Shown here in pieces: positions 1 through 64,000 of a DNA stretch of 64,000 bases (position 1 is its first letter; each line of letters opens with the position of its first letter). A program made the position numbers and the translations under genes. The notes under the pieces were generated by a model. That model searched no databases and was not told the DNA's origin. It saw only the letters and a list, made by a program, of their open reading frames with translations. The DNA is from Mesobacillus subterraneus (GTDB lineage: Bacteria > Bacillota > Bacilli > Bacillales > Cytobacillaceae): NCBI RefSeq assembly GCF_020524355.2, contig NZ_CP129019.1:4648001-4712000 (forward strand), written 5' to 3'.

Positions 1-18
1 ACAAGAGGAGGGATACAT

Positions 19-2020
19 ATGAAACGGGCATTAATTATACTCTTGTCGGTCGTAATTGCCGTCATCATTTCCGGCTGCAGCAAGGAAATGACCCCCGAAG
101 AAAGGTTTTCCCAGTACGTAAAGCTATGGAATGATCAAAAGTTTGATGAGATGTACGGATTTTTATCAGAAAAAGCGAAGGATTCCATCTCCAAGGAGGA
201 ATTCGTCTCTCGATATAATAAAATTCACAAAGATTTAGAGATCAATGAGCTGAAGGTGAGCTATAAGCAGCCTGAGGAAGAGCAGGAACATGAAGAAAAC
301 GCAGAGCTTCCTTTTTCAGCAAAAATGAATAGCGCCGCTGGTCCAATCGAATTCGACCACAATGCTACTCTTGTAAAAGAAGAACGAGAAAAAGAAACAA
401 ATTGGTATGTCGATTGGAACACATCATATATCTTTCCTGAACTAGAAGCAGGGGATAAAATCAGTTTCAAGAATGTCCAGGCAGAACGCGGCAGCATCCT
501 TGACCGCGCGGGAAATGGACTTGCGATCAATGGGACGGCTGTCCAAGTTGGAGTGGTCCCAGGTGAGTTAGGGGAACCAAAAGAGAAGACAATCACCAAG
601 CTTGCGGAGCTTTTAGAAATGTCAGAGGAGCAAATCAACAAGGCAATGAATGCAGGGTGGGTAAAACCTGATTTGTTTGTCCCGCTGAAAAAAGTTTCGA
701 AGACAAATAAAGGGCTTCACGAAAAATTTATTTGCGCTCGAAGGAGTGACCAGCCAGATGGTGGGGGCTCGCGAGTATCCTTACGGAGAGGCTTTGTCCC
801 ACTTGATTGGTTATGTCGGTCCAATCCTTGCCGATGACCTTGAAAAACTGGAAGGCAAAGGCTACACCGCAACCGACCTCATTGGCCGCCGCGGCCTTGA
901 ACAGGTTCTCGAAGAACAACTGAAGGGAATAAACGGAGTCAGAATCTCGATTGTAAAAGAGGATGGCACCGTCAAAACACTTGCTGAAAAACCGGTGGAA
1001 AACGGGAAGGATGTCAAGCTGACAATCGATGTAGTAGCCCAGCAGCAATTATACGACCAGCTAAAAGGAAAAGCGGGTACCGCATCGGCAATCAATCCGA
1101 CTACCGGTGAGACACTGGCATTGGTCAGTGCGCCAGGATTCGATCCGAATGAAATGGCGCTCGGAATCTCGCAAAACAAGCGGAAAATGCAAGAGGATGA
1201 TCCGCTTAAGCCGATGTTTAATAGATTTAAACAGACCTATGTACCGGGCTCTGTGATCAAACCACTTACAGCGGCAATCGGACTTGAGAGCGGAAAGCTC
1301 CAGATGGATACTGCTTATGAAATCACCGATAAGCAGTGGAGTAAGGATGCTTCCTGGGGCGGCTACAAAGTGACGAGGTATTCGAATGTAGTAGGGAATA
1401 TTAACCTTGAAAAAGCGCTCATCTACTCAGACAATATTTATTTCGCTCAGGCAGCGCTCGGGATGGGTCAGGATACGTTTACAGAAGGCCTGAAGAAATT
1501 CGGCTTTGAAGACCAGCCAGAATATCTCTATCCAATCGAGGCGTCTAAAATAGGCAAAATTAATAGTGAAATAAGCCTGGCAGACTCTGCTTATGGCTAG
1601 GGACAGATTGAAATGAATATCCTGCATCTTGCAACGACATATTCACCATTTGCAAACGAGGGCAACCTGATCAAGCCAATTCTCAATATGGAGGATGAGC
1701 AAGGGCAGGTGTGGAAGGAAGGCCTGGTCAGCGCGGAAAATGCCGCTGCAATCAGCAACATGCTGACAAAGGTCGTCACCGATCCAAAAGGAACGGCGCA
1801 CAACGCGCAAATCGCCAACTATCCGCTCGCCGGTAAAACAGGCACAGCGGAAATCAAGGAGAAGCAAGGCGGTAAAGGCAGGGAGCTCGGCTGGTTCGTC
1901 GCTTACAATCCCAAATCCACAGACATGATCGTCGCGATGATGATTGAGGATTCAGGTTCAAAAGACGTTGTGACGCGAGTGAAGGAATTTTATGAGTTGA
2001 GATTGCAGAATGGAATGTAG
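19..2020 (+). pseudogene. Class B penicillin-binding protein (PBP3/MecA-like), broken by frameshift and stop
   Basis: This gene encodes a lipid-anchored peptidoglycan transpeptidase that would cross-link cell wall outside the membrane. The repaired protein is about 666 residues. It has a signal peptide with lipobox SGC (Cys20), a MecA_N/NTF2-like domain (about 25-150), a PBP dimer domain starting near QAERGSILDRAG, and a transpeptidase domain with SVIK (Ser about 411), SDN (about 470) and KTG (about 603). All three active-site motifs are intact. There are two lesions. One extra T in the T run at 727-729 shifts the frame just before LFALEGVTSQ. A TAG at 1598-1600 replaces the Gln of the conserved SAYGQGQ. 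The start at 19 follows GAGGAGGG. A terminator follows directly. No other decay is visible, so sequence error or very recent loss are both possible. Family assignment is strong. Confidence 0.88.
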
Positions 2021-2023
2021 GAA

Positions 2024-2053
2024 AGTCCGGCCGGAGCAGGCCGGGCTTTTTCT
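2024..2053 (+). terminator. Intrinsic terminator after the PBP gene
   Basis: A GC-rich stem made from CCGGCC and GGCCGG with a short loop is followed by a T-rich tract, four bases after the PBP stop codon. Confidence 0.85.
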
Positions 2054-2071
2054 TCCGTTATATGGAATAAC

Positions 2072-2193
2072 GAGAGATTATCAAATTGTGTGAGAGAAAA
2101 TTTCTTTTATTGAGAGAATATCGCTTTTTCTTGAGAGATTAATTAACATTGCAGAGAAAATAGGAATCATAGCCGAGAGATTTATTACCGAAA
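2072..2193. repeat. Phased intergenic array, GAGAGAWWA motif, about 20-bp period
   Basis: Six copies of GAGAGA(T/A)(T/A)(A/T) start at 2072, 2092, 2112, 2133, 2152 (as CAGAGA) and 2175. The spacings are 20, 20, 21, 19 and 23. Only the first nine or so bases of each unit are conserved and the remainder is unrelated and AT-rich. No open reading frame runs through it. It fills the gap between the PBP terminator and the promoter of the next gene. Confidence 0.75.
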
Positions 2194-2234
2194 AGGGAAT
2201 TTTTCAGGCATTAGCAATATTTAAGGATTTATCA

Positions 2235-2263
2235 TTTAGAATTTTCAGCCTTTTTGCTATAAT
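2235..2263 (+). promoter_or_regulatory. Probable sigma-A promoter for the gamma-glutamyltransferase gene
   Basis: A perfect TATAAT at 2258-2263 is preceded by TGC, giving an extended -10 element. A weak -35 (TTTAGA) lies 17 bp upstream. The start codon is 36 bp downstream. Confidence 0.6.
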
Positions 2264-2298
2264 ATTTCGTAAGACGAATAAACATTGGGGGAATCTAA

Positions 2299-3903
2299 AT
2301 GTCTTTACATACATATCCTTTTCCTTCCCAGCGGATGGCGACGGTCGCTCGCAATGGGATGGTTGCTACTTCTCAGCCGCTTGCTGCGCAGGTTGGGCTT
2401 GATATTCTAAAAAAGGGCGGCAATGCGATTGATGCGGCAATTGCGACGGCGGCTTGCCTGACAGTCGTCGAGCCGACTTCAAACGGGATTGGCGGCGATG
2501 CTTTCGCGCTTGTGTGGGTGAAAGATAAGCTGTATGGCTTGAATGCTAGCGGTCCTGCGCCACAATCGATTTCGATTGAGAAAGTGAAAGAGCTTGGCCA
2601 TGCAAAAATGCCTTCACATGGCTGGATTCCGGTTACAGTCCCGGGAGCACCATCAGCATGGGTAGAGCTGTCGAAAAAATTCGGTCGCCTGCCGCTTACT
2701 GAGGTACTGCAGCCAGCAATTGACTATGCGCGCAATGGGTATCCGCTGACTCCTATTCTCGCAAAATATTGGAAGGGTGCCTTCAAGGCATACAAGAATC
2801 GCTTCCAGGGAGAAGAGTACGAAGAGTGGTTCCGCATTTTCGCACCTGAAGGAAAGGTTCCAGAAGTGGGCGAAATGTGGAAATCTGAGGATCATGCAAA
2901 AACTCTCCAGGAAATCGCTGAAAGTAATGGGGAGAGCTTTTACAGAGGTGCCCTTGCTGATAGAATCGCTGAAGCGTCTGAAAAAGCGGGCGGCTTCCTC
3001 AGGAAATCTGACCTTGAAAACTATCATCCTGAATGGGTGGATCCAATCTCTGTTTCCTATCGTGGCTATGAGGCCTGGGAAATTCCGCCGAACGGCCAAG
3101 GAATCGTCGCCTTGATGGCGTTGAATATTTTAAAAGGTTATGAGTTTAGCCACCGCGAGGACGTGAACGGAGTCCACCTTCAGCTTGAAGCGATGAAACA
3201 GGCGTTCACGGACGGCAAGGAATATGTCACCGACCCTAAAACGATGGAGGCGAAGGTAGCGGATCTTCTATCAGAGCAGTATGGTGAGGATGCTCGGGCT
3301 AAAATCAGCGCCGAAGCGAGAATGCCTGAACCTGGTTCTCTTCCTAAAGGTGGAACGGTATATCTGTCGACTGCCGATGGTGAAGGCAACATGGTTTCCT
3401 TCATCCAGAGCAACTATATGGGCTTCGGATCAGGCGTTGTCGTTCCGGGAACAGGGATCGGCCTGCAGAACCGCGGGCATGACTTCTCTCTTGATCCAAA
3501 CCATGCGAACGCGCTTGCTCCGGGCAAGAAGACATACCATACGATCATTCCTGGCTTCATCACGAAAGATGGCCAGGCAGTCGGTCCATTCGGCGTGATG
3601 GGCGGCTATATGCAGCCACAGGGACATGTACAGGTGGCGATGAATATGATCGATTTCGGCTTGAACCCTCAGGCTGCGCTTGATGCGCCGCGCTGGCAGT
3701 GGATCGAAGGGAAACAAATCGAAGTGGAGCATACCTTCCCGAACTATATCGTCAAGGAGCTCGCAGCCCGAGGGCATCAAATGAAGGTAGCATATGATGG
3801 CGGAAGCTTCGGGCGCGGCCAGGTGATCGTTCGCAATCCTGAAACGGGAGTCCTGACCGGCGGAACGGAAATGAGGACGGATGGAGCAATTGCCTGCTGG
3901 TAA
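2299..3903 (+). CDS. Gamma-glutamyltransferase family protein (YwrD-like)
   Basis: The 534-residue product belongs to the Ntn-hydrolase gamma-glutamyltranspeptidase family, which cleaves or transfers the gamma-glutamyl group of glutathione-like substrates. The N-terminal subunit has the family sequence NAIDAAIATAACLTVVEPTS and GGDAFALVW. The autocatalytic cleavage site with the nucleophile Thr is in KGGTVYLSTAD (Thr about residue 352), and GGYMQPQGHVQV follows in the small subunit. There is no signal peptide, as in YwrD-type proteins, so it should be cytoplasmic. The ATG at 2299 follows GGGGGAATCTAA. It is monocistronic, with its own promoter and terminator. The physiological substrate cannot be told from sequence. 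Confidence 0.93.
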   Translation: MSLHTYPFPSQRMATVARNGMVATSQPLAAQVGLDILKKGGNAIDAAIATAACLTVVEPTSNGIGGDAFALVWVKDKLYGLNASGPAPQSISIEKVKELGHAKMPSHGWIPVTVPGAPSAWVELSKKFGRLPLTEVLQPAIDYARNGYPLTPILAKYWKGAFKAYKNRFQGEEYEEWFRIFAPEGKVPEVGEMWKSEDHAKTLQEIAESNGESFYRGALADRIAEASEKAGGFLRKSDLENYHPEWVDPISVSYRGYEAWEIPPNGQGIVALMALNILKGYEFSHREDVNGVHLQLEAMKQAFTDGKEYVTDPKTMEAKVADLLSEQYGEDARAKISAEARMPEPGSLPKGGTVYLSTADGEGNMVSFIQSNYMGFGSGVVVPGTGIGLQNRGHDFSLDPNHANALAPGKKTYHTIIPGFITKDGQAVGPFGVMGGYMQPQGHVQVAMNMIDFGLNPQAALDAPRWQWIEGKQIEVEHTFPNYIVKELAARGHQMKVAYDGGSFGRGQVIVRNPETGVLTGGTEMRTDGAIACW

Positions 3904-3919
3904 TATAATATCTAATGAA

Positions 3920-3946
3920 GGAACACTCATGGCGAGTGTTCCTTTT
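3920..3946 (+). terminator. Intrinsic terminator after the gamma-glutamyltransferase gene
   Basis: Nine-base arms GGAACACTC and GAGTGTTCC enclose a five-base loop and are followed by TTTTA. The region from here to 4237 holds only the promoter listed next and AT-rich sequence. Confidence 0.85.
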
Positions 3947-4128
3947 ACTATTCTGTAAAATCATTACAAACGATACAAAACTATGGGAAAAATACCAGGA
4001 CAGCTAAAAAAAATTTCGACAAACTCTTCTTGTTCATATCCCCGTATATCCCTACGGTTACTCACGTTTTTTCTACGACCGGAAAAATATCGACATAGAA
4101 AACGATTACATTTTTTAGAAATAACGTA

Positions 4129-4157
4129 TTGACCTGCCTGGACATTATATGGATAAT
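4129..4157 (+). promoter_or_regulatory. Probable sigma-A promoter upstream of the 60-residue membrane protein
   Basis: TTGACC at 4129-4134 and GATAAT at 4152-4157 are separated by 17 bp, a good match to the housekeeping consensus, about 80 bp upstream of the small gene. Confidence 0.55.
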
Positions 4158-4237
4158 TAAATTAAATTTTCTAAAGATTTAGTTAAATAAATATTTATAC
4201 ATCTCTCTGCAAATTTCTTTTCACAGGAGGAATCAAT

Positions 4238-4420
4238 GTGACCATTCTAATCGGCCTGCTAGTGATCACAGGCATAAGTCTTTTCCTTGGCTTGAAGAAA
4301 AATAAGGCAATGTATCTGGCAGTCCCGTTTCTAAGCATATTTCTCTACTTCCTCATCCAGATTATCATGGTCCCGGCTCCCTTTTTTGAAACAGTGAAAT
4401 TCATCTTCAGCTTAAGTTAA
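4238..4420 (+). CDS. Small two-helix membrane protein, unknown function
   Basis: The product is 60 residues and is almost entirely hydrophobic. One helix spans about residues 2-19 and a second spans about 24-44, separated by the basic turn LKKNK. A third hydrophobic stretch near the C-terminus is short. The GTG start at 4238 is supported by AGGAGG eight bases upstream. A promoter-like sequence lies upstream and a repeat element follows the stop. I do not recognise a family. The strong ribosome site and the gap in other genes here support it being real. Confidence 0.6.
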   Translation: MTILIGLLVITGISLFLGLKKNKAMYLAVPFLSIFLYFLIQIIMVPAPFFETVKFIFSLS

Positions 4421-4478
4421 TCCACCCAGAATCCATTATCGAGTTATTAGAATGTACAAATTTATAACTTATTTTAGT

Positions 4479-4545
4479 GTCTAGCTTCAGCGCCTAACGC
4501 CTCGAGACGCTTGTCGGGGCTGACCAAGGCGCTTCCGCTTTTCTA
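4479..4545. repeat. Nested intergenic repeat, short (outer-only) copy
   Basis: This palindromic repeat begins TAGCTTCAGCGCCTAACGCC and ends in GACCAAGGCGCTTCCGC. The same outer arms occur at about 47586-47705 and 59847-60086, but those copies carry extra sequence inserted after CTCGAG(A/T)CGC. Here the outer arms are directly joined. AGCGCC and GGCGCTT at the ends can pair. The stretch from 4546 to 4685 shows nothing else except the ribosome site of the next gene. Confidence 0.8.
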
Positions 4546-4685
4546 ATTGGTATCAACTTTGCCTGGCGCAAGGTTCATATAATTCAAATCCATAAAAAAA
4601 GGAGTGGAGTAAGCTTTCTAATGCTAGGTCGTCATTTCATGAAGGATTATTCAAAGGGGATTAGCAAAACCAAAGGGGTGTAAAT

Positions 4686-4988
4686 GTGAAGAAAATTGAT
4701 AAGTCAGTTGCTGACGCGTATTTCCGTGAAAGAACCCGTAACATGATCATTTATTTCATTATCTGGTTCCTCGTTTCGTTCGGAGTCGTAATGATTGCCG
4801 AGCCGCTAAGCGAACTTTCAATCGGCGGCTTCCCATTCCATTATTTCATGGGTGCGCAGGGAGCGATTGTCACGTTCATCATCCTGCTGTTTGTCAACGC
4901 CAAACTGAGTGATGGCATCGACAGGAAGTATGGGATTGATGAGGAGAAGAACGTGAAGCTGAGCGAAGGAAAGAGCCTGGATCACTAA
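4686..4988 (+). CDS. Sodium/substrate symporter small subunit (DUF4212)
   Basis: The 100-residue product has two membrane helices (about 20-40 and 55-75) and the family signature FPFHYFMGAQGAIVTFIILLF. Proteins of this type are encoded next to, and are thought to act with, a VC_2705-type sodium:solute symporter. Here the symporter begins 44 bp downstream. The GTG start at 4686 follows AAAGGGGTGTAAAT. The acidic/basic C-terminal tail is cytoplasmic by the positive-inside rule. The substrate is not known; related pairs are often annotated as acetate or organic-acid transporters. Confidence 0.88.
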   Translation: MKKIDKSVADAYFRERTRNMIIYFIIWFLVSFGVVMIAEPLSELSIGGFPFHYFMGAQGAIVTFIILLFVNAKLSDGIDRKYGIDEEKNVKLSEGKSLDH

Positions 4989-5032
4989 ATCACGGCGAAA
5001 GAAAAAAGAGCGTTTGAATAAGGGGGAGAACT

Positions 5033-6700
5033 TTGGATACACAATTCTTGGTCTCATTATCTATTATTTTAGCTACATTTGCTTTGTATATCGGAATTGC
5101 GGTTTACAATACAGCTAAGCAGACATCTGATTTCTATGTAGCCAGCCGCGGCGTACCGCCCGTTTTCAACGGGATGGCGATTGGCGCTGACTGGATGAGT
5201 GCCGCTTCCTTCATCGGACTCGCTGGGACGATTATGCTTCTCGGCTATGATGGCCTTGCTTATATCATGGGCTGGACGGGTGGCTATTTGCTGCTGACAT
5301 TCCTGCTTGCTCCACAGCTGCGAAAATACGGCCGATATACGGTTCCTGAATTTATCGGTGACCGATATAACAGCCACACTGCCCGCGTCATTGCGGCGAT
5401 ATCAACGATCATCATCAGCTTCACCTATTCGATCGGCCAGCTTTCCGGTTCCGGCGTGGTTATCGGGCGACTGTTCGAAATCGATGCAAAGCTTGGCACG
5501 ATGATTGGTGTGGTTTTGATCGCAACATATGCAGCGTTCGGCGGTATGAAGGGAATCACCTGGACACAGGTTGCCCAGTATATCATTTTGATCATTGCGT
5601 ATTTAATTCCGGTTATTTTCATGTCATTGCAGCTTACAAACAGTGCGCTTCCGTGGCTTTCTTATGGTGAGCTGGTCGGGAAAATGGGTGAACTTGACCG
5701 TGAACTAGGCATTTCAGAATACTTTGCGCCATTCACAAACGGCACAAAGTGGCAATTCCTTGCTCTGATGTTTACTTTGATGGCCGGTACGGCGGGACTT
5801 CCGCACGTAATCGTCCGCTTCTATACAGTTTCCACAATGAAGGCTGCTCGCTGGTCAGGCGCATGGGCACTTCTATTCATCGGCTTGCTTTATCTGTCTG
5901 CCCCTGCTTATGCAGCATTCTCGCGTTTTATCCTAATGACAAAGGTTGCCGGCAGCAAAATCAGCGAGCTTCCTGCATGGACGAAATCCTGGGTTGATAC
6001 TGGAAAACTTCAGGTTGCTGATGGAAATGGAGATGGCGTCCTTCAATGGAGCGAATTGATGATCTCCAATGATATCGTTGTTATGGCGACTCCAGAAATC
6101 GCAAACCTTGGAGTGTTCGTCATCGGTCTTGTAGCGGCAGGCGCTATGGCTGCTGCCCTTTCTACAGCCGGTGGCTTGATGATCGCGATTTCTTCCGCTT
6201 TTGCACATGACATCTACTATCGTGTCATGAAGCCAAATGCTACAGAGAAGACGCGCCTGAATGTAGCTCGTATTTCCATTGTTGTTGCCACAGTATTGGC
6301 CGGTCTTGTTGCCCTTGATCCTCCGGGTGCCATCACGCAAATCGTTGCCTGGGCCTTCGCGCTCGCGAGTGGAACATTCTTCCCGGCACTGATCCTTGGC
6401 GTATGGTGGAAGCGCTCAAATTCTCAAGGGGTTGTTGCAGGTATGCTTGTCGGTCTTGCCGTGACACTAGGATACATTTTCGCGGCAAAATACGGCGGTT
6501 TCACGATTCTTGGCATCATTGATACTGGTGCTGGAGTATTCGGTGCAACAGCAGCATTCCTTGCGAACTTCATTGTTTCACTTGCCACTCCGGCACCTTC
6601 GCAAAAAATTCAGGAGGAAGTACTCGACCTTCGCTATCCTGAACAGATGACCTATAAGAACGGCGAAGTTTGGATGAATGACGATGCAACAAAAGCTTAA
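5033..6700 (+). CDS. Sodium:solute symporter, VC_2705 subfamily (ActP-like)
   Basis: The 555-residue product is a member of the solute:sodium symporter family, with about 13 membrane helices. Family features include TSDFYVASRGVPPVFNGMA near the N-terminus, GADWMSAASFIGLAG, and TAGLPHVIVRFYT. A soluble loop between helices contains an intact EF-hand calcium-binding loop, DGNGDGVLQWSE (residues about 330-341), described under findings. The TTG start at 5033 is preceded by AAGGGGGAGAACT. The upstream partner is the DUF4212 subunit. The next gene overlaps its last 23 bases, so the three are almost certainly co-transcribed. It probably imports a small carboxylate with sodium, which is inferred from family only. 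Confidence 0.92.
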   Translation: MDTQFLVSLSIILATFALYIGIAVYNTAKQTSDFYVASRGVPPVFNGMAIGADWMSAASFIGLAGTIMLLGYDGLAYIMGWTGGYLLLTFLLAPQLRKYGRYTVPEFIGDRYNSHTARVIAAISTIIISFTYSIGQLSGSGVVIGRLFEIDAKLGTMIGVVLIATYAAFGGMKGITWTQVAQYIILIIAYLIPVIFMSLQLTNSALPWLSYGELVGKMGELDRELGISEYFAPFTNGTKWQFLALMFTLMAGTAGLPHVIVRFYTVSTMKAARWSGAWALLFIGLLYLSAPAYAAFSRFILMTKVAGSKISELPAWTKSWVDTGKLQVADGNGDGVLQWSELMISNDIVVMATPEIANLGVFVIGLVAAGAMAAALSTAGGLMIAISSAFAHDIYYRVMKPNATEKTRLNVARISIVVATVLAGLVALDPPGAITQIVAWAFALASGTFFPALILGVWWKRSNSQGVVAGMLVGLAVTLGYIFAAKYGGFTILGIIDTGAGVFGATAAFLANFIVSLATPAPSQKIQEEVLDLRYPEQMTYKNGEVWMNDDATKA

Positions 6701-8570
6701 TAAGGAAATTTGGAAGGCTGTGCAGTTCCATCCCCTGTTCCAGGGAGTGGATGAACGCACGGCCCTTTCCCTTGTCGAGGAATGCGAAGCACTTACCTAT
6801 GGAAAAAAAGAAATATTGCTCAAGACGGACACTCCACGTCAGGGGCTTTTATTGATTTTACAGGGAATTGCCGAGGTGTTCGTGAAAAATGCCGCCGGAC
6901 AGGAAGAAGTCCTTGAAGTCATCCGAAAAGGTGAAATTGTAGGTTTTTCAAGTCTGGCAGAGTTCCTCGGGTTTACGAATGCCGATAAACCGCAGGCTAA
7001 TGTCGAGGTCAGGTCTGTAGAAGATGTCCAGGCACTGCTGATCCCTTATTCCGTACTGGCAAAAAGATGGGATGATCAGGATGTCCATGATTACCTGCTG
7101 TCCCAGGTTTCAATCAGGCTGAAAGATGTTTATGGTTCACTTGCAGAGCAGGTGAAAATGGCGAAGGGAATTGGTGAGGGAGAGACGATTTTAGCCAGAG
7201 TACAGGATTTGATGACTGAGGAAATAGCCTTCGTATCTCCAGAAACAAGCATCAAGGAAACTGCACTGAAGATGTCCAGTCATAAAACAAGCTCGGTGCT
7301 AGTCATGGACCAGCATGAATTGAAAGGGATCATAACAGAACGGGACATTGTCGGCCGTGTGGTGGCGAAGGGGATTCCTGTAGAAGAGCCATCCAGGCTT
7401 GTGATGACGGAGAAACCTGTGACGATTTCCAGGTTTGCTTACTATTACGATGCCCTATCGGAAATTTTGCTGAACGGGATCAAGCATTTGCCCGTGGTCG
7501 ATGATGGGAAAATTTCCGGAGTCATTACCCTGACTGATTTGCTCCGGAAAAAGAACGACAGTGTAATGAGGACAATAAAGAAAATCGAGGAATCCGATGA
7601 AAAGAGCCTTCCTGAGATCAGGGCAGCAATCTATGAAGTTACCGAAACGCTGATACGAGACCGCGTTCCGTCTCTAGCATTGCTCGATATCATTACGAAA
7701 TTATACGATCGGCTGATAGGAAGAGCAGTCGAATTATCACTTAAGGCACTCCGGGAGAAAGGTTTTGAGCCACCAGCTCCTTTTGCCTTTTATTTAATGG
7801 GTTCTGCGGGCCGCGGGGAACAGTTCATGCTGACAGATCAGGATCATTTCCTAGTGTATGGAGACACAAATGACCATGACTACTTTGAAAAATTAGGAGC
7901 GGAGATCACTGCAATGCTGGAGTCTGCTGGCTACGCTCGATGCAAGGGCTTGATGATGTCGAGTGAGGAGCAATGGAGAGGGACGCTTCAGCAATGGCAG
8001 GATCGCGTCAGGAAATGGATGCTGCAGTCCACGAATGACAATCTCCTGCTCGCGCATAACTTTTTCTCCTATCGTTTCGCAGCGGGGAGCCAAGCGCTAG
8101 ACCAGGAATTCGAAGCAAAAATCGCCGAACTACTTGACCGGTCAAAAATCTTCCTCTACCGGATGGTCCAGACCGAAAAGGAGCAGGAAATCCCGACATT
8201 GGATGAACCGATACGCGCCCTTTTCAAGCTCGGCCGGAAAAGCATAGATATGAAAAAGGAAGTTTTGTTTCCCTTCCACCACAGTCTGCAAATTCTATCG
8301 CTCTATTACGAAGGAATCCCGGGAACGCCCCTGGAGAAAATCACTAGTTTTAAAGAAAAGGGTATCTTTACCAAAGGATTCACAGCTGACCTTAAAGAAG
8401 CCTTCAGCCACGTGCTCGACCTTTATATCAGGCAAAGGTGGGAAAATAAAGGCGGCAGCTCCGTCCTATCATTCGCCACCATGTCAACCAGACAAAAAGA
8501 TGAACTAATCCTGAGCCTGCGAACACTAAGAGAGCTCCAGGGAATGGTATTTGCCAGATTCTCAGTGTAA
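6678..8570 (+). CDS. cNMP-binding / tandem CBS / DUF294 nucleotidyltransferase-like protein
   Basis: The 630-residue cytoplasmic protein has four parts. They are a cyclic-nucleotide-binding-like beta barrel (about 10-130), a pair of CBS domains (about 165-295, with TERDIVGRVVAKG), a DUF294 nucleotidyltransferase-like domain (GSAGRGEQ followed by TDQD, about 370-395), and the DUF294 C-terminal helical domain. CBS and cNMP-like modules usually sense adenine nucleotides. The DUF294 core resembles the uridylyltransferase of GlnD, but the modified target is unknown. The ATG at 6678 overlaps the symporter gene, and this gene order is common in bacteria, so a role in controlling the symporter is likely but inferred. 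Confidence 0.88.
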   Translation: MTMQQKLNKEIWKAVQFHPLFQGVDERTALSLVEECEALTYGKKEILLKTDTPRQGLLLILQGIAEVFVKNAAGQEEVLEVIRKGEIVGFSSLAEFLGFTNADKPQANVEVRSVEDVQALLIPYSVLAKRWDDQDVHDYLLSQVSIRLKDVYGSLAEQVKMAKGIGEGETILARVQDLMTEEIAFVSPETSIKETALKMSSHKTSSVLVMDQHELKGIITERDIVGRVVAKGIPVEEPSRLVMTEKPVTISRFAYYYDALSEILLNGIKHLPVVDDGKISGVITLTDLLRKKNDSVMRTIKKIEESDEKSLPEIRAAIYEVTETLIRDRVPSLALLDIITKLYDRLIGRAVELSLKALREKGFEPPAPFAFYLMGSAGRGEQFMLTDQDHFLVYGDTNDHDYFEKLGAEITAMLESAGYARCKGLMMSSEEQWRGTLQQWQDRVRKWMLQSTNDNLLLAHNFFSYRFAAGSQALDQEFEAKIAELLDRSKIFLYRMVQTEKEQEIPTLDEPIRALFKLGRKSIDMKKEVLFPFHHSLQILSLYYEGIPGTPLEKITSFKEKGIFTKGFTADLKEAFSHVLDLYIRQRWENKGGSSVLSFATMSTRQKDELILSLRTLRELQGMVFARFSV

Positions 8571-8715
8571 TACTTTACGGCAAAGTCCTGGGACATAAAT
8601 TTTTACTAGAAAGACATCTGGTGAATGTCAGGCTGTGACGAGCATGGCACTTCGAACACCAGAAAGGAACCTGGCAAAATGTCAATGAAGACAGGTGGTT
8701 TGAAAGGAGGTTGGC

Positions 8716-9385
8716 ATGTTTTTTCAACGAAAGAATATTTCCTGCCCGCTTATGTACGAAAAGATTCCTTTATCGACTAAAATCGATGACTTAACTTTTG
8801 TTGTTTTCGACACGGAGACGACCGGATTCCAGGTGGCGACCACTGACCGTCTCATTGAAATTGGCGCTGTGCCGGTAAGCGGGATGAAGGTGATGGAAAA
8901 TGACCGTTTTCAGACATATGTGAACCCGGAGCGACAAATTTCTCGGGAAATAATTGAGCTGACATCGATTACGAATGAAAAAGTTGCCGAAGCACCTGTG
9001 GCTTCAGAAGCGATACATGGCTTCTTTGACTATGTTGGGTCACACAAAGCGGTCTGCCTTGTTGGGCATTATGTCGGCTTCGATCACCTTGTGCTGAAAA
9101 CCGAGCTGAAGCGAGAAAAGCTGACGCTAAAAAAAACTGTTCACCATCGATACACTTGATATGATTGGCTTTATTGCTCCATCATATGATATGCGGGACT
9201 TAGAGCGATACGCGATGGCATTCGGCACACGAATTTATGACCGCCACAGTGCGGCGGTGGGCGATGCCTTAACGACTGCTTACCTGTTCACTGAACTGTT
9301 GCAGCAGTTCAAAGACCGTGGTCATTCCACATGGGGAGAACTCATCAAGGCTACAGATAGCCAGGCGCGGTCGATGCAGTTTTAA
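8716..9385 (+). CDS. DnaQ/PolC-epsilon-like 3'-5' exonuclease, frame-disrupted
   Basis: The repaired protein has about 222 residues and is a DEDDh exonuclease. It shows DTETTG (motif I), HYVGFDH (motif II) and HSAAVGDA (motif III with the catalytic His and Asp). It would remove 3' nucleotides from DNA or RNA in the cytoplasm. An A8 run at 9129-9136 has one base too many. With seven As, the reading continues as LTLKKLFTIDTLDMIGF, and without this correction it ends at 9159. The ATG at 8716 follows AAAGGAGGT. It lies 145 bp after the DUF294 gene in the same direction. The intervening 145 bp contain nothing I can identify. Confidence 0.85.
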
Positions 9386-9405
9386 TGGGAAGTGTGAATT
9401 AAAAA

Positions 9406-9494
9406 CGTATCGCCCACCGATACGCACTTTGCTAACTTATCGTGAAGTCAGCTATATGCAGTAGAACCCGTAGCAGATGGATGGCTACGGGTTC
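9406..9494. terminator. Two hairpins between convergent genes
   Basis: CGTATCG/CGATACG with a five-base loop lies at 9406-9424. A stronger 11-bp stem, GAACCCGTAGC/GCTACGGGTTC, lies at 9464-9494. They separate the exonuclease gene from the convergent LysM gene and probably stop transcription from both sides. Confidence 0.65.
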
Positions 9495-9500
9495 ATATGA

Positions 9501-10290
9501 TTATTGAATATTTATTAAGGCACCATTTTTATATCCAACGACAACTCGTCGCCCTGCGATTTCTTCAAACTCCCTCGCTGTTCCGTAAGAAACTTTTAAT
9601 GGGATGGCTTCTCCATCACTCTCAACCTCAATTGTAAAATTGTCAGCCGCCCCGATAATGGTTGCTTCCGCGAAGTCAATCTCGCCCGGTATGACGAGGT
9701 GCTGGCCGATCAGAACCATGTCCTGCTTCAAACCGTTAACTTGCTTTAATTCTTTCAAGCTGACACCGAACCGCTTGGAGATGTTGAACAATGTGTCTCC
9801 GGGGTTGACTATGTAGGTACCTTCATCCATTTGGAAGCCATGAACGGGGACCGATAGGACTTGTCCAATATAAATGGAGTCACTGACCAATTTATTTTCC
9901 TTTTTTAAATCTTTCACCGTTATACCGTATTTTTTTGCCAGGGAAAACAATGTGTCTCCTTTTTTTTACGAGATAGTTCCCTGCGTCAACCTCAACGGGT
10001 ACCTCGAGTGTCTGTCCCGCTTTAATGTTGTCCGAAGGCAGTGAGTTTACTTTTTTCAGCAATTCAATCGATGTATCATATTGCTTTGCCAGGCTGTATA
10101 ACGTATCTCCTTTTTTTACTGTATAAAATGAACCGATCGCTTCTGTTTTCTTTTGGCCGATGCCAAGCAGTAATCCTGCCGCTACCGATCCTGCTACTGC
10201 AGCGCCGATCAGTTTTCTGTTCCGTTTTAAGGTCACTTTGCGTTTTTGCTCTCTAATTCTCTGTTTTCTAGTTTGTCTGTAGGTAATCAA
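9501..10290 (-). CDS. Membrane-anchored protein with three LysM domains, frame-disrupted
   Basis: The repaired product is about 262 residues. The N-terminus is very basic, followed by one membrane helix (about 28-47), and then three LysM peptidoglycan-binding domains with motifs YTVKKGDTLYSLAKQY, YLVKKGDTLFSLAKKYG and YIVNPGDTLFNISKRFG. A C-terminal beta-rich domain of about 70 residues follows. There is no catalytic domain, so it is probably a wall-binding structural or anchoring protein. A T8 run at 9960-9967 (A8 on the coding strand) has one base too many and splits the second LysM domain. The TTG start at 10290 follows GGGGGAGAAG. It is divergent from spoIIID, so a sporulation role is possible but unproven. 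Confidence 0.82.
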
Positions 10291-10683
10291 GTTTGCTTCT
10301 CCCCCAATGAAAAATAACTCCTCATCAGAAATTCGCCGAAAGACAGGTTTTTATGTACATAAATATGGGTGTTTAGGAAAGTTTTTCTCTTGTAAAATAG
10401 TTGAATTTTTCAAAAAACTTAACAATGCCTTGTCCCTATTGCTTTTTTCGTGCATATATCCTCAACCAAGCTAATAAAATGTTACAAACCTGACAAAGAG
10501 AGTGTTTGAGGTGAGGAATCGTTTGAACAATATGAGGATTCAGCCGGGGACATGATTAATCTTAGTAATTTCCAGAAGGAACCACCTTCTGCCGCAACGG
10601 AATTTTTGCGGAATGCAGTATTGGCAGATAAAAGCGAGTCTCATTTCACACTTCTCACATCCAATTTAGGGAGGGCGAGTGGT

Positions 10684-10956
10684 GTGCACGATTACATCAA
10701 AGAGAGAACAATCAAGATTGGAAAGTATATCGTGGAGACGAGAAAAACAGTTCGCGTCATAGCGAAGGAGTTTGGCGTATCCAAAAGTACAGTCCATAAA
10801 GACCTGACAGAAAGATTGCCTGAGATCAACCCTGACCTTGCCAATGAAGTAAAAGAAATCCTTGATTATCATAAATCGATCCGCCACTTGAGAGGCGGAG
10901 AAGCCACGAAAATGAAATACCGCAAAGAGGAAAGGGAAGAAGAGCCAGTTAAGTGA
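10684..10956 (+). CDS. spoIIID: Sporulation transcriptional regulator SpoIIID
   Basis: The 90-residue helix-turn-helix DNA-binding protein acts in the mother cell and turns sigma-E and sigma-K genes on or off. Its sequence from HDYIKERTIKIGKYIVETRK through FGVSKSTVHKDLTERLPEIN and HKSIRHLRGGEATK is nearly identical to the B. subtilis protein. The GTG start at 10684 follows AGGGAGGGCGAG and matches the known N-terminus. An in-frame extension back to 10552 has no homology and is not used. In B. subtilis mbl follows directly, whereas here 22 kb of T7SS DNA intervenes. Confidence 0.97.
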   Translation: MHDYIKERTIKIGKYIVETRKTVRVIAKEFGVSKSTVHKDLTERLPEINPDLANEVKEILDYHKSIRHLRGGEATKMKYRKEEREEEPVK

Positions 10957-11029
10957 AAAAGAATTGAAACAAACAGATTGGAGGGACCGTAATTCAGCTG
11001 TGTGACTATTGCCGAATTAGAAAAGAAAA

Positions 11030-11062
11030 ATGCCCAGCTTAGATCCAGAAAAGCCGGGCATC
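11030..11062 (-). terminator. Intrinsic terminator for the leftward helical-protein gene
   Basis: Read on the minus strand, GATGCCCGGCTT and AAGCTGGGCATT form a stem followed by T residues. A small GC-rich hairpin with a TTTTTA tract at about 11104-11122 could serve rightward transcription from spoIIID. Confidence 0.6.
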
Positions 11063-11172
11063 GCCACAAAAGGCGTGTATGATTCTGCTTTTCTACATAG
11101 CGGAGGCTGCCGCCTTTTTATTATGTAGAAATGGGGACAGGCCTGAAGGCATCACTCCATGTCCCGTTTGAC

Positions 11173-11511
11173 TTACCGCAAACCGGTATTATTCAGCCTT
11201 GCTTCCCTTTCCTTAGCTGCTCTTTCTTCTGCCGCCCGTTCCGCTGCCTCTCTTGCTTCTTCTTCCCTTTTGATTTCATTCGCTGCTGCTACGATATCCG
11301 TCCCGATGGAAAAAAGCAGCGATTGCAGTTCGGAAATTTCTCTGCCAATGCTGTTAATTGCGTTATTGATGTAGGTCATTTCCTGCGCTTGCCATCCGCT
11401 GTTAAGATTCCCCTTGAAGTCCTGCAGCCTGCTTTTAATCTCGTTCAATTCCTGTGCGTAATCTCTGATTCTATTTGCCTGCGAATACGCCTGGACCACA
11501 TGAATCTTCAT
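11173..11511 (-). CDS. WXG100-like small helical protein with charged coiled-coil tail
   Basis: The 112-residue product has two predicted helices joined at SGW (about residue 39-41), as in WXG100-fold and YwqH-type proteins of T7SS loci. A long highly charged helix of Glu/Ala/Arg repeats follows (about 83-105). I place the start at the ATG at 11511, which follows GCAGGTGATTCAA, rather than the GTG nine bases upstream. It is transcribed away from the secretion genes and is the first gene of the island. It may be a secreted substrate or a targeting partner. The family call is tentative. Confidence 0.6.
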   Translation of the reverse strand: MKIHVVQAYSQANRIRDYAQELNEIKSRLQDFKGNLNSGWQAQEMTYINNAINSIGREISELQSLLFSIGTDIVAAANEIKREEEAREAAERAAEERAAKEREARLNNTGLR

Positions 11512-11883
11512 TTGAATCACCTGCTCATTTATTTAGATTCTTTGATTATAGTATGCCCTTTGAAAAAATCCCAATGATAACCTTCAAAAATTTGTAAAAA
11601 TAAATGGAATATTTTAGATTATTTTGGTTTTAGATGGATTTAGTTGGGGTATATAGAACTAGTTTTCTTTATGTGAGTTATTAACTTAATACAAATACAC
11701 CAGTGAATCTATCCGAACTAAAAGTGAGAATAGGACTAAAATCCCTATTTTTCCAGTTGAGGGGGTAATTAGTTGAATATAATTCCTGATATTGTAAGAT
11801 GTTTATATATTTGGAGATGAATCAAAGGTTTGATGTAAAATTACACTTTTTGAGATAAAATGGTAAAAATACTAAGTTTTCAC

Positions 11884-11912
11884 TTTACATACTGTTGAAA
11901 TACAGATATCTA
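11884..11912 (+). promoter_or_regulatory. Possible sigma-A promoter for the T7SS operon
   Basis: TTTACA at 11884-11889 and TATCTA at 11907-11912 are 17 bp apart, and the start codon lies 20 bp downstream of the -10. The -10 is weak. The region 11521-11883 is very AT-rich and I see no gene or clear repeat in it. Confidence 0.4.
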
Positions 11913-11931
11913 GGGCTGGGGAGGAATTGAG

Positions 11932-14900
11932 TTGATTCTCACACTTTTTGACCGGAATCGGGTATTCGATCTCGTTTTGCCTGAACGAGTCACAGGTAGA
12001 TACATACTGAATACGGAAGATCAAGAAAACAACCCGGTCGATATGCTGGCTGTGGAAGCAGAAGAAGGCCAGTGGTATCTGAAATCCAATAAGCAGGCAT
12101 ACCTACAGGATAACGCCAACGAAATACAATCGAAGGTCCTCATTGAACCATTCAAAACATATAGTATTCACCGCAGCGACCATCAATCCGCTCTAGTCTA
12201 TGTTGAGCCGCAAACGGCAGACCGAAATGAATTCACTAAACATATTGCAACCACAAATTCCATTAAAATCGGGCGTTCGCAGGACAGTCAGATTTGTTTT
12301 TCGAACAAGCTAGTATCGAGTTCCCACTGCGTTATTGAATACAGCAGCAGTGGCAAGGCTGTCATCAAGGATTTCAACAGTTCCAACGGTACATATGTCA
12401 ATGGAGAAAGAATCAGGGAAAAGGAACTGGCTGTCGGTGATGTCATTTTCATCATAGGTCTCAAAATCATTTTCAACGGCCGTCTATTATCGTTGAACAA
12501 TCCGCATAAGTCGGTATTCCTCGACCGGAATGCATTCAATTCATTTATTGCAGAAAAACCTGTAGTCGAAAAAGAACTCAACCTCGATGAAATACATATT
12601 GAAGAAGAAAATAATCAACTCTTTTACCGTTCGCCGCGCTTCAAGCGTGATATTGAAGAAACAACCATTAAAATCGATCCGCCCCCCTCCACAGCCGAAT
12701 ATCGATGAGACGCCGCTGATGTTGTTGTTGGGACCGTCGATCACGATGGGGATGGCTTCACTTTTTACCGGTCTCCTTATGTTACAGAGTGTCATGAGCA
12801 GGGGCGGGGATATGATACAGGCGTTGCCAATGCTTGTTATGTCGTTCAGCATGATGATCGGTACGGTACTCTGGCCGATTTTAACCAAGAAATACGAAAA
12901 AAAAGCGCCGCATCAAGCTTGAGGGCATCCGCCAGGAAAAATATTCGAAATACTTGGCGGAAATGAAGCAAGTGATTGAGGAGGAGTGCAAGCACCAGAG
13001 CGAAATCCTGTTCGAAAATCACGTCACTCTTGAAAACTGCCTGACGAGAATCAAGCGTCGCCAGCGCAATCTTTGGGAGCGGGGAATCGGGCAGAATGAT
13101 TTCCTTAAAGTACGCCTGGGAATTGGAGACCTGCCACTGAACGCGGAAATCAAGTATCCTGAGAAACGCTTCATGCTTGAGGATGACAACCTTCAGGATG
13201 AGCTTTATCAAATCGTAGAGAAGCCTCAAATATTAAAGGATGTACCGGTCACTGTCGACTTGACGGAGGAGCGGATCAGCGGAATCATTGGCAGAAGGGA
13301 AGAAGTGAAGAGCTTTGTTCAGGGGCTGATTTTCCAGCTGACATCATTGCATAGCTATGACGAGTTAAAGCTAGTGTTCATATACGATGACCACGAACAT
13401 CATACATGGAATTTCGTGAAATGGCTTCCTCATGTTTGGGATGATGGCAAGACCATCCGCTTCGTCGCCACTGACGGTAATGAAATCAAAGAGCTTTCGG
13501 CTTATTTTGAAAAAGAAATCAGTGCGCGCCAGCAGCTTGCCGAGGAAGATCTTGCGGAAATTGATCAGCATTATATTGTTTTCTCGATGAACAAGAGCCT
13601 TGCATCGAAGGCAGAAATGATCAATCAAATAGTAAAAGAAAAGAAGAATATAAGATTCAGCCTGGTCACTCTCTATGACGAGCTGAAAAACCTGCCGAAG
13701 GAATGTACGAATGTCATCGAGCTGGACAAGAGTTTTTCCAAAATCTATGACAAAGACGATATTTCCGGGAAATATGTAGGTTTCAACGCTGATAGCTATC
13801 TAGAGGAAGATGCAGAAGAATTGGCTGTAAAATTGGCCAATATCCAGTTAAATACCTCACAAAAAGCATATACCCTGCCAGATATGCTGACATTCCTGGA
13901 AATGTTTGGCGTGGGTAAGATTGAACATCTCAATGCGCTGACGAAATGGAAGGAAAACAATCCCGTCCATACGATCCAGACGCAAATCGGTGTAGATACA
14001 CAGGGCGACCTGTTCATGATTGATCTGCATGAAAAATATCACGGTCCTCACGGCTTGATTGCTGGGATGACCGGGTCTGGTAAAAGTGAATTTATCATGA
14101 CATTCATTTTGTCGCTCGCGGTCAATTATCACCCGGACGAGATTGCGTTCATCTTGATTGATTACAAGGGTGGCGGCATGGCCAATGCGTTTGAGGATCT
14201 GCCGCACCTGGCTGGTACGATTACGAATCTCGATGGAGCAGCCGTCAACCGCTCGCTGATTTCAATCCAGAGTGAGCTGAAGCGCCGCCAGGCTATTTTC
14301 AGTGAAACGAGCCGCCTTGTTGATCAGAGTAACATCGATATCTATAAATATCAGAAACTATACCGTGAAGGCCTGGTAACAGAGCCGCTGCAGCATTTGT
14401 TCATCATTTCCGACGAGTTCGCCGAGCTGAAGGCGCAGCAGCCTGAGTTCATGGATCAGCTCGTCAGTGCCGCGCGTATCGGCCGAAGCCTTGGCGTCCA
14501 CCTGATTCTGGCGACGCAAAAGCCGTCTGGTGTCGTCGATGACCAGATCTGGAGCAACAGTAAATTTCGCATCAGTCTGAAGGTGCAGGAAAAAGCGGAC
14601 AGCATGGAGGTCATCAAGCGTCCAGACGCCGCGGAGCTGAAGCAGACCGGACGATTCTATCTCCAGGTTGGCTTCAACGAATTGTTCGAACTTGGGCAGT
14701 CTGCATGGGCTGGCGCGCCGTATTATCCGTCCGACAGAGTCGAAAAGTATAAGGATGACAGCGTCGTCGTCATAGATGACCTAGGCCGTGTCATTAAAAA
14801 TGCCCGTATTGATAAGCGCAAGTCCGCGATGAAAAATCCGCCGAAGCAAATTGATGAGATTACGGAATACCTGGCAAAAATGGCGAAGCAAGAGAACATC

Positions 14901-16560
14901 AAGGTCCGCCAGCTGTGGCTTGAACCGATTCCTGAGCTCATATACATCGATAAGTTGAAGAAAAAATATAGTATCCACCAGCAAGGTTTCCATTTGAACC
15001 CGATCATTGGCGAATATGATGACCCGGCCAACCAGCGGCAGATGGTCATGCGCATGCCGATCACGCAGGAAGGAAACGCGGTGATTTACGGTATTGCCGG
15101 AAGCGGTAAGACGACCTTCTTGACGACGATGCTTTATTCATTAATGGAAGAATATACGCCGAACGAAGTGAACTTTTACCTGCTTGACTTCGGTTCTGAG
15201 ACGCTTGTCTGGTTCAAGGAGGCACCGCATGTCGGCGATGTGATGCTGTCACATGAAAGCGAGAAGATCCACAACCTGTTCAAGATGCTTACAGGTGAGA
15301 TTGAACGGAGGAAGAAGCTGCTTTCAAATTACGGCGGAGATTTTATCACATACAACGAAATGTCGGGTGAGAGCCTGTCGTCGATTGTTGTGGCAATTCA
15401 CAATTATGCGGCGTTCTCCGAGATGTTCGAGGAGCTCGAGGAAGGTATATCATTCCTGACACGTGAGGGCCTGAAGTATGGCATTTACTTCATCGTCACC
15501 GCAATCAATACAGGGGCGATACGCTACAGGCTGCTCCAGAACTTTAAGCAGATGTATGTGCTCCAGCTGAATGACCAGAGTGAATACTCGGGCGTACTGG
15601 GCAATACAGAAGGAGTGTATCCATCCAAATCGAAGGGTCGCGGCATTTTCAAGAGTGATACAACATATGAATTCCAGACTGCCCATATCACAAGCGATAT
15701 AGACAATATGTACAGCTTCATCACCGATTATTGCAAAGGCCTGCGGGAATCATGGATGCAGCCAGCCGCAATGCGTGTTCCGATCCTTCCTGAGAAAGTC
15801 GATCTGGACTACCTGCGTGATGAAGCGAAAAATATGAACAGTAACAAAGTGCCAGTCGGCATTGAGAAAAACTCGCTGAAAACAGCTCATTTCGATTTCC
15901 TTGGCAACTATGTAAACGTGGTTACTGCGCTGCAAAATGATCAATGCTCAAGCTTCATGCAGGGCGTTTCTGAAATTTTCACCGCTTCAGAAGGCAGGGA
16001 ATTGATTGTCATCGACCCTAATGAGCACTTCGCGGCCGGCGGCCGGCCGCAAGCAGGATTATAAGTATTTTTGCGAGCAATCCGAACTCGAAGACACGAT
16101 CGTCTACCTGTTCAACACGCTCGTCCACCGGAACAATACGACGAAGGATGCAATTGAAGCAGGCGAGCAGCCGCCGGTATTCGGCAACATCACCTGTATC
16201 ATCGATTCCTTCACCGATTTAATGATGTATCTGTCACCGGACGGCCAGGATAAGCTCAAGGTCTTCCTTGAAAAAGGCAATGGCCTCAATGTGAACCTGA
16301 TCATCTCAGACAGCGCCGATAAGCTGAGCTCAATCTCATTCGAAGGCTGGTTCAAGCAGCATGTATCGCTTAGCGATTTCATATGGGCAGGCAACGGTAT
16401 CACTGATCAGTATGTGATGAAGCTCGGCAAGGTGACAAACGATATGTACCAGGAAATCCCGCCAGGCTTCGGCTATGTCGTGACAAAAGGAAAACCAACG
16501 CTCGTGAAGCTGTTATCCTCAGTACAAAGTAAGCAAGAGGAGGTAGCGTACCATGGATAA
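11932..16560 (+). CDS. essC: T7SS motor ATPase EssC/YukBA with FHA domain, frame-disrupted three times
   Basis: The repaired protein has about 1,541 residues and is the membrane-bound FtsK/SpoIIIE-type ATPase that drives type VII secretion. The N-terminus carries FHA modules; the second is canonical, with IKIGRSQDS, SSHCVIEY and NSSNGTYVNG (about 110-160). Two membrane helices follow (about 260-310), then ATPase domain 1 with GMTGSGKS (about 711) and LFIISDEFAE, domain 2 with GIAGSGKT (about 1052), and a degenerate third domain. The frame breaks are one extra C in C6 at 12682-12687, one extra A in A8 at 12897-12904, and one extra base in the GC-rich palindrome at 16030-16049. The TTG start at 11932 follows GGGGAGGAATTGAG. 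The stop overlaps yukD by eight bases. The linker after the FHA contains EETTIKI, a possible phosphothreonine site. Confidence 0.9.
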
Positions 16561-16804
16561 GGTGCTCGTAGAGGTCTTCATCCCCGCCTCTGAAAAATCA
16601 TACGACGTCTTCCTGCCGCAGGGAATCTTGCTGCACGAAGTCGTCCACCTGCTCGCCGGAACCATGACCGAACTATCACAAGGATACTTCTCGGCAACAC
16701 ACGACACCATCCTCTGTGACCGCAAAACAGGTACTATTTTAAACATCAACCAGACCGTTGAAGAAATCGGGTTGATGAACGGGGCTAAGTTGATGTTGAT
16801 TTAG
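16553..16804 (+). CDS. yukD: Ubiquitin-like T7SS accessory protein YukD/EsaB
   Basis: The 83-residue product has the YukD beta-grasp pattern, starting KVLVEVFIPASEKSYDVFLP and ending in the family-typical LMNGAKLMLI. YukD/EsaB is a small cytoplasmic regulator or component needed by T7SSb systems, and unlike ubiquitin it has no C-terminal glycine pair. The ATG at 16553 overlaps the essC stop and follows GAGGTAGCGTACC, so translation is coupled. The next gene, a lipoprotein, starts about 170 bp further on after a repeat-rich leader. Confidence 0.9.
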   Translation: MDKVLVEVFIPASEKSYDVFLPQGILLHEVVHLLAGTMTELSQGYFSATHDTILCDRKTGTILNINQTVEEIGLMNGAKLMLI

Positions 16805-16827
16805 GGACGTGGGCAGCGGGACAGCGC

Positions 16828-16891
16828 GACATAGGGACGGTTCTTGTGTCTCAGAAATTGCGGTGCTACATAGGGACGGTTCTTGTGTCTC
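16828..16891. repeat. Two copies of the GGGACGGTTCTTGTGTCTC repeat
   Basis: ACATAGGGACGGTTCTTGTG plus TCTC occurs at 16828-16852 and again at 16868-16891. Further copies lie at 17725-17749, 18680-18704 and, as a variant ending CTCTTGTCCC, at 21233-21260. The ends GACA and TGTC are complementary. Such REP-like palindromes are common between Bacillus genes. Here they sit in the leaders of all three lipoprotein genes. Confidence 0.75.
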
Positions 16892-16914
16892 GTAGGATTT
16901 GAACTAAGACCAGG

Positions 16915-16952
16915 GGGGACGGTTTTCATAAACCTGGACGTTCCCTGTTTTT
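16915..16952 (+). terminator. Leader hairpin with T tract before lipoprotein 1
   Basis: GGGGACG (16915-16921) pairs with CGTTCCC (16939-16945) and is followed by GTTTTT. The same structure with compensating base changes precedes lipoproteins 2 and 3. It lies only about 20 bases before the start codon, so it could attenuate transcription. Confidence 0.55.
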
Positions 16953-16973
16953 AAAACGGAAGGTGTGGAGAAC

Positions 16974-17713
16974 TTGAAGAAGTGGATCATGTTGCCTGCG
17001 ACAATAATAATTGTAATTTTGTTTGGAGCGGGATGCATGAGTTCCGAGAGCAAGGTTATCAAGCATTTGGAAAATAAATATGGTGAGAAGTTTATAGTAG
17101 AAGATGTTGATAAGGCCAGTGCATTATTCCCTTCCCTCTCTGGGAAAGACAAAATATTTGCCTATCCCGAAGGAAAGCCTGAGCAAATATTTGTAGCGGG
17201 AGAAAGCCGGAACAGAGAAGGGGTAATATACGATACTTATGTACTGGCCCCAAATGGGGAGAAGAGCTGGAAAAGACTATGGAGCAGGAAGTGAAAAAGC
17301 AAATTCCTGATGTTAGCGACTTTAAGTTCTATCTGCGTATAGCAGATAGTAAATACGATGAGAGTATGATGGATACTTCCATATATGATTACCTAAGAAA
17401 TATAAATAAGGAAGTTGACGTTGTATTGGTTGCTGCTATAAAAACCTCTGGCCAACCAGACATTAATACCTACAATGAAGGACTATATAATCTATACCAA
17501 AAATTAAAAAGCCTAAACACAGATTTTTATACACTCTCAGTTGGGTTTGTAGAAGACTCCATGAATAGTGATGAGTATATAAGGACATCCAACGTGAACA
17601 ACACTTCTTGGACGAATTTAAAATATGTATACGGTGCTGTTGTTATAATGGATGGCTTTCAAATAAGTAATCCTGAAGATATTAATGAATATTACATTGT
17701 TTATGAAGAGTAA
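16974..17713 (+). CDS. Lipoprotein, T7SS toxin-linked paralogue 1, frame-disrupted
   Basis: The product has a lipoprotein signal ending in GAGC followed by MSSESKV, as in the two paralogues downstream, and an exported domain of about 225 residues. The shared pattern is KYGEKFIVE, YVLA, PDVSDFKF, SKYDESMMD and NVNNTSWTNLK. The frame breaks near 17240-17246. There the paralogues read YVLAKWAEEL, and removing two Cs, or adding one base, restores KWGEELEKTMEQ. The TTG at 16974 is preferred because it aligns with the other two starts. This copy is the most divergent of the three. A role as surface immunity protein for the adjacent lipase toxin is inferred from gene order. Confidence 0.75.
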
Positions 17714-17805
17714 TAACTAGGTGCGACATGGGGACGGTTCTTGTGTCTCGGAAAGTGTGACGTATGGACGATGCACGTCTCATAGAATATGAAAATATGA
17801 CCTTG

Positions 17806-17842
17806 GGGGCGGTTTTCATTTACCGGATCGCTCCTGTTTTTA
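17806..17842 (+). terminator. Leader hairpin with T tract before lipoprotein 2
   Basis: GGGGCG (17806-17811) pairs with CGCTCC (17829-17834), including one G-T pair, and is followed by GTTTTT. It is the homologue of the hairpins at 16915 and 18761. Confidence 0.55.
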
Positions 17843-17863
17843 AAAACGGAAGGTGTGGGGAAC

Positions 17864-18643
17864 TTGAAGAAGCGGATCAAGCTGCCTGCGTTGATTTTGT
17901 TCATAGTAATGGGAGGTGCGGGGTGCATGAGTTCGGAGAGTAAGGTCCTTGCTAAACTGGAAGAAAAGTATACTCAGAAATTCACTGTTGAGGGAGTGAA
18001 GGAAGGCAGTAAGATTTTCACCCAAATGTACGGTAAGGATAAGCTGACTGTGCATCCGGAAGGGAATCCGGATATGGTTTTCCTTGCCCAGGAGGATACG
18101 GACGATAAAGACGTTGTTAATGACAATTATGTTTTAGCCAAGTGGGCTGAAGAATTGAAAGCGAAACTTGCGGATCAAATTGAGAAGGAACTGCCTCCTG
18201 GAACACCATATAAGGTCCTGATAAGGATGGCGCCTGATAAGTATGATGCATCAATGATAAACATGAGTTTTGATGAGTATGTAAATGAAGGCAATAAAGA
18301 CTTTCAGGTTGCACTCGTAGCTGGTATCAGCACGGAGGGTGAGCCTGAGATAGAAAAGTATGATGAACAAATCTATGAGTTGTTTCAGCTGGTTAAAAGT
18401 GTAGGCAGTGAGATGTATACTGTTTCAATCGGTTTTGTTGATAAGTCGTCTAATGTTGAGGATTATGTCAGGACTTCATTTATCAATAATATTTCATGGT
18501 CGAATTTAAAGGCTAAGGTGTATGGCTATGTGAATATTGATGACGAATTTGATGGTGAGAACCCAGGTGAGGATGCAAACGAATCATTAATTTTAAGAAG
18601 TCCATCAGATGTAGCAAAGCATTATGAGCCTGATCAGGAGTGA
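17864..18643 (+). CDS. Lipoprotein, T7SS toxin-linked paralogue 2
   Basis: The product has about 259 residues. It starts with a basic stretch and a hydrophobic segment ending in the lipobox GGAGC, then MSSESKVLAKLEEKY. The N-terminal half is nearly identical to paralogue 3, while the C-terminal third diverges (…YGYVNIDDEF). An upstream GTG at 17855 is in frame, but the TTG at 17864 is better placed after GGAAGGTG. It has its own leader containing the GGGACGGTTCTTG repeat and a terminator-like hairpin. I do not recognise a named family. The position directly before the lipase gene suggests it protects the cell surface from that enzyme. Confidence 0.8.
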   Translation: MKKRIKLPALILFIVMGGAGCMSSESKVLAKLEEKYTQKFTVEGVKEGSKIFTQMYGKDKLTVHPEGNPDMVFLAQEDTDDKDVVNDNYVLAKWAEELKAKLADQIEKELPPGTPYKVLIRMAPDKYDASMINMSFDEYVNEGNKDFQVALVAGISTEGEPEIEKYDEQIYELFQLVKSVGSEMYTVSIGFVDKSSNVEDYVRTSFINNISWSNLKAKVYGYVNIDDEFDGENPGEDANESLILRSPSDVAKHYEPDQE

Positions 18644-18760
18644 TGAGATGTCACTTGAGAACTTAACTGATCAAGATGCGACAAAAAGACGGTTCTTGTG
18701 TCTCGGAAAGTGCTACGTTGAGACGGTGTACGTCTCAGAGAATTTGAACATATGACCTTA

Positions 18761-18797
18761 GGGGCGGTTTTCATAAACCGGGCCGCCCCTGTTTTTT
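18761..18797 (+). terminator. Leader hairpin with T tract before lipoprotein 3
   Basis: GGGGCGG (18761-18767) pairs perfectly with CCGCCCC (18783-18789) and a T6 tract follows. It is the strongest of the three homologous leader hairpins. Confidence 0.6.
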
Positions 18798-18818
18798 ATA
18801 ACGGAAGGTGTGGGGAAC

Positions 18819-19598
18819 TTGAAGAAATGGATCATGCTGACTGCAGTGATTTTATTCGTAGTAATGGGAGGTGCGGGTTGTATGAGTTCGGAGAGTAAGG
18901 TTCTTGCTAAATTGGAAGAAAAGTATAATCAGAAATTCACAGTTGAAGGCGTAAAAGAAGGCAGCAAAATTTTCGCTCAAATGTATGGGAAGGATAAGCT
19001 GACTGTGCATCCGGAAGGGAATCCTGAGGTAGTTTTCCTGGCTCAAGAGGATAAAGATGACAAAGAAGTTGTGAATGATAACTATGTCCTCGCTAAGTGG
19101 GCTGAGGAATTGAAAGCAAAGCTTGCGGATCAAATTGAAAAAGAACTCCCTCCTGGAACACCGTATAAGATCTTACTGCGAATCGCGCCTGATAAATATG
19201 ATAAATCAATGGTTAATATGTCATTTGATGAGTATTTGGAAAGTGGCAATCAAGATTTTTCTGTGGTTTTAAAGGCAGGTATTAAGACGGAAGGCAAACC
19301 AGAGGTTAGTCAATTTAACAAAAATATTTTTAACCTCTATAACTTGATGAAATCTCTAGGAACAGAGAGATATACAGTTTCAGTAGGATTCGTTGACAAT
19401 TCAGAGGATATCTCAGATTACATAAGGACATCACTAGTAAATAATATTGCATGGTCAAATTTAAAAGCTAAAGTTTACGGTGAAGTTAATGTAGATTACC
19501 GTTTTGATCCAGAAAACAATTCGGGAATGGTTGATGACACGCTTGTACTAATCGGACCCGAAAGAATAGCTGTTAATTACCAGCCATTCGGGGAGTGA
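18819..19598 (+). CDS. Lipoprotein, T7SS toxin-linked paralogue 3
   Basis: The product has about 259 residues, with lipobox GGAGC followed by MSSESKVLAKLEEKY. It is very close to paralogue 2 up to about residue 130 (LTVHPEGNP, NDNYVLAKWAEELKAKLADQ) and then differs. It ends four bases before the lipase gene, the tightest coupling of the three, so it is the best candidate for the cognate immunity protein. The TTG start at 18819 follows GGAAGGTGTGGGGAAC. The divergent C-terminal halves of the three copies suggest diversification for different partners. This is inference, and no direct function is known. Confidence 0.8.
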   Translation: MKKWIMLTAVILFVVMGGAGCMSSESKVLAKLEEKYNQKFTVEGVKEGSKIFAQMYGKDKLTVHPEGNPEVVFLAQEDKDDKEVVNDNYVLAKWAEELKAKLADQIEKELPPGTPYKILLRIAPDKYDKSMVNMSFDEYLESGNQDFSVVLKAGIKTEGKPEVSQFNKNIFNLYNLMKSLGTERYTVSVGFVDNSEDISDYIRTSLVNNIAWSNLKAKVYGEVNVDYRFDPENNSGMVDDTLVLIGPERIAVNYQPFGE

Positions 19599-19602
19599 TT
19601 AG

Positions 19603-21015
19603 ATGTCCTTGGATAAATTGACAGACGAAGAAAAAAGTATCCTTTTGCAGTTATCATATTTGGATTTGCCGCCTGAACTTACTGTTAGTGATAAATCCAC
19701 TCTTACAATTAATGCGGTGCTAATACAAATATCTGATAACAATATAGAAGTAGATTCGGATCGATTTAATAATATACAAAACTTCCTAAAAGATAATCCG
19801 AACACCAGCCTTAAAGATATCAAACTCACTGGCTACCAAAACCACAACCCGAATGAAGCTAATAATACAAATGGAGGATCTGAATCCGGTTTTGTTGGTT
19901 ACGCAATCAAGGATGGGGATGGCAATGGTGCAGTATTATTCCGAGGCAGTGAGAATCCTCTTAATTGGGGCAACCTTAAAACAGATTGGGGAGGAAATCT
20001 TGCCGCTGGTATTAGTATTGAAACCAAGCAGCATAACGAAGCGCTTGCTTTTTATGAAGCGAATATGAAGAACTTGGATGGAGACATCACGATTTATGGG
20101 CACTCTAAAGGCGGAAATCTTGGGTCCTGGGTTTTTGTTAATCATTCTCAAGATTCAAACGTCAACGCCTATATCTTAAATGGAGCTCCCCTTTGGTGGT
20201 TTGATTTGGATGACCGTCAGAAAGATGCGATGAAGAGTGAACGTTTTACATTTATTACTTTTAACGGAGATATCGTATCACATCTGGGATATGCCCCGTA
20301 TGTAGATAAGATTGTGTCGATCAATAAACAGCATGGAGATTATTGGGATCCGTTTTATCCGCATTATGAGACCAGCGGAGTATACAACAAGGATGGCAGT
20401 TTTGCATCAGCTCGAAGTGCGGGTACATGGGGAGTAGCCGATATGGCTTTGGATGTGTTCCATTCACTAGGCAGTATGCGGGATTACTTACCAAGGCAGA
20501 TTGCCAAGGCATGGATAGTAATCGGCGCAGCGACCTTGGACATTATTTATAACACCTGGCAGGGAATAGTCGCAAAGGCCAATTATGTAAAAGAGCAGGC
20601 ATTGATGTATATTTCCAAAGTACATCAAGCCGGACGGGAATTGATGAGCAAAGTTGAAAATTTATTCGATACTGTTGCCAAACATGCAAAAAGTTTTATA
20701 ACAAAAGCGATTGATTATGTTACTGGCAACAACTTCCCAATCGAACCTTATATAAAAGTTGACATCCCAAGGCTGTTCTATTACGCCAACCGGCTTCGCT
20801 CGGTACAGAGGCGTGTCGCTCAGCTTAACGAGATGATCGACGATTTGTACTGGGAAGCGGGTGTCATGGGACTGGATAATGTCCTCGCAGCGGATATCGC
20901 CTCATCCTTCGATATCCGGATTCCGGAAAGCATCAATTACCTGAACCGGACCGCGGAACTTTTACAGCAGAATGAAAGGTATCTCGCCGGAAAAGCCGGT
21001 TCAATCAGGGGGTAA
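19603..21015 (+). CDS. Candidate T7SS lipase toxin with C-terminal helical targeting domain (TslA-like layout)
   Basis: The 470-residue product starts with a lipase-like alpha/beta-hydrolase domain of the Mbeg1/DUF2974 type. The nucleophile motif GHSKGG is at about residue 166-171, with FRGSEN upstream in the oxyanion region and a candidate catalytic Asp and His further on. Residues about 385-470 form amphipathic helices (LRSVQRRVAQLNEMIDDLYW, and ESINYLNRTAELLQQNERYL) resembling a WXG/LXG hairpin at the C-terminus. This reversed order, enzyme first and targeting domain last, is known from the staphylococcal T7SS lipase toxin TslA. There is no signal peptide. The ATG at 19603 follows GGGGAGTGATTAG. 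Three lipoprotein genes precede it and a small helical protein gene follows. Confidence 0.75.
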   Translation: MSLDKLTDEEKSILLQLSYLDLPPELTVSDKSTLTINAVLIQISDNNIEVDSDRFNNIQNFLKDNPNTSLKDIKLTGYQNHNPNEANNTNGGSESGFVGYAIKDGDGNGAVLFRGSENPLNWGNLKTDWGGNLAAGISIETKQHNEALAFYEANMKNLDGDITIYGHSKGGNLGSWVFVNHSQDSNVNAYILNGAPLWWFDLDDRQKDAMKSERFTFITFNGDIVSHLGYAPYVDKIVSINKQHGDYWDPFYPHYETSGVYNKDGSFASARSAGTWGVADMALDVFHSLGSMRDYLPRQIAKAWIVIGAATLDIIYNTWQGIVAKANYVKEQALMYISKVHQAGRELMSKVENLFDTVAKHAKSFITKAIDYVTGNNFPIEPYIKVDIPRLFYYANRLRSVQRRVAQLNEMIDDLYWEAGVMGLDNVLAADIASSFDIRIPESINYLNRTAELLQQNERYLAGKAGSIRG

Positions 21016-21018
21016 ACA

Positions 21019-21212
21019 ATGGACCCGAAAGTGAGAAGCAAGATTAATAGGATTGCGGCGGAAGCAAATGCGATCGCCCGTGAGCTGGAGGATATCTCGA
21101 ATGGCTCCTCGGCCATGAGTTCAAGGGCATCGGTTCTGTAAAAGCGGCCTCAGGTTTGCGCCGGTCCGCGGAAAAGTACCGCTATGTAAGCTATAAGTTA
21201 AGAAGAATATGA
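21019..21212 (+). CDS. Small helical T7SS partner protein (YwqI/Lap-like), frame-disrupted
   Basis: The repaired product is about 64 residues, starting MDPKVRSKINRIAAEANAIA and ending SAEKYRYVSYKLRRI. It starts four bases after the lipase stop. The frame breaks at about 21103-21105 (one base missing), and the reading frame then runs to 21212. It aligns over its whole length with the protein at 32963-33151, sharing (F/Y)KGIG and a KY(R/Q)…KL ending. Such small helical proteins next to LXG-type toxins help present them to the secretion machine. The link is inferred from size, position and the paralogue. Confidence 0.6.
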
Positions 21213-21232
21213 CTCTATGGGACATGTGGTAT

Positions 21233-21260
21233 GGGACATGGGGACGGTTCTCTTGTCCCG
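21233..21260. repeat. Variant copy of the GGGACGGTTCT repeat
   Basis: GGGACATGGGGACGGTTCTC and TTGTCCCG form a palindrome with GGGACA and TGTCCC arms (one base offset). It lies between the small helical gene and the first WXG100 gene. Confidence 0.6.
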
Positions 21261-21349
21261 GGTCAGACTGGGAACTTTATTCGGCCTCACGATGTTTGAA
21301 GATAGAAGAATATGATTCTATTAACTTCACTTGAAAGGAGGTGAAAAAG

Positions 21350-21652
21350 ATGGCAAGAGCAATCACTGTTGAACCAGCAAAACTTGAAACGACTGCTAAC
21401 AAGATTGACCAGCAGGCCGCTGATTACGAACGAAACTATAAAGCTCTTTTCAGTGAGGTTGAAGCGATGGCTGCTGCTTGGCAGGGTGCCGATAACCAGG
21501 CATATACTGCACAAATCAAGGGCTTCATGGACGACTTCAATAAAATGACTCAGTTGATGAGACAGTACTCTGAGTTCCTGAAAATGAGCGCGAAAACATA
21601 CCGCGACACTCAATCAGAGGTTATTAACCAGGCTAAGAGATTGAGCAACTAA
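21350..21652 (+). CDS. WXG100 family protein (EsxA/YukE-like)
   Basis: The 100-residue product is a helix-turn-helix hairpin with the WQG motif (about residue 46-48, AAAWQGADNQAY). WXG100 proteins are secreted as dimers by T7SS and are needed for secretion of other substrates. The typical length and the strong ribosome site AAAGGAGGTGAAAAAG before the ATG at 21350 support the call. No perfect YxxxD/E signal is visible at the C-terminus. Its partner is probably the second WXG100 protein 30 bp downstream. Confidence 0.93.
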   Translation: MARAITVEPAKLETTANKIDQQAADYERNYKALFSEVEAMAAAWQGADNQAYTAQIKGFMDDFNKMTQLMRQYSEFLKMSAKTYRDTQSEVINQAKRLSN

Positions 21653-21682
21653 TCCTTAACATAACGCAGGAGGTGAAATACA

Positions 21683-21985
21683 TTGGCAGGAGATGGAATC
21701 AAAATCTCGCTTGGCGAGGTTAGCAAAACGGCGGGCCAAATCCGCAACCTTAACCAGCAACTATCCACTAGATTGGAAGAAATCAAGAAGGACATGAATG
21801 CACTATCGTCATCATGGAACTCTGATGCATCCAACACAATCCGCGGCAACTTCAACTCACTGGCACCACGATTTGAAGAATATCGCCAGGTCGTCGACAG
21901 TTACGCCAAATTCTTGGATAACACGGTCACTAACTACAACACTGCAGAAACAGCAATCAACAACAACGCCAGCTCTTTTAAATAA
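21683..21985 (+). CDS. Second WXG100 family protein
   Basis: The 100-residue product has the hairpin turn SSSWNSDASN (WNS in place of WXG, about residue 46-48) and the C-terminal YNTAE, which fits the YxxxD/E export signal. The TTG start at 21683 follows AGGAGGTGAAATACA. It is 30 bp after the first WXG100 gene, and the two may form a heterodimer carrying the signal on this subunit. Downstream lies a 430-bp gap with repeat arrays. Confidence 0.92.
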   Translation: MAGDGIKISLGEVSKTAGQIRNLNQQLSTRLEEIKKDMNALSSSWNSDASNTIRGNFNSLAPRFEEYRQVVDSYAKFLDNTVTNYNTAETAINNNASSFK

Positions 21986-22076
21986 TCACTTTTTACAGAG
22001 GGTAGGGGGCAAGCGGCTGGTGCAGTTTGCCCTTCTGTAAAATAACCCCCCTGTAACGCGGCGGTGAGCATTAAAC

Positions 22077-22200
22077 GGGGATTATCCGTGACTCAACGGG
22101 GATTATCCATCATCCAACGGGGATTATCCGTGACTCAACGGGGATTATCCATCATCCAACGGGGATTAAAAGCGGTTTAAGGGGATTATCCGCAGGTGAA
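22077..22200. repeat. Phased array, GGGGATTATCC motif, 21-bp period
   Basis: GGGGATTA units start at 22077, 22098, 22119, 22140, 22161 and 22181. The first four intervals are exactly 21 bp and the last is 20. The spacers alternate between GTGACTCAAC and ATCATCCAAC, so a 42-bp unit is also duplicated. No reading frame crosses it. Confidence 0.88.
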
Positions 22201-22284
22201 CGAAGATGAAAAGCGTATTAACGGGGAAGTAACCGTGACCCAGCTGGTGGAATGGGTCCCTTTATAGGAAAAACGAGTCCAACC

Positions 22285-22400
22285 GGAGATAAAATGACCA
22301 CAACTGGAGATAAATTTTCTCCAACTGGAGATAAAATAATTTTAACCGGAGATAAAAGTTCTTCAACCGGAGATAAAATTATTTCACGGGATATAAAGTC
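22285..22400. repeat. Phased array, GGAGATAAA motif, 21-bp period
   Basis: GGAGATAAA units, mostly preceded by AACC or AACT, start at 22285, 22306, 22327, 22348 and 22369, always 21 bp apart. A decayed copy (GGATATAAA) lies near 22389. The intervening 8-10 bases differ between units. It follows directly on the different array at 22077-22200, and ends 70 bp before the DUF6382-FHA gene. Confidence 0.88.
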
Positions 22401-22469
22401 ATTTTTTTAAAAAAAAGGGGTCCGTTGGTCCAAATTCATACATAAATTCAAAATTGGAGTCGAAGCGCA

Positions 22470-23784
22470 ATGATCAAACATGCGGAATTTAAACTGGAAA
22501 GCTACGGAATTTCGAAATTCCTTTATTATCATGCGAACAGCAAGGCGGATATCGATGGCGGCCAGGTGGAGCTGCTGAGAGCGAGCCGGGTTCCGGGAAT
22601 CCTGCCGTGCCATGCGATTTTAGAGGGAGATAACTGCTTTCTTCGCTATGACATGCTTTCCGATAACACGCTTGAAATGCTGAATTCTACGCCGGCGACG
22701 AAGGAGCGTCTGTACAACAGCTTCCTCAACATTGCCGAAACATTGGTGGATGCTCAAGCAAGCGGTCTGGATATCGCAAATTTCGTGTTCAGCCAGCGTG
22801 ACATCTTTATTGATAATTTTTCAAACAGATTAGTTTTTATCTACCTTCCTGTAAAAAATAATATTTTTGAAAAGGTATCACTTAAAGAGTTCCTGCAGGA
22901 CATGCTGCTGTCGGCTCCTTACGACGAAAAGGATGATGCCGCATTTTTTATCAAACTCCATAACTATCTGGTCGAGACAAAGAAAATCAAGCCTGAAGAG
23001 CTGCTGGAAAAAGTGAATGAGCTCGGCGGGGATGAAACACTCGTCCGCCAGCCTTACAAGATGCCGGATAAACCGAAGCAGGAAGCGACCCTACAAACAG
23101 TAACAGACCAAGAACCAATACTTGAACCCTCAGAGCTTGGGATACCGTCCATCAACCCGAATTTCTACAGTCCTGGCAGTGAAGTCCATACCATGAAAAC
23201 GAGCGTTGACAATGGCGTGCTGACTTCTGAGTACACAAGCCAGAAGAAGGATGTAAAAACAGGCCGCAAGCTTGAAATTGAGGAAGAAGTCAACTACAAG
23301 CGGATCACGAGGGCGGAGCTTGGTGAAAACAATGCCTTGTTAAAAGAAGCTTCGGCACTCGGTGGCGGAACATCAATCAACATCCAGCCTGGCCATTGCC
23401 AGCAGCAGTGAATCGGAGGACGGAGGCACGACAGTACTTGGCGTCACGGCAGATGAGGATGAGGGAACGACAACCCTTGGACATTCAACCCGCAGGCCAT
23501 TTTTACTGGCAGTCTCAAAGAATGAAAAAATCACGATTGCCAAGGACTTTTTCAAAATTGGCCGCGATCCGATGAGGGCGGACTTTGCCACTGAAAACAA
23601 AGTAATCGGCCGGGTGCATGCCCATGTGATCGTAACGAACGGCGAATACTTCCTGGAAGACAATCACTCGACCAACGGTAGTTTCGTGAATGGTGTGAAG
23701 GTCTCGCCAAAGGAAAAAGTCAAAATCAAGCACGAAGATAAAATCAAGCTCGCGAACGAGGAATTCATCTTCAAGGTTTATTGA
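22470..23784 (+). CDS. DUF6382-FHA domain protein of the T7SS locus, frame-disrupted
   Basis: The repaired product is about 437 residues. The first 190 or so match the DUF6382 type (FLYYHANSKADIDGGQVELL, and FSQRDIFIDNFSNRLVFIYL), which recalls the cytoplasmic pseudokinase part of EssB/YukC. A Glu/Pro-rich linker follows, then GTTVLG and GTTTLG. The C-terminal FHA domain (about 350-437) has FKIGRDP, GRVHAHVI and NHSTNGSFVNG. The TTxLG motifs just before an FHA domain recall the phosphorylated ETTS segment of mycobacterial GarA. One extra G at 23391-23392 breaks the frame; without it the reading is INIQPAIASSSESEDGG. The next gene is a PP2C phosphatase. A soluble adaptor role is inferred. Confidence 0.8.
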
Positions 23785-23802
23785 TGGATAGGAGGAACCA
23801 AA

Positions 23803-24594
23803 ATGGCATTTCAAGTGGCCTATCATACCGACATAGGAATCAAGAAGAAAACGAACCAGGATGGGCTGTTGCTGAAAACGGCGAAGACACCTGATGGGGA
23901 AATCGGTCTATTCATCATCTGCGACGGAATGGGCGGGCTTTCACATGGTGAACTGGCAAGCGCTACGGTGATCAGAGGAATGTCCGAGTGGTTTGACAAT
24001 GATCTGCCGGAGCTTCTGGGTTCCGGCATCGCGGAAGACGATTTTCCCGGCAAGCTTGAGGAGCGTGTCCGCGAGCTGAACACAAAAATCCTTGAATATG
24101 GCGAGGCAGCAAACATCAAGCTTGGAACGACAATCACAGCTTTGCTTCTCCTCCATAAGCAATATTATATTTTGCAGATTGGGGACAGCAGGGCTTACAG
24201 CATAAACAATCATCTGATAAAACTGACCGAAGACCAGACACTCGTCGAACGCGAGTTGCAGCGCGGCAATATTACCGCCGAACAGGCGAGAATCGACCCG
24301 CGCCGGAATGTGTTGCTCCAGTGCGTTGGCGCAACAAAGGACATCAACGTCGTCATCACTTCAGGCGAAGTCGACAGCGAAAACATGTTTATGCTCTGCA
24401 CGGACGGATTTTACCATGAAATCACTGATGAAGAAATGGTCACAAACCTGAACCCGCAACATTTTACCGATGAAAAACAGATGAAAGAAACGCTCGTACA
24501 ACTCGTCGAGCTCGCAAAAGAACGCCAAGAAACAGACAATATCTCGATTCTGCTGGCAAAACGGGACATGGGGAAAGTTCTTGCGTTCCGATAA
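23803..24594 (+). CDS. PP2C-family Ser/Thr protein phosphatase
   Basis: The 263-residue cytoplasmic enzyme should remove phosphate from serine and threonine. PP2C metal-binding motifs are visible: TNQDGLLL, CDGMGGLSHGE, GTTITALLL, QIGDSRAYS, CTDGFYHE and TDNISILLAK. Length fits a minimal PP2C (PrpC/Stp-like). The ATG at 23803 follows AGGAGGAACCAAA. It lies between the FHA protein and the kinase, so these are its likely partners. Confidence 0.93.
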   Translation: MAFQVAYHTDIGIKKKTNQDGLLLKTAKTPDGEIGLFIICDGMGGLSHGELASATVIRGMSEWFDNDLPELLGSGIAEDDFPGKLEERVRELNTKILEYGEAANIKLGTTITALLLLHKQYYILQIGDSRAYSINNHLIKLTEDQTLVERELQRGNITAEQARIDPRRNVLLQCVGATKDINVVITSGEVDSENMFMLCTDGFYHEITDEEMVTNLNPQHFTDEKQMKETLVQLVELAKERQETDNISILLAKRDMGKVLAFR

Positions 24595-24639
24595 TTGGGG
24601 TTTGCTGGAACCATCCCCGCGTTTCTAGGAGGAATTACC

Positions 24640-26583
24640 TTGATACAAATTGGCACGATCATTGATGACAGATATGAAATATTGAAGGAAATCGGGCGTG
24701 GCGGCATGAGTGTCGTCTACCTGGCGATGGACAACCGGCTGAATAAATCGCTTGTCGTCAAGGATATCCGCAAGCGCAGCAACAGCAACAACGAGCTCTT
24801 GATCAACAGTCTGGTCGTTGAGGCGAACATGCTGAAAAAACTCGACCATGGCTCTTTGCCAAAAATATACGACATCATCGAGTCCGAAGGTGACATCTAT
24901 GTGGTGATGGACTATATCGAAGGCGAGTCACTGAAGGAAAGGCTCAAGCGCGATGGAAAAATCCCGGCGAAAGAGGTCATTGAGTGGGCAAAGCAGCTGA
25001 GCGGTGTACTTGGCTATCTTCACACGCGCAAGCCATACCCGATTATCTACCGCGACATGAAGCCGGACAATGTCATGCTCACGCCAGAGGGTAAAATCAA
25101 GCTGATCGACTTCGGGATCGCGCGTGAATTCAAAACTGAGAATCTATCGGATACGACAAACCTTGGTACAAAAGGGTATGCGGCACCCGAACAAATTTCC
25201 GGCAGACAGACAGACGCGAAAACGGATATTTATAGTCTGGGAATCACACTCTACCACCTTGTCACCGGGAAAAATCTCAGCGAACCGCCGTTCGAGATAA
25301 GGCCAATCCGCGAGTGGGACCCGTCGCTGCCGGAGGGCCTCGAACATATCATCAAAAAATGCACCCAGGCCGAGCCGGCGAACCGTTACCAGAACTGTGA
25401 GGAGCTGAGCTATGACCTCGAGCACATCAACAGGCTGACAAAAGGCTACAAGAACATGCTCATTAAGAAGCTGGCTATGTTCGTCGTTCCAGCCGTACTG
25501 TTCCTGGCGTTCTCAACAACCTCGGCCCTCGGCTATAAAGGGATGAAGAATGAGCAATTCCAGGATTATATGAATCTTGTAAATCAGGCGAGCATTGCCT
25601 TGATGGACGGTGAACAGACCGAAGCGATCAAGCTTCTCGAGAGTGCGACCCGCGTAGATAAAGAACGACCGGAGGCCTACATCAATCTGCTTGATTTATA
25701 TATTAATAGAAACCAGACAGACGAAGGACTCGCCAAGATGGAATCATACATACAGGATAAATACGGGGGAGTCCACGAGAATAATGAAGTTCTTTTCAAG
25801 GTGGGGATGACCTATTTTGATGTGAAAAGGGACTATAACAACGCGCTGAAATACTTCCAGCAGATCGATGAAAAAGAACTGCCGGATGCGAAATATTACA
25901 AGTCGCTGGCAACGACAATGAGCAGCCTGAACGTCGATTATACGAAATTCGCCGGCGATCTCCAGGAATTCCACCAGTATAATGACGGACTGGCGAATGA
26001 CAGCAAGAAAATCGATAACTATAACTCTCTTGCAAATATCTATATTTCATATAAGAGCCAGATTCCTGAATCAAACACACAGGCAATCGAGATTGTCCAG
26101 AAGGCGAAGGAAGTACTGGCAAAGCTTGAGAACGAACAGCTCCAGTTCAAATACGAAATGGAATTCGAACAGAAGCTGGACCAGGCATACTACAGCCGCG
26201 GCGTGAATTCCGAGGACAAAGCGAGTGCCCGCGACGATTACGAACAGGCAATCGAGCATTACAACAACCTGCTTGACTTGAATGTTGCAGATCAGGAAGA
26301 TGTCTACATCAAAATTGGTGTCATCTATCAGGAAATGGGCGAATTTGCTCGCGCAGTTGAGTACTTCCAGAACACGACGCTGAAAAAGTTTCCTGACAGC
26401 ATCAATGCCAATGTGAAGCTAGGTAATCTCCTCCTGGACATTGAACAAAACAAAGAAGAAGGCAAACGGAATTACGCCGAAGCAAAAAAAGTCTTTGAAA
26501 AAGCAAGCACCCTCCCTGGTGCCAAAGACGACGAAGGATACAAAAAACTCAGCAGACGCATGGAAAATTTGAATATTCTCTAG
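24640..26583 (+). CDS. Membrane Ser/Thr protein kinase with extracytoplasmic TPR-like repeats
   Basis: The 647-residue product has an N-terminal Hanks-type kinase domain (about 10-275) with GRGGMSVVY, catalytic YRDMKPDN, DFG (LIDFGIARE) and GTKGYAAPE. The activation loop is rich in threonine (DTTNLGTKG). One membrane helix follows (about 288-308), and then about 330 residues of TPR-like helical repeats outside the membrane. The TTG start at 24640 follows CTAGGAGGAATTACC, while the frame itself is open from 24595. PASTA domains, typical of PrkC, are absent. It would phosphorylate locus proteins carrying TTxL motifs. That target set is inferred. Confidence 0.92.
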   Translation: MIQIGTIIDDRYEILKEIGRGGMSVVYLAMDNRLNKSLVVKDIRKRSNSNNELLINSLVVEANMLKKLDHGSLPKIYDIIESEGDIYVVMDYIEGESLKERLKRDGKIPAKEVIEWAKQLSGVLGYLHTRKPYPIIYRDMKPDNVMLTPEGKIKLIDFGIAREFKTENLSDTTNLGTKGYAAPEQISGRQTDAKTDIYSLGITLYHLVTGKNLSEPPFEIRPIREWDPSLPEGLEHIIKKCTQAEPANRYQNCEELSYDLEHINRLTKGYKNMLIKKLAMFVVPAVLFLAFSTTSALGYKGMKNEQFQDYMNLVNQASIALMDGEQTEAIKLLESATRVDKERPEAYINLLDLYINRNQTDEGLAKMESYIQDKYGGVHENNEVLFKVGMTYFDVKRDYNNALKYFQQIDEKELPDAKYYKSLATTMSSLNVDYTKFAGDLQEFHQYNDGLANDSKKIDNYNSLANIYISYKSQIPESNTQAIEIVQKAKEVLAKLENEQLQFKYEMEFEQKLDQAYYSRGVNSEDKASARDDYEQAIEHYNNLLDLNVADQEDVYIKIGVIYQEMGEFARAVEYFQNTTLKKFPDSINANVKLGNLLLDIEQNKEEGKRNYAEAKKVFEKASTLPGAKDDEGYKKLSRRMENLNIL

Positions 26584-26656
26584 GGGAGCAATAGAAGCGG
26601 AGGGATGTGCCTTTTGGTACCGAAAAAGAAGCATAAGGTACGTCCCCATGCTCCCA
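26583..26656. repeat. Large imperfect inverted repeat between kinase and scaffold genes
   Basis: GGGAGCA (26584-26590) pairs with TGCTCCC (26649-26655). Inside, GGGATGTGCCTT (26602-26613) pairs over twelve positions, with two G-T pairs, with AAGGTACGTCCC (26635-26646). Part of it resembles, on the opposite strand, the hairpin at 52945-52985 (ACGTACCTT, TGCTTCTTTT). Confidence 0.65.
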
Positions 26657-26676
26657 AGGAAGGCAGTTGAAGAAAA

Positions 26677-27327
26677 ATGGCATACCAGATCATGTTCTAC
26701 GGCGGTTTGGCAGGTGCGATAATCGCGCTGGTGATTGCGGTTCTGACCTACGTGAAACTCAATATTGCCCAGGTCATTACGGATCTGACAGGCTGGAATT
26801 TTCCAGGCGCGGGGAGAAAAGCCCGGAAGACCACAGTCAGCCGCAAGACCAACACCAGCACAAAGCCGACAACAAAGGAAATTCATGTCCGCAAGAATGT
26901 CGAGAAGGAAGTGGCGGCTGGTGAGTATGTGGAGCCGACAGAAAAGATGGCAAGCGGGCAGATGGAGCCGACAGCACTTTTGAGGAATGAGAGCTTCAAA
27001 CAGACAGCTTTGCTTAAACAGGATAACCTAGATCCAACAGCGCTGTTCGCGCCTGATGGGCACGAGCCAACAGCTTTATTGGCTGAAACTCCTGTGCGCG
27101 AACCAGTGGCAGCAGCAGTCTCATCCAACAGGAGCGTTTTCCATGAGTCACCAGCCGAGACGACCATCCTGTCTGATTGGAATGAAACGACTGTACTGAC
27201 CTCAGACCATGACGAAACGACTTTACTTGGTGAAACAACCTTATTGGATAATCTCGGTAAAAGAGAAGAACCAAGCTTTAAAAAGCAGGTTGATATTATC
27301 GTGGTTCATTCAGAAACAATTATTTAA
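26677..27327 (+). CDS. Membrane protein with repeated TALL/ETTxL motifs, candidate phosphothreonine scaffold
   Basis: The 216-residue product has one N-terminal membrane helix (about 8-28), a basic stretch, and then a disordered acidic tail. The tail repeats a short threonine motif at least eight times: EPTALL, QTALL, DPTALF, EPTALL, ETTILSD, ETTVLTSD, ETTLL and ETTLL. FHA domains bind phosphothreonine and read the residue three positions later, and ETT motifs are known kinase targets in GarA. A kinase gene ends just upstream and FHA proteins are encoded in the same operon. I infer a membrane platform that recruits FHA proteins once phosphorylated. No known family was recognised. The ATG at 26677 follows AAGGAAGGCAGTTGAAGAAAA. 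Confidence 0.75.
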   Translation: MAYQIMFYGGLAGAIIALVIAVLTYVKLNIAQVITDLTGWNFPGAGRKARKTTVSRKTNTSTKPTTKEIHVRKNVEKEVAAGEYVEPTEKMASGQMEPTALLRNESFKQTALLKQDNLDPTALFAPDGHEPTALLAETPVREPVAAAVSSNRSVFHESPAETTILSDWNETTVLTSDHDETTLLGETTLLDNLGKREEPSFKKQVDIIVVHSETII

Positions 27328-27495
27328 GTTTGTGTTTTACGCAAAAAAACGAGCTTAAGTTACTATACGCACGATGGTAATGGTAATCGATGAACGTTCC
27401 ACACCGAGACGATCAATTAAATTCGTAAACCTCCCGCCAGTATTGCACAAATAACCGACCACTAAAAAACGACCAAATAAAAAGGAGAATAAGAG

Positions 27496-30400
27496 ATGCT
27501 CGAACCGAGGAAAAAGAAGAAGCACCCAAGCAATAAATGGGCTGCTATCATCCCGATTTTGTTAGTCCTGATTGTGTCTGTGGTGCTTTTTAATGGCAAG
27601 GCGCTTTCTACATTAACGAATGTTGACAAAAAAATTGGATTCGAGAGCCAGGAATGGAATATGGCTGAATCGTTTAACAAGGATTGGCAAACCAACCACA
27701 ATCCTGTTACATTCACTGTTGATTTGCGGAATGATTTCAGTAAAGCGAATCTTCAGGGACAAAATGTTCAGGCACCGTTTAATATCACGGCTGATCAAAA
27801 CGGGAACCCAATTTTAGTTACAGACATCTCCCCTGTAGGCGGTGCGGAATTCGCGGGGATATACAGGGTGAATATTCCATCTGCAAATGATGGGAAAATT
27901 AATATCGACGTAAATTTTTTAAATGATGAAATATGGAGCCTTGAGGCTGAAACTAAAACATTCAGCATCACACGTGACACAACTGCCCCTACTGTAAAAT
28001 TATCAGGTGCTGAGAATGATATTCTTACAAACCAAGATGTCAAAATCAATGTTGAAGTGATAGAGGAACATTTTGTTGCCGAAAACGTAGATGTTACTGT
28101 TTCGAAAAACGGGAACCCATACAATGTGGGTGACTGGGGATCGGCAAAGAGCAAATCTTATTCTTTCAGTGAAGAAGGCGAATATATCTTCACAGTAAAA
28201 GCAACAGATAAGGTCGGAAACGAGAGCAGCCAGGAACAGTTGAATTTTGCGATCCGAAAAAAGGCTCCTGAGTTGACTGTTTACGCAGGCGAGAAGCCGC
28301 TGTCTAAAGGAGAAGTTTCAAAAACGGACAGTGTAAACCTTAAGATTTCTAGCAAAATCAAGATTGATACCGCGACGGTAACAGTACTGAAAGATGGAGA
28401 GCAAATAGAGACAAAGACATTCCCCGCAGGAGATTGGGAAACCATCCTCAACTATCCAACACCTGGTGAAGGAGAATATGAATTCCAGGTGAAGGTTAGC
28501 GAAAAGCATGCAAGGGGCGAGGAACATTCATTGCCATCATTCGCTTTCACTGCCGACAAAACGGCACCAAAGCTTGCAATCCTGGATGTGGAAAATGGCG
28601 GATTATATGAAACTGATAAGAATGTAAAGGTGACAGTAGATGAAGTCCATATGGGCAATGCTCACTTTGAAATCAAGAAAAAAGACATCAATGGTGAGGA
28701 AACATCAAAAAGTGTTGATGTGAAAGACGGTAAAGCCAGCTATACTTCCAACGGTGAGGGTGAATATACCGTCACATTGAAGGCAACGGATGCCGCTGGC
28801 AATCAAGCTGCAGAAGAAAGCGTTACGTTCAAAGTCGACAAAGATGGACCAATCCTCTCCATCTCAGAAGATGTAGACGGAAAGTATTTTAAGATAGACA
28901 AGGAGCTGACATTCTCGGTAAAGGATATCAGTCTAGTAAAAGCAAACCTGAATGTGAAGAAGGATGGCGATCCATATACCATCGGCAACTTCATCGAAAA
29001 ATTGTTCACATCCTCGGTTACGCACAATTTTACGGAGGAAGGAACTTATGAAGTTGACTTAAACTCAAAAGATGGCAAAGAGCGAGAGAAATCGCATCCT
29101 CCGGTGACATTCTCAATTGATAAGAATGATCCAGTCATCACAGCATCAGCTGTTGAAAAAGTAAAAGACGAAAAGAAATACTATGAAGTGACTGTTGATG
29201 TAACAGATAAGTATATCGAGTGGGAAAATACGAGTATAAAAGTTTATAGGAATGGCGAATTGCTTTCCGAAATCAAAGAAAAAGAAGTGGCTAAAACGCA
29301 TTTAGTTGAAGAAGATGGCGAGTATGCTTTCGAAATCACAGCGACAGACAAAGCGGGCCGCGTCACGTCCAAAAATGATGTGACATTCACAATTGACAAT
29401 ACGGATCCACAACTGTCCATCAATGGAGTAGAGCATGGAGGGTATTACCAAAAACTTGAGAATCTCGAACTGGCGATTGAGGACTTAACTTTCGTACTTG
29501 GAGAAACGAAGCTTGAAGTACTGAAGGATGGGGAATCATACGATTTCGGAAAAGGGGATTGGGACATCCTTACTAAAGGCGGTCTCAAAAGAGCAGTCAA
29601 GAAGCTGAGCTTCGATAAGGATGGCGATTACGAAATTAAGCTCACAACAAAGGACTTTTTTGGAAACGAAAATACTCTCGAACCAATCAAGTTCACCATC
29701 GACACAATCCCACCGGATTTAAAAATTGAAAATGTCTCAGAGGGGGATGAATTAGGAAAGGACCTTAATGTAAAGGTATCTGTTACTGATAAAAATATGG
29801 ATCTGGATAAAACATTTCTAAATGTTACAAGGAATGGCGAGGAGTATCTGGCCGAAAAAGGACAGAAGGTTTCTGGCGTTCATCCATTCACAGAAGATGG
29901 GATTTATGTCATCAATCTCGAATCAACAGATAAAGCAGGGAACAAAAACAGCCAACAACAACTGACATTCACTGTCGACAAGTCGAAGCCAACACTTGAT
30001 ATTACAGGCTTTGAAGCCGGCGAGCATTATCAAAAGCTTGAAGGTGTCGAATTATCAGTAGAAGATTTAACTATCGATTTAAAAGCAACGAAAATCGAGG
30101 TATTAAGAGACGGTAAACCGTACGAAATAGAGAATGGTGAGTGGAATGATGCTTCAAAAGGCGTTCTCAAAAGAGCCTCCCGCAAGCTTAACTTTGAAGA
30201 AGATGGGGATTATGAAATCAAATTGACCTCAATGGACAGGGTTAAACACCAACATTCGTTCGGTCCTGTCAAATTCACAATTGACCATACCAATCCGGTC
30301 ATCGAGCTAAGTGGAATTGATGAGGGAGATTTCGTACAGAAGGGCAAGTCGGTCAAGGTGAAAGTGACTGAACACAACTTTAACGATAACAAAGTGACCA

Positions 30401-32884
30401 TTGAAGCAACAAAGAACGGCATGCCATATGATTTAAGCCAATGGGAAAACAGCGGCGAAGTCTCTGAATTGAGCCACACTTTTAACGAAGACGGCGACTA
30501 TGAAATCACGGTAAATGCAACAGACCGAGCGAAAAATAAAGCGGAAATAAAAACGCTGTCCTTCACCGTCGATAATATCAAGCCGAAAATTAGTATTACA
30601 GGCGCAAAGAATAACGCTTATTACAATAGTGACCAAGAGATCAAAATAGCGGTAGATGAGCATAACTTCGCAAATAATAAAGTGAATCTCAAGGTTACCA
30701 GGAAAATAGAGGTCGATGGCAAGTCTGTTGACTTCCCAATCGGCGAATGGAAAAACGTAAAGCAGCTTTCTGACTTAAGCTACAAGTTCGACCGCGATGG
30801 CGAGTATCAAATGACTGTCGAAGCGAAGGATGCGGCCGGGAATGCTGCTGATACGCAAACGCTCGTTTTCACCCTTGATTACATCGATCCGGAACTGAGC
30901 ATTACAGGCGTTAGTGATGAGGAACATTACCGTACAGATAAACCAGTCAGCATGAAGATATCAGACCGCAACATCGACCTGTCGCAGACGAACCTAAAAG
31001 TCGTGCGCAATGGCCAGCCCTTCAAGATTGGCAATCCGGATCTGAAAGGAAAAACGGCTGCTGAGAAGAATTTCAATTTTTCGCAGGAAGGCAGCTATGT
31101 GATCGACCTGAATACAACCGACAAAGCTGGCAACAGCAAGAAACATGACCGGGTTACTTTCATCATCGACAAAACCAACCCGGGCGTGAAAATCGATGGA
31201 GTAGAGAACAACTCATTTAATCCAGAAAACAAAAACGTGACCATCTCAATCGATGAATTAAACTATGAAACGAACGATGTAAGCATCTCCGCAACAAAAG
31301 ATGGAGCTGCCTTCCCAATCGGCAGCTGGAAGAATACAAGCAAGCTGTCGAAGTTAGGATACAATTTTAACAGGGATGGTCTTTACACGATCCAGGCCAC
31401 GGCAGAGGACAAAGCCGGTAACGGACCAATCTATGAAAAAAAAGACCTTTACGATCGATAAAACCAAGCCTGAAATCGAAATCACTGGTGTCGAAAATAA
31501 TGCCTATTACAATGTTGATAAACCAGTTAGCACGACAATCAAGGACGTTAACCTGGACATCAATAAAATCACGGTCACCAGGAACGGTGCACGATATAAT
31601 GCTGGCGGCTTCGCAGTGAACGGAAATCTCGCTTCTTTCCGCCACAACTTCAGCGGTGAAGGTGAATACAGCATCCTGGTTCAAGCAACCGACAAAGCGG
31701 GCAACAGCTTCAGTCAGATGATGAAGTTCACGATCGACAAGACGAAGCCAGTCATCACGCCGAAATTCAAAGGCCAGAACCGCGTCATTAAAGACGGAGA
31801 GTATATCAATGAAGTATTCACTCCGGAATTTGCCCTGGATGAAGGGGAGGATATGATCGTTTCCGCTACGCTCAATAATGGTGCAAACCTTGGTAAAAAC
31901 AGTCCAGTTGCAGCAAGGGAAATGAAATACATTTACAAAGTTCTCGCACGCGACAAAGCAGGCAATGAATCAACACTGGAAATCAGCTTTACGCTTGATA
32001 CTACAAAGCCGATGCTGAATATTTCCGGCGTACTGGATGGCTTTTTCAATAAAGACATCACACCGAAAGTGACGTATTCAGATATTCATTTGGACGGGAA
32101 CAAGACATCCGTAACCTTGAACGGCAAGCCATTCGAAAATGGCACAAAGCTTGAATACGAACAGGATTATATTTTAAAAGCGGTTGTAACCGACCTGGCG
32201 AAAAACGTTTCATCACGGACAATTGTCTTCACAATCGATAAAACAAAGCCGGTCATCAAGTTCAAAGAGCCAATTTCCAATAAGTATTTCAACACCGATC
32301 TGCTGCCACAGCTGCTGATTGATGACATGAGTTCATATGACATCATTGCGATGATGCTTGATGGAAAACCATATGAAGCCGGCGATCCAATCAAAGAAGA
32401 AGGAAAGCACGTCATGTTCTTTGAAGTCAAGGATAAGGCAGGCAACATCCAGCAGTTGAGCGTCGAGTTCATCATCGACAAAACGGCACCAAAGGTCGTG
32501 TATGAAGGTGTGAAAAATAAGGAGAAGTACTACGATCCAGTTGACATCTCCATCCGCCTGGATAACCCGAATGACAAAATAAAATCAGTCATGATCAACG
32601 GGGAATTGTTCGATGGCGACGTAGTCGAAGAAAGCGGCTACCAAGTAATCAAAACGAAGCTGGCTGAAATCAAGCCATACGAAATCAAAGTAACTGCATT
32701 TGATGAAGCAGGTAACGAAAAAACAACCATCATTTCATTTGAAATCGTTGAAAAAGGAGCTTTAGTGAAGTTTTATGAAAATAAACCAATGCTCGGCGGA
32801 ACGATTGCTGGTTTAGTAGGACTGCTTGGAGCAGCCGCTACGGTGCTGATTCGCAGGCGCAAGGTGAAGGTGGAAGAAGAATAA
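27496..32884 (+). CDS. Giant Ig-like repeat protein anchored by membrane helices at both ends, frame-disrupted
   Basis: The repaired product is about 1,795 residues. A basic N-terminus and helix (about 13-34) precede roughly 17 repeats of about 90-110 residues. Each begins near F(T/I)ID(K/T)TxP and contains a YxxG(x)W turn, HxFxEDGxYxI, and ATDKAGN. These are bacterial Ig-like beta-sandwich domains. The C-terminus has a helix (GTIAGLVGLLGAAATVLI) followed by RRRKVKVEEE, with no LPXTG. By the positive-inside rule both ends are cytoplasmic, leaving one extracellular loop of about 1,720 residues. An A8 run at 31436-31443 has one base too many. The ATG at 27496 follows AAAAGGAGAATAAGAG. It is a candidate wall-spanning part of the secretion machine or an adhesin. 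Confidence 0.82.
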
Positions 32885-32895
32885 AGCACGTAGAG

Positions 32896-32935
32896 AATCC
32901 AAAGAGATGGTTGAATTGCTCTTTGGATTTTTCTT
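32896..32935 (+). terminator. Intrinsic terminator after the Ig-repeat gene
   Basis: ATCCAAAGAG and CTCTTTGGAT form a 10-bp stem followed by TTTTCTTT. It marks the end of the main secretion operon. Confidence 0.85.
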
Positions 32936-32962
32936 TATTTAAAATGTAAGGATGTGATTGAG

Positions 32963-33151
32963 GTGAAACCTGAATTTTTAGCTGATCGTAATGAAATCAT
33001 CGCAGAGTTGAACAAGATTTCAAGGGAGTTGGAATTGGCAGCAGATGATCTAAGGAGATACAAAGGAATCGGTGCCGAACAATGTTCATCCTCACTGAAC
33101 CAACTGTCTGGAAAATATCAAAGAATAAAACATAAATTATACCAAGTTTAA
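32963..33151 (+). CDS. Second small helical T7SS partner protein (YwqI/Lap-like)
   Basis: The 62-residue product, starting MKPEFLADRNEIIAELNKIS, aligns with the small protein at 21019-21212, sharing RYKGIG/EFKGIG and the C-terminal KY(Q/R)…KL pattern. It is predicted to be all-helical. The GTG at 32963 lies ten bases after AAGGA and is preferred over the GTG at 32954, which abuts the ribosome site. It is followed by a truncated lipoprotein gene, suggesting the remains of a second toxin module. Confidence 0.55.
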   Translation: MKPEFLADRNEIIAELNKISRELELAADDLRRYKGIGAEQCSSSLNQLSGKYQRIKHKLYQV

Positions 33152-33169
33152 GAGTCTAGGAGCGGGAAA

Positions 33170-33412
33170 ATGAGAAAAATGCAGAAGGTGGTGCTAATAT
33201 TCATGGGCATATTTTCAATGATATTAGCCTCAGCATGCGGCGACCAGGACAAAGCTGCAGTAGAAGAGATAAACAAAATAACTACAACTGTTGCTAATAA
33301 ACCCCTATTGTTCCTCCGTTCTGTATATACTCCATATTACCATTTTATAAAATTCCTCTGGTTTTTTGCTAATTTGACAAATTTCCGCAAATCATGTCAA
33401 TTTTATCGTTAG
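33170..33412 (+). pseudogene. Truncated lipoprotein gene at the right edge of the T7SS island
   Basis: The frame encodes a good lipoprotein signal (VVLIFMGIFSMILASAC, Cys about 23) and then DQDKAAVEEINKITTTVANK. Beyond that it enters AT-rich sequence with no protein-like composition. AGGAGCGGGAAA precedes the ATG at 33170. It is probably the 5' stump of a lipoprotein gene whose remainder was lost at the junction with the mbl region. It could alternatively encode a short 80-residue lipoprotein. Confidence 0.5.
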
Positions 33413-33600
33413 CTAGTTACTAATTTCCTATTAATGTGATAAAATAAACAATTAGGGTAGAATATGGTTCGCAGATTGCGGCAGCGTCTGTGTAATCTCG
33501 GACATCGTGATCTATTTTACATAGATGAGGCTTTTCATCAGCTGAGATAACGAGGCTTAATCAGCCGCAGCCAGCCATTTGTCAAGGAGGAAAAAGCAAA

Positions 33601-34605
33601 ATGTTTGCAAGGGATATCGGGATTGACCTTGGTACAGCCAATGTGTTGATCCATGTAAAAGGTCGAGGAATTGTCTTGAATGAACCGTCTGTTGTGGCGA
33701 TTGATAAGAACACGAACAAGGTTTTGGCTGTTGGGGAAGAGGCGCGTAAAATGGTTGGGCGTACACCTGGCAATATCGTAGCGATTCGCCCGTTGAAGGA
33801 TGGAGTAATCGCAGATTTCGATGTGACGGAATCAATGCTTAAGCATTTCATCAATAAACTGAATGTAAAAGGGTTCTTGTCGAAGCCGCGCATCCTGATT
33901 TGCTGTCCGACGAACATTACGAGCGTTGAGCAAAAGGCAATCAGGGAAGCTGCTGAAAAGAGCGGCGGCAAGAAGATTTATCTTGAAGAAGAGCCAAAAG
34001 TAGCGGCAATCGGCGCTGGTATGGATATTTTCCAGCCTAGCGGCAACATGGTTGTTGACATTGGCGGTGGAACGACGGATGTTGCGGTTCTTTCAATGGG
34101 GGATATCGTTACATCTCAGTCGATTAAAATGGCTGGCGACAAGTTTGATGCAGAAATTTTAAGTTATATTAAACGTGAATATAAGCTTTTGATCGGTGAG
34201 AGAACAGCTGAAAATATCAAGATCCAAATTGGAACTGTCTTCCCAGGCAGCCGCAGTGAGGAAATGGAAATTCGCGGCCGTGACATGGTATCCGGACTTC
34301 CACGCACGATTACTGTGCGTTCTGAGGAGATTGAAAAAGCATTGAGAGAATCAGTTGCTGTCATCGTTCAGGCTGCAAAAACAGTGCTGGAGAAGACTCC
34401 TCCTGAACTATCCGCAGACATCATTGACCGCGGCGTTATCTTGACTGGCGGCGGAGCATTGCTTCATGGTATCGACCAGCTGATGCAGGAAGAATTGAAA
34501 GTACCAGTCTTGATTGCCGATAACCCAATGGATTGTGTTGCGATTGGAACAGGTATTATGCTTGATAATATTGACCGCATCGCAGGTCGTCGCGGAATCA
34601 TCTAA
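33601..34605 (+). CDS. mbl: Actin-like cell-shape protein Mbl
   Basis: The 334-residue product is a bacterial actin that guides elongation-phase peptidoglycan synthesis at the inner membrane face. It has the MreB-family nucleotide-binding motifs IGIDLGTANVLIHVKGRG, MVVDIGGGTTDVAVLS and LTGGGALLHGI. It matches B. subtilis Mbl in length and sequence and stands upstream of flhO, as in that species. The ATG at 33601 follows AAGGAGGAAAAAGCAAA. The preceding 190 bp are outside any gene. A TAAAAT-like -10 element near 33440 is only weakly supported. Confidence 0.97.
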   Translation: MFARDIGIDLGTANVLIHVKGRGIVLNEPSVVAIDKNTNKVLAVGEEARKMVGRTPGNIVAIRPLKDGVIADFDVTESMLKHFINKLNVKGFLSKPRILICCPTNITSVEQKAIREAAEKSGGKKIYLEEEPKVAAIGAGMDIFQPSGNMVVDIGGGTTDVAVLSMGDIVTSQSIKMAGDKFDAEILSYIKREYKLLIGERTAENIKIQIGTVFPGSRSEEMEIRGRDMVSGLPRTITVRSEEIEKALRESVAVIVQAAKTVLEKTPPELSADIIDRGVILTGGGALLHGIDQLMQEELKVPVLIADNPMDCVAIGTGIMLDNIDRIAGRRGII

Positions 34606-34610
34606 AATAA

Positions 34611-34660
34611 AATCTGGAATTCCTTCGGTAATATCACCGCAGGATTCCAGATTTTTTTTG
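34611..34660 (+). terminator. Intrinsic terminator after mbl
   Basis: AATCTGGAAT and ATTCCAGATT form a long stem followed by T8. This separates mbl from flhO. Confidence 0.88.
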
Positions 34661-34852
34661 CGGTAAAACATAAGATTTTGTCCAGTTTCAGCGCTTGGGA
34701 TTTGCGTTTTCCCCGTTTTTTCTGGAATAAAACCCAAAATCCTACATTTTCCTGCAAATTTTTAATGTTTCTTGCCGATATATTTCTTATAATAGAAAGT
34801 AGTGAAAAAATTTCCTTATTTGCAGGGATTTTTCCGATAAGGGTGTGAATTT

Positions 34853-35671
34853 ATGTTCAAAGGCTTTTACACAGTAGCTTCTGGTATGCTTGCACAGCAG
34901 CGCAGGACAGAAATGCTGACGAATAATATGTCTAATGCCAATACGCCGGGATATAAGGCAGACCAAGCGGGAATGAGGGCGTTCCCGGAAATGCTGCTGC
35001 AGCGCTTTGACAAGCAGCAAATCCCGTCGGAGAACGGTCTGAATTTGCCGTTCAACAAGGAGATTGGCACAATCAATACAGGTGTGTACATGCAGGAAGC
35101 AATCCCGAAGTTCATCCAGGGCGATTTGCGCGAAACTGGAAGGAAGACGGATTTGGCATTGCTCGATATAAATATGCCCGAAAATGGCTCAGTATTTTTT
35201 ACAGTGCGCAATACAGATGGCACAGTCCGTTATACAAGGAATGGGAATTTCACAGTTGATGCACAAGGACGTTTGACGACTGGCAGCGGCCATTATGTCC
35301 TGGATTCAGCGGGTCAGCAGATCCAGCTTTCAAGTGACCGTTTTACAGTCAATGAGGGCGGTGTCCTGATCGGTGAAAATGGCGAAGAGGCAACTCTTGG
35401 CGTTGCCTATGCGGACAATCCGCTGCGGATGATCAAAGAAGGCGACGGACTGTTCCGTACCGAAGATGGCGGAGAATTGCCGACTGCTTTTGGCACAGCA
35501 GGTGTTCAGTTCAGGACACAGCAAGGTTTCCTGGAGCAATCCAACGTCGATATCAGCAGGACGATGACCGACATGATGACTGCTTATCGGGCGTTTGAAG
35601 CGAATCAAAAAATTCTTCAGGCTTATGATAAAAGCATGGAGAAGGCTGCGAACGAAATTGGACGACTATAA
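34853..35671 (+). CDS. flhO: Flagellar basal-body rod/hook-type protein FlhO
   Basis: The 272-residue product belongs to the FlgF/FlgG family of axial flagellar proteins. The N-terminal motif is GFYTVASGMLAQQRRTEMLT with NMSNANTPGYK, and the C-terminal coiled segment is QSNVDISRTMTDMMTAYRAF. It assembles into the rod outside the membrane through the flagellar type III exporter, so it lacks a cleaved signal. The ATG at 34853 follows AAGGGTGTGAATTT. The gene order mbl-flhO-flhP is that of B. subtilis. Confidence 0.95.
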   Translation: MFKGFYTVASGMLAQQRRTEMLTNNMSNANTPGYKADQAGMRAFPEMLLQRFDKQQIPSENGLNLPFNKEIGTINTGVYMQEAIPKFIQGDLRETGRKTDLALLDINMPENGSVFFTVRNTDGTVRYTRNGNFTVDAQGRLTTGSGHYVLDSAGQQIQLSSDRFTVNEGGVLIGENGEEATLGVAYADNPLRMIKEGDGLFRTEDGGELPTAFGTAGVQFRTQQGFLEQSNVDISRTMTDMMTAYRAFEANQKILQAYDKSMEKAANEIGRL

Positions 35672-35729
35672 TGCTTTCCTGGTTAAAAAATTCGCGTGCC
35701 TGGTTCTGGCACACATTGAGGTATAAAAT

Positions 35730-36578
35730 ATGAACAGAACAATGATTACCGCAACCAATACATTATCACAGCTGCAAAAACAGATGGACATGATCAGCCA
35801 CAATCTTGCCAACATCGATACAGCTGGATATAAGCGCCGTGAAGCGTCTTTTACCGACCTTCTTGTTCAGGAATACCGCAACCAGCCGAACAATGCCCTG
35901 GAGCCGCAGAACCGGATGACTCCGTTTAACATTCGTCAGGGCAATGGTGCTAGGCTTGGCCAAATTCAGCTGACTCTGTCACAGGGAAGTCTGAAAACGA
36001 CGGACAGGCAATTAGACACAGCGTTCACCGCTGAAGGCCAATTTTACCGTGTGATGGTCCAGAATGAAGATGGCAGCTCAGCGATGCGTCTGACACGCAA
36101 TGGTGCGCTTTATCTGTCGCCGCTTTCTGATAATGAAACAATGCTTGTCAATAGCGATGGACATGCTATCCTTGATGAGAATAACCAGCCAATCACGATT
36201 GCCGGCAATGTGAAAAATTTCAGGATTACAGAATTTGGTGGATTTTCGGCAGAAATGTATGATGGCACAAGCCAAGAATATAATCTTGGTGTAGTATTGG
36301 TAGAGAAGCCGCAATTTCTGGAGCAAAAAGGCGGCAACCTGCTTGGATTGCCAGATAACCTGGCCGAACTTGGCGTTGAAGAAGCAGAGATCCTGACAGA
36401 ACTTAATGGCGAGCTGCGAAATAGGGTATCAATCCAGCAACGTGTTCTTGAACAATCAAACGTGGATATGAGCAAAGAAATGACGGATTTAATCAATGTA
36501 CAGCGGAGCTATCAGTTCCACTCGAAATCGATTACACTGGCTGACCAAATGCTCGGACTGGTGAACGGAATCCGTTAA
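35730..36578 (+). CDS. flhP: Flagellar basal-body rod protein FlhP
   Basis: The 282-residue paralogue of FlhO has the N-terminal motif SQLQKQMDMISHNLANIDTA and the C-terminal QSNVDMSKEMTDLINVQRSY. FlhP is a distal-rod FlgG homologue in B. subtilis. It starts 59 bp after flhO at the ATG at 35730, with GAGGTATAAAAT upstream, and is followed 20 bp later by the epuA-like gene. Co-transcription with flhO is likely. Confidence 0.95.
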   Translation: MNRTMITATNTLSQLQKQMDMISHNLANIDTAGYKRREASFTDLLVQEYRNQPNNALEPQNRMTPFNIRQGNGARLGQIQLTLSQGSLKTTDRQLDTAFTAEGQFYRVMVQNEDGSSAMRLTRNGALYLSPLSDNETMLVNSDGHAILDENNQPITIAGNVKNFRITEFGGFSAEMYDGTSQEYNLGVVLVEKPQFLEQKGGNLLGLPDNLAELGVEEAEILTELNGELRNRVSIQQRVLEQSNVDMSKEMTDLINVQRSYQFHSKSITLADQMLGLVNGIR

Positions 36579-36597
36579 GAGGGGAAGAACAATCAAA

Positions 36598-36858
36598 ATG
36601 GCTTTGAACAAGAATAATCAAGAAGCAACAACGCGTGAAGAAGTAAAAAAGGTAAAGAAAACACGCGAAAAAAAGAAAAGAATCCGGATTCGCCTTATTC
36701 CGATCTGGCTTCGGATTATTATTGTGCTCGTTCTTTTAGCAGCGAGCATATTGCTTGGCGCAATGTTCGGTTACGCTGTTATGGGCAGTGGCAAAGCGAA
36801 GGATGTTTTTGAGAAGTCAACTTGGACTCATATTATAGATTTGGTTAAAGGTGAATAA
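36598..36858 (+). CDS. EpuA-like small membrane protein
   Basis: The 86-residue product has a very basic N-terminal half (KKVKKTREKKKRIRIRLIP), one membrane helix (about 40-62) and a short external tail. This is the EpuA family, often mis-annotated as 'DNA-directed RNA polymerase subunit beta'. The ATG at 36598 follows AGAGGGGAAGAACAATCAAA, 20 bp after flhP. Its precise role is unknown; a cell-envelope function is likely from its topology. Confidence 0.8.
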   Translation: MALNKNNQEATTREEVKKVKKTREKKKRIRIRLIPIWLRIIIVLVLLAASILLGAMFGYAVMGSGKAKDVFEKSTWTHIIDLVKGE

Positions 36859-36865
36859 TTTTACG

Positions 36866-36893
36866 AAAGGAAGGGAGATTTCCCTTCCTTTTT
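36866..36893 (+). terminator. Intrinsic terminator after the epuA-like gene
   Basis: AAAGGAAGGGA and TCCCTTCCTT form a perfect stem followed by TTTTA. Confidence 0.88.
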
Positions 36894-36946
36894 ATTGAGG
36901 TTTTTTAGTACAATAGTTAGTAAGTATTAGTAGGAGGTACTAAAAT

Positions 36947-37369
36947 ATGATGGACATCACCCAAATCAAAGAAATCATTCCGCACCGCTATCCATTTTTG
37001 CTTGTTGATAAAATAGTTGAAATTGAAGAAGGTAAAAGGGCAGTCGGCATTAAGAACGTGACGGCTAATGAGGAGTTCTTCAATGGTCATTTTCCCGATT
37101 ATCCGGTCATGCCAGGTGTGCTGATCGTGGAGGCGTTGGCTCAGGTGGGAGCAGTAGCCGTTTTGAAGCTTGAGGAAAACCGCGGCAAAATCGGCTTTTT
37201 CGCTGGAATCGACAACTGCCGTTTTAAAAGACAAGTAAAGCCAGGCGACCAGCTCAGGCTGGAAGTTGAAATGATTAAGCTGCGCGGTCCGATTGGAAAA
37301 GGCAAGGCAGTCGCCACAGTAGATGGCGAATTGGCATGTGAAGCGGAAATTACATTTGCGATAAAATAA
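36947..37369 (+). CDS. fabZ: 3-hydroxyacyl-[acyl-carrier-protein] dehydratase FabZ
   Basis: The 140-residue hot-dog-fold enzyme removes water from 3-hydroxyacyl-ACP in fatty-acid elongation, in the cytosol. Family signatures are [12 protein letters not shown], the catalytic histidine in [13 protein letters not shown] and glutamate in [11 protein letters not shown]. Length is typical. The ATG at 36947 follows TAGGAGGTACTAAAAT. In B. subtilis the equivalent gene (ywpB) also follows flhP. Confidence 0.97.
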
Positions 37370-37379
37370 AATTAGGAGA

Positions 37380-37410
37380 GGACCCAATTTGTATGTTGGG
37401 TTCTTTTTTT
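37380..37410 (+). terminator. Intrinsic terminator after fabZ
   Basis: GACCCAA and TTGGGTT flank a seven-base loop and are followed by CTTTTTTT. Confidence 0.85.
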
Positions 37411-37427
37411 ACATATTTAGGTAGAAC

Positions 37428-37525
37428 GTGCAATTATGACTGTTGAACGTGCAATTATTGATGTGAAACGTGCAATTAAACGTGTTTAGTGTGCAATTAC
37501 GGTGAATATCCGTGCAATTATCCTC
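37428..37525. repeat. Phased array, GTGCAATTA motif, 21-bp period
   Basis: GTGCAATTA starts at 37428, 37449, 37470, 37491 and 37512. Every interval is exactly 21 bp. The nine-base core is identical in all five units, often preceded by AAC, while the other half of each unit varies. The rest of the intergenic region to 37805 is AT-rich and I see no gene in it. Confidence 0.9.
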
Positions 37526-37805
37526 CTATATTAAGAGAATAATTTTTCCAGTTGGATGATACTCTTAAATTCAGTATAAAAATTACACAATAATGTAAAA
37601 AATGTATTTTTATTAGTAATTTCAGATATGAATATCGTTTATACATGGCCCTTTGACCGTCGGTTGCCGCGAAAATAACTTCCATGGACCGAAATCGGGT
37701 AATTTTTACAAAAATAATGCAAGTTTTTTTCATTGATGGGCAATATAACAGCAGACCCGTGCAACAGGTCTCAAAAATACCTATTAATGAAAGGGGCTTT
37801 TACTC

Positions 37806-38087
37806 ATGAAGAAAAAGCTATTAATGTTAATCGGTGGCTCATTGCTATCGGCTATGTTCCTTGCTGGCTGCGCAAATGATCAGGATCCTCCTCCGGATGA
37901 TGATGTGGATATCGAGAATCCAGCGGACGATAATGGCAATGTCGACGATGACGGTATGATCGATGACGAAAACAACGACATCAACACTGAAAACGATGGC
38001 GACATGATGGAGGATGACAACACTCCTGGCGAAGACGCTGTTGAAGACAAAATTGATATGAACGACGAGGATAATAACGATCAATAA
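37806..38087 (+). CDS. Small aspartate/asparagine-rich lipoprotein
   Basis: The 93-residue product has a signal peptide ending in the lipobox LAGC (Cys about 22) and then a tail in which more than half the residues are Asp, Asn or Glu (DDDVDIENPADDNGNVDDDG). It would be lipid-anchored outside the membrane and strongly acidic, suited to binding cations. AAAGGGGCTTTTACTC precedes the ATG at 37806. Similar low-complexity lipoproteins occur in Bacillus but no function is established. Confidence 0.8.
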   Translation: MKKKLLMLIGGSLLSAMFLAGCANDQDPPPDDDVDIENPADDNGNVDDDGMIDDENNDINTENDGDMMEDDNTPGEDAVEDKIDMNDEDNNDQ

Positions 38088-38096
38088 TGAAAGAAG

Positions 38097-38124
38097 GGCA
38101 GGGATGGATTCCTGCCCATTTATT
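38097..38124 (+). terminator. Intrinsic terminator after the acidic lipoprotein gene
   Basis: GGGCAGG and CCTGCCC flank an 7-base loop, followed by an AT-rich tract (ATTTATTTT). Confidence 0.7.
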
Positions 38125-38181
38125 TTGGTGTTGATTTTGCCATAGGAGTATCAGTGCGCATAGAAAACTCAGCCAGCACAA

Positions 38182-38212
38182 AAAAAAACTCCAGCTAGTC
38201 AGCAGGAGTTTA
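38182..38212 (-). terminator. Intrinsic terminator after ywpF
   Basis: On the minus strand AAACTCCT and GGAGTTT pair and are followed by a long T run (A9 on the plus strand), directly after the ywpF stop. Confidence 0.8.
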
Positions 38213-38213
38213 A

Positions 38214-38648
38214 TTACACTTTCTTCGGCTGCAAAATCTGCGGCCTTGTTATGATTTTTTCTTTAAATTCCGTAAGCAAAGCATCGCCTTTGTATCCTTT
38301 ATCCAGCAGGTACTCCAGCAATTTTTCAGGATAGTCGCTTTTCGGTTTGGTGAGTTTTCCTGTTAAAAGAATGCTGGCATGTGTATTCAGCTTCTTCACG
38401 CAGCAAACTTTGGTCAAAAAGGCTGCCGGGTCATTCTCGCGTTTGGTGATGACGACTTGGACGATGATATCTTTGTCGTTGTCACACGCATCCTGGAAAT
38501 ATGGGATGTATTTATGATCAGTAAAAACTTCGACGAGCCACGTGCCTTTTTCATCCTCTTTATTGATAATCAGGCCGTCTTCCATTTCGATATCCACTAA
38601 AGCATCATCAGCAGCAAGCTGCATTGAAATCAACTTAAACGTCTTCAT
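38214..38648 (-). CDS. ywpF: YwpF family protein
   Basis: The 144-residue product (MKTFKLISMQLAADDALVDI…) matches the YwpF family of Bacillus. It is a soluble alpha/beta protein with no signal or membrane segment and its function is unknown. I choose the ATG at 38648, since GGGAGGTGG lies just upstream and an upstream in-frame GTG would sit inside this ribosome site. It stands next to ssb as in B. subtilis, but on the opposite strand here. Confidence 0.88.
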   Translation of the reverse strand: MKTFKLISMQLAADDALVDIEMEDGLIINKEDEKGTWLVEVFTDHKYIPYFQDACDNDKDIIVQVVITKRENDPAAFLTKVCCVKKLNTHASILLTGKLTKPKSDYPEKLLEYLLDKGYKGDALLTEFKEKIITRPQILQPKKV

Positions 38649-38908
38649 GTCAACCACCTCCCGTAATACTTGTCCAAATTATAACACAGGATGAATATAA
38701 AACGAAAAAAAGCAAGTTTGTCGAAAGAAATATTTCTGAATTGGCAAAAATCATTTTTGGCTGGGGAGGGTGTGTTCAAAAATCAATAATCTGAAGTTAA
38801 TAGGCTAGTTTACCACTGTTTTTCCAGTCAAAAGCACAATTTTCGACATTTTACTATAGCGCTAAAAAGGAATATCATCGGGGTATCAAGGAGAAAGGAG
38901 ATGAAAAC

Positions 38909-39328
38909 GTGATCAATCAAGTAACCCTTGTAGGCAGACTGACGAGAGACCCTGAGCTCAGGTATACACCTGATGGAAAAGCGGTATCGAATATAACGCT
39001 TGCGGTGAACCGTCATTATAAAAATGCTGACGGTGAAATCGAGGCTGATTTTGTCCACTGCATCATCTGGGGCAAAAATGCAGAGAATACGTCCAACTAT
39101 TGTAAAAAAGGCTCTGTTCTCGGAGTCACCGGACGCATCCAGACACGAAACTATGATAACCATGAGGGTAAGCGGGTCTACGTGACTGAAGTCGTGGCTG
39201 AGGGTGTCAGGTTTTTAAGTACAAAACCGGCAGGCACAAGGGAAAATCAGCAGACAACGCAACCGCCTCGGCATCCGGAAACTGTACCCCAGGCGCCGCC
39301 GCAAAGAGAGGAGCTTCCTTTTGCATAA
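38909..39328 (+). CDS. ssbB: Single-stranded DNA-binding protein (SsbB/YwpH type)
   Basis: The 139-residue protein has a complete OB fold starting [20 protein letters not shown], then a Pro/Gln-rich linker and a short acidic tail (EELPFA). The main SSB tip DDDLPF is reduced to EELPF. In B. subtilis SsbB (YwpH) occupies this position and is competence-induced. The GTG start at 38909 follows AAGGAGATGAAAAC. The stop overlaps the next small gene by eight bases. Confidence 0.9.
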
Positions 39329-39527
39329 TGAACCCGACTCAATCGAAAAGCTGCTTGTCAGCCTGATTAAGATGGTTGGAAAAAACAATGAGAAGGTCGA
39401 CGAACTCACCAAACGTGTACGCCAGCTCGAAATCGCCTCCAAAGATCTGCAGGTCAATCGCGTCTACTCCTTCATTGCCGAGCCACCACGACCTAGTTCC
39501 AATAGAAAAGAATATGTGCGGAAATAA
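39321..39527 (+). CDS. Small coiled-coil protein downstream of ssb
   Basis: The 68-residue product, starting [20 protein letters not shown], has a heptad-like helix ([19 protein letters not shown]) and a basic Pro/Arg tail. Its TTG start at 39321 overlaps the ssb stop and uses GAGAGGAGCTTCC as ribosome site, so translation is probably coupled. No family was recognised. The overlap and helical pattern make it a likely real gene. Confidence 0.6.
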
Positions 39528-39626
39528 GAATAAACAACACTTGCGAATTTTTCCTCATCATTCCCTCACTAGATCCTATAAGAGATAAATTCAATAAACC
39601 GATCTCCAATAAACCCTCAACTTTTG

Positions 39627-39653
39627 ATGCCGGCTGTAATAGCCGGTTTTTTT
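39627..39653 (+). terminator. Intrinsic terminator after the ssb operon
   Basis: GCCGGCT and AGCCGGT flank a five-base loop, followed by T7. Confidence 0.88.
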
Positions 39654-39661
39654 ATGAATAA

Positions 39662-40470
39662 AACCAGCACCTGTCTAAGGGTAAACCGTTCTGCTTTAGG
39701 GTGCATATGGCGAAAATGGCACAGTAAATGGCGTGGGAATTTTCCACGCCATTTTTCCTATTGTGCCAGCATTTATTAGCCATTTCATTACAAATTAACA
39801 CCTGCAAAATGATAGTAAATGCCATTGACAATGTTTGTTGTACAAGGAATAATGACGGTCATTTACACTGTCAATTTTATGACCAGTTCGGAAGTCAATT
39901 TAAGGGTGCCATTCTACGAACATTTCATTCAAGTATAGCCTGTATAACGATGAACATGGAATTTCACTTTATTTTTTTCTCACCGAAGGGAGCAGTTAGC
40001 GGAAGATTGAGTTTTTCTAGAACAAAGGAAGACTTAACCTTAATTGAGTAACAAACAATCCTAAATATAAACGGAGAATATCCGGTTAAACTGTAGAGTA
40101 TAGCTCGGTAAGGGGTAAATACGCGGAGGTTTTCCGGTTAAGCAAGCACGATTGCCAATTTTTTATGTTTTTCAAGTAAATAGGCGGAAATCTTCCGTCT
40201 ATTTAAGCTGTTTTCCGTGCCATTTTCTAAATAAGGGAAGTTTCTCCGCTTATTTATCAGACTATGATGATCCCTTCACTAAGGTCCGTTCTTTTATGGT
40301 GTGGAATAAACGGGTGCTTTGTTGAATAAGAACCATTATATTTTGGATCCGAAAATACATTCAATTAGAAAAATGGCGTGTCAAAACTGATGTCAGTTTA
40401 CACGCCATTTTTATTGTCATTTAAATGAGATGCACCCTAAAACAGAATGGTTTAGTCTAAGGTACTGGTT
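39662..40470. mobile_element. MITE-like element with about 41-45 bp imperfect terminal inverted repeats
   Basis: The left end (39662-39706) and the reverse complement of the right end (40430-40470) share AACCAG(C/T)ACCT, TAAACC(G/A)TTCTG and TTTTAGGGTGCAT-like sequence. Just inside each end lies a hairpin built from AAATGGCGTG and CACGCCATTT (39727-39757 and 40371-40413). The 0.6-kb core is AT-rich and contains four small palindromes. A 107-codon frame at 39728-40051 starts inside the left hairpin and shows no recognisable protein. No target-site duplication is evident. It may be a non-autonomous element or the remains of an insertion sequence. Confidence 0.7.
40072..40250. repeat. Spaced small palindromes CGGA-N5-TCCG inside the MITE-like element
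   Basis: CGGAGAATATCCG (40072), CGGAGGTTTTCCG (40124), CGGAAATCTTCCG (40185) and GGAAGTTTCTCCG (about 40235) recur with 50-61 bp spacing. Each is flanked by TAAA or TTTA. They are the most regular feature of the core of the element. Confidence 0.6.
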
Positions 40471-40476
40471 CCATTT

Positions 40477-43302
40477 TTACGACAAAAACACCAAATCATG
40501 CAATTCATCAGTCGACAGCTCGGTGATCCAGCTGTCGCTCTGGATGATCTGATCGTTCAGTGACTGCTTCTTCTCGAGCATGGCATCGATTTTTTCCTCT
40601 AGTGTGCCGGTGCTGATCAGCTTGTGCACGTGCACGAAGCGACTTTGGCCGATGCGGTAGGCGCGGTCGGTTGCCTGGTTTTCGACGGCAGGATTCCACC
40701 AACGGTCGTAGTGGACAACGTGGTTCGCGGCCGTCAGGTTCAATCCGGTTCCGCCGGCCTTCAATGAAAGCAGGAACACCGGAAACTCCCGGTTCTGGAA
40801 TTTCGTGATTAATTCATCACGCTTTGTCTTCGGCAGGCTGCCGTTCAGGAACGGAACATCGATGCCGAATTTCTTTTTCAGTGCAGACTGGATCATCTCG
40901 CCCATTCCGATGTACTGGGTAAAAATGATACAGCTTTCTTCCTGTTCAAGCACAGCGCTCACCAGATCGATCATTTTCTCCATCTTGGCAGAACGATCAA
41001 TCAACTTCTTCGGATCTTCCTCTTTCAAATACAAAGCAGGGTGATTGCACAGCTGCTTCAATCGGCTCAATAGCTGTAAAATTAAGCCCTTCCGCTCAAA
41101 GCTCGATAATGTTTCGATTTGCGCGAAGGTATCCTTTACCAGCTGTTCGTATAAAGAAGCCTGCTCTGCAGACAGCGGGCAGTATTCCTTCTGCTCCACC
41201 TTATCAGGCAGATTCAGCGCCACATCTTCATCCTTCTTCGTCCGTCTCAGCAGGAACGGCTTGATCAGCGACTGAAGCTGGGTGATTTTTTCCTTTTTGT
41301 CTTCTTTTTCAATCGGCAGGATGAACTGCTTCTGGAATTGACCGGCGCTGCCAAGATAGCCGCGGTTCGTAAAGTCGAAAATCGACCACAGCTCAGACAG
41401 GCGATTCTCCATCGGCGTCCCTGTCAGGGCGATATGATGCTTGCCCTTCAGCTTCCTTACTGCACGCGACTGCTTTGTATCGGCGTTCTTGATATTCTGT
41501 GCCTCGTCAATCGCAATGCTGCTCCATTCAATGCTTTCTAGCTCTTCGAAGTCCAGATGCGTCAGGCCATAGGATGTCAGTACAATATCAGAGCCGTTAG
41601 CTTCTTCGGTAAAAATGGTGCCCTTCAGGCGGTTCGGTCCGTAATGCAAGTGGACGCGCAAATCCGGAGCGAAGCGTTCGATCTCTTTCTGCCAGTTTCC
41701 GAGAACTGAAGTAGGACAGATGATCAATGACGGATGGTCGTCGCTTTCCTGCTCTTTTACCGCTAAAATGTAAGAGATCAGTTGAATCGTTTTTCCGAGT
41801 CCCATATCATCGGCAAGCAAGGCGCCGAATCCGTACTTCCGCAGGAATAGCAACCAGTTCATCCCGAGCTTCTGGTACGGGCGCAGCTCACCATGTAATC
41901 CAGCAGGCACCGGCAAGTCGGGGATTTCCTTCGTTTCGGACAGTTGCTTCATCATTTGCTTCCAGTGGCGGTTCAGCTCGATCTGGATTTTTGCGAACGC
42001 CCGCGGATCGTCCAGACCTTCGCTGTCTTCTTCCTCATCAGACAGCTCCTGCTGCAAGAGGTCGCGGATATGCAATCCTTCTTTATCTGCCTTCTTCATC
42101 ATTTCCTGGATCTGGCGGATGAAGCCGTGGTCAAGCTTGATCCAGCGGCCTTTCAAATACACAAGCCGGCGCTTTTCGTTCACCAGGCGCTGGAAGTCAT
42201 CCTCGCTCAGGTCAACACCGTTCATCGAGAAACGCCAATCATAATCGAGCATTGCATTCAAGCCAACAAATGAGCGGCGGTAGCCAGTCTCGCCCTTCAG
42301 GCGAGCTTTCACCTTCAAATTAGCATTCTTGATCGCTTCCCACCACGAAGGGAGGAGGATCTCAATGCCGAGCGCAATCAGCGTCTCGCTCGCTTCGGTC
42401 AAAAACATCCATGCTTCATCCTCGGTGAGTGTGGACTTCAGGCGGCCGTCTTCCTCGATCCACGGAAAAATTGAAGCAAGCCGTTTTTCTTCATCCTCAA
42501 CCTTATCGCTAAAAAAGTCCCAGCCAGCAGGATAGCTTTCATAGTCGCGGGCTTCAATCAGCATCGGTTCATCCTTGCCACGCAAAAATAACCCAAGCTT
42601 CCAGTCACCAAGATCGTCCAAAGGTTCCTCGAGACGGATCCCGATCGAAAACGGTGCCGAATTTTCCTTCAGCCCGATCCACTCAAGCCAGCGGTCCTCG
42701 TCAAAATATGCTGCCAGCTGCGATGCAGAAAGCTGCTTTTTCCGCAGAACATCAAGCTTATCGCCAAGCAAATACTTCATCGCCTCATTTTCATGGAAGT
42801 AAGACTCCAGACTATGATGGAACAGGTCCGCTACGAAATCACGCACGAGAAGCTTCTCGTCACCGATCACCAGCTCTTCCTCCCAGAATGGCTCATGGAA
42901 TTCATCGAGCACGCTCACCGGGAGCTTCCAGCGGAAATCCTCGCCATCAAGCTGGGAAAAATCTGGATGCCACTCCTTTGCAAGAATCGCATCATAAATC
43001 GCATGCGCCGTCGACAGACAGATGTCGCCAAGGTCATCCCATTCCCACTCAACAAGCCGGTTGAAGCTTTCCTCGCCAAACAGCGTCACAAGCTGCCAGG
43101 CACTCAAGGTCACACCCTCAGCAGGGCTCCATTTGTCAGCGTCCAGCATCGTCCCGTAATAACTCTCCTTATGGCGGAAAAAGAGCAGCTTCTTCCAGTC
43201 GGATATCTTCAGTTCAAAGCCATCAAAGTCCTCAGTACTCAGAAAATATCGCCCTCCATCAACCGGCATTACATCTATATGTATCTGCTTAATCTCAAGC
43301 AT
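40477..43302 (-). CDS. ywqA: SNF2-family ATP-dependent helicase YwqA
   Basis: The 941-residue product has an N-terminal bacterial SNF2 domain and a C-terminal SWI2/SNF2 motor. Motor motifs are LLADDMGLGKTIQLISY (Walker A), the Walker B DEAQ in IAIDEAQNIKN, ALTGTPMENRL, and helicase C motifs LKAGGTGLNLTAA and QATDRAYRIGQ. Such proteins translocate on double-stranded DNA. The ATG at 43302 follows AAAGGAGGTGCTTTTG; the frame continues upstream only into the ribosome site. In B. subtilis ywqA is followed by ywqB; here the SWIM gene lies upstream on the same strand, separated by a repeat array. Confidence 0.94.
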   Translation of the reverse strand: MLEIKQIHIDVMPVDGGRYFLSTEDFDGFELKISDWKKLLFFRHKESYYGTMLDADKWSPAEGVTLSAWQLVTLFGEESFNRLVEWEWDDLGDICLSTAHAIYDAILAKEWHPDFSQLDGEDFRWKLPVSVLDEFHEPFWEEELVIGDEKLLVRDFVADLFHHSLESYFHENEAMKYLLGDKLDVLRKKQLSASQLAAYFDEDRWLEWIGLKENSAPFSIGIRLEEPLDDLGDWKLGLFLRGKDEPMLIEARDYESYPAGWDFFSDKVEDEEKRLASIFPWIEEDGRLKSTLTEDEAWMFLTEASETLIALGIEILLPSWWEAIKNANLKVKARLKGETGYRRSFVGLNAMLDYDWRFSMNGVDLSEDDFQRLVNEKRRLVYLKGRWIKLDHGFIRQIQEMMKKADKEGLHIRDLLQQELSDEEEDSEGLDDPRAFAKIQIELNRHWKQMMKQLSETKEIPDLPVPAGLHGELRPYQKLGMNWLLFLRKYGFGALLADDMGLGKTIQLISYILAVKEQESDDHPSLIICPTSVLGNWQKEIERFAPDLRVHLHYGPNRLKGTIFTEEANGSDIVLTSYGLTHLDFEELESIEWSSIAIDEAQNIKNADTKQSRAVRKLKGKHHIALTGTPMENRLSELWSIFDFTNRGYLGSAGQFQKQFILPIEKEDKKEKITQLQSLIKPFLLRRTKKDEDVALNLPDKVEQKEYCPLSAEQASLYEQLVKDTFAQIETLSSFERKGLILQLLSRLKQLCNHPALYLKEEDPKKLIDRSAKMEKMIDLVSAVLEQEESCIIFTQYIGMGEMIQSALKKKFGIDVPFLNGSLPKTKRDELITKFQNREFPVFLLSLKAGGTGLNLTAANHVVHYDRWWNPAVENQATDRAYRIGQSRFVHVHKLISTGTLEEKIDAMLEKKQSLNDQIIQSDSWITELSTDELHDLVFLS

Positions 43303-43374
43303 CAAAAGCACCTCCTTTAATTGGGGAGTTTGTTTTAGTTCGCATACGGTCGGTGGATGATTTTAACCAAAAAG

Positions 43375-43580
43375 TGTCGCCACCGCCTCGATGGAGACGG
43401 GAAAAAGCTTTTTACACCGAAAAAGAGGTGACCATAAGGTCAATGGATAGCACATAATTTTAATTTCATCCGAAAGAGTTTCACCATGGTCCCTATGGAG
43501 ACACGAAACTCAAAAACAGGTCTCCATAAGCCCGATGGATGACGCAAAATGTTGTTTTCATCCGAAAAAGCGGTCCCTAT
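43375..43580. repeat. Degenerate spaced array with GGTC(A/T)CCATAAG…ATGGA units
   Basis: Related 24-base units such as GGTGACCATAAGGTCAATGG occur between the SWIM and SNF2 genes. Their ATGGA (or ATG) cores lie at 43391, 43443, 43495, 43535 and 43579, giving spacings of 52, 52, 40 and 44. CCGAAA(A/G)AG recurs between units. No gene crosses the region. Confidence 0.65.
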
Positions 43581-45213
43581 GCTTCCTCCACCTCAATCAA
43601 CTTGCTCCGCGTGCATTCTTCGTGAAATGCGCGCAGGCGTTTCGTCCTTACGAGCAGTTTCCCGAAAAACTCTTCCCACTCTGGGATGCGCTTCATTTTT
43701 TTATAAACGGTACGCAGTTTTTTCAGCAAACGTGCGGCCTGCTTGTAGCTGCTGCGGTTTTTCATCTCGATTAAATCGCCGACCATCTGGTGGTACAGCG
43801 GAATCAGGACTTCAGGAGCTTCTTTTTGCAATACTTTTATCCGCTCGCTTGAAATCGAATTATATTCAAAGCCAAAATAGGACTGCAATTCGCCCCATTG
43901 TTCGTATTGCTTTTTTTCAAACAAGGAATCTTCATATTCGTAAAAGCTGTACGGCATGGCTTGTGCGAGCGCCCGGTCGTACAGCTCGCCGCGCCCGATT
44001 TCGCGGGTGAAAGCGGCCACCAGCTTCAAGGCATAACGCGTAAATTTTTTACAAGTATAATAATCCCCGAGATGCTTCAGGTAATTCCGCAGCTGCTGGA
44101 CGAGATATTCGATAAATGGACCCATCCTATTCCACTCGCGCTGAACCCGGAAGCCGTCAAGCCAGTAAAACATATAGGGAAGCGAACCGATGGAAAGGGC
44201 AGTGAATCGCTTCAATGCTTCACTGTCCTGCTTTGCTAAAACTAGCTGATGAATCAAAGCAATTTCCTCAATCTGGTCCCGCTTGCCATCGCCAAAGGAT
44301 TCAAGTCGCGTTCGCTCTCCATCACGCCAGCTTCCGTTTTTAAAAAGTTTCTCCCATAACAGCCGGTACAAATCAATCCGGTCATAGCCAAGTGAGGCAT
44401 CAGGCATTGTCAATCCAACCGTATCATCCTTCAGCTGTTCCAAAAACGTATCAAACGAAAACGGCATCGTCCCATAAGCAAGACGCTCGACATACTCCTC
44501 AGCATCATTGAACAGATCCTCGAACAGCGGCCGGTAATACCGGTCCATTGCCGGCTCGTCATCGTGACCGAATTCGCGGGCCAGTTCTGTGAGCAAATTA
44601 AAGGAATGGACCGACGCGGCGATCATATAAAGGTTTTTCCAAACGACCTCAAGAGGAGCAGAAACCTCAACACGGCGAATATAGGAACGGAACAATCCGG
44701 GCACAACATAAGCCCTCGGTTCGCCCTGGCCTTTGACAATTTCCTCAAAACTCTCCCGAAATGAAGCGCGGCCCAGCTATCATAATCATGTCCAGAACGA
44801 GTATCCTTCTTCACCAGATCCTTCGCGCGCTGCAAGCCCCATTTTTCAGCATTCAGCTGCTCTTTCGCCGGCTTGCGCCAGGCTTCGACCCAGTCGGAGA
44901 CACTCGCGACATCACCATACGCCTGGAAAAACGCAGCCAGACGATGCCGGCAAAACGACCCAGCAGGACAGGTGCAGCTGCTCTCCTCAGGATCTGAAAT
45001 ATTTATGTACACACGAACCGGCGTCACGTCCTGGACCGTCGCCCAGATCGACTTCACCATATACTTCATATGGTGGACCGTTCCCTGGCGATAGAGCATC
45101 AGCCCCTTTTGCACAAGGCGCGCATCCTCCTCGACCTCGGATTTAAGCATCGTATTCAGTTTTTCGGAAGCTTCTTTAAAAATCGGTGCCTGGTTATCAG
45201 GTATGACAGCCAC
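43577..45213 (-). CDS. ywqB: SWIM zinc-finger protein YwqB, frame-disrupted
   Basis: The repaired product is about 545 residues. The N-terminal part holds a SWIM zinc finger, CTCPAGSFCRHRLA, in which two Cys and a Cys-x-His bind zinc. SWIM domains mediate nucleic-acid or protein contacts and often pair with SNF2 proteins. The long C-terminal region is helical and uncharacterised. One base is missing near 44755-44758; with it, the reading becomes HF(R)ESFEEIVKGQGEPRAYV and joins the downstream frame. The GTG start at 45213 follows GGGGGAATCCGCT. It lies upstream of ywqA on the same strand, so the two probably act together. Confidence 0.85.
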
Positions 45214-45542
45214 AGCGGATTCCCCCGTTCACACAGCATCATTCGCTCTATTTTTCCAATTCCATGCCAGAATTCGACAAGTCCATCAGGCAAGCTTTGT
45301 TAAAATCATAATAAGTAATAAACGAAAAAAACATATTCTTCTATTATACCCAAAAATGAGCCATTAGAGGAGGGGGATATGTGTTTTAAAAAAGCGACGG
45401 TATTTGTGCAGAGCTTGTGGAATAGAAACATTCAGTAAATATCCAATAGTTACAGCAGTATTTTCTGTTGAGTTATTATTTTAATATTAGGTTTTTTTCA
45501 GATAGAATGAAGAGAGATAAGAAATTACCTGGGGGACAAACA
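45214..45542. other. Divergent intergenic region, no gene seen
   Basis: This 329-bp gap separates the divergent ywqB and Yip1-family genes. It is AT-rich, shows no repeat unit and no credible frame. GGGGGACA just before 45543 is the ribosome site of the next gene. Confidence 0.6.
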
Positions 45543-46205
45543 ATGAATAACACGGTAGAAGTGCTTCGCGGATTGTTTAACTATAAATATTATACATATA
45601 AATTAAGGGATGCTGAGCATGTCCCTGGCATCTGGAAAAATACAATCCTGCTCACTATCCTGAGCGGACTGGTCTTTGGAATCAGCGCTTATTTCGGAAT
45701 CGGTTCTGAATATCTGTCCAAAGAACTGACATCGATCCCCAGGGAAGAGTACGAGATGCAAAAGCTGCTTTTCATGGCAGGGCAGACAATTCTTGGCCTT
45801 GTGTTTGGCATCATCATGATTTTCCTGCCGGCACTGTTCTTCTGGACTCTTTCTGATCTGGAACTTAAAAAACTGCTGGCTGTTCAAATTTTCGTCCTGC
45901 CAATCCTCCTGTTTGAAAAATTAATTGGGATTCCGCTCGCGCTGACGCTAGGGCTGACACAGGTGTCATCACCGTTCGCCCTGGGTACAATCGCACAGTA
46001 CATAACTGGAAATGACTTCATTATCTATCTCCTTGCCACTATATCTATATTTAAGGTGTGGGTTATTTTCATAGAATACATGTATTTAAAAATGCTTACT
46101 GGAAAAAAAACAGCCATCATCCTTCTGATGGTAATTGGCTTCAATTTGGTGATTTGGTTATTTTCGGCACTCATATCGTTCGTCCAATTTGACAAGATTT
46201 TATAA
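45543..46205 (+). CDS. Yip1-family membrane protein (YknW-like)
   Basis: The 220-residue product has about five membrane helices in the Yip1 arrangement (LRGLFNYKYYTYKLRDAEHV before the first helix). In B. subtilis the Yip1 protein YknW works with the adaptor YknX and the ABC transporter YknYZ against the SDP toxin. Here the adaptor-like gene follows at once, but no ABC genes do. I choose the ATG at 45543, seven bases after GGGGGACAAACA, over an upstream frame extension. Function is inferred from family and context. Confidence 0.8.
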   Translation: MNNTVEVLRGLFNYKYYTYKLRDAEHVPGIWKNTILLTILSGLVFGISAYFGIGSEYLSKELTSIPREEYEMQKLLFMAGQTILGLVFGIIMIFLPALFFWTLSDLELKKLLAVQIFVLPILLFEKLIGIPLALTLGLTQVSSPFALGTIAQYITGNDFIIYLLATISIFKVWVIFIEYMYLKMLTGKKTAIILLMVIGFNLVIWLFSALISFVQFDKIL

Positions 46206-46219
46206 GAGAGGTGCATCAC

Positions 46220-47452
46220 GTGAAAAAGAAAACCGCTATTCTAGCATCTGCTGGAATCATTTTCGTATCAGCTAACCTATTTTTGGCACTAAAAGATGAC
46301 AGCAAAGCGGTGCGCTCCTCCTACATCAACAAGTGGGCTGCGGTCGGGAAGGATAACCTGACAGAGACGCTTAGTGCAGCGGGTGTGATCACACCCGAGG
46401 ACGAGTATCAGGTGTACTATCATGCTGATGACGGGGAATTCAAAGGCTTTCTTGTAAAAGAAGGCGATGAAGTCACCAATGGTACCCCGCTATATGAATA
46501 TTCTTCGAATAACATTGATGAGGACCTGGCCAGACTGCAGGCGGAAAAAAGCCAGCTTGTTACCGAAGCGAATTTGATAGATGATCAGATCCAGCAGCTG
46601 AGTTACCTGCAAAGTGTCTCTGCCTCGACATCGACCGCCAGCACTCCTGTTTTTGGTGATGGATCTGACAGCAATGACTCAAATGAACTGATGAATGTCT
46701 CGATTGAAAAAGAAATCTATGACAAACAGCGTGAAAAAGGCCGTGTAGAAGCGGAGATCGAAAAATATGATGATATGATTGATTCGTATGAAAGCAGCGA
46801 TGAGCTTGGCAAGAACAGTGAAGTTTCAGGTACAGTTAAACAGGTCAATTACGAACTGAAAAACCCAATCGTGACAATCATTTCGGACATGCCGAAGGTA
46901 GAAGGCACGTTTAGCGAACGGGACTTAAAGAAGGTGGAGGCAGGCATGGAGGTGTATGTGCAATCAGACCTGATCACAGGCAAGGTTACTGGGACATTGA
47001 CCAAAATCGCCGACTATCCGGAAACCGACCCGTCAGTGAAAAAGGAAAGTCATTACCCGTTTGAGATTACTCTCTCTGAAGAAACCGAGGAAAAAATCAT
47101 CAAAGGAGCGCATGTAGACGTCAGTGTTATCACAAACCAAGTGATGAACGCAAAAACAGCCCCTGATGAAGCCATCGAAAAAGGCAAGAAAAACAGCTAT
47201 ATCTACGTCCTGAATGAAATAGGCCTCGTCGAGAAGCGCAAAATCAGCAAAGGACTGCAGCTGGGCGGCAAAACCGAACTCAAAGAAGGCGCCAAACCAG
47301 GCGAACTCATCGTCCAAAAACCTGAAAATGTCCAGCAGGAAAACAACCCATTCTTCAGCAAACTGAAAATCGATAGTTTAAAGAAAAAAACATTCAAAGA
47401 AGAAAGCAACCGCACCATATTCAAGCACATAATGGTCGGGTTCTTTAAATAG
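46220..47452 (+). CDS. HlyD/RND-type periplasmic adaptor protein (YknX-like)
   Basis: The 410-residue product has an N-terminal anchor helix (about 6-22), a biotinyl-lipoyl-like half (FKGFLVKEGDEVTNGTPLYE), a long coiled-coil hairpin (about 95-190), the second lipoyl half and a beta-barrel region (VEGTFSERDLKKVEAGMEVY). Such membrane-fusion adaptors bridge an inner-membrane transporter and the cell exterior. The GTG at 46220 follows AGAGAGGTGCATCAC and begins 14 bp after the Yip1 gene. No transporter subunit is encoded next to it. Confidence 0.85.
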   Translation: MKKKTAILASAGIIFVSANLFLALKDDSKAVRSSYINKWAAVGKDNLTETLSAAGVITPEDEYQVYYHADDGEFKGFLVKEGDEVTNGTPLYEYSSNNIDEDLARLQAEKSQLVTEANLIDDQIQQLSYLQSVSASTSTASTPVFGDGSDSNDSNELMNVSIEKEIYDKQREKGRVEAEIEKYDDMIDSYESSDELGKNSEVSGTVKQVNYELKNPIVTIISDMPKVEGTFSERDLKKVEAGMEVYVQSDLITGKVTGTLTKIADYPETDPSVKKESHYPFEITLSEETEEKIIKGAHVDVSVITNQVMNAKTAPDEAIEKGKKNSYIYVLNEIGLVEKRKISKGLQLGGKTELKEGAKPGELIVQKPENVQQENNPFFSKLKIDSLKKKTFKEESNRTIFKHIMVGFFK

Positions 47453-47465
47453 GTGCCTGTCACCG
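47451..47465. repeat. AGGTGCCTGTC palindromic repeat, several copies
   Basis: AGGTGCCTGTCACC lies at the stop codon of the adaptor gene. Related copies occur at 47719-47733, 48175-48189 and, as a full hairpin, at 50437-50462. GACAGGTGCCTGTC is itself a palindrome. Such short repeats are common in Bacillus intergenic DNA. Confidence 0.6.
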
Positions 47466-47519
47466 GAATTTTTCAAAAAACAAGTACTGCCAAGAACCTT
47501 TGAGAAATATAGATTGGAA

Positions 47520-47549
47520 AAGGAACGTTCCCCGAACGTTCCTTTTTTT
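47520..47549 (+). terminator. Intrinsic terminator after the adaptor gene
   Basis: AAGGAACGTTC and GAACGTTCCTT flank CCC and are followed by T7. Confidence 0.9.
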
Positions 47550-47552
47550 GAG

Positions 47553-47705
47553 AGATAAGAAAGCATAAATTTCACTTCGAGAAATGGCCAGCTCCAGCGC
47601 CTAACCCCTCGAGTCGCTTCGGTCCGCCCACTGAAGTCAAAGAACGACTTCACCGGTCGGCCCTCCAGCGCTTGTCGGGGCTGACCAAGGCGCTTGCGCT
47701 TTTCT
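47553..47705. repeat. Nested intergenic repeat, middle-length copy
   Basis: The outer arms of the repeat at 4479-4545 are present. Inserted after CTCGAGTCGC is a module beginning TTCGGTCCGCCCACTGAAGT and ending GGTCGGCCCTCCAG. The module contains a GAAGTCAAAGAACGACTTC hairpin. A shared AAGAAAGCATAAATTT flank precedes it, as in the copy at 59814-60086. The rest of 47453-47851 contains only a terminator and a small palindrome. Confidence 0.8.
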
Positions 47706-47851
47706 TTGTGCAATCGACAGGTGCCTGTCATCACATAAAATTTGTCGAAATGGTTTATTTTTTGTGGCTATTGGAAGGATACAGGGAATTCGTGGAGAAT
47801 AATTATAGTTTAATATTGTCAAATTCTTTAATTTGAAGGTAGGGGGTCTTA

Positions 47852-48163
47852 TTGTTCGGTGGGCTTGGGTTTGCGGTGTTTTTATTTATTTCGGTGGTGC
47901 TCTATTTGTTGGTTAAGAATAAGGATGAAATTAAAAAAGTGAGCAATAGGAATAAGTTATTTGTGGCAGTGACTTTTGTGGGTCTTTTGATAGTTTCTGG
48001 GCTGACAATCTACTATGCAGGAAATTGGCTTGCAGGCTTTATTGGTAATGGAACACTAAAGTTCTTCTTTCAAATCATCTGGATGCTGATAGTAATTGCC
48101 CTTCTCAATATCATTTGGGAGACGGTATTGAACAGAGTCAAGCGTGATTCGGGAATCGTGTAA
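47852..48163 (+). CDS. Small membrane protein with three predicted helices, unknown function
   Basis: The 103-residue product has hydrophobic segments at about 5-21, 38-57 and 70-90, with KNKDEIKKVSNRNK on the first cytoplasmic loop. The TTG start at 47852 follows AGGTAGGGGGTCTTA. I recognise no family. It lies alone between repeat sequences. Confidence 0.6.
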   Translation: MFGGLGFAVFLFISVVLYLLVKNKDEIKKVSNRNKLFVAVTFVGLLIVSGLTIYYAGNWLAGFIGNGTLKFFFQIIWMLIVIALLNIIWETVLNRVKRDSGIV

Positions 48164-48199
48164 TGTCTCGTTCGACAGGTGCCAGTCATCGCTCAAAAC

Positions 48200-48294
48200 G
48201 AGCTCCAGCAGGCAACATCCACCTACCACATCGTATCCGGCGACAAGGACTTCAGGTATGTGATAATCAAGATTGGGGCAGCTAAAGTTTCTTA
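48200..48294 (+). pseudogene. 3' fragment of an unidentified gene
   Basis: A short frame reads ELQQATSTYHIVSGDKDFRY then VIIKIGAAKVS and stops at 48292-48294, directly before a good terminator. It lacks a start and a ribosome site, and repeat sequence (GACAGGTGCCAGTC) abuts its 5' side. The protein-like sequence next to a terminator suggests the tail end of a lost gene. Confidence 0.4.
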
Positions 48295-48327
48295 GGAAGC
48301 AGGCTGAATCTCGCCTGCTTCCTTTTG
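48295..48327. terminator. Bidirectional terminator
   Basis: GGAAGCAGGC and GCCTGCTTCC form a 10-bp stem. T-rich tracts follow on the plus strand (TTTTGTTTC), and it lies just past the stop of the leftward anti-sigma gene. Confidence 0.8.
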
Positions 48328-48329
48328 TT

Positions 48330-49826
48330 TCAATTCTGCTGTTGAACTGTAAAGCTGTTGAGGAGCCAGGTTTCATTAACTCGTTTAAAGGTGCAAGTGA
48401 TCATCCAGTTGTTTTCTTGTAGTTGCGTCAATTTATATTCAGTATCACTTAGTCTTTTGAGGTTAGATTTTAGGCCGTCCATGAACCTGGCAGGTTTTTC
48501 GTTTGAGATCAGGTAAATCCCATCAGACCTTTCTTCCACAATCCCGTCCAGATGTGTCTGCAAAAATTTCTCTGTTGCTAATCCATTGAATTCATTATTG
48601 ATTTCCTCAATCGTCTGATAGCTTTGGAACTTGTTTTCCGAGTCTTCACTGGCATCGGCAAAAACTCTCTCTTGAATTTCACTATAGTCTCTCAATATTG
48701 TTACTGCTCCGCCATGGTTAAGCCATGGAGAGGTCAAGTCTTTTTCCGTCTGAATCGACTCAATTTTCCAGATGCCATCTTGGTTCTTAAAAGTAACAAT
48801 CAATGTTTCACGCCCATTCATATCGCCTTCCTGTACCTGGGTCAACTGATATTCATGATCAGATATTTTTCCCAGGTTAAACGGGTTTTCTGACCAAAAG
48901 GTACGTACAGAATCCATCGGTATGACATAAAGCCCGTCGTCTCTCTCATCCAATCGGAAACTGAACGTTGCTTCTACATACTCATACGACATAAAGTCAA
49001 CAAATAATTGATAAAACTCTTCTTTGGTTTTATACGTACGAAACTTAAAATCCAATTCATCAAGAGCATCCTGAAAAGCAGTTTTTCTAACCGAATTGTA
49101 TCTCTGAAGCAGGCTGAGAGCTTCTTTCTCTCCAAAAGAAACTTCAGGTTCCGTTTCTTCCACCTTTGGCAGAGAGTCCAGATTAGCTTCAAATCCTTTT
49201 GCTTTTAAAATCGCTTCGGCAATCCTGTAAAATTCGCTTTCTTCCATGCTTCCTTTACGCTCGACGATTTGGTACATGCCTTCATCCTGCCAAGTAAGGA
49301 AAATGTGATCCTCTGTTACCTTATTAATAACGCCATCAAGGTCTGCAGCCAGCTTAACAGGACTACCAGGGACAGGATAACCAGGCTTCTCCTTCCGCAT
49401 GACATAGGCAAAATAATCGACCTCATTTTGTTCATTCACATATAAATGTTCGTAAACATCATCATTCGTATGAGTATGCTTGAAGACATATCCTTCTGGC
49501 ACATAAGGCGGTACAATCAGCTCGGGTTTTTCTTCATCCTGCATATCATCAACAGGAGGTTCATCAACAGGAGCTTCTTCCTTGTCCGGAGTGGTTTCTC
49601 CCTGGTTCATCAAGGGATCCGACTTAATAACATAGTAGATTCCAAAGCTGAAAATGAGGAGAAACGCAGCACTCATGGCTGTGGGTATCAAAAAACGGAA
49701 CCTGCTTACCCGTGGCTTTTCGTTAAACCGTGCAACTACCTTTTTTTGCATCTCAGGACCGAATTCAAACCCTTCCAACTCACCCTCCAGCATTTCTTGT
49801 TTTAGTTTCTTCAACTGTTCTTCCAT
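48330..49826 (-). CDS. Anti-sigma-like membrane protein with tandem extracellular domains
   Basis: The 498-residue product has a cytoplasmic N-terminal segment of about 45 residues, one membrane helix (about 47-67), a Glu/Pro-rich linker, a DUF4367-like domain (YVPEGYVFKHTHTNDDVYEH), and two related C-terminal domains (about 235-365 and 375-498). The last two share YKTKEEFYQLF/YQTIEEINNEF and SDHEYQLTQVQE/SDTEYKLTQLQE. They resemble the IseA-type inhibitor fold, a tentative match. The ATG at 49826 follows AAAGGAGTGGTGACG and overlaps the sigma-factor gene by 47 bp. The layout fits an anti-sigma factor that binds the ECF sigma and senses wall state. Confidence 0.75.
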   Translation of the reverse strand: MEEQLKKLKQEMLEGELEGFEFGPEMQKKVVARFNEKPRVSRFRFLIPTAMSAAFLLIFSFGIYYVIKSDPLMNQGETTPDKEEAPVDEPPVDDMQDEEKPELIVPPYVPEGYVFKHTHTNDDVYEHLYVNEQNEVDYFAYVMRKEKPGYPVPGSPVKLAADLDGVINKVTEDHIFLTWQDEGMYQIVERKGSMEESEFYRIAEAILKAKGFEANLDSLPKVEETEPEVSFGEKEALSLLQRYNSVRKTAFQDALDELDFKFRTYKTKEEFYQLFVDFMSYEYVEATFSFRLDERDDGLYVIPMDSVRTFWSENPFNLGKISDHEYQLTQVQEGDMNGRETLIVTFKNQDGIWKIESIQTEKDLTSPWLNHGGAVTILRDYSEIQERVFADASEDSENKFQSYQTIEEINNEFNGLATEKFLQTHLDGIVEERSDGIYLISNEKPARFMDGLKSNLKRLSDTEYKLTQLQENNWMITCTFKRVNETWLLNSFTVQQQN

Positions 49827-50337
49827 CGTCACCACTCCTTTCCTCTAAAATTTCCTTCAATAATGATTTTGCACGGGAAAGTCTCGACTTCACCGTATTC
49901 AGGTTCAAACTGCTGATTTCCGCTATCTCTTTAAGGGAACATTCCTGAAAATAAAACAGGAAAAGGATCTCTCTATATTTCACAGGCAATTGAAATAATG
50001 CTTGTGTCAGTTCCTGGTTTTCGACGCTCTTGATTAGTTCGGTTTCAGGGCTGGCCTGATGGTTCGACAAAAGCGATGAGATATAGCCGCTGACAGAGAC
50101 CTTACGATGATGCCAGCTTTTCAGATAGTCCTTGCAATGATTAGATGCAACACGGAACAGCCAGGTCTGGATCTGAGAGTTGCCCTGGAAGGTATCGTAC
50201 TTTTGGTAGCACTTAATAAATATTTCCTGCGCCAGATCCTCTGCTGTCTGCCTGTTCCTGACATACGAATATGCCAGGTGGAGCACCGCAGTCCCGTATT
50301 GTTCCATCAAATCTCCAATCGCTTTTTCCTTATGCAT
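49780..50337 (-). CDS. ECF-type RNA polymerase sigma factor
   Basis: The 185-residue protein has sigma region 2 (YSYVRNRQTAEDLAQEIFIKC, and TFQGNSQIQTWLFRVASNHC) and region 4 (LPVKYREILFLFYFQECSLK with NTVKSRLSRAKSLLK). It would direct RNA polymerase to envelope-stress-type promoters. The ATG at 50337 follows CTGGAGGTGAAGAA. A promoter with ECF-type elements precedes it, suggesting autoregulation, and its anti-sigma partner overlaps its 3' end. Confidence 0.92.
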   Translation of the reverse strand: MHKEKAIGDLMEQYGTAVLHLAYSYVRNRQTAEDLAQEIFIKCYQKYDTFQGNSQIQTWLFRVASNHCKDYLKSWHHRKVSVSGYISSLLSNHQASPETELIKSVENQELTQALFQLPVKYREILFLFYFQECSLKEIAEISSLNLNTVKSRLSRAKSLLKEILEERSGDDGRTVEETKTRNAGG

Positions 50338-50366
50338 TTCTTCACCTCCAGGGTGTGTTTACTCTT

Positions 50367-50392
50367 TAGACGAACGCGAATGTAAAAAGTTT
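50367..50392 (-). promoter_or_regulatory. ECF-type autoregulatory promoter of the sigma-factor gene
   Basis: On the minus strand AAAC (-35 core, 50389-50392) is separated by exactly 16 bp from CGTCTA (-10, 50367-50372). This matches the AAC-N16-CGTC pattern of Bacillus ECF sigma factors. The start codon is about 30 bp downstream. Confidence 0.65.
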
Positions 50393-50436
50393 ATTAAACA
50401 CAAGAATGTTTATGATTCTGACTTGGTGGTAAAACA

Positions 50437-50462
50437 AAACAGGCACCTGTCTAAGGTGCCTG
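50437..50462 (-). terminator. Terminator after the LysM-NlpC/P60 gene
   Basis: CAGGCACCT and AGGTGCCTG pair around GTCTA. On the minus strand the stem is followed by GTTTTGTTTT, a T-rich tract. It also belongs to the AGGTGCCTGTC repeat family. Confidence 0.7.
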
Positions 50463-50466
50463 TCCG

Positions 50467-51543
50467 TTAATAAAATCGCTTAAAGCCTTCGAAATGCTTT
50501 TTGTAGTAAGAGTTGTCAAGATTGGTAATGGTCACGCCCGAATCACTAGCATGGATGAATGCATTGTTGCCGAGGTAAATGCCCATATGGGAAATACCGC
50601 GTTTATAAGTATTTTCAAAGAATACGAGATCGCCCGGCTGCGGATCATTCACATAGTAGGAACGGTTATAATAGCCTTCGGAAGAATAGCGTCCCATCTT
50701 CATGCCGGCTTTGTTGAAGGCGTAATAGATGAATCCGCTGCAGTCGAAGCCTTCCGGTGTGCTGCCGCCCCAGACGTATGGAGTACCGAGAAGGTCCTGG
50801 GCTATCGCCAGCACTTCAGGATCAATATCCTGGACAGGCTTGGCAGCTGCCTGGTCATTCTTTGCAGGTTCTGCAGGAGCAGAAACCTCTGCCTCCTTGC
50901 TTACCAGCAATTTCTGCCCGGCATAGATCATGTCAGATTTCAGGTTGTTCAGCGTCTTCAGTTCCTTTACTGACATATCGAATTGCTTTCCGATTCCGCT
51001 AAGCGTATCACCAGACTTGATTATGTATTCAGTTTGTGCCGGCTTAGCTGGCGCGGCAGGTGTTTTTGGCGCACTCTGAACGGGAGCATCCGGCTTGGTT
51101 TTTACTGGAGCCACAGCTGATGCATCTGAACCGTTCGATACCTTCAGCTTTTGGCCGGGATAAATCAAGTGGCTGCTAAGATCGTTCCATTTCATCAGAT
51201 CGCTGAGTGAAATTTTATGCTGGGAAGCGATCTTGCTGAGTGTATCACCGCTAACAACAACATAAACAGAAGCTGTCTCGGCTTTAGCAGGCTGTTTTGC
51301 CGGAGCAATAACGGGCTTAGCCACAGGCGTATTGCCTGGAACTGTTAGTGTCTGATTCACATAAATTAAATCAGAGGATAATTTATTCAGTTTCTTCAAA
51401 TCAACAACAGTGGTTTTATAGGTAAAAGCTAAGCGGGATAATGTATCCCCTTTTTTAACAGTATATGTATCTGCAGAAGCGATTCCCGAGAAGGAAGAAG
51501 TCAGAATGGCGGCGGTGATAAGCGATGCGGCTTGTTTCTTCAA
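50467..51543 (-). CDS. Secreted cell-wall hydrolase with three LysM domains and NlpC/P60 endopeptidase
   Basis: The 358-residue product has a signal peptide cleaved near GIASA-DTY, three LysM domains (YTVKKGDTLSRLAFTY, YVVVSGDTLSKIASQH, and YIIKSGDTLSGIGKQF) joined by Pro/Ala-rich linkers, and a C-terminal NlpC/P60 domain. Catalytic residues are Cys in GFDCSGF, His in ISHMGIYLG and His in FIHAS. It should cleave D-gamma-glutamyl-diaminopimelate bonds in peptidoglycan, like LytF or CwlS. The TTG start at 51543 follows GGAGTGACGACAAAAA. It is convergent with nothing and has its own terminator. Confidence 0.94.
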   Translation of the reverse strand: MKKQAASLITAAILTSSFSGIASADTYTVKKGDTLSRLAFTYKTTVVDLKKLNKLSSDLIYVNQTLTVPGNTPVAKPVIAPAKQPAKAETASVYVVVSGDTLSKIASQHKISLSDLMKWNDLSSHLIYPGQKLKVSNGSDASAVAPVKTKPDAPVQSAPKTPAAPAKPAQTEYIIKSGDTLSGIGKQFDMSVKELKTLNNLKSDMIYAGQKLLVSKEAEVSAPAEPAKNDQAAAKPVQDIDPEVLAIAQDLLGTPYVWGGSTPEGFDCSGFIYYAFNKAGMKMGRYSSEGYYNRSYYVNDPQPGDLVFFENTYKRGISHMGIYLGNNAFIHASDSGVTITNLDNSYYKKHFEGFKRFY

Positions 51544-51735
51544 TTTTTGTCGTCACTCCAATACTTGTCAGTTTTATACTCATTTTATCATAGATGAATA
51601 GGGACATATATATAATTATGACAAATTATAGAAAAATTACGGGAATCCTAAAGATGTTTCTGGAAATCTATTTACAAATATAATCGATTTTAATAGAATA
51701 TTGTCATTGCAGACAGAAAACAGGAGGATCATGAA

Positions 51736-51891
51736 GTGAGATCATCTCAAGAAAAGTTATCAGAATTGAATCAGGAACTTGTTTTTGATGTCATCAGGAA
51801 GACGTATGAAAAAGGAAAGAGCAGCGAAGAAATGACAATCCAGAAGCTGATGGAAGATTTAATCATAGACTTAAAGACTTGCACAGAATGA
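51736..51891 (+). CDS. 51-residue small protein, unknown function
   Basis: A short frame with a GTG start at 51736 lies seven bases after AGGAGG and reads MRSSQEKLSELNQELVFDVI…EEMTIQKLMEDLIIDLK. It is predicted to be helical and soluble. A TATAAT at 51679-51684 lies upstream and a terminator follows the stop by a few bases. The complete expression signals argue for a real gene. I do not recognise a family. Confidence 0.55.
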   Translation: MRSSQEKLSELNQELVFDVIRKTYEKGKSSEEMTIQKLMEDLIIDLKTCTE

Positions 51892-51894
51892 AAA

Positions 51895-51932
51895 CTGGCA
51901 GCCTTCTAAATAAGGCAGCCAGTTTTTTTGCG
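51895..51932 (+). terminator. Intrinsic terminator after the 51-residue gene
   Basis: CTGGCAGCCTT and AAGGCAGCCAG pair with one A-A mismatch and are followed by T7. Confidence 0.85.
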
Positions 51933-52026
51933 TTTAACAGAAGGCAACGTGATTACTGCCCGTCATATTGAACCAGCATCTGCAGTATATTAAAATAAAG
52001 TTAGAATGGGCCAAGGGGGAGATCAT

Positions 52027-52902
52027 TTGAAAAAAGTACGCAAAGCGATCATTCCGGCAGCGGGTCTTGGTACACGCTTCCTGCCGGCGACAAAGGCGAT
52101 GCCGAAGGAAATGCTGCCAATCGTTGATAAGCCGACGATCCAGTATATTGTTGAAGAAGCGGTAGCGTCAGGAATCGAAGAAATTATCATTGTGACCGGT
52201 AAAGGCAAGCGTGCCATCGAGGATCATTTCGATTTCGCCCCGGAGCTCGAGCGTAACCTTGAGAGTAAAGGGAAGCTCGAATTGCTGGATAAAGTCAGGT
52301 ATTCTAGCAATCTCGCAGACATTCACTATATCCGGCAAAAGGAGCCGAAAGGACTTGGCCATGCTGTCTGGTGTGCGCGCAACTTTATCGGTGATGAACC
52401 ATTTGCTGTTCTGCTTGGCGATGATATCGTCCAAAGCGAAACACCATGCCTGAAGCAGCTGCTGAACCAATATGAAACAACTCGTTCCTCTGTGATCGGC
52501 GTCCAAACGGTCTCTCCGGAAGAGACGCATCGTTACGGCATCATTGACCCATCGATTCAGGAAGGGCGCAGATACCAGGTCGAAAATTTTGTTGAAAAGC
52601 CGGAGCCTGGCAAGGCACCTTCCAATCTGGCAATCATGGGCAGATACATCCTGACCCCTGAAATCTTTATGTTCCTGGACCACATTGAAGCCGGTGCGGG
52701 AGGGGAAGTCCAGCTGACCGACGCCATCCAGAAATTGAACCAGATCCAGAGAGTATTTGCCTATGATTTCGAGGGGAAGCGATACGATGTCGGAGAAAAG
52801 TTCGGTTTTGTGAAAACGACCATCGAGTTTGCGCTCCAGGATGAGGAGCTCCGTCCCGATATCCTAAAGTACCTAGATGAAATCCTCCTTCACCAACGGT
52901 AA
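52027..52902 (+). CDS. gtaB: UTP--glucose-1-phosphate uridylyltransferase (GtaB/GalU family)
   Basis: The 291-residue enzyme makes UDP-glucose from UTP and glucose-1-phosphate for teichoic-acid glucosylation, glycolipids and polysaccharides. Signatures are [46 protein letters not shown] and VLLGDDIV. The TTG at 52027 is preferred because AAGGGGGAGATCA lies just before it; an ATG at 52006 would place the ribosome site inside the gene. Bacillus often has more than one paralogue (gtaB, yngB, ytdA), so the symbol is family-level. Confidence 0.92.
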
Positions 52903-52907
52903 AACAG

Positions 52908-52940
52908 AAAAATGGTGTCCCGAAAAGGGACACCATTTTC
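52908..52940 (+). terminator. Intrinsic terminator after the uridylyltransferase gene
   Basis: AAAATGGTGTCCC and GGGACACCATTTT form a 13-bp stem with a short loop, and the T-rich tail is part of the second arm. Confidence 0.85.
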
Positions 52941-52944
52941 TATG

Positions 52945-52985
52945 GAAGCAAGGGGAGCATATCACGTACCTTTTGCTTCTTTTGT
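52945..52985. repeat. Hairpin element sharing 15 bases with the IS3-family element tip
   Basis: GAAGCA (52945-52950) and TGCTTC (52974-52979) can pair and are followed by TTTT. The loop contains AAGGGGAGCATATCA (52950-52964), identical to the outer 15 bases of the insertion sequence end at 55492-55506. ACGTACCTT and TGCTTCTTTT also match the inverted repeat at 26583-26656 on its other strand. The 53000-53199 region shows no gene. Confidence 0.6.
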
Positions 52986-53199
52986 GTTATGAAATTTTCA
53001 AGGAGATGGGCGATTCCTGTTGGCTTTGGATGTTATAGTTTGCTGACGATCAGGCTATTTAGGATTACGTGTATTTGTGGGAAGTAATGAACATGAATAT
53101 TCTGTGGCTGTTCGGTTGTTGAACGGTATCTATAAAGTAAGATCATTATGTCATAATAAAGTAACCGAAAGCAAAATAATATAAGGGTGAGGGATAGGA

Positions 53200-53760
53200 A
53201 TGTATAAGTGCAATCGTTGTTTTGATAGAGAGGCGAAAATTATCGTAACTGATGAGGGGCAAGAGCGACTTTGTAATCGTTGTTTTAACGATATGGTTTC
53301 TGAAGAAATAGGGGTAATGCTAGAGACGATGCCGGAAGAGATCGTCGTTAACGATTTCTCTGGAACTAGGAGGGATTTTACGGTCCAACAGCGACTTTAT
53401 CCGAATGGCATCTTCTTGGAGGCAGTTGAGGACTTAGAATATGGTTACCAGTATTCTGTCCATGGTGAGTTAGATTGTAACCAAACGGAATTATTTCATA
53501 AACTGGTAAATAAGGTTAAGCTTAATGTTTCTAAACGATATACAAAGGCTGGAGAATTCCGAAATGGTCAAAAATACCTCTCAATCATTGATGATGAAGT
53601 CGGAGGACGTATTGATTACGATGATTCGAATCCTTCTGTACCCATGGTCGTAGTAGATGGTCGACCTTATACATGGGAACAATTAGGTGAGATGATAATG
53701 AGGTTTGAAGGATTTCAGTTTAAAATGAATTTCTTTGATCAGACAGATGAAGTGGAATAG
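53200..53760 (+). CDS. Uncharacterised protein with N-terminal zinc ribbon (DUF7713-like)
   Basis: The 186-residue soluble product begins YKCNRCFDREAKIIVTDEGQ and continues LCNRCFNDM, giving two CxxC pairs that should bind zinc. The remainder is an alpha/beta domain (FEGFQFKMNFFDQ near the end). The ATG at 53200 follows AGGGTGAGGGATAGGA. The family assignment is tentative and no function is known. The terminator that followed this gene appears to have been split by the insertion sequence downstream. Confidence 0.75.
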   Translation: MYKCNRCFDREAKIIVTDEGQERLCNRCFNDMVSEEIGVMLETMPEEIVVNDFSGTRRDFTVQQRLYPNGIFLEAVEDLEYGYQYSVHGELDCNQTELFHKLVNKVKLNVSKRYTKAGEFRNGQKYLSIIDDEVGGRIDYDDSNPSVPMVVVDGRPYTWEQLGEMIMRFEGFQFKMNFFDQTDEVE

Positions 53761-53882
53761 GGGGGAAGAAAGACATGAGGAAGGTTTTCTTGCTCCATTC
53801 GGTAGTCTAAATATATTTGATAGTGAAGCACGGGGAGTGAACTGCTCCCCGTCAAGTAGACAGTGGAAATAATAAAAACAGC

Positions 53883-54796
53883 CTAAGCGGCTTTAGCCCT
53901 GAATTCTAGGGGGCTAAGGCCGTTTAATCTTTTTTGGTAACGTTCATGATTATAAAAGTATATGTACTCATCAATCGCCGCAGAAAGCTCTTCAAAGGTC
54001 TTATATTTCTCCATGTAATATTTCTCGCTTTTCAGTGATCCCCAAAAGGATTCCATTGGACCATTGTCAATACATCTTCCGACTCGGGACATACTTTGAG
54101 TCATCTGTGCTTGATCTATTCTTTGTTTAAATCCAAAATGGGTATACTGAAAGCCCCTGTCGCTATGTATAAGTGGGCGGTCACCATTCAGTAGGGCCGT
54201 GGACTGATCCAGCGTATCAAATACCAGTTTATTGTTGTTGGAATGTCCAAATACGTAACTAACGATGGCTCCATCATGTAAGTCTTTAATTGCACTCAAA
54301 TAAGCCTTTTTTGCTTCTCCATACTTGAACTCAGTCACATCAGTTACCCATTTCTCATTTGGACTTTCGGCTTGGAAATTACGGTCTAACACGTTTTCTG
54401 CGACGTGTTGAGGGGTTGACTTTTTATAGCGATTTTTCTTTTTCCGAATAACGCTTTGAATGCCGACAATCTTCATCAGCCTATAGATTCGCTTTTCATT
54501 GAAGCTCTTGTTCAACCTTCTATTCAAAGTCATCGTAATCCTGCGGTAGCCGTAGATTCCTTTAACCTCCTCATGGAGAGCCTTCATTTCTTCTACAAGC
54601 ATCACATTTTGACATTCACGCTTGGAAGGTGTTCGCTTCAGCCATTTATAATATGCAGACCTACCAACCCCGCAATTTCACAAAGCATAACGAAAGAGAA
54701 TCCTTCTTCTTCGTGTAGTTCCTTGATAGCGATATATTTCTCCTCAAGGCGTATCTGGCTTATCTTCGCCTCCTTTCGATCTCCTCTAACTTTTTT
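53883..54796 (-). CDS. IS3-family transposase OrfB (DDE integrase), frame-disrupted
   Basis: The catalytic residues are visible as Asp in WVTDVTEF, Asp in LIHSDRGFQYTHF and Glu in NGPMESFWGSLKSE. The HTH_21-like region (EMKALHEEVKGIYGYRRITM) precedes them. The part before 54605 is read from the orfA frameshift site A-AAA-AAG at 54790-54796, giving KISQIRLEEKYIAIKELHEE. One base is missing from the C run at 54668-54671; with it the reading is EIAGVGRSAYYKWLKRTPSK. It normally forms an OrfAB fusion transposase by -1 frameshifting. Confidence 0.88.
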
Positions 54797-55437
54797 AGGA
54801 ATAAGTTCTCTGCGCGTAATCGCTCATTTTCGCTCGCAAGCCTCTTCATCTCCAATTTCATCTTCTGTTCTGGGGAGAGTTCAACTTCTTCCTTTTTCCT
54901 CCCTCGCTTATCCCGAAGGGCTTCTTCGCCGCCATCCTCATACTTTTTAACCCATTGATATGCTTGTTGGTAAGAGACCTTAAAGGTCTCAGCTGCCTTC
55001 TGATAATCCTTGCCGTTCTCAAGGCAATAGAGCACAATCTCTTTTCGTTCATTTATGGTAGTGTTTCTTCTAGTCATAGTGTTTGTCCTTCCTTTGGAAG
55101 TGTCCTTTAATTCTCTATGACTATTATACTTGTTAATCCATTTCTGGAGGACGCGTCTACATGAGATTTCATACTTTCTGATAACATCATTTTGAGAGTA
55201 GTCCCCACTAAGATAGTCCTGTACAGCCGCCAGCTTAAGTTCCTTAGAATACCTCTTCCAGGTAGAAGACTTCTTTAATCCTTCTGCTCCGTATTTTTCA
55301 TACCTGTAGACCCAATCATAAATTGCATGATCATTTACTTTGTATATAAACTTCAGCTCTGAAATAGAATGGCTACCCTTTTTTAACGCCTCTACAATCT
55401 TGATTTTATCTTGGAATGAATATGTCCTTTTTGACAT
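54760..55437 (-). CDS. IS3-family transposase OrfA (helix-turn-helix)
   Basis: The 225-residue product has two helix-turn-helix units (KIKIVEALKKGSHSISELKF and KEIVLYCLENGKDYQKAAET) and a C-terminal leucine-rich coiled coil (KMKLEMKRLASENERLRAEN) for oligomerisation. The slippery A-AAA-AAG lies near its end. The ATG at 55437 uses AAAGGGGAG as ribosome site, which is held in the arm of a strong hairpin. Confidence 0.92.
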   Translation of the reverse strand: MSKRTYSFQDKIKIVEALKKGSHSISELKFIYKVNDHAIYDWVYRYEKYGAEGLKKSSTWKRYSKELKLAAVQDYLSGDYSQNDVIRKYEISCRRVLQKWINKYNSHRELKDTSKGRTNTMTRRNTTINERKEIVLYCLENGKDYQKAAETFKVSYQQAYQWVKKYEDGGEEALRDKRGRKKEEVELSPEQKMKLEMKRLASENERLRAENLFLKKLEEIERRRR

Positions 55438-55446
55438 AATAAATAC

Positions 55447-55499
55447 TCCCCTTTAGGTAGACAGATTTTTATTTTTTAATCTGTCTACCTAAAGGGGAG
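55447..55499 (-). promoter_or_regulatory. 22-bp perfect inverted repeat covering the orfA ribosome site
   Basis: A 22-base arm beginning CTCCCCTTTAGGTAGACAG is repeated in inverted orientation after an 8-10 base T/A-rich loop. In mRNA that enters from outside the element, the hairpin would pair AAAGGGGAG, the orfA ribosome site, with the terminal inverted repeat. Confidence 0.75.
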
Positions 55500-55583
55500 C
55501 ATATCAGAGCTCTCTCTGCTTCTTTTTAAAAGAATTGAAAGAAAAAGATTCATGATATGCTACTTTAATCGGAAGGGATAAAT

Positions 55584-56273
55584 ATGGCTAAAAAGAAAGG
55601 TGAATTAGGACCAAAGTGAAAGCGGATGAAACGGGAGGCCAGGCTTCAAAGTGCTAAATCGTGGCTGAAGAATTACGATGGGAAGCATGTCGTTAAATCG
55701 TACAGCAAATGGTTTGGGGTTGATTCGATATGTGCGATGAATGAATTGGAAGTACTAGGGCTCCGTTTTTCTGAAAAGCAAAAAAAGAAACTGAACGAGG
55801 CATATGATAATAAAGTTAGACAGAAGCAGCTTTCTAGGGCAAGGAGATTGCAAAAGACACACAAGAGTTGGAGATGGAGGAATATATTGAAGGGTATGGC
55901 TTTATCGCGGACTACACAGAGGGAGGCGCTTCATTCGGATTAACAAATGAGGAATTAGAAGAAATAGAGCAGAGGGAAAAGGAGAGGGAGAATTGGGTGA
56001 AGTCGTTGACGGACTTAAATCTTAAATGGGTGGATGAACTGCTGGATATTGAATATCTGGGAGGAAGAAAACCTCACCGACTTTTTCGTTGACGATGAAG
56101 ATATGTCCGACGTATTCGAGGATTACGATGAATACCTGGTAGATTGGGAAGCAGACGCTAGTGCGACGCAAACGGAAATGGAGATGATTGCTGAAAATTA
56201 CCCTCCAGGTGATCAGGACTTACCAGAGACACAGGGACGACGGCTATTGTGGGATTCGGAATTGTTGGGGTGA
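55584..56273 (+). pseudogene. Decayed hypothetical gene of a common Bacillus family (KKKGELGPKWKRMKREARLQ type)
   Basis: The frame starts at ATG 55584 after GGAAGGGATAAAT and reads MAKKKGELGPK, then TGA (55617-55619) where Trp is expected, then KRMKREARLQSAKSWLKNYD and KWFGVDSICAMNELEVLG. It shifts frame near 55863 (one base missing) to LEMEEYIEGYGFIADYTEGG, and again near 56051-56056 (one base extra) to WEEENLTDFFVDDED. It ends at 56273. Similar small proteins of unknown function are widespread in Bacillus. Three lesions in one short gene make real decay more likely here than elsewhere in the window. Confidence 0.7.
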
Positions 56274-56428
56274 GGGTTTCTTTGTCTTTAAATTAATAGT
56301 TTTAATAATCAGATTTTTTAGGCACCCTTGAATTTCTGGAAGTTGATGTTATTTCTATTAATACCTTATTGCTTATTAATAGACTAATCGATATATTCTG
56401 GATTTCTGGAATACAGAAGATACGGTTG

Positions 56429-56473
56429 AAAAGGCACATTGAGAGGTTTTCTTCTCTCAAATGTGCCTTTTTC
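56429..56473 (+). terminator. Terminator-like hairpin between the decayed gene and the yhf operon
   Basis: AAAGGCACATT and AATGTGCCTTT (with an inner GAGAG/CTCTC) form a long stem followed by TTCTTCT. A perfect CACGGTCC/GGACCGTG palindrome lies at 56529-56545. The remainder of 56274-56645 shows no gene. Confidence 0.75.
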
Positions 56474-56645
56474 TTCTCGTCTGTTGGTAACAAGGTGGAA
56501 GATTTATGATTGCCTGAGAGAATAAAGTCACGGTCCTGGACCGTGGGAATTTGATCTTTATGTCCTTCCTGTTTTTTGAGGTTTCTGAACTGGTCGGGGT
56601 TGTTAAAATTCTGGTAAAACACATTAGATACTTTTTGAATCCAGC

Positions 56646-56698
56646 TTGTTTTATCAAAATGTAAGCGTTATACTCTAAATATACGGAAAATTGTATAT
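56646..56698 (+). promoter_or_regulatory. yhfZ promoter with overlapping candidate YhfZ operator
   Basis: TTGTTT (56646-56651) and TATACT (56669-56674), 17 bp apart, form a sigma-A promoter. Immediately downstream, across the expected start of transcription, lies the palindrome ATATAC-N8-GTATAT (56679-56698). The same half-sites and spacing recur upstream of yhfY at 57685-57704. Confidence 0.65.
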
Positions 56699-56719
56699 TG
56701 TTATCGAGGTTGTGAGAGA

Positions 56720-57652
56720 ATGAGTCGAATTGATGAGAGTTTGTATTCCAAGAATGGTTTGGCCGCCAGATATATCGCCAGGGAATTGATAGATATTGAA
56801 ACCGGACAAAGGATTCCCAGGATCAGCGATTTTACCGAGAAGCTTTCTCTTGGAAGGGGAACGGTACAGGGGGCATTGAAGCTTCTTGAAGAAATCCGGG
56901 CGATCAGGCTTGAATCACGGGGGCATTTAGGAACATTCCTATTGAAAAGGGATTTGAACCTTTTATATGAAATTGCCGGGATTGGACCGATTATCGGTGT
57001 CATGCCGCTTCCGTATTCCCGGAAGTATGAGGGGCTTGCTACGGGAATTATTGAAGTACTCGAGAGAACTAATAAAAGAATCGACCTTGCCTATATGAGG
57101 GGAGCACTTCCGCGAGTGGAGGCTCTTAAATCAAGACGGTATGATTTTGCGATTATGTCTTTGCTGGCAGCAGAAGAGGCAGTGACAAAGTTCGAAGGTC
57201 TCGAAATCAATAAGACGTTTGGTCCGGAATCCTATGTAACAGCCCATAAAATCTTTTTTTCGAATCCTCACTATTCAAAAATAGAAGATAGGATGAGGGT
57301 CGGGATTGATTACTCATCCGTTGATCAGGCTGAACTCACTCTGTTGGAATGTGAAGGGAAACAGGTCGAATTAGTAGAAGTAGGCTATATGCAACTGTTT
57401 TCGATGTTAACAAAAGGGATGATTGATGCAGCCGTTTGGAATGTAGATGAAGAGAGGACACTGCAGACTTTTAAGTCATCAGGTTTTCACTCGCCTGAAG
57501 CGAAGGAGCTTGCCGCAAAAGCAACAACTGCTGCTCTTGTGGTCGAGTCAGCAAGAGGAAGGATTACAGAGCAGCTCGGAGTACTGGATACAAGTGAAGT
57601 AAGATGTGTTCAAAAACAAGTCGTCGAGGGCATCAAATATCCACATTACTAA
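56720..57652 (+). CDS. yhfZ: YhfZ family transcriptional regulator
   Basis: The 310-residue protein has an N-terminal winged helix (about 10-80; RISDFTEKLSLGRGTVQGAL is the recognition region) and a C-terminal domain resembling a periplasmic-binding-type fold (IIGVMPLPYSRKYEGLATGI, and MSLLAAEEAV) that should bind a small effector. It matches the YhfZ family of the E. coli yhf locus, where all genes are uncharacterised. The ATG at 56720 follows GAGGTTGTGAGAGA. The two ATATAC-N8-GTATAY palindromes are its probable operators. Confidence 0.88.
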   Translation: MSRIDESLYSKNGLAARYIARELIDIETGQRIPRISDFTEKLSLGRGTVQGALKLLEEIRAIRLESRGHLGTFLLKRDLNLLYEIAGIGPIIGVMPLPYSRKYEGLATGIIEVLERTNKRIDLAYMRGALPRVEALKSRRYDFAIMSLLAAEEAVTKFEGLEINKTFGPESYVTAHKIFFSNPHYSKIEDRMRVGIDYSSVDQAELTLLECEGKQVELVEVGYMQLFSMLTKGMIDAAVWNVDEERTLQTFKSSGFHSPEAKELAAKATTAALVVESARGRITEQLGVLDTSEVRCVQKQVVEGIKYPHY

Positions 57653-57684
57653 GAAACGGAAGTTCTGGTTTCTTAGTAAGATTA

Positions 57685-57704
57685 ATATACTAAATACTGT
57701 ATAC
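57685..57704 (+). promoter_or_regulatory. Second candidate YhfZ operator, upstream of yhfY
   Basis: ATATACTAAATACTGTATAC is a 20-base palindrome with the same hexamers and the same eight-base spacer as the site at 56679. It ends one base before the ribosome site GGAGGGG. A TAAGAAAC/GTTTCTTA hairpin at 57650-57675 lies between it and the yhfZ stop. TATACT within it could also act as a -10 element. Confidence 0.6.
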
Positions 57705-57718
57705 TGGAGGGGTTATTC

Positions 57719-58093
57719 ATGAATACCAACGAACTGAAAGAAAGACTAAAAATTCTCGCAGAAAACAATGTCATATCATATCGCTCCTCTGATTTGGCCA
57801 GGCAAGCATTTACCCAGCTTCAACAAGTTTTACATATAGAAGATATCCAAGCTTCCGAGATGCTTTTCACTCATTTGCCATCGGCCATTACCAGAATTGA
57901 AAGGGGTGAAGAAATCGGAGCTCCTATGCCTGAGATCCTCGCAGAAATCAAGACATCAAAATACTATCAAGATGCGATGCAGCAAACAAAATTCATTGAA
58001 AAACTACATGGCTACAAACTGCCTCAGGAAGAATGGGACTACTTATTGATTCATTATACAAATGTATTTCAGCAAAATGAAGGAGGAAAATAA
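57719..58093 (+). CDS. yhfY: YhfY family PRD-domain protein
   Basis: The 124-residue product is a single helical PRD-type module (LTHLPSAITRIERGEEIG and YKLPQEEWDYLLIHYTNVF). PRD domains are usually regulated by phosphotransferase-system phosphorylation on histidine, and His residues occur in THLP and IHYT. It lacks a DNA-binding part. It starts at 57719 after TGGAGGGGTTATTC and ends two bases before yhfU. Confidence 0.85.
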   Translation: MNTNELKERLKILAENNVISYRSSDLARQAFTQLQQVLHIEDIQASEMLFTHLPSAITRIERGEEIGAPMPEILAEIKTSKYYQDAMQQTKFIEKLHGYKLPQEEWDYLLIHYTNVFQQNEGGK

Positions 58094-58095
58094 CC

Positions 58096-58452
58096 ATGAA
58101 AATCGTGATTGGCGGGCAAGTGGATAAAAAAGAGATTGAAAGCTTAGTTAAAGAGTTTGATAGCAGTATAGAAACAGTGATCAAGTCCGATCTTGAAGCA
58201 GCCATGGCGCTTAAAACTGGCCAAGTCGATTACTATCTTGGTGCATGCCATACCGGCGGCGGCGGAGCGCTGGCAATGGCTCTCGCTCTGATCGGAAGAC
58301 CGAAGTGCGAGACCGTTTCGATGCCGGGGAAGAAGCCAGAATCGCAGAAAGTTGCAAACGCTGTCAATGAGGGCAAAGTTGCATTCGGTTTCACGGCAGA
58401 TCACAAGGAAGCTGCAGTACGGATGATTTTGGAAGCCATAAAAAATAAATAG
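58096..58452 (+). CDS. yhfU: YhfU family protein (DUF2620)
   Basis: The 118-residue soluble protein has a conserved glycine cluster (YYLGACHTGGGGALAMALAL) with Cys and His in the CHTGGGG motif. It belongs to the DUF2620/YhfU family. Its function is unknown. In the E. coli locus it also stands next to yhfT, so a role with the transporter is likely. The ATG at 58096 follows AAGGAGGAAAATAACC. Confidence 0.87.
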   Translation: MKIVIGGQVDKKEIESLVKEFDSSIETVIKSDLEAAMALKTGQVDYYLGACHTGGGGALAMALALIGRPKCETVSMPGKKPESQKVANAVNEGKVAFGFTADHKEAAVRMILEAIKNK

Positions 58453-58472
58453 CAGGCAGGGGGAAAATAAAG

Positions 58473-59765
58473 ATGGAAATGATTTTTATCGTCTTGATCG
58501 GTGCTGTCGCAGCTGTGCTCGCCAACAGAAATATCGCTGTATTTAATGATGGGCTGCGTCCGATTGTTTCAGAGCATGTGGAAGGTTCGCTGTCACGAAG
58601 GGATCTGGCTTTTACGGCTTTCGCGATGAGTTTTGGACTGGTTATTGGTTTTGGTATACCGTTCACGCTTTCAGCAAGCATCATCCTTGTTCACAGTGTT
58701 TTGCTGGGAACAGATATTATTGACCTTATGACACCGAAGAACAAATGGGGCACACCAGTTGCTGCTGTTATTGGCGGTGCCTATGGTGCTGGACTGCTTG
58801 TGGGGCTTGAAGGGTTTGTAAAACTATTCGACTACCTGCCGCTGAACTTCCTGGACGCAATGGGACAGGTTGGGGCACCGGTAGTTGTCACGTTCATGGC
58901 ATTCCCTGCACTGGCGGTTGCCATGCAATTCAGTATCAAAAAAGGCGTTATCACATTTATCGTGTCAGCCCTTGCAAGACAACTTGCCGTTTGGCTGAAC
59001 ACTAGCAAACTATTGACGGTTTCTGGAACAGCGATCACGTTGAACCAGGAAGGTATGGCACTTATAACTGGAATGATTTTCTTACTTGTTTATGCGATGA
59101 AAGAAAAACGTAATGAAGGCTCATCCATCGATCTTGCGGCAGTCTTCAGTGATAAGGTAGCAAAAATCAGGGGCAATGTCGTATATTTCATGATCATCGG
59201 CGGTTTGATTGCTGCTGCGACAAACCTGGCTGTTATGGCTGGAGACCCAATCTCACTCAATCTTTTAGCTGAAGGAAAGACTGCAGATGCTGGGATTGCC
59301 GCTGCAGCACGTGCGCTCGGCTTCATTCCGCTTGTAGCCAGTACGGCAATCGCAACAGGTGTGTACAGCCCAGTTGGTTTCACCTTGATTTTTGTAGTCG
59401 GACTTTTCGCACCCAATGTCTGGGTAGCCTTGATCGGCGGCGTCATTGTGATTTTTGGTGAAGTCATGCTTTTAAGCTCAATTGCCCGGTTCCTTGATAA
59501 ATACCCAGGAGTCCGTAATTCTGGTGAAAATATTCGCAGTGCGATGACAAAGATACTAGAAGTTGCCTTATTGATTGGCGGAGCGAACGCAGCGAATACC
59601 ATCGCTCCAGGATTTGGCTTCTTCTTTATCGCAGGCTTCTACTTGCTGAATGAAGTGGCGGGCCGCCCGATTGTCCGGATGGCAGTTGGTCCTGTAGGGG
59701 CCATTGCGGTCGGGATCATTGCGAACATCCTTGTGGCATTGGGGCTTATGGTCATCCCGCAATAA
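58473..59765 (+). CDS. yhfT: YhfT family transporter
   Basis: The 430-residue product is an integral membrane protein with about 11-12 helices. Gly-rich and polar segments within the membrane (AAVIGGAYGAGLLVGLEGF, and IGGANAANTIAPGFGFFFIA) fit a secondary transporter. The ATG at 58473 follows GCAGGGGGAAAATAAAG, 20 bp after yhfU. Its substrate is unknown; given the downstream PLP enzymes, an amino compound is a reasonable guess. Confidence 0.88.
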   Translation: MEMIFIVLIGAVAAVLANRNIAVFNDGLRPIVSEHVEGSLSRRDLAFTAFAMSFGLVIGFGIPFTLSASIILVHSVLLGTDIIDLMTPKNKWGTPVAAVIGGAYGAGLLVGLEGFVKLFDYLPLNFLDAMGQVGAPVVVTFMAFPALAVAMQFSIKKGVITFIVSALARQLAVWLNTSKLLTVSGTAITLNQEGMALITGMIFLLVYAMKEKRNEGSSIDLAAVFSDKVAKIRGNVVYFMIIGGLIAAATNLAVMAGDPISLNLLAEGKTADAGIAAAARALGFIPLVASTAIATGVYSPVGFTLIFVVGLFAPNVWVALIGGVIVIFGEVMLLSSIARFLDKYPGVRNSGENIRSAMTKILEVALLIGGANAANTIAPGFGFFFIAGFYLLNEVAGRPIVRMAVGPVGAIAVGIIANILVALGLMVIPQ

Positions 59766-59813
59766 ACTTTTTTGCCTGATTGAATATAGAGTAGCTACTT
59801 GTCTTTTTTACAA

Positions 59814-60086
59814 ATTAAGAAAGTATAAATTTTTACTTTGAGAATTGTCCAGCTCCAGCGCCTAGCCCCTCGAGTCGCATGTCTAGTTTCGCCTCCTAGA
59901 AACTCCGAAACTTCAACTCCGCCGGCAGAAGCAAAAAGCGCTTCTTTGTCGGAGTCTCCAGTTTCTCCGTTTCTGGACAGTCGGCTATTCATTTCAGTTT
60001 CGGTCCGCCCAATGAAGTCAAAGAACGACTTCACTGGTCGGCCCTCCAGCGCTTGTCGGGGCTAACCAAGGCGCTTGCGCTTTTCT
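59814..60086. repeat. Nested intergenic repeat, longest copy, inside the yhf operon
   Basis: This copy contains the outer arms (AGCTCCAGCGCCTAGCCCC … CCAAGGCGCTTGCGC), the middle module found at 47586-47705 (CGGTCCGCCCAATGAAGTCA …), and a further inner module of about 120 bp beginning ATGTCTAGTTTCGCCTCC. It shares the AAGAAAGTATAAATTT flank with the middle copy. It fills most of the 353-bp gap between yhfT and php. Confidence 0.82.
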
Positions 60087-60118
60087 TAAAAACTTCCAAA
60101 AGAATGGGGTGCAGCTAG

Positions 60119-61036
60119 ATGATTCAAACGGTCTTAGGAAAAATCAAGCCTGAAACATTGGGAGTATGCTCTGTCCATGAGCATCTCTCCATTGACCTCT
60201 CAAGAATAAAGAAAGACCCGGATACGATCCTCGATGATGAGCCTGGAATGATGGAGGAACTCCGAGATTTCCATCTCGAGGGCGGCAGGGCAATGGTGGA
60301 AGTAACCAATGACGGCATGGGGCGGGATGTACTCCGCCTAAAAAGGCTAAGTGAAACATCAGGTGTCCATATCATTGCCTGTACCGGTTTTTATAAGGAT
60401 CCGTTCATACCTGAATACGCTCAGAATTGGTGTGCTGACCAATTTGCAGAGCATTTTATCAAGGAAGCAACAGAAGGAATTGAAGACACGGGAATCTTTC
60501 CCGGTGTCATCGGTGAGGTAGGAACAAGCAAAAATGAGATCAAACCGATCGAGCGGGAACTGATGATTGGTGCAGCATTGGCTGGAGTAGCAACGGGGCT
60601 GCCCGTGACAACGCATACTACCCTGGGAACACTTGGTTATGAACAGGTTCAGCTCCTTACCGCTCAAGGGTTATCAACTGAACAGATCATCATCGGACAT
60701 CAGGATTTAAACCCTGATTTCGATGAGGTGCTTGCTGTCCTCGAAACGGGTGTGTTTATTGATTTTGACACGATCGGAAAAAACAACTACCGTCCTGATG
60801 ACGAACGGATTGAGTTTTTACTAGAATTCATTAAAAGAGGCTATGAAAAACAAATTCTACTATCAGCCGACTTGACGAGAAAATCTCATTGGAAAAAGCA
60901 TGGCGGTCCAGGCTATGACCTTGTTCTTAGAGATTTCATTCCGAAGCTTCGATCACATGGGGTGTCCGAGGATATCATCAATAAATTCCTGATCTCTAAT
61001 CCAGCAAGAGCTTTTACCAAAAAGGAGAGAGCTTAA
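60119..61036 (+). CDS. php: Phosphotriesterase homology protein Php
   Basis: The 305-residue TIM-barrel protein belongs to the amidohydrolase superfamily. Metal ligands are the HxH in SVHEHLSID, the bridging Glu in VIGEVGTSK (in place of the carbamylated Lys of true phosphotriesterases, as in E. coli Php), His in TTHTTLG and GHQDLN, and Asp in LSADLTRK. It should hydrolyse a phosphoester, lactone or related bond; the natural substrate is unknown. The ATG at 60119 follows GGGGTGCAGCTAG. Its stop is one base before yhfS. Confidence 0.92.
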   Translation: MIQTVLGKIKPETLGVCSVHEHLSIDLSRIKKDPDTILDDEPGMMEELRDFHLEGGRAMVEVTNDGMGRDVLRLKRLSETSGVHIIACTGFYKDPFIPEYAQNWCADQFAEHFIKEATEGIEDTGIFPGVIGEVGTSKNEIKPIERELMIGAALAGVATGLPVTTHTTLGTLGYEQVQLLTAQGLSTEQIIIGHQDLNPDFDEVLAVLETGVFIDFDTIGKNNYRPDDERIEFLLEFIKRGYEKQILLSADLTRKSHWKKHGGPGYDLVLRDFIPKLRSHGVSEDIINKFLISNPARAFTKKERA

Positions 61037-61037
61037 G

Positions 61038-62168
61038 ATGTCCAGCTATGATGCGAAAAAATTGAAATATGCAGAGTCAGTTTTACCGAGCCTGACAATT
61101 GAGGAAGCGTCAAGACTGCAATTTAAGCTTGTCCATATGATGAGCGCCCACTTCGAAGGCAAGCAGTTTTTATCAATGGGTGACCTGGGAGTTTCGCCGA
61201 AATACAAGCGACCTGAACAAACGTATCGAGCTGAACGGGCAATTGCAGATTTTTTCGGCACTGAGGAATGTGCCCTTGTGAGAGGAGCAGGGACCGGTGC
61301 GATTCGTCTCGTGCTGAGCACGCTCCTTTCAGCCGGAGATAAAATGCTGATTCATCAAGCTCCTGTCTATACCACCACAAAAGAAACAATCCGTATCCTT
61401 GGAATCGAGACGGAGAGCGTGGATTTTAATGAGCTTGAGTCCGTTCGTGAAGCGGTAAAACTTACGGATGCGAAAGTATTTTACATCCAGCATGCGCGCC
61501 AGCAGCCTACCGACACTTACAAGCTGAAAGAAGTCATCACTGCTGTCAAAAGTGTAAGGGAAGACTTGCCGATTGTCGTTGATGATAATTATTGTGCTTT
61601 CAAAACCCAAGGCATCGGTGTCGAACATGGTGCTGACTATTCTACTTTTTCAGGATTTAAAGTACTTGGTCCAGAAGGAGTCGCGATCATTGTTGGTAAG
61701 AAAACGGGATTAGATGTCATTCATGAGCGGAATTACTCGGGCGGAGGTCAGGTACAGGGGTATGAAGCTATGGAGCTCCTCCGGATGATGACCTTTGCGC
61801 CGGTCTCCCTGGCAATCCAGAATGAACAGGTCGAAGAGCTTTGCAGGCGATTAAATGAAGGAGAAGTACCGGGAATCAACACGGCGTACATGACGAATGC
61901 TCAATCCAAAAATGTCATCGTTGAACTCGATGAGCCAATAGCGCAGAAGGTGATTTCGTTAAGCGACAAGAATGGAGCGGCAACACACCCGGTTGGAGCT
62001 GAATCAAAATATGAAATCATTCCGATGATCTACCGAGTGTCCGGAAGCTTTATTGAGGCACAGCCAAAACTCAAGGAATATGGATTAAGAATCAATCCAA
62101 TGAAAGCCGGTGCGGAGACGATTCTCGATATTTTAAACAGAGTCATCCCGGCAGCTCAGCAGGAATGA
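61038..62168 (+). CDS. yhfS: YhfS family PLP-dependent enzyme
   Basis: The 376-residue product is a fold-type I PLP enzyme of the aminotransferase/Cys-Met metabolism class. The PLP lysine is in FSGFKVLGPEG, the pyridine-binding Asp is in IVVDDNYCAF, and the phosphate-binding region is VRGAGTGAIRLVLSTL. The ATG at 61038 follows AAAGGAGAGAGCTTAAG and is one base past php, so translation is coupled. The reaction is not established. A transamination or elimination on a phosphorylated or sulphur-containing amino compound is possible. Confidence 0.88.
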   Translation: MSSYDAKKLKYAESVLPSLTIEEASRLQFKLVHMMSAHFEGKQFLSMGDLGVSPKYKRPEQTYRAERAIADFFGTEECALVRGAGTGAIRLVLSTLLSAGDKMLIHQAPVYTTTKETIRILGIETESVDFNELESVREAVKLTDAKVFYIQHARQQPTDTYKLKEVITAVKSVREDLPIVVDDNYCAFKTQGIGVEHGADYSTFSGFKVLGPEGVAIIVGKKTGLDVIHERNYSGGGQVQGYEAMELLRMMTFAPVSLAIQNEQVEELCRRLNEGEVPGINTAYMTNAQSKNVIVELDEPIAQKVISLSDKNGAATHPVGAESKYEIIPMIYRVSGSFIEAQPKLKEYGLRINPMKAGAETILDILNRVIPAAQQE

Positions 62169-62205
62169 CCGACAGCAAGAATTCCCAAGTAAAGGGGGTA
62201 GCTTC

Positions 62206-63366
62206 ATGTTTTTAGATGTGACAAAAAGAAGGAATCCAAAGCTGATCCAAACTGGTGTGACATTGCATCAAAGCGGAAAAATTCCGCCGAATACGTATGT
62301 GATTGACATGGACATTTTACAGGAAAACGTCCGGCTGCTTGCTGAATCCGCCAGAACTCATGGAATCCAGCTCTACTTTATGAGCAAGCAGCTCGGCAGG
62401 CTGCCGGAAATCGGCTTGAAGATTGCAGAAAATGGCATTGAAAAGGCAGTGGCAGTCGAATTTGATGAAGGAAAAAGGCTGCATGAGGCGGGGATAAAAA
62501 TTGGCAATATCTGCCATCTCGTCCAGCCGGGTAAACACCAGTGGGCAGAGGTTTTGTCCTGGAATCCAGAGGTAGTAACGGTATTTTCTGTGGAGAGGGC
62601 CCGTCAAGTCTCAAACGAAGCAGTAAAACGGGGGAAAGTCCAGGATATCCTCCTTAAGGTGTTTGGTGACGCGGATGTTATTTATCCAGGGCAAGAGGGG
62701 GGCATTCGACTTGCGGAACTGGCTGGTGAGCTCCAAAGGCTTGCTAGTCTTCCGGGAATAAGGATTGCTGGGGTGACGACATTCCCCAACTTTCAGCTAG
62801 GTGATAATCATGAAAGTATGGAGCCTACGGAAAATTTTTACACTCTGCTTAAAGCAAAAGAAATTCTTGCACAATGGGGTATTACAGTTGACCAGATGAA
62901 TGGTCCGAGTGCTACAAGCTGTGAAACGATTCCATTTTTAGCCGAAAGTGGGGTCACCCATGGCGAGCCAGGACATGCGCTGACAGGAACGACGCCATTG
63001 CATGCGTATCGTGACCTGCCAGAGAAGCCTGCGATCATTTATGTGACAGAAGTTTCTCATGAAGATGAAGATGTATATCATGTCATCGGCGGCGGTTATT
63101 ACGGCCGCTCCAATCTAACAGGTTGCCTGGTAGGAAACAGTGCCGCGGAAATTCTGGAGCAATCAGTGCCTGCCTATGAAGTCTCACCAGAAGCCATCGA
63201 TTATTACGGAAGAATCGGCAAGCCGGATGGCTTTTCTGTCGATATAGGCGATACAGCTATTTTTGCCTTTCGGACCCAGTTGTTTGTGACTCGCGCCCAT
63301 ATTGCGCTTGTGAAAGGGATTCAGACAGGTAGCCCGGAAATCATTCATTTTGAAAGGAAGGGGTAG
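62206..63366 (+). CDS. yhfX: YhfX family PLP-dependent racemase-like enzyme
   Basis: The 386-residue product has the alanine-racemase-type PLP barrel in its N-terminal part (NTYVIDMDILQENVRLLAES, and YFMSKQLGR with the PLP lysine) and a beta domain at the C-terminus (GDTAIFAFRTQLFVTRAHIA). It matches the YhfX family. It may invert or isomerise an amino-acid-like intermediate. The ATG at 62206 follows AAGGGGGTAGCTTC, 37 bp after yhfS. Confidence 0.88.
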   Translation: MFLDVTKRRNPKLIQTGVTLHQSGKIPPNTYVIDMDILQENVRLLAESARTHGIQLYFMSKQLGRLPEIGLKIAENGIEKAVAVEFDEGKRLHEAGIKIGNICHLVQPGKHQWAEVLSWNPEVVTVFSVERARQVSNEAVKRGKVQDILLKVFGDADVIYPGQEGGIRLAELAGELQRLASLPGIRIAGVTTFPNFQLGDNHESMEPTENFYTLLKAKEILAQWGITVDQMNGPSATSCETIPFLAESGVTHGEPGHALTGTTPLHAYRDLPEKPAIIYVTEVSHEDEDVYHVIGGGYYGRSNLTGCLVGNSAAEILEQSVPAYEVSPEAIDYYGRIGKPDGFSVDIGDTAIFAFRTQLFVTRAHIALVKGIQTGSPEIIHFERKG

Positions 63367-63368
63367 CC

Positions 63369-64000
63369 ATGGCAAGATTGATCCTGCTTGTGATTGACAG
63401 CTTTGGAATCGGGGCGATGGAGGATTGCCAGGAGTTCAATCCTGCAGATTGCAGAGCCAATACGTATAAGCATATTAGGGAGAGTGTGCCCAGCTTGAAG
63501 GTTCCAACGATGTATCAGCTAGGACTTGGAGCTCTGGTTGATGGGTTAGAGGCGCCTTTGAACGCATTCGGCCGCTCTGCTCTTGCACATCATGGAGCCG
63601 ATACATATCTAGGACATCAGGAAATCGCCGGCAGCTGCCCGAAGGCCTCAACAAAGAGATTGATGAAAGACATCCATGGAACACTGGCAGAAGCTCTTCG
63701 GAAGGAAGGCCATCATGTATCCTACCCATGGAAGGATCGCCCTGTATTTGTGGTGGATGATGCCTGTGTAGTCGGTGATAACCTGGAGTCAGCGGTTGGC
63801 AATATTATCAATCTTTGTGCGGACTTTAACCTGATGCATTTTGAACAGTTGAAGAAGGTTGGAAGGATTGTCAGGCAGAACGTCGATACAAGCAGGGTCA
63901 TTGCCTTTGGAAGCCCTCGTACCTCACTAGAGCAAATTCTATCGGTGGTCAAGGAAAAGAACCCTGGACAATGGGGAGTCGATGCACCGAAAGCGAAAGT
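63369..64000 (+). CDS. yhfW: YhfW family phosphopentomutase-like metalloenzyme (cut by window edge)
   Basis: The frame starts at ATG 63369, two bases after yhfX and behind GGAAGGGGTAGCC, and stays open to the end of the window (about 210 residues seen). It begins MARLILLVIDSFGIGAMEDC, the metal-binding start of the phosphopentomutase/alkaline-phosphatase fold. ADTYLGHQEI corresponds to the phosphopentomutase DTTTGHWE region around the nucleophilic Thr. It may shift a phosphate group on a sugar-like intermediate. The C-terminal half lies outside the window. Confidence 0.87.
   Translation, partial: MARLILLVIDSFGIGAMEDCQEFNPADCRANTYKHIRESVPSLKVPTMYQLGLGALVDGLEAPLNAFGRSALAHHGADTYLGHQEIAGSCPKASTKRLMKDIHGTLAEALRKEGHHVSYPWKDRPVFVVDDACVVGDNLESAVGNIINLCADFNLMHFEQLKKVGRIVRQNVDTSRVIAFGSPRTSLEQILSVVKEKNPGQWGVDAPKAK

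Follow-up and report, generated by a model that had tools for sequence, protein, structure and literature searches.

The open reading frame at positions 26677..27327 (forward strand) of the Mesobacillus subterraneus window encodes a TseK-like protein that is best read as a membrane-anchored, multivalent ligand on which FHA domains dock through phosphothreonine, a reading to which we give a probability of roughly two in three. The window is the whole stretch of DNA that was analysed, 64,000 nucleotides of contig NZ_CP129019.1. The reading builds on observations of the TseK family, the conservation of its motifs, its synteny, the residues of the FHA sites encoded in the locus, and co-occurrence. 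It makes TseK a candidate substrate with mapped sites, and supplies a candidate reader (the FHA domain of EssC) and a testable pT-x-x-L code.

A single-helix protein with an array of threonine motifs

The gene starts with ATG, is intact, codes for 216 amino acids and occurs as a single copy in the M. subterraneus genome. AlphaFold2 places an N-terminal membrane helix at residues 3-27, followed by a short helix at residues 30-38; nothing is modelled confidently beyond about residue 45, and from residue 51 the tail is a low-confidence coil (block pLDDT 46-57), predicted to be disordered. A basic juxtamembrane stretch, read from the sequence, follows the membrane helix and suggests that the tail is cytoplasmic, on the same side as the kinase domain. 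Conserved across the family are the YGG helix, a DLTG juxtamembrane element, a T-x-E-I element (T66 here), the motif array and a C-terminal peptide, F..E.DI..VH[ST]..I, which in the window protein ends in VVHSETII. Over residues 200-216 this peptide is kept family-wide as F..[EQ].DI..VH[ST]..I, with H211 invariant in the alignments.

The array covers residues 99-190 and consists of eight T-x-[LIV]-[LF] motifs in two groups, both of which were compared in 14 orthologues. The first group (26968..27081, forward strand) has Thr 99 (EPTALL), 110 (QTALL), 121 (DPTALF) and 132 (EPTALL), and the second (27157..27246, forward strand) has Thr 162 (ETTIL), 171 (ETTVL), 181 (ETTLL) and 187 (ETTLL). The original prediction, of one membrane helix and a tail of eight TALL/ETTxL-type motifs, is borne out by the intact frame, by the mapping of the motifs and by their frequency far above that in shuffled sequences: seven strict T-x-[LIVMA]-L motifs occur in the window tail, whereas 1000 shuffled tails contain 0.54 on average and never more than 5. 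When the 104 ORFs of the window with at least 100 aa are used as a motif-density control, the TseK-like ORF has eight T-x-[VILA]-[LF] matches and the runners-up have three. The 76 homologous tails from the loci described below contain 510 T-x-[LIVMA]-L motifs (39.7 expected from shuffles) and 579 T-to-L pairs at +3 (128 expected), with a smaller excess of pairs at +2 (306, 129 expected), T-x-L-L being common among the motifs. The slot preceding x-[VIL]-L is occupied by T 501 times and by S 10 times, in tails that total 1482 T and 1005 S. Chance repetition of the motifs is rejected by the shuffle, slot and window-ORF counts.

Codons were compared between the window sequence and each of 14 distinct Mesobacillus-type orthologues. 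Purifying selection on the motif Thr is strong (of 96 comparisons, 1 shows a nonsynonymous change and 38 a synonymous one), whereas the spacer changes freely (373 nonsynonymous and 255 synonymous in 996). Within the genus, 7 of 96 comparisons are nonsynonymous at +1 and 4 of 97 at +2. The +3 codons are less clean than the motif Thr, with 19 of 100 comparisons nonsynonymous and four of the eight sites varying, and part of this signal is due to the window's own F and to a local alignment gap. Aligned homologues hardly vary at the first Thr of the ETT motifs (T162, T171, T181) or at the Leu at +3 (L165, L174, L184), and E180/T181 are invariant in 35 sequences; the second Thr is variable, unlike the first, and is less likely to be the site. 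FHA domains take their selectivity from the residue at pT+3 (PMC5549992; this and the other papers cited are represented here by excerpts), and the TseK-like motifs combine, as such ligands do, a conserved Thr with a conserved residue at +3.

The size of the array is a feature of lineages. Eight motifs are present in the window protein, as predicted, and the more general expectation of "eight or more" does not extend to the family, in which the copy number of T-x-[LIVMA]-[LF] ranges from 0 to 18 with a median of 6 across the 76 loci (3-18 in 52 loci of the window's family, 0-9 in 24 loci of f87, a distant family of the same phylum) and tracks tail length (Spearman 0.86). Part of the second family has only 0-3 copies, and a large array is therefore not essential.

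Distribution of the TseK family

Sequence searching returned 88 proteins, including the query's own, and profile searching returned 148 among the 7,999 scored candidates that shared most words with it. The nearest named homologue, from Mesobacillus jeotgali, is 83% identical; the named homologues belong to Bacillaceae genera, and the distant ones may be clostridial, as judged by their look. No model of Pfam (E up to 0.01) or NCBIfam (E up to 0.1) matches the protein. In whole-genome searches the TseK profile finds a match in 63 of the 193 genomes from the window's family, in 27 of 120 from f87, and in 6 of 398 sampled across the phylum, four of the six being strong.

Around the matches 80 stretches were fetched (51 from the window's family and 29 from f87), and the 76 loci counted throughout are those, among the fetched stretches and the window, whose TseK profile score is at least 35. 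Fourteen genomes of the genus have a TseK match, of which only the window's, G003 and G012 are among the 76. Five matches scoring below 35 (L157-L161) fall outside the count: L158, L160 and L161 have kinases, the kinase of L157 is divergent, and L159 has no kinase match. Also outside it are two weak matches from the phylum-wide search, L164 (genome G312), which has an internal stop, no kinase in the stretch and no motif pair, and L165 (genome G348), a short divergent TseK-like ORF at 4833-5141 that carries three T-x-[LIV]-L motifs and adjoins a kinase. Homologues that keep the motifs outside kinase/FHA loci, which the original prediction had named as evidence against itself, were not clearly found; the nearest case is the divergent, low-scoring L165, which has its kinase and in whose genome no DUF6382 was found by genome search.

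Conservation of the locus

The neighbouring genes from the kinase to the WXG100 pair, in the order given here, lie on the forward strand. Immediately upstream of TseK is a TseD/TsjD-like Ser/Thr kinase (24640..26583; identified by Pfam, PDB sequence search and motif patterns), with a PknB/StkP-like domain that has YRD and DFG, then a hydrophobic stretch, and then TPRs. It is preceded by a TseF-like PP2C/PPM phosphatase (23803..24594, Pfam) and a TseJ-like DUF6382-FHA protein (22470..23784, Pfam), whose gene is split by a frameshift into 22470-23411 and 23362-23784. Downstream of TseK is a giant TseI-like envelope protein with Ig-like repeats (27496..32884; NCBIfam, first ORF), in two ORFs (27496-31461 and 31376-32884). 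The secretion genes are an EssC/TsxC ATPase with an N-terminal FHA domain, broken over several ORFs (11932..16560, Pfam), a YukD/TsxB-like protein (16553..16804; Pfam 25.4 bits at a cut-off of 27, and our own profile), and two WXG100 proteins (21341-21652, by Pfam and our own profile, and 21683-21985, by our own profile). Like EssC, TseJ and TseI, a penicillin-binding protein (19-2020) and a LysM protein (9501-10290), both identified by eye, are each encoded in pieces, on ORFs that overlap or adjoin. A sister genome (L134) has EssC and TseJ each in one uninterrupted ORF, so that errors in the assembly of the window genome are a likely cause. Just upstream of the WXG100 genes is a lipase-like ORF (19603-21015, by eye) that resembles the "reverse" lipase substrates of the Neobacillus T7SSe in PMC11217815.

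The association with the kinase and the phosphatase is nearly constant. All 76 loci have a kinase gene upstream of TseK and in the same orientation, within 20 bp in 59 of them and at most 917 bp away, and 75/76 have a PP2C gene. Of 81 loci inspected for kinase motifs, 76 match every pattern; among the remainder, DFG can be recognised by eye in two, the glycine-loop pattern is missing from one, and L157 and L159 are the divergent and absent cases given above. An FHA protein is encoded within the fetched stretch in 59/76 loci, and each of the other 17 loci has a DUF6382 match in its genome (17/17). EssC falls within the stretch in 38/76 (37/52 in the window's family and 1/24 in f87). A downstream same-strand ORF of at least 400 aa starts within 1.5 kb of TseK in 70/76 loci and reaches at least 800 aa in 65; it was identified as Ig-like in the window and in L108. 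In L146 and L163 the downstream ORF starts more than 1.3 kb away and looks unrelated, and of the six loci without a large downstream ORF, L120, L125 and L154 are at sequence ends.

Candidate FHA readers

The FHA domain of EssC keeps the residues of the phosphothreonine site: of 34 EssC ORFs with 1300 aa or more, 33 have GR, SxxH and NG (31 by pattern and two by eye), the remaining one being N-terminally truncated and the NG match of L133 possibly misplaced. In the window's split EssC the corresponding stretches, read by eye, are IGR, VSSSH and SSNGT, and the best PDB sequence match of this domain is the FHA domain of Rv1747 (6cah). The EssC of T7SSb, as described in PMC11217815 and PMC4925161, is without the phosphothreonine site.

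The FHA site of TseJ was read by eye in 46 of 62 ORFs, those outside the regular expression. In the window's clade it has GR, GRxH replacing SRxH, and the Asn kept, and in a second clade GK, SRxH and NK. With Gly for the Ser of S-x-x-H, the TseJ domain is degenerate in the window lineage, which weakens the DUF6382-FHA protein as main reader in this genome. The proposal that the FHA proteins of the locus read the tail is supported by the site residues of EssC and by the presence of the motif in TseJ; in this genome the DUF6382-FHA protein is the weaker candidate reader.

The TseJ linker carries GTTVLG and GTTTLG in the window, has pLDDT below 50, and has T319, L322, T332 and L335 invariant in 72 homologues. 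Of 56 TseJ ORFs in the loci, 52 have the motif N-terminal to the FHA domain; one of the misses is the split ORF of the window. Eighteen DUF6382 loci served for comparison only (L166-L183, from 17 genomes without a TseK match plus a second locus of G162), and the linker motif occurs in 7 of these 17 genomes, so that its presence does not depend on TseK and is also consistent with self-binding. The fold matches of the TseJ model are to FHA domains, nearly all over residues 334-436. Top matches are CEP170, DgcB with its own phosphopeptide, MEK1 and EmbR with Foldseek, and EmbR, DgcB and GarA with VIA-align; a PDB title names the pThr22 form of GarA. Structural neighbours include phosphopeptide complexes of DgcB and EmbR, a likeness of fold that does not equal likeness of function.

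Genomes without type VII secretion

The original prediction described the protein as a hub for type VII secretion. In 38 genomes the fetched stretch contains no EssC. The window's EssC finds a match outside the stretch in 21 of them (E up to 1e-30), although some of these matches, at 32-38% identity, perhaps belong to another T7SS type. In the other 17, the window's EssC as query gave no match at E 1e-30, and WXG100 was found in 0/17, the positive control matching in B. subtilis and T. maritima; these absences depend on the assemblies, of which 15 of 17 reach a completeness of 90% or more with contamination of no more than 5%. With 17/76 loci in genomes lacking both matches, a role for TseK in type VII secretion only is rejected, and the hub description is not supported. 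In these 17 genomes TseK has 1-9 motifs (median 4), with at least two in 16. FtsK-domain matches in the 17 are mostly in frames of FtsK/SpoIIIE length or shorter; G596 has a weak match in a 1185-aa frame, and one in G577 (C2:703956-704426) falls, unexplained, in an open frame of 1782 aa.

The cassette of G514 continues directly into a Tad cluster with ParA-like, T2SSE (CpaF), two T2SSF, TadE and prepilin peptidase genes, together with a DUF6382-FHA gene and a second PP2C gene (all by Pfam), and the gene order in G577 is the same. In two pairs of stretches, L108 with L184 and L109 with L185, a phosphatase-kinase-TseK-giant protein cassette is contiguous with a Tad cluster, in genomes where neither EssC nor WXG100 is matched. 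In 6/38 genomes (G514, G577, G595, G596 and G660, all among the 17, plus G675) TseK has a CpaF homologue on its own strand at a distance of up to about 16 kb, and in G242, G589 and G686 one about 28-31 kb away; 34/38 genomes have a CpaF match somewhere, and some of this linkage may be due to chance. The DUF6382-FHA proteins of G514, G577, G515 and G525, which are without T7SS, have GR, SRTH and NG, and T-x-[LIV]-L in the linker; in G515 and G525 they are encoded, with the Tad genes, on a contig other than that of TseK.

A proposed docking platform and its alternatives

The phosphothreonine platform first proposed for this protein has gained support at the level of sequence, from the conserved Thr, the Leu at +3 and the near-absence of Ser, and by synteny, from the kinase and the phosphatase. 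We infer that the tail is phosphorylated, bound by FHA domains and clustered, with an effect on secretion. On the disordered cytoplasmic tail, the kinase would phosphorylate each T-x-[LIV]-L motif at its first Thr, and the phosphatase would reverse this. FHA domains, here most likely that of EssC, would bind the resulting pThr-x-x-Leu sites, and the DUF6382-FHA protein, with a motif in its own linker, might be a competitor, an adaptor or a switch that binds itself, like GarA and DgcB. With so many sites held at the membrane, the ATPase of the machine could then be gathered or clustered for as long as the kinase is active.

Were the tail mainly a regulator or buffer of the kinase, that is, a multi-site pseudo-substrate setting kinase output with FHA binding secondary, it would be natural for the kinase to adjoin TseK in 76/76 loci (59 within 20 bp) and for an FHA protein to be found in the stretch in only 59/76. 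Bacterial Ser/Thr kinases generally accept Ser too, and despite this the motif slot has T 501 times and S 10 times; the selective +3 residue is what FHA domains read (PMC5549992), and the identical motif occurs in the FHA protein TseJ. We therefore consider such a buffer rather unlikely. A linear motif that docks a partner, such as EssC or the cytoplasmic end of the giant envelope protein, independently of phosphate would agree with the conservation of +1 and +2 within the genus (7/96 and 4/97 nonsynonymous) and with the second conserved peptide at the C-terminus, but a motif that almost never admits Ser in place of Thr is difficult to account for unless something reads phosphothreonine, and the near-constant company of kinase and phosphatase also speaks against it, making it a quite improbable account. 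The variable copy number (0-18), tracking length as it does, is what a neutral expansion of a low-complexity tail would produce, in which case only the helix and the C-terminal peptide would matter; given purifying selection at the motif Thr as against free change in the spacer, and motifs far above chance in most of the 76 tails, we regard this as highly implausible.

Returning to the multivalent FHA ligand, its working unit would be a small gene set of phosphatase, kinase, TseK and giant envelope protein, which sits in a type VII locus here and beside a Tad pilus cluster in some relatives without T7SS. The occurrence of TseK in genomes without T7SS suggests one signalling module common to unrelated surface machines. 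As a speculative extension, which we put forward only tentatively, the PP2C, the membrane kinase, the multi-phosphothreonine TseK and the giant envelope protein might form a portable, surface-sensing cassette that switches or clusters any envelope machine whose FHA domain matches, be it type VII secretion or, in other lineages, the Tad pilus; the number of motif copies would set the response.

Comparison with known systems

The protein had been thought to belong to no described family. Its position, topology and gene company, compared by description, instead appear to fit TseK/TsjK, components of T7SSe/T7SSj (Garrett, Higginson and Palmer 2024, PMC11217815) that have one TM and a short unstructured cytoplasmic stretch and are encoded with TseJ (DUF6382-FHA), TseF (PPM), TseD (kinase) and TseI (Ig-like). 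That paper notes that TseC and TsjC have conserved phosphothreonine sites and brings up control by phosphorylation; it records kinases, phosphatases and FHA proteins among T7SS variants, and its excerpted text names no substrate. The same text differs from our results in giving TseK no motif, array or phosphothreonine role and in not describing TseK in genomes without T7SS. T7SSe and T7SSj are told apart there by TseH, by clustering of EssC with TseC and by a kinase C-terminus unlike the TPR domain of TsjD; the TPRs of the window kinase are a T7SSj trait, and the paper names a Neobacillus T7SSe. No paper on TseK motifs was found in searches of the openly licensed literature, in which PMC11217815 was the only relevant one, by title, among the matches listed, and the only one joining Tad, FHA, type VII, kinase and Ig-like. 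In the window, the AlphaFold2 model has the single TM helix and the unstructured stretch, and the company of TsxA, B, C, D, F, I and J is present.

GarA is an FHA protein with its own phosphopeptide, its Thr motif lying N-terminal to the FHA domain, and its ETTS motif, a substrate of Ser/Thr kinases in mycobacteria, can be compared with the ETT motifs of TseK. DgcB (PMC6733907) likewise has a Thr motif N-terminal to its FHA domain, as in TseJ. The output of these two is metabolic or through cyclic-di-GMP, and they are relevant to TseJ, not to TseK itself.

The PpkA-PppA-Fha system shares with the proposed one a membrane kinase, a phosphatase, an FHA reader and the activation of a secretion machine through a phosphothreonine that a membrane protein carries: in Agrobacterium type VI secretion p-TssL is bound by Fha (PMC3953482), and in Acidovorax PpkA condensates are described (PMC12607579). 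The machine and the proteins are unrelated, and the site there is one Thr on a core component, in contrast to a dedicated multi-site ligand. Rv1747 of Mycobacterium tuberculosis (PMC10906006) also brings together a membrane protein, a phosphorylated disordered region, FHA, a kinase and a phosphatase, with the difference that FHA and disordered region are joined in one transporter, whereas the TseK array is a separate protein.
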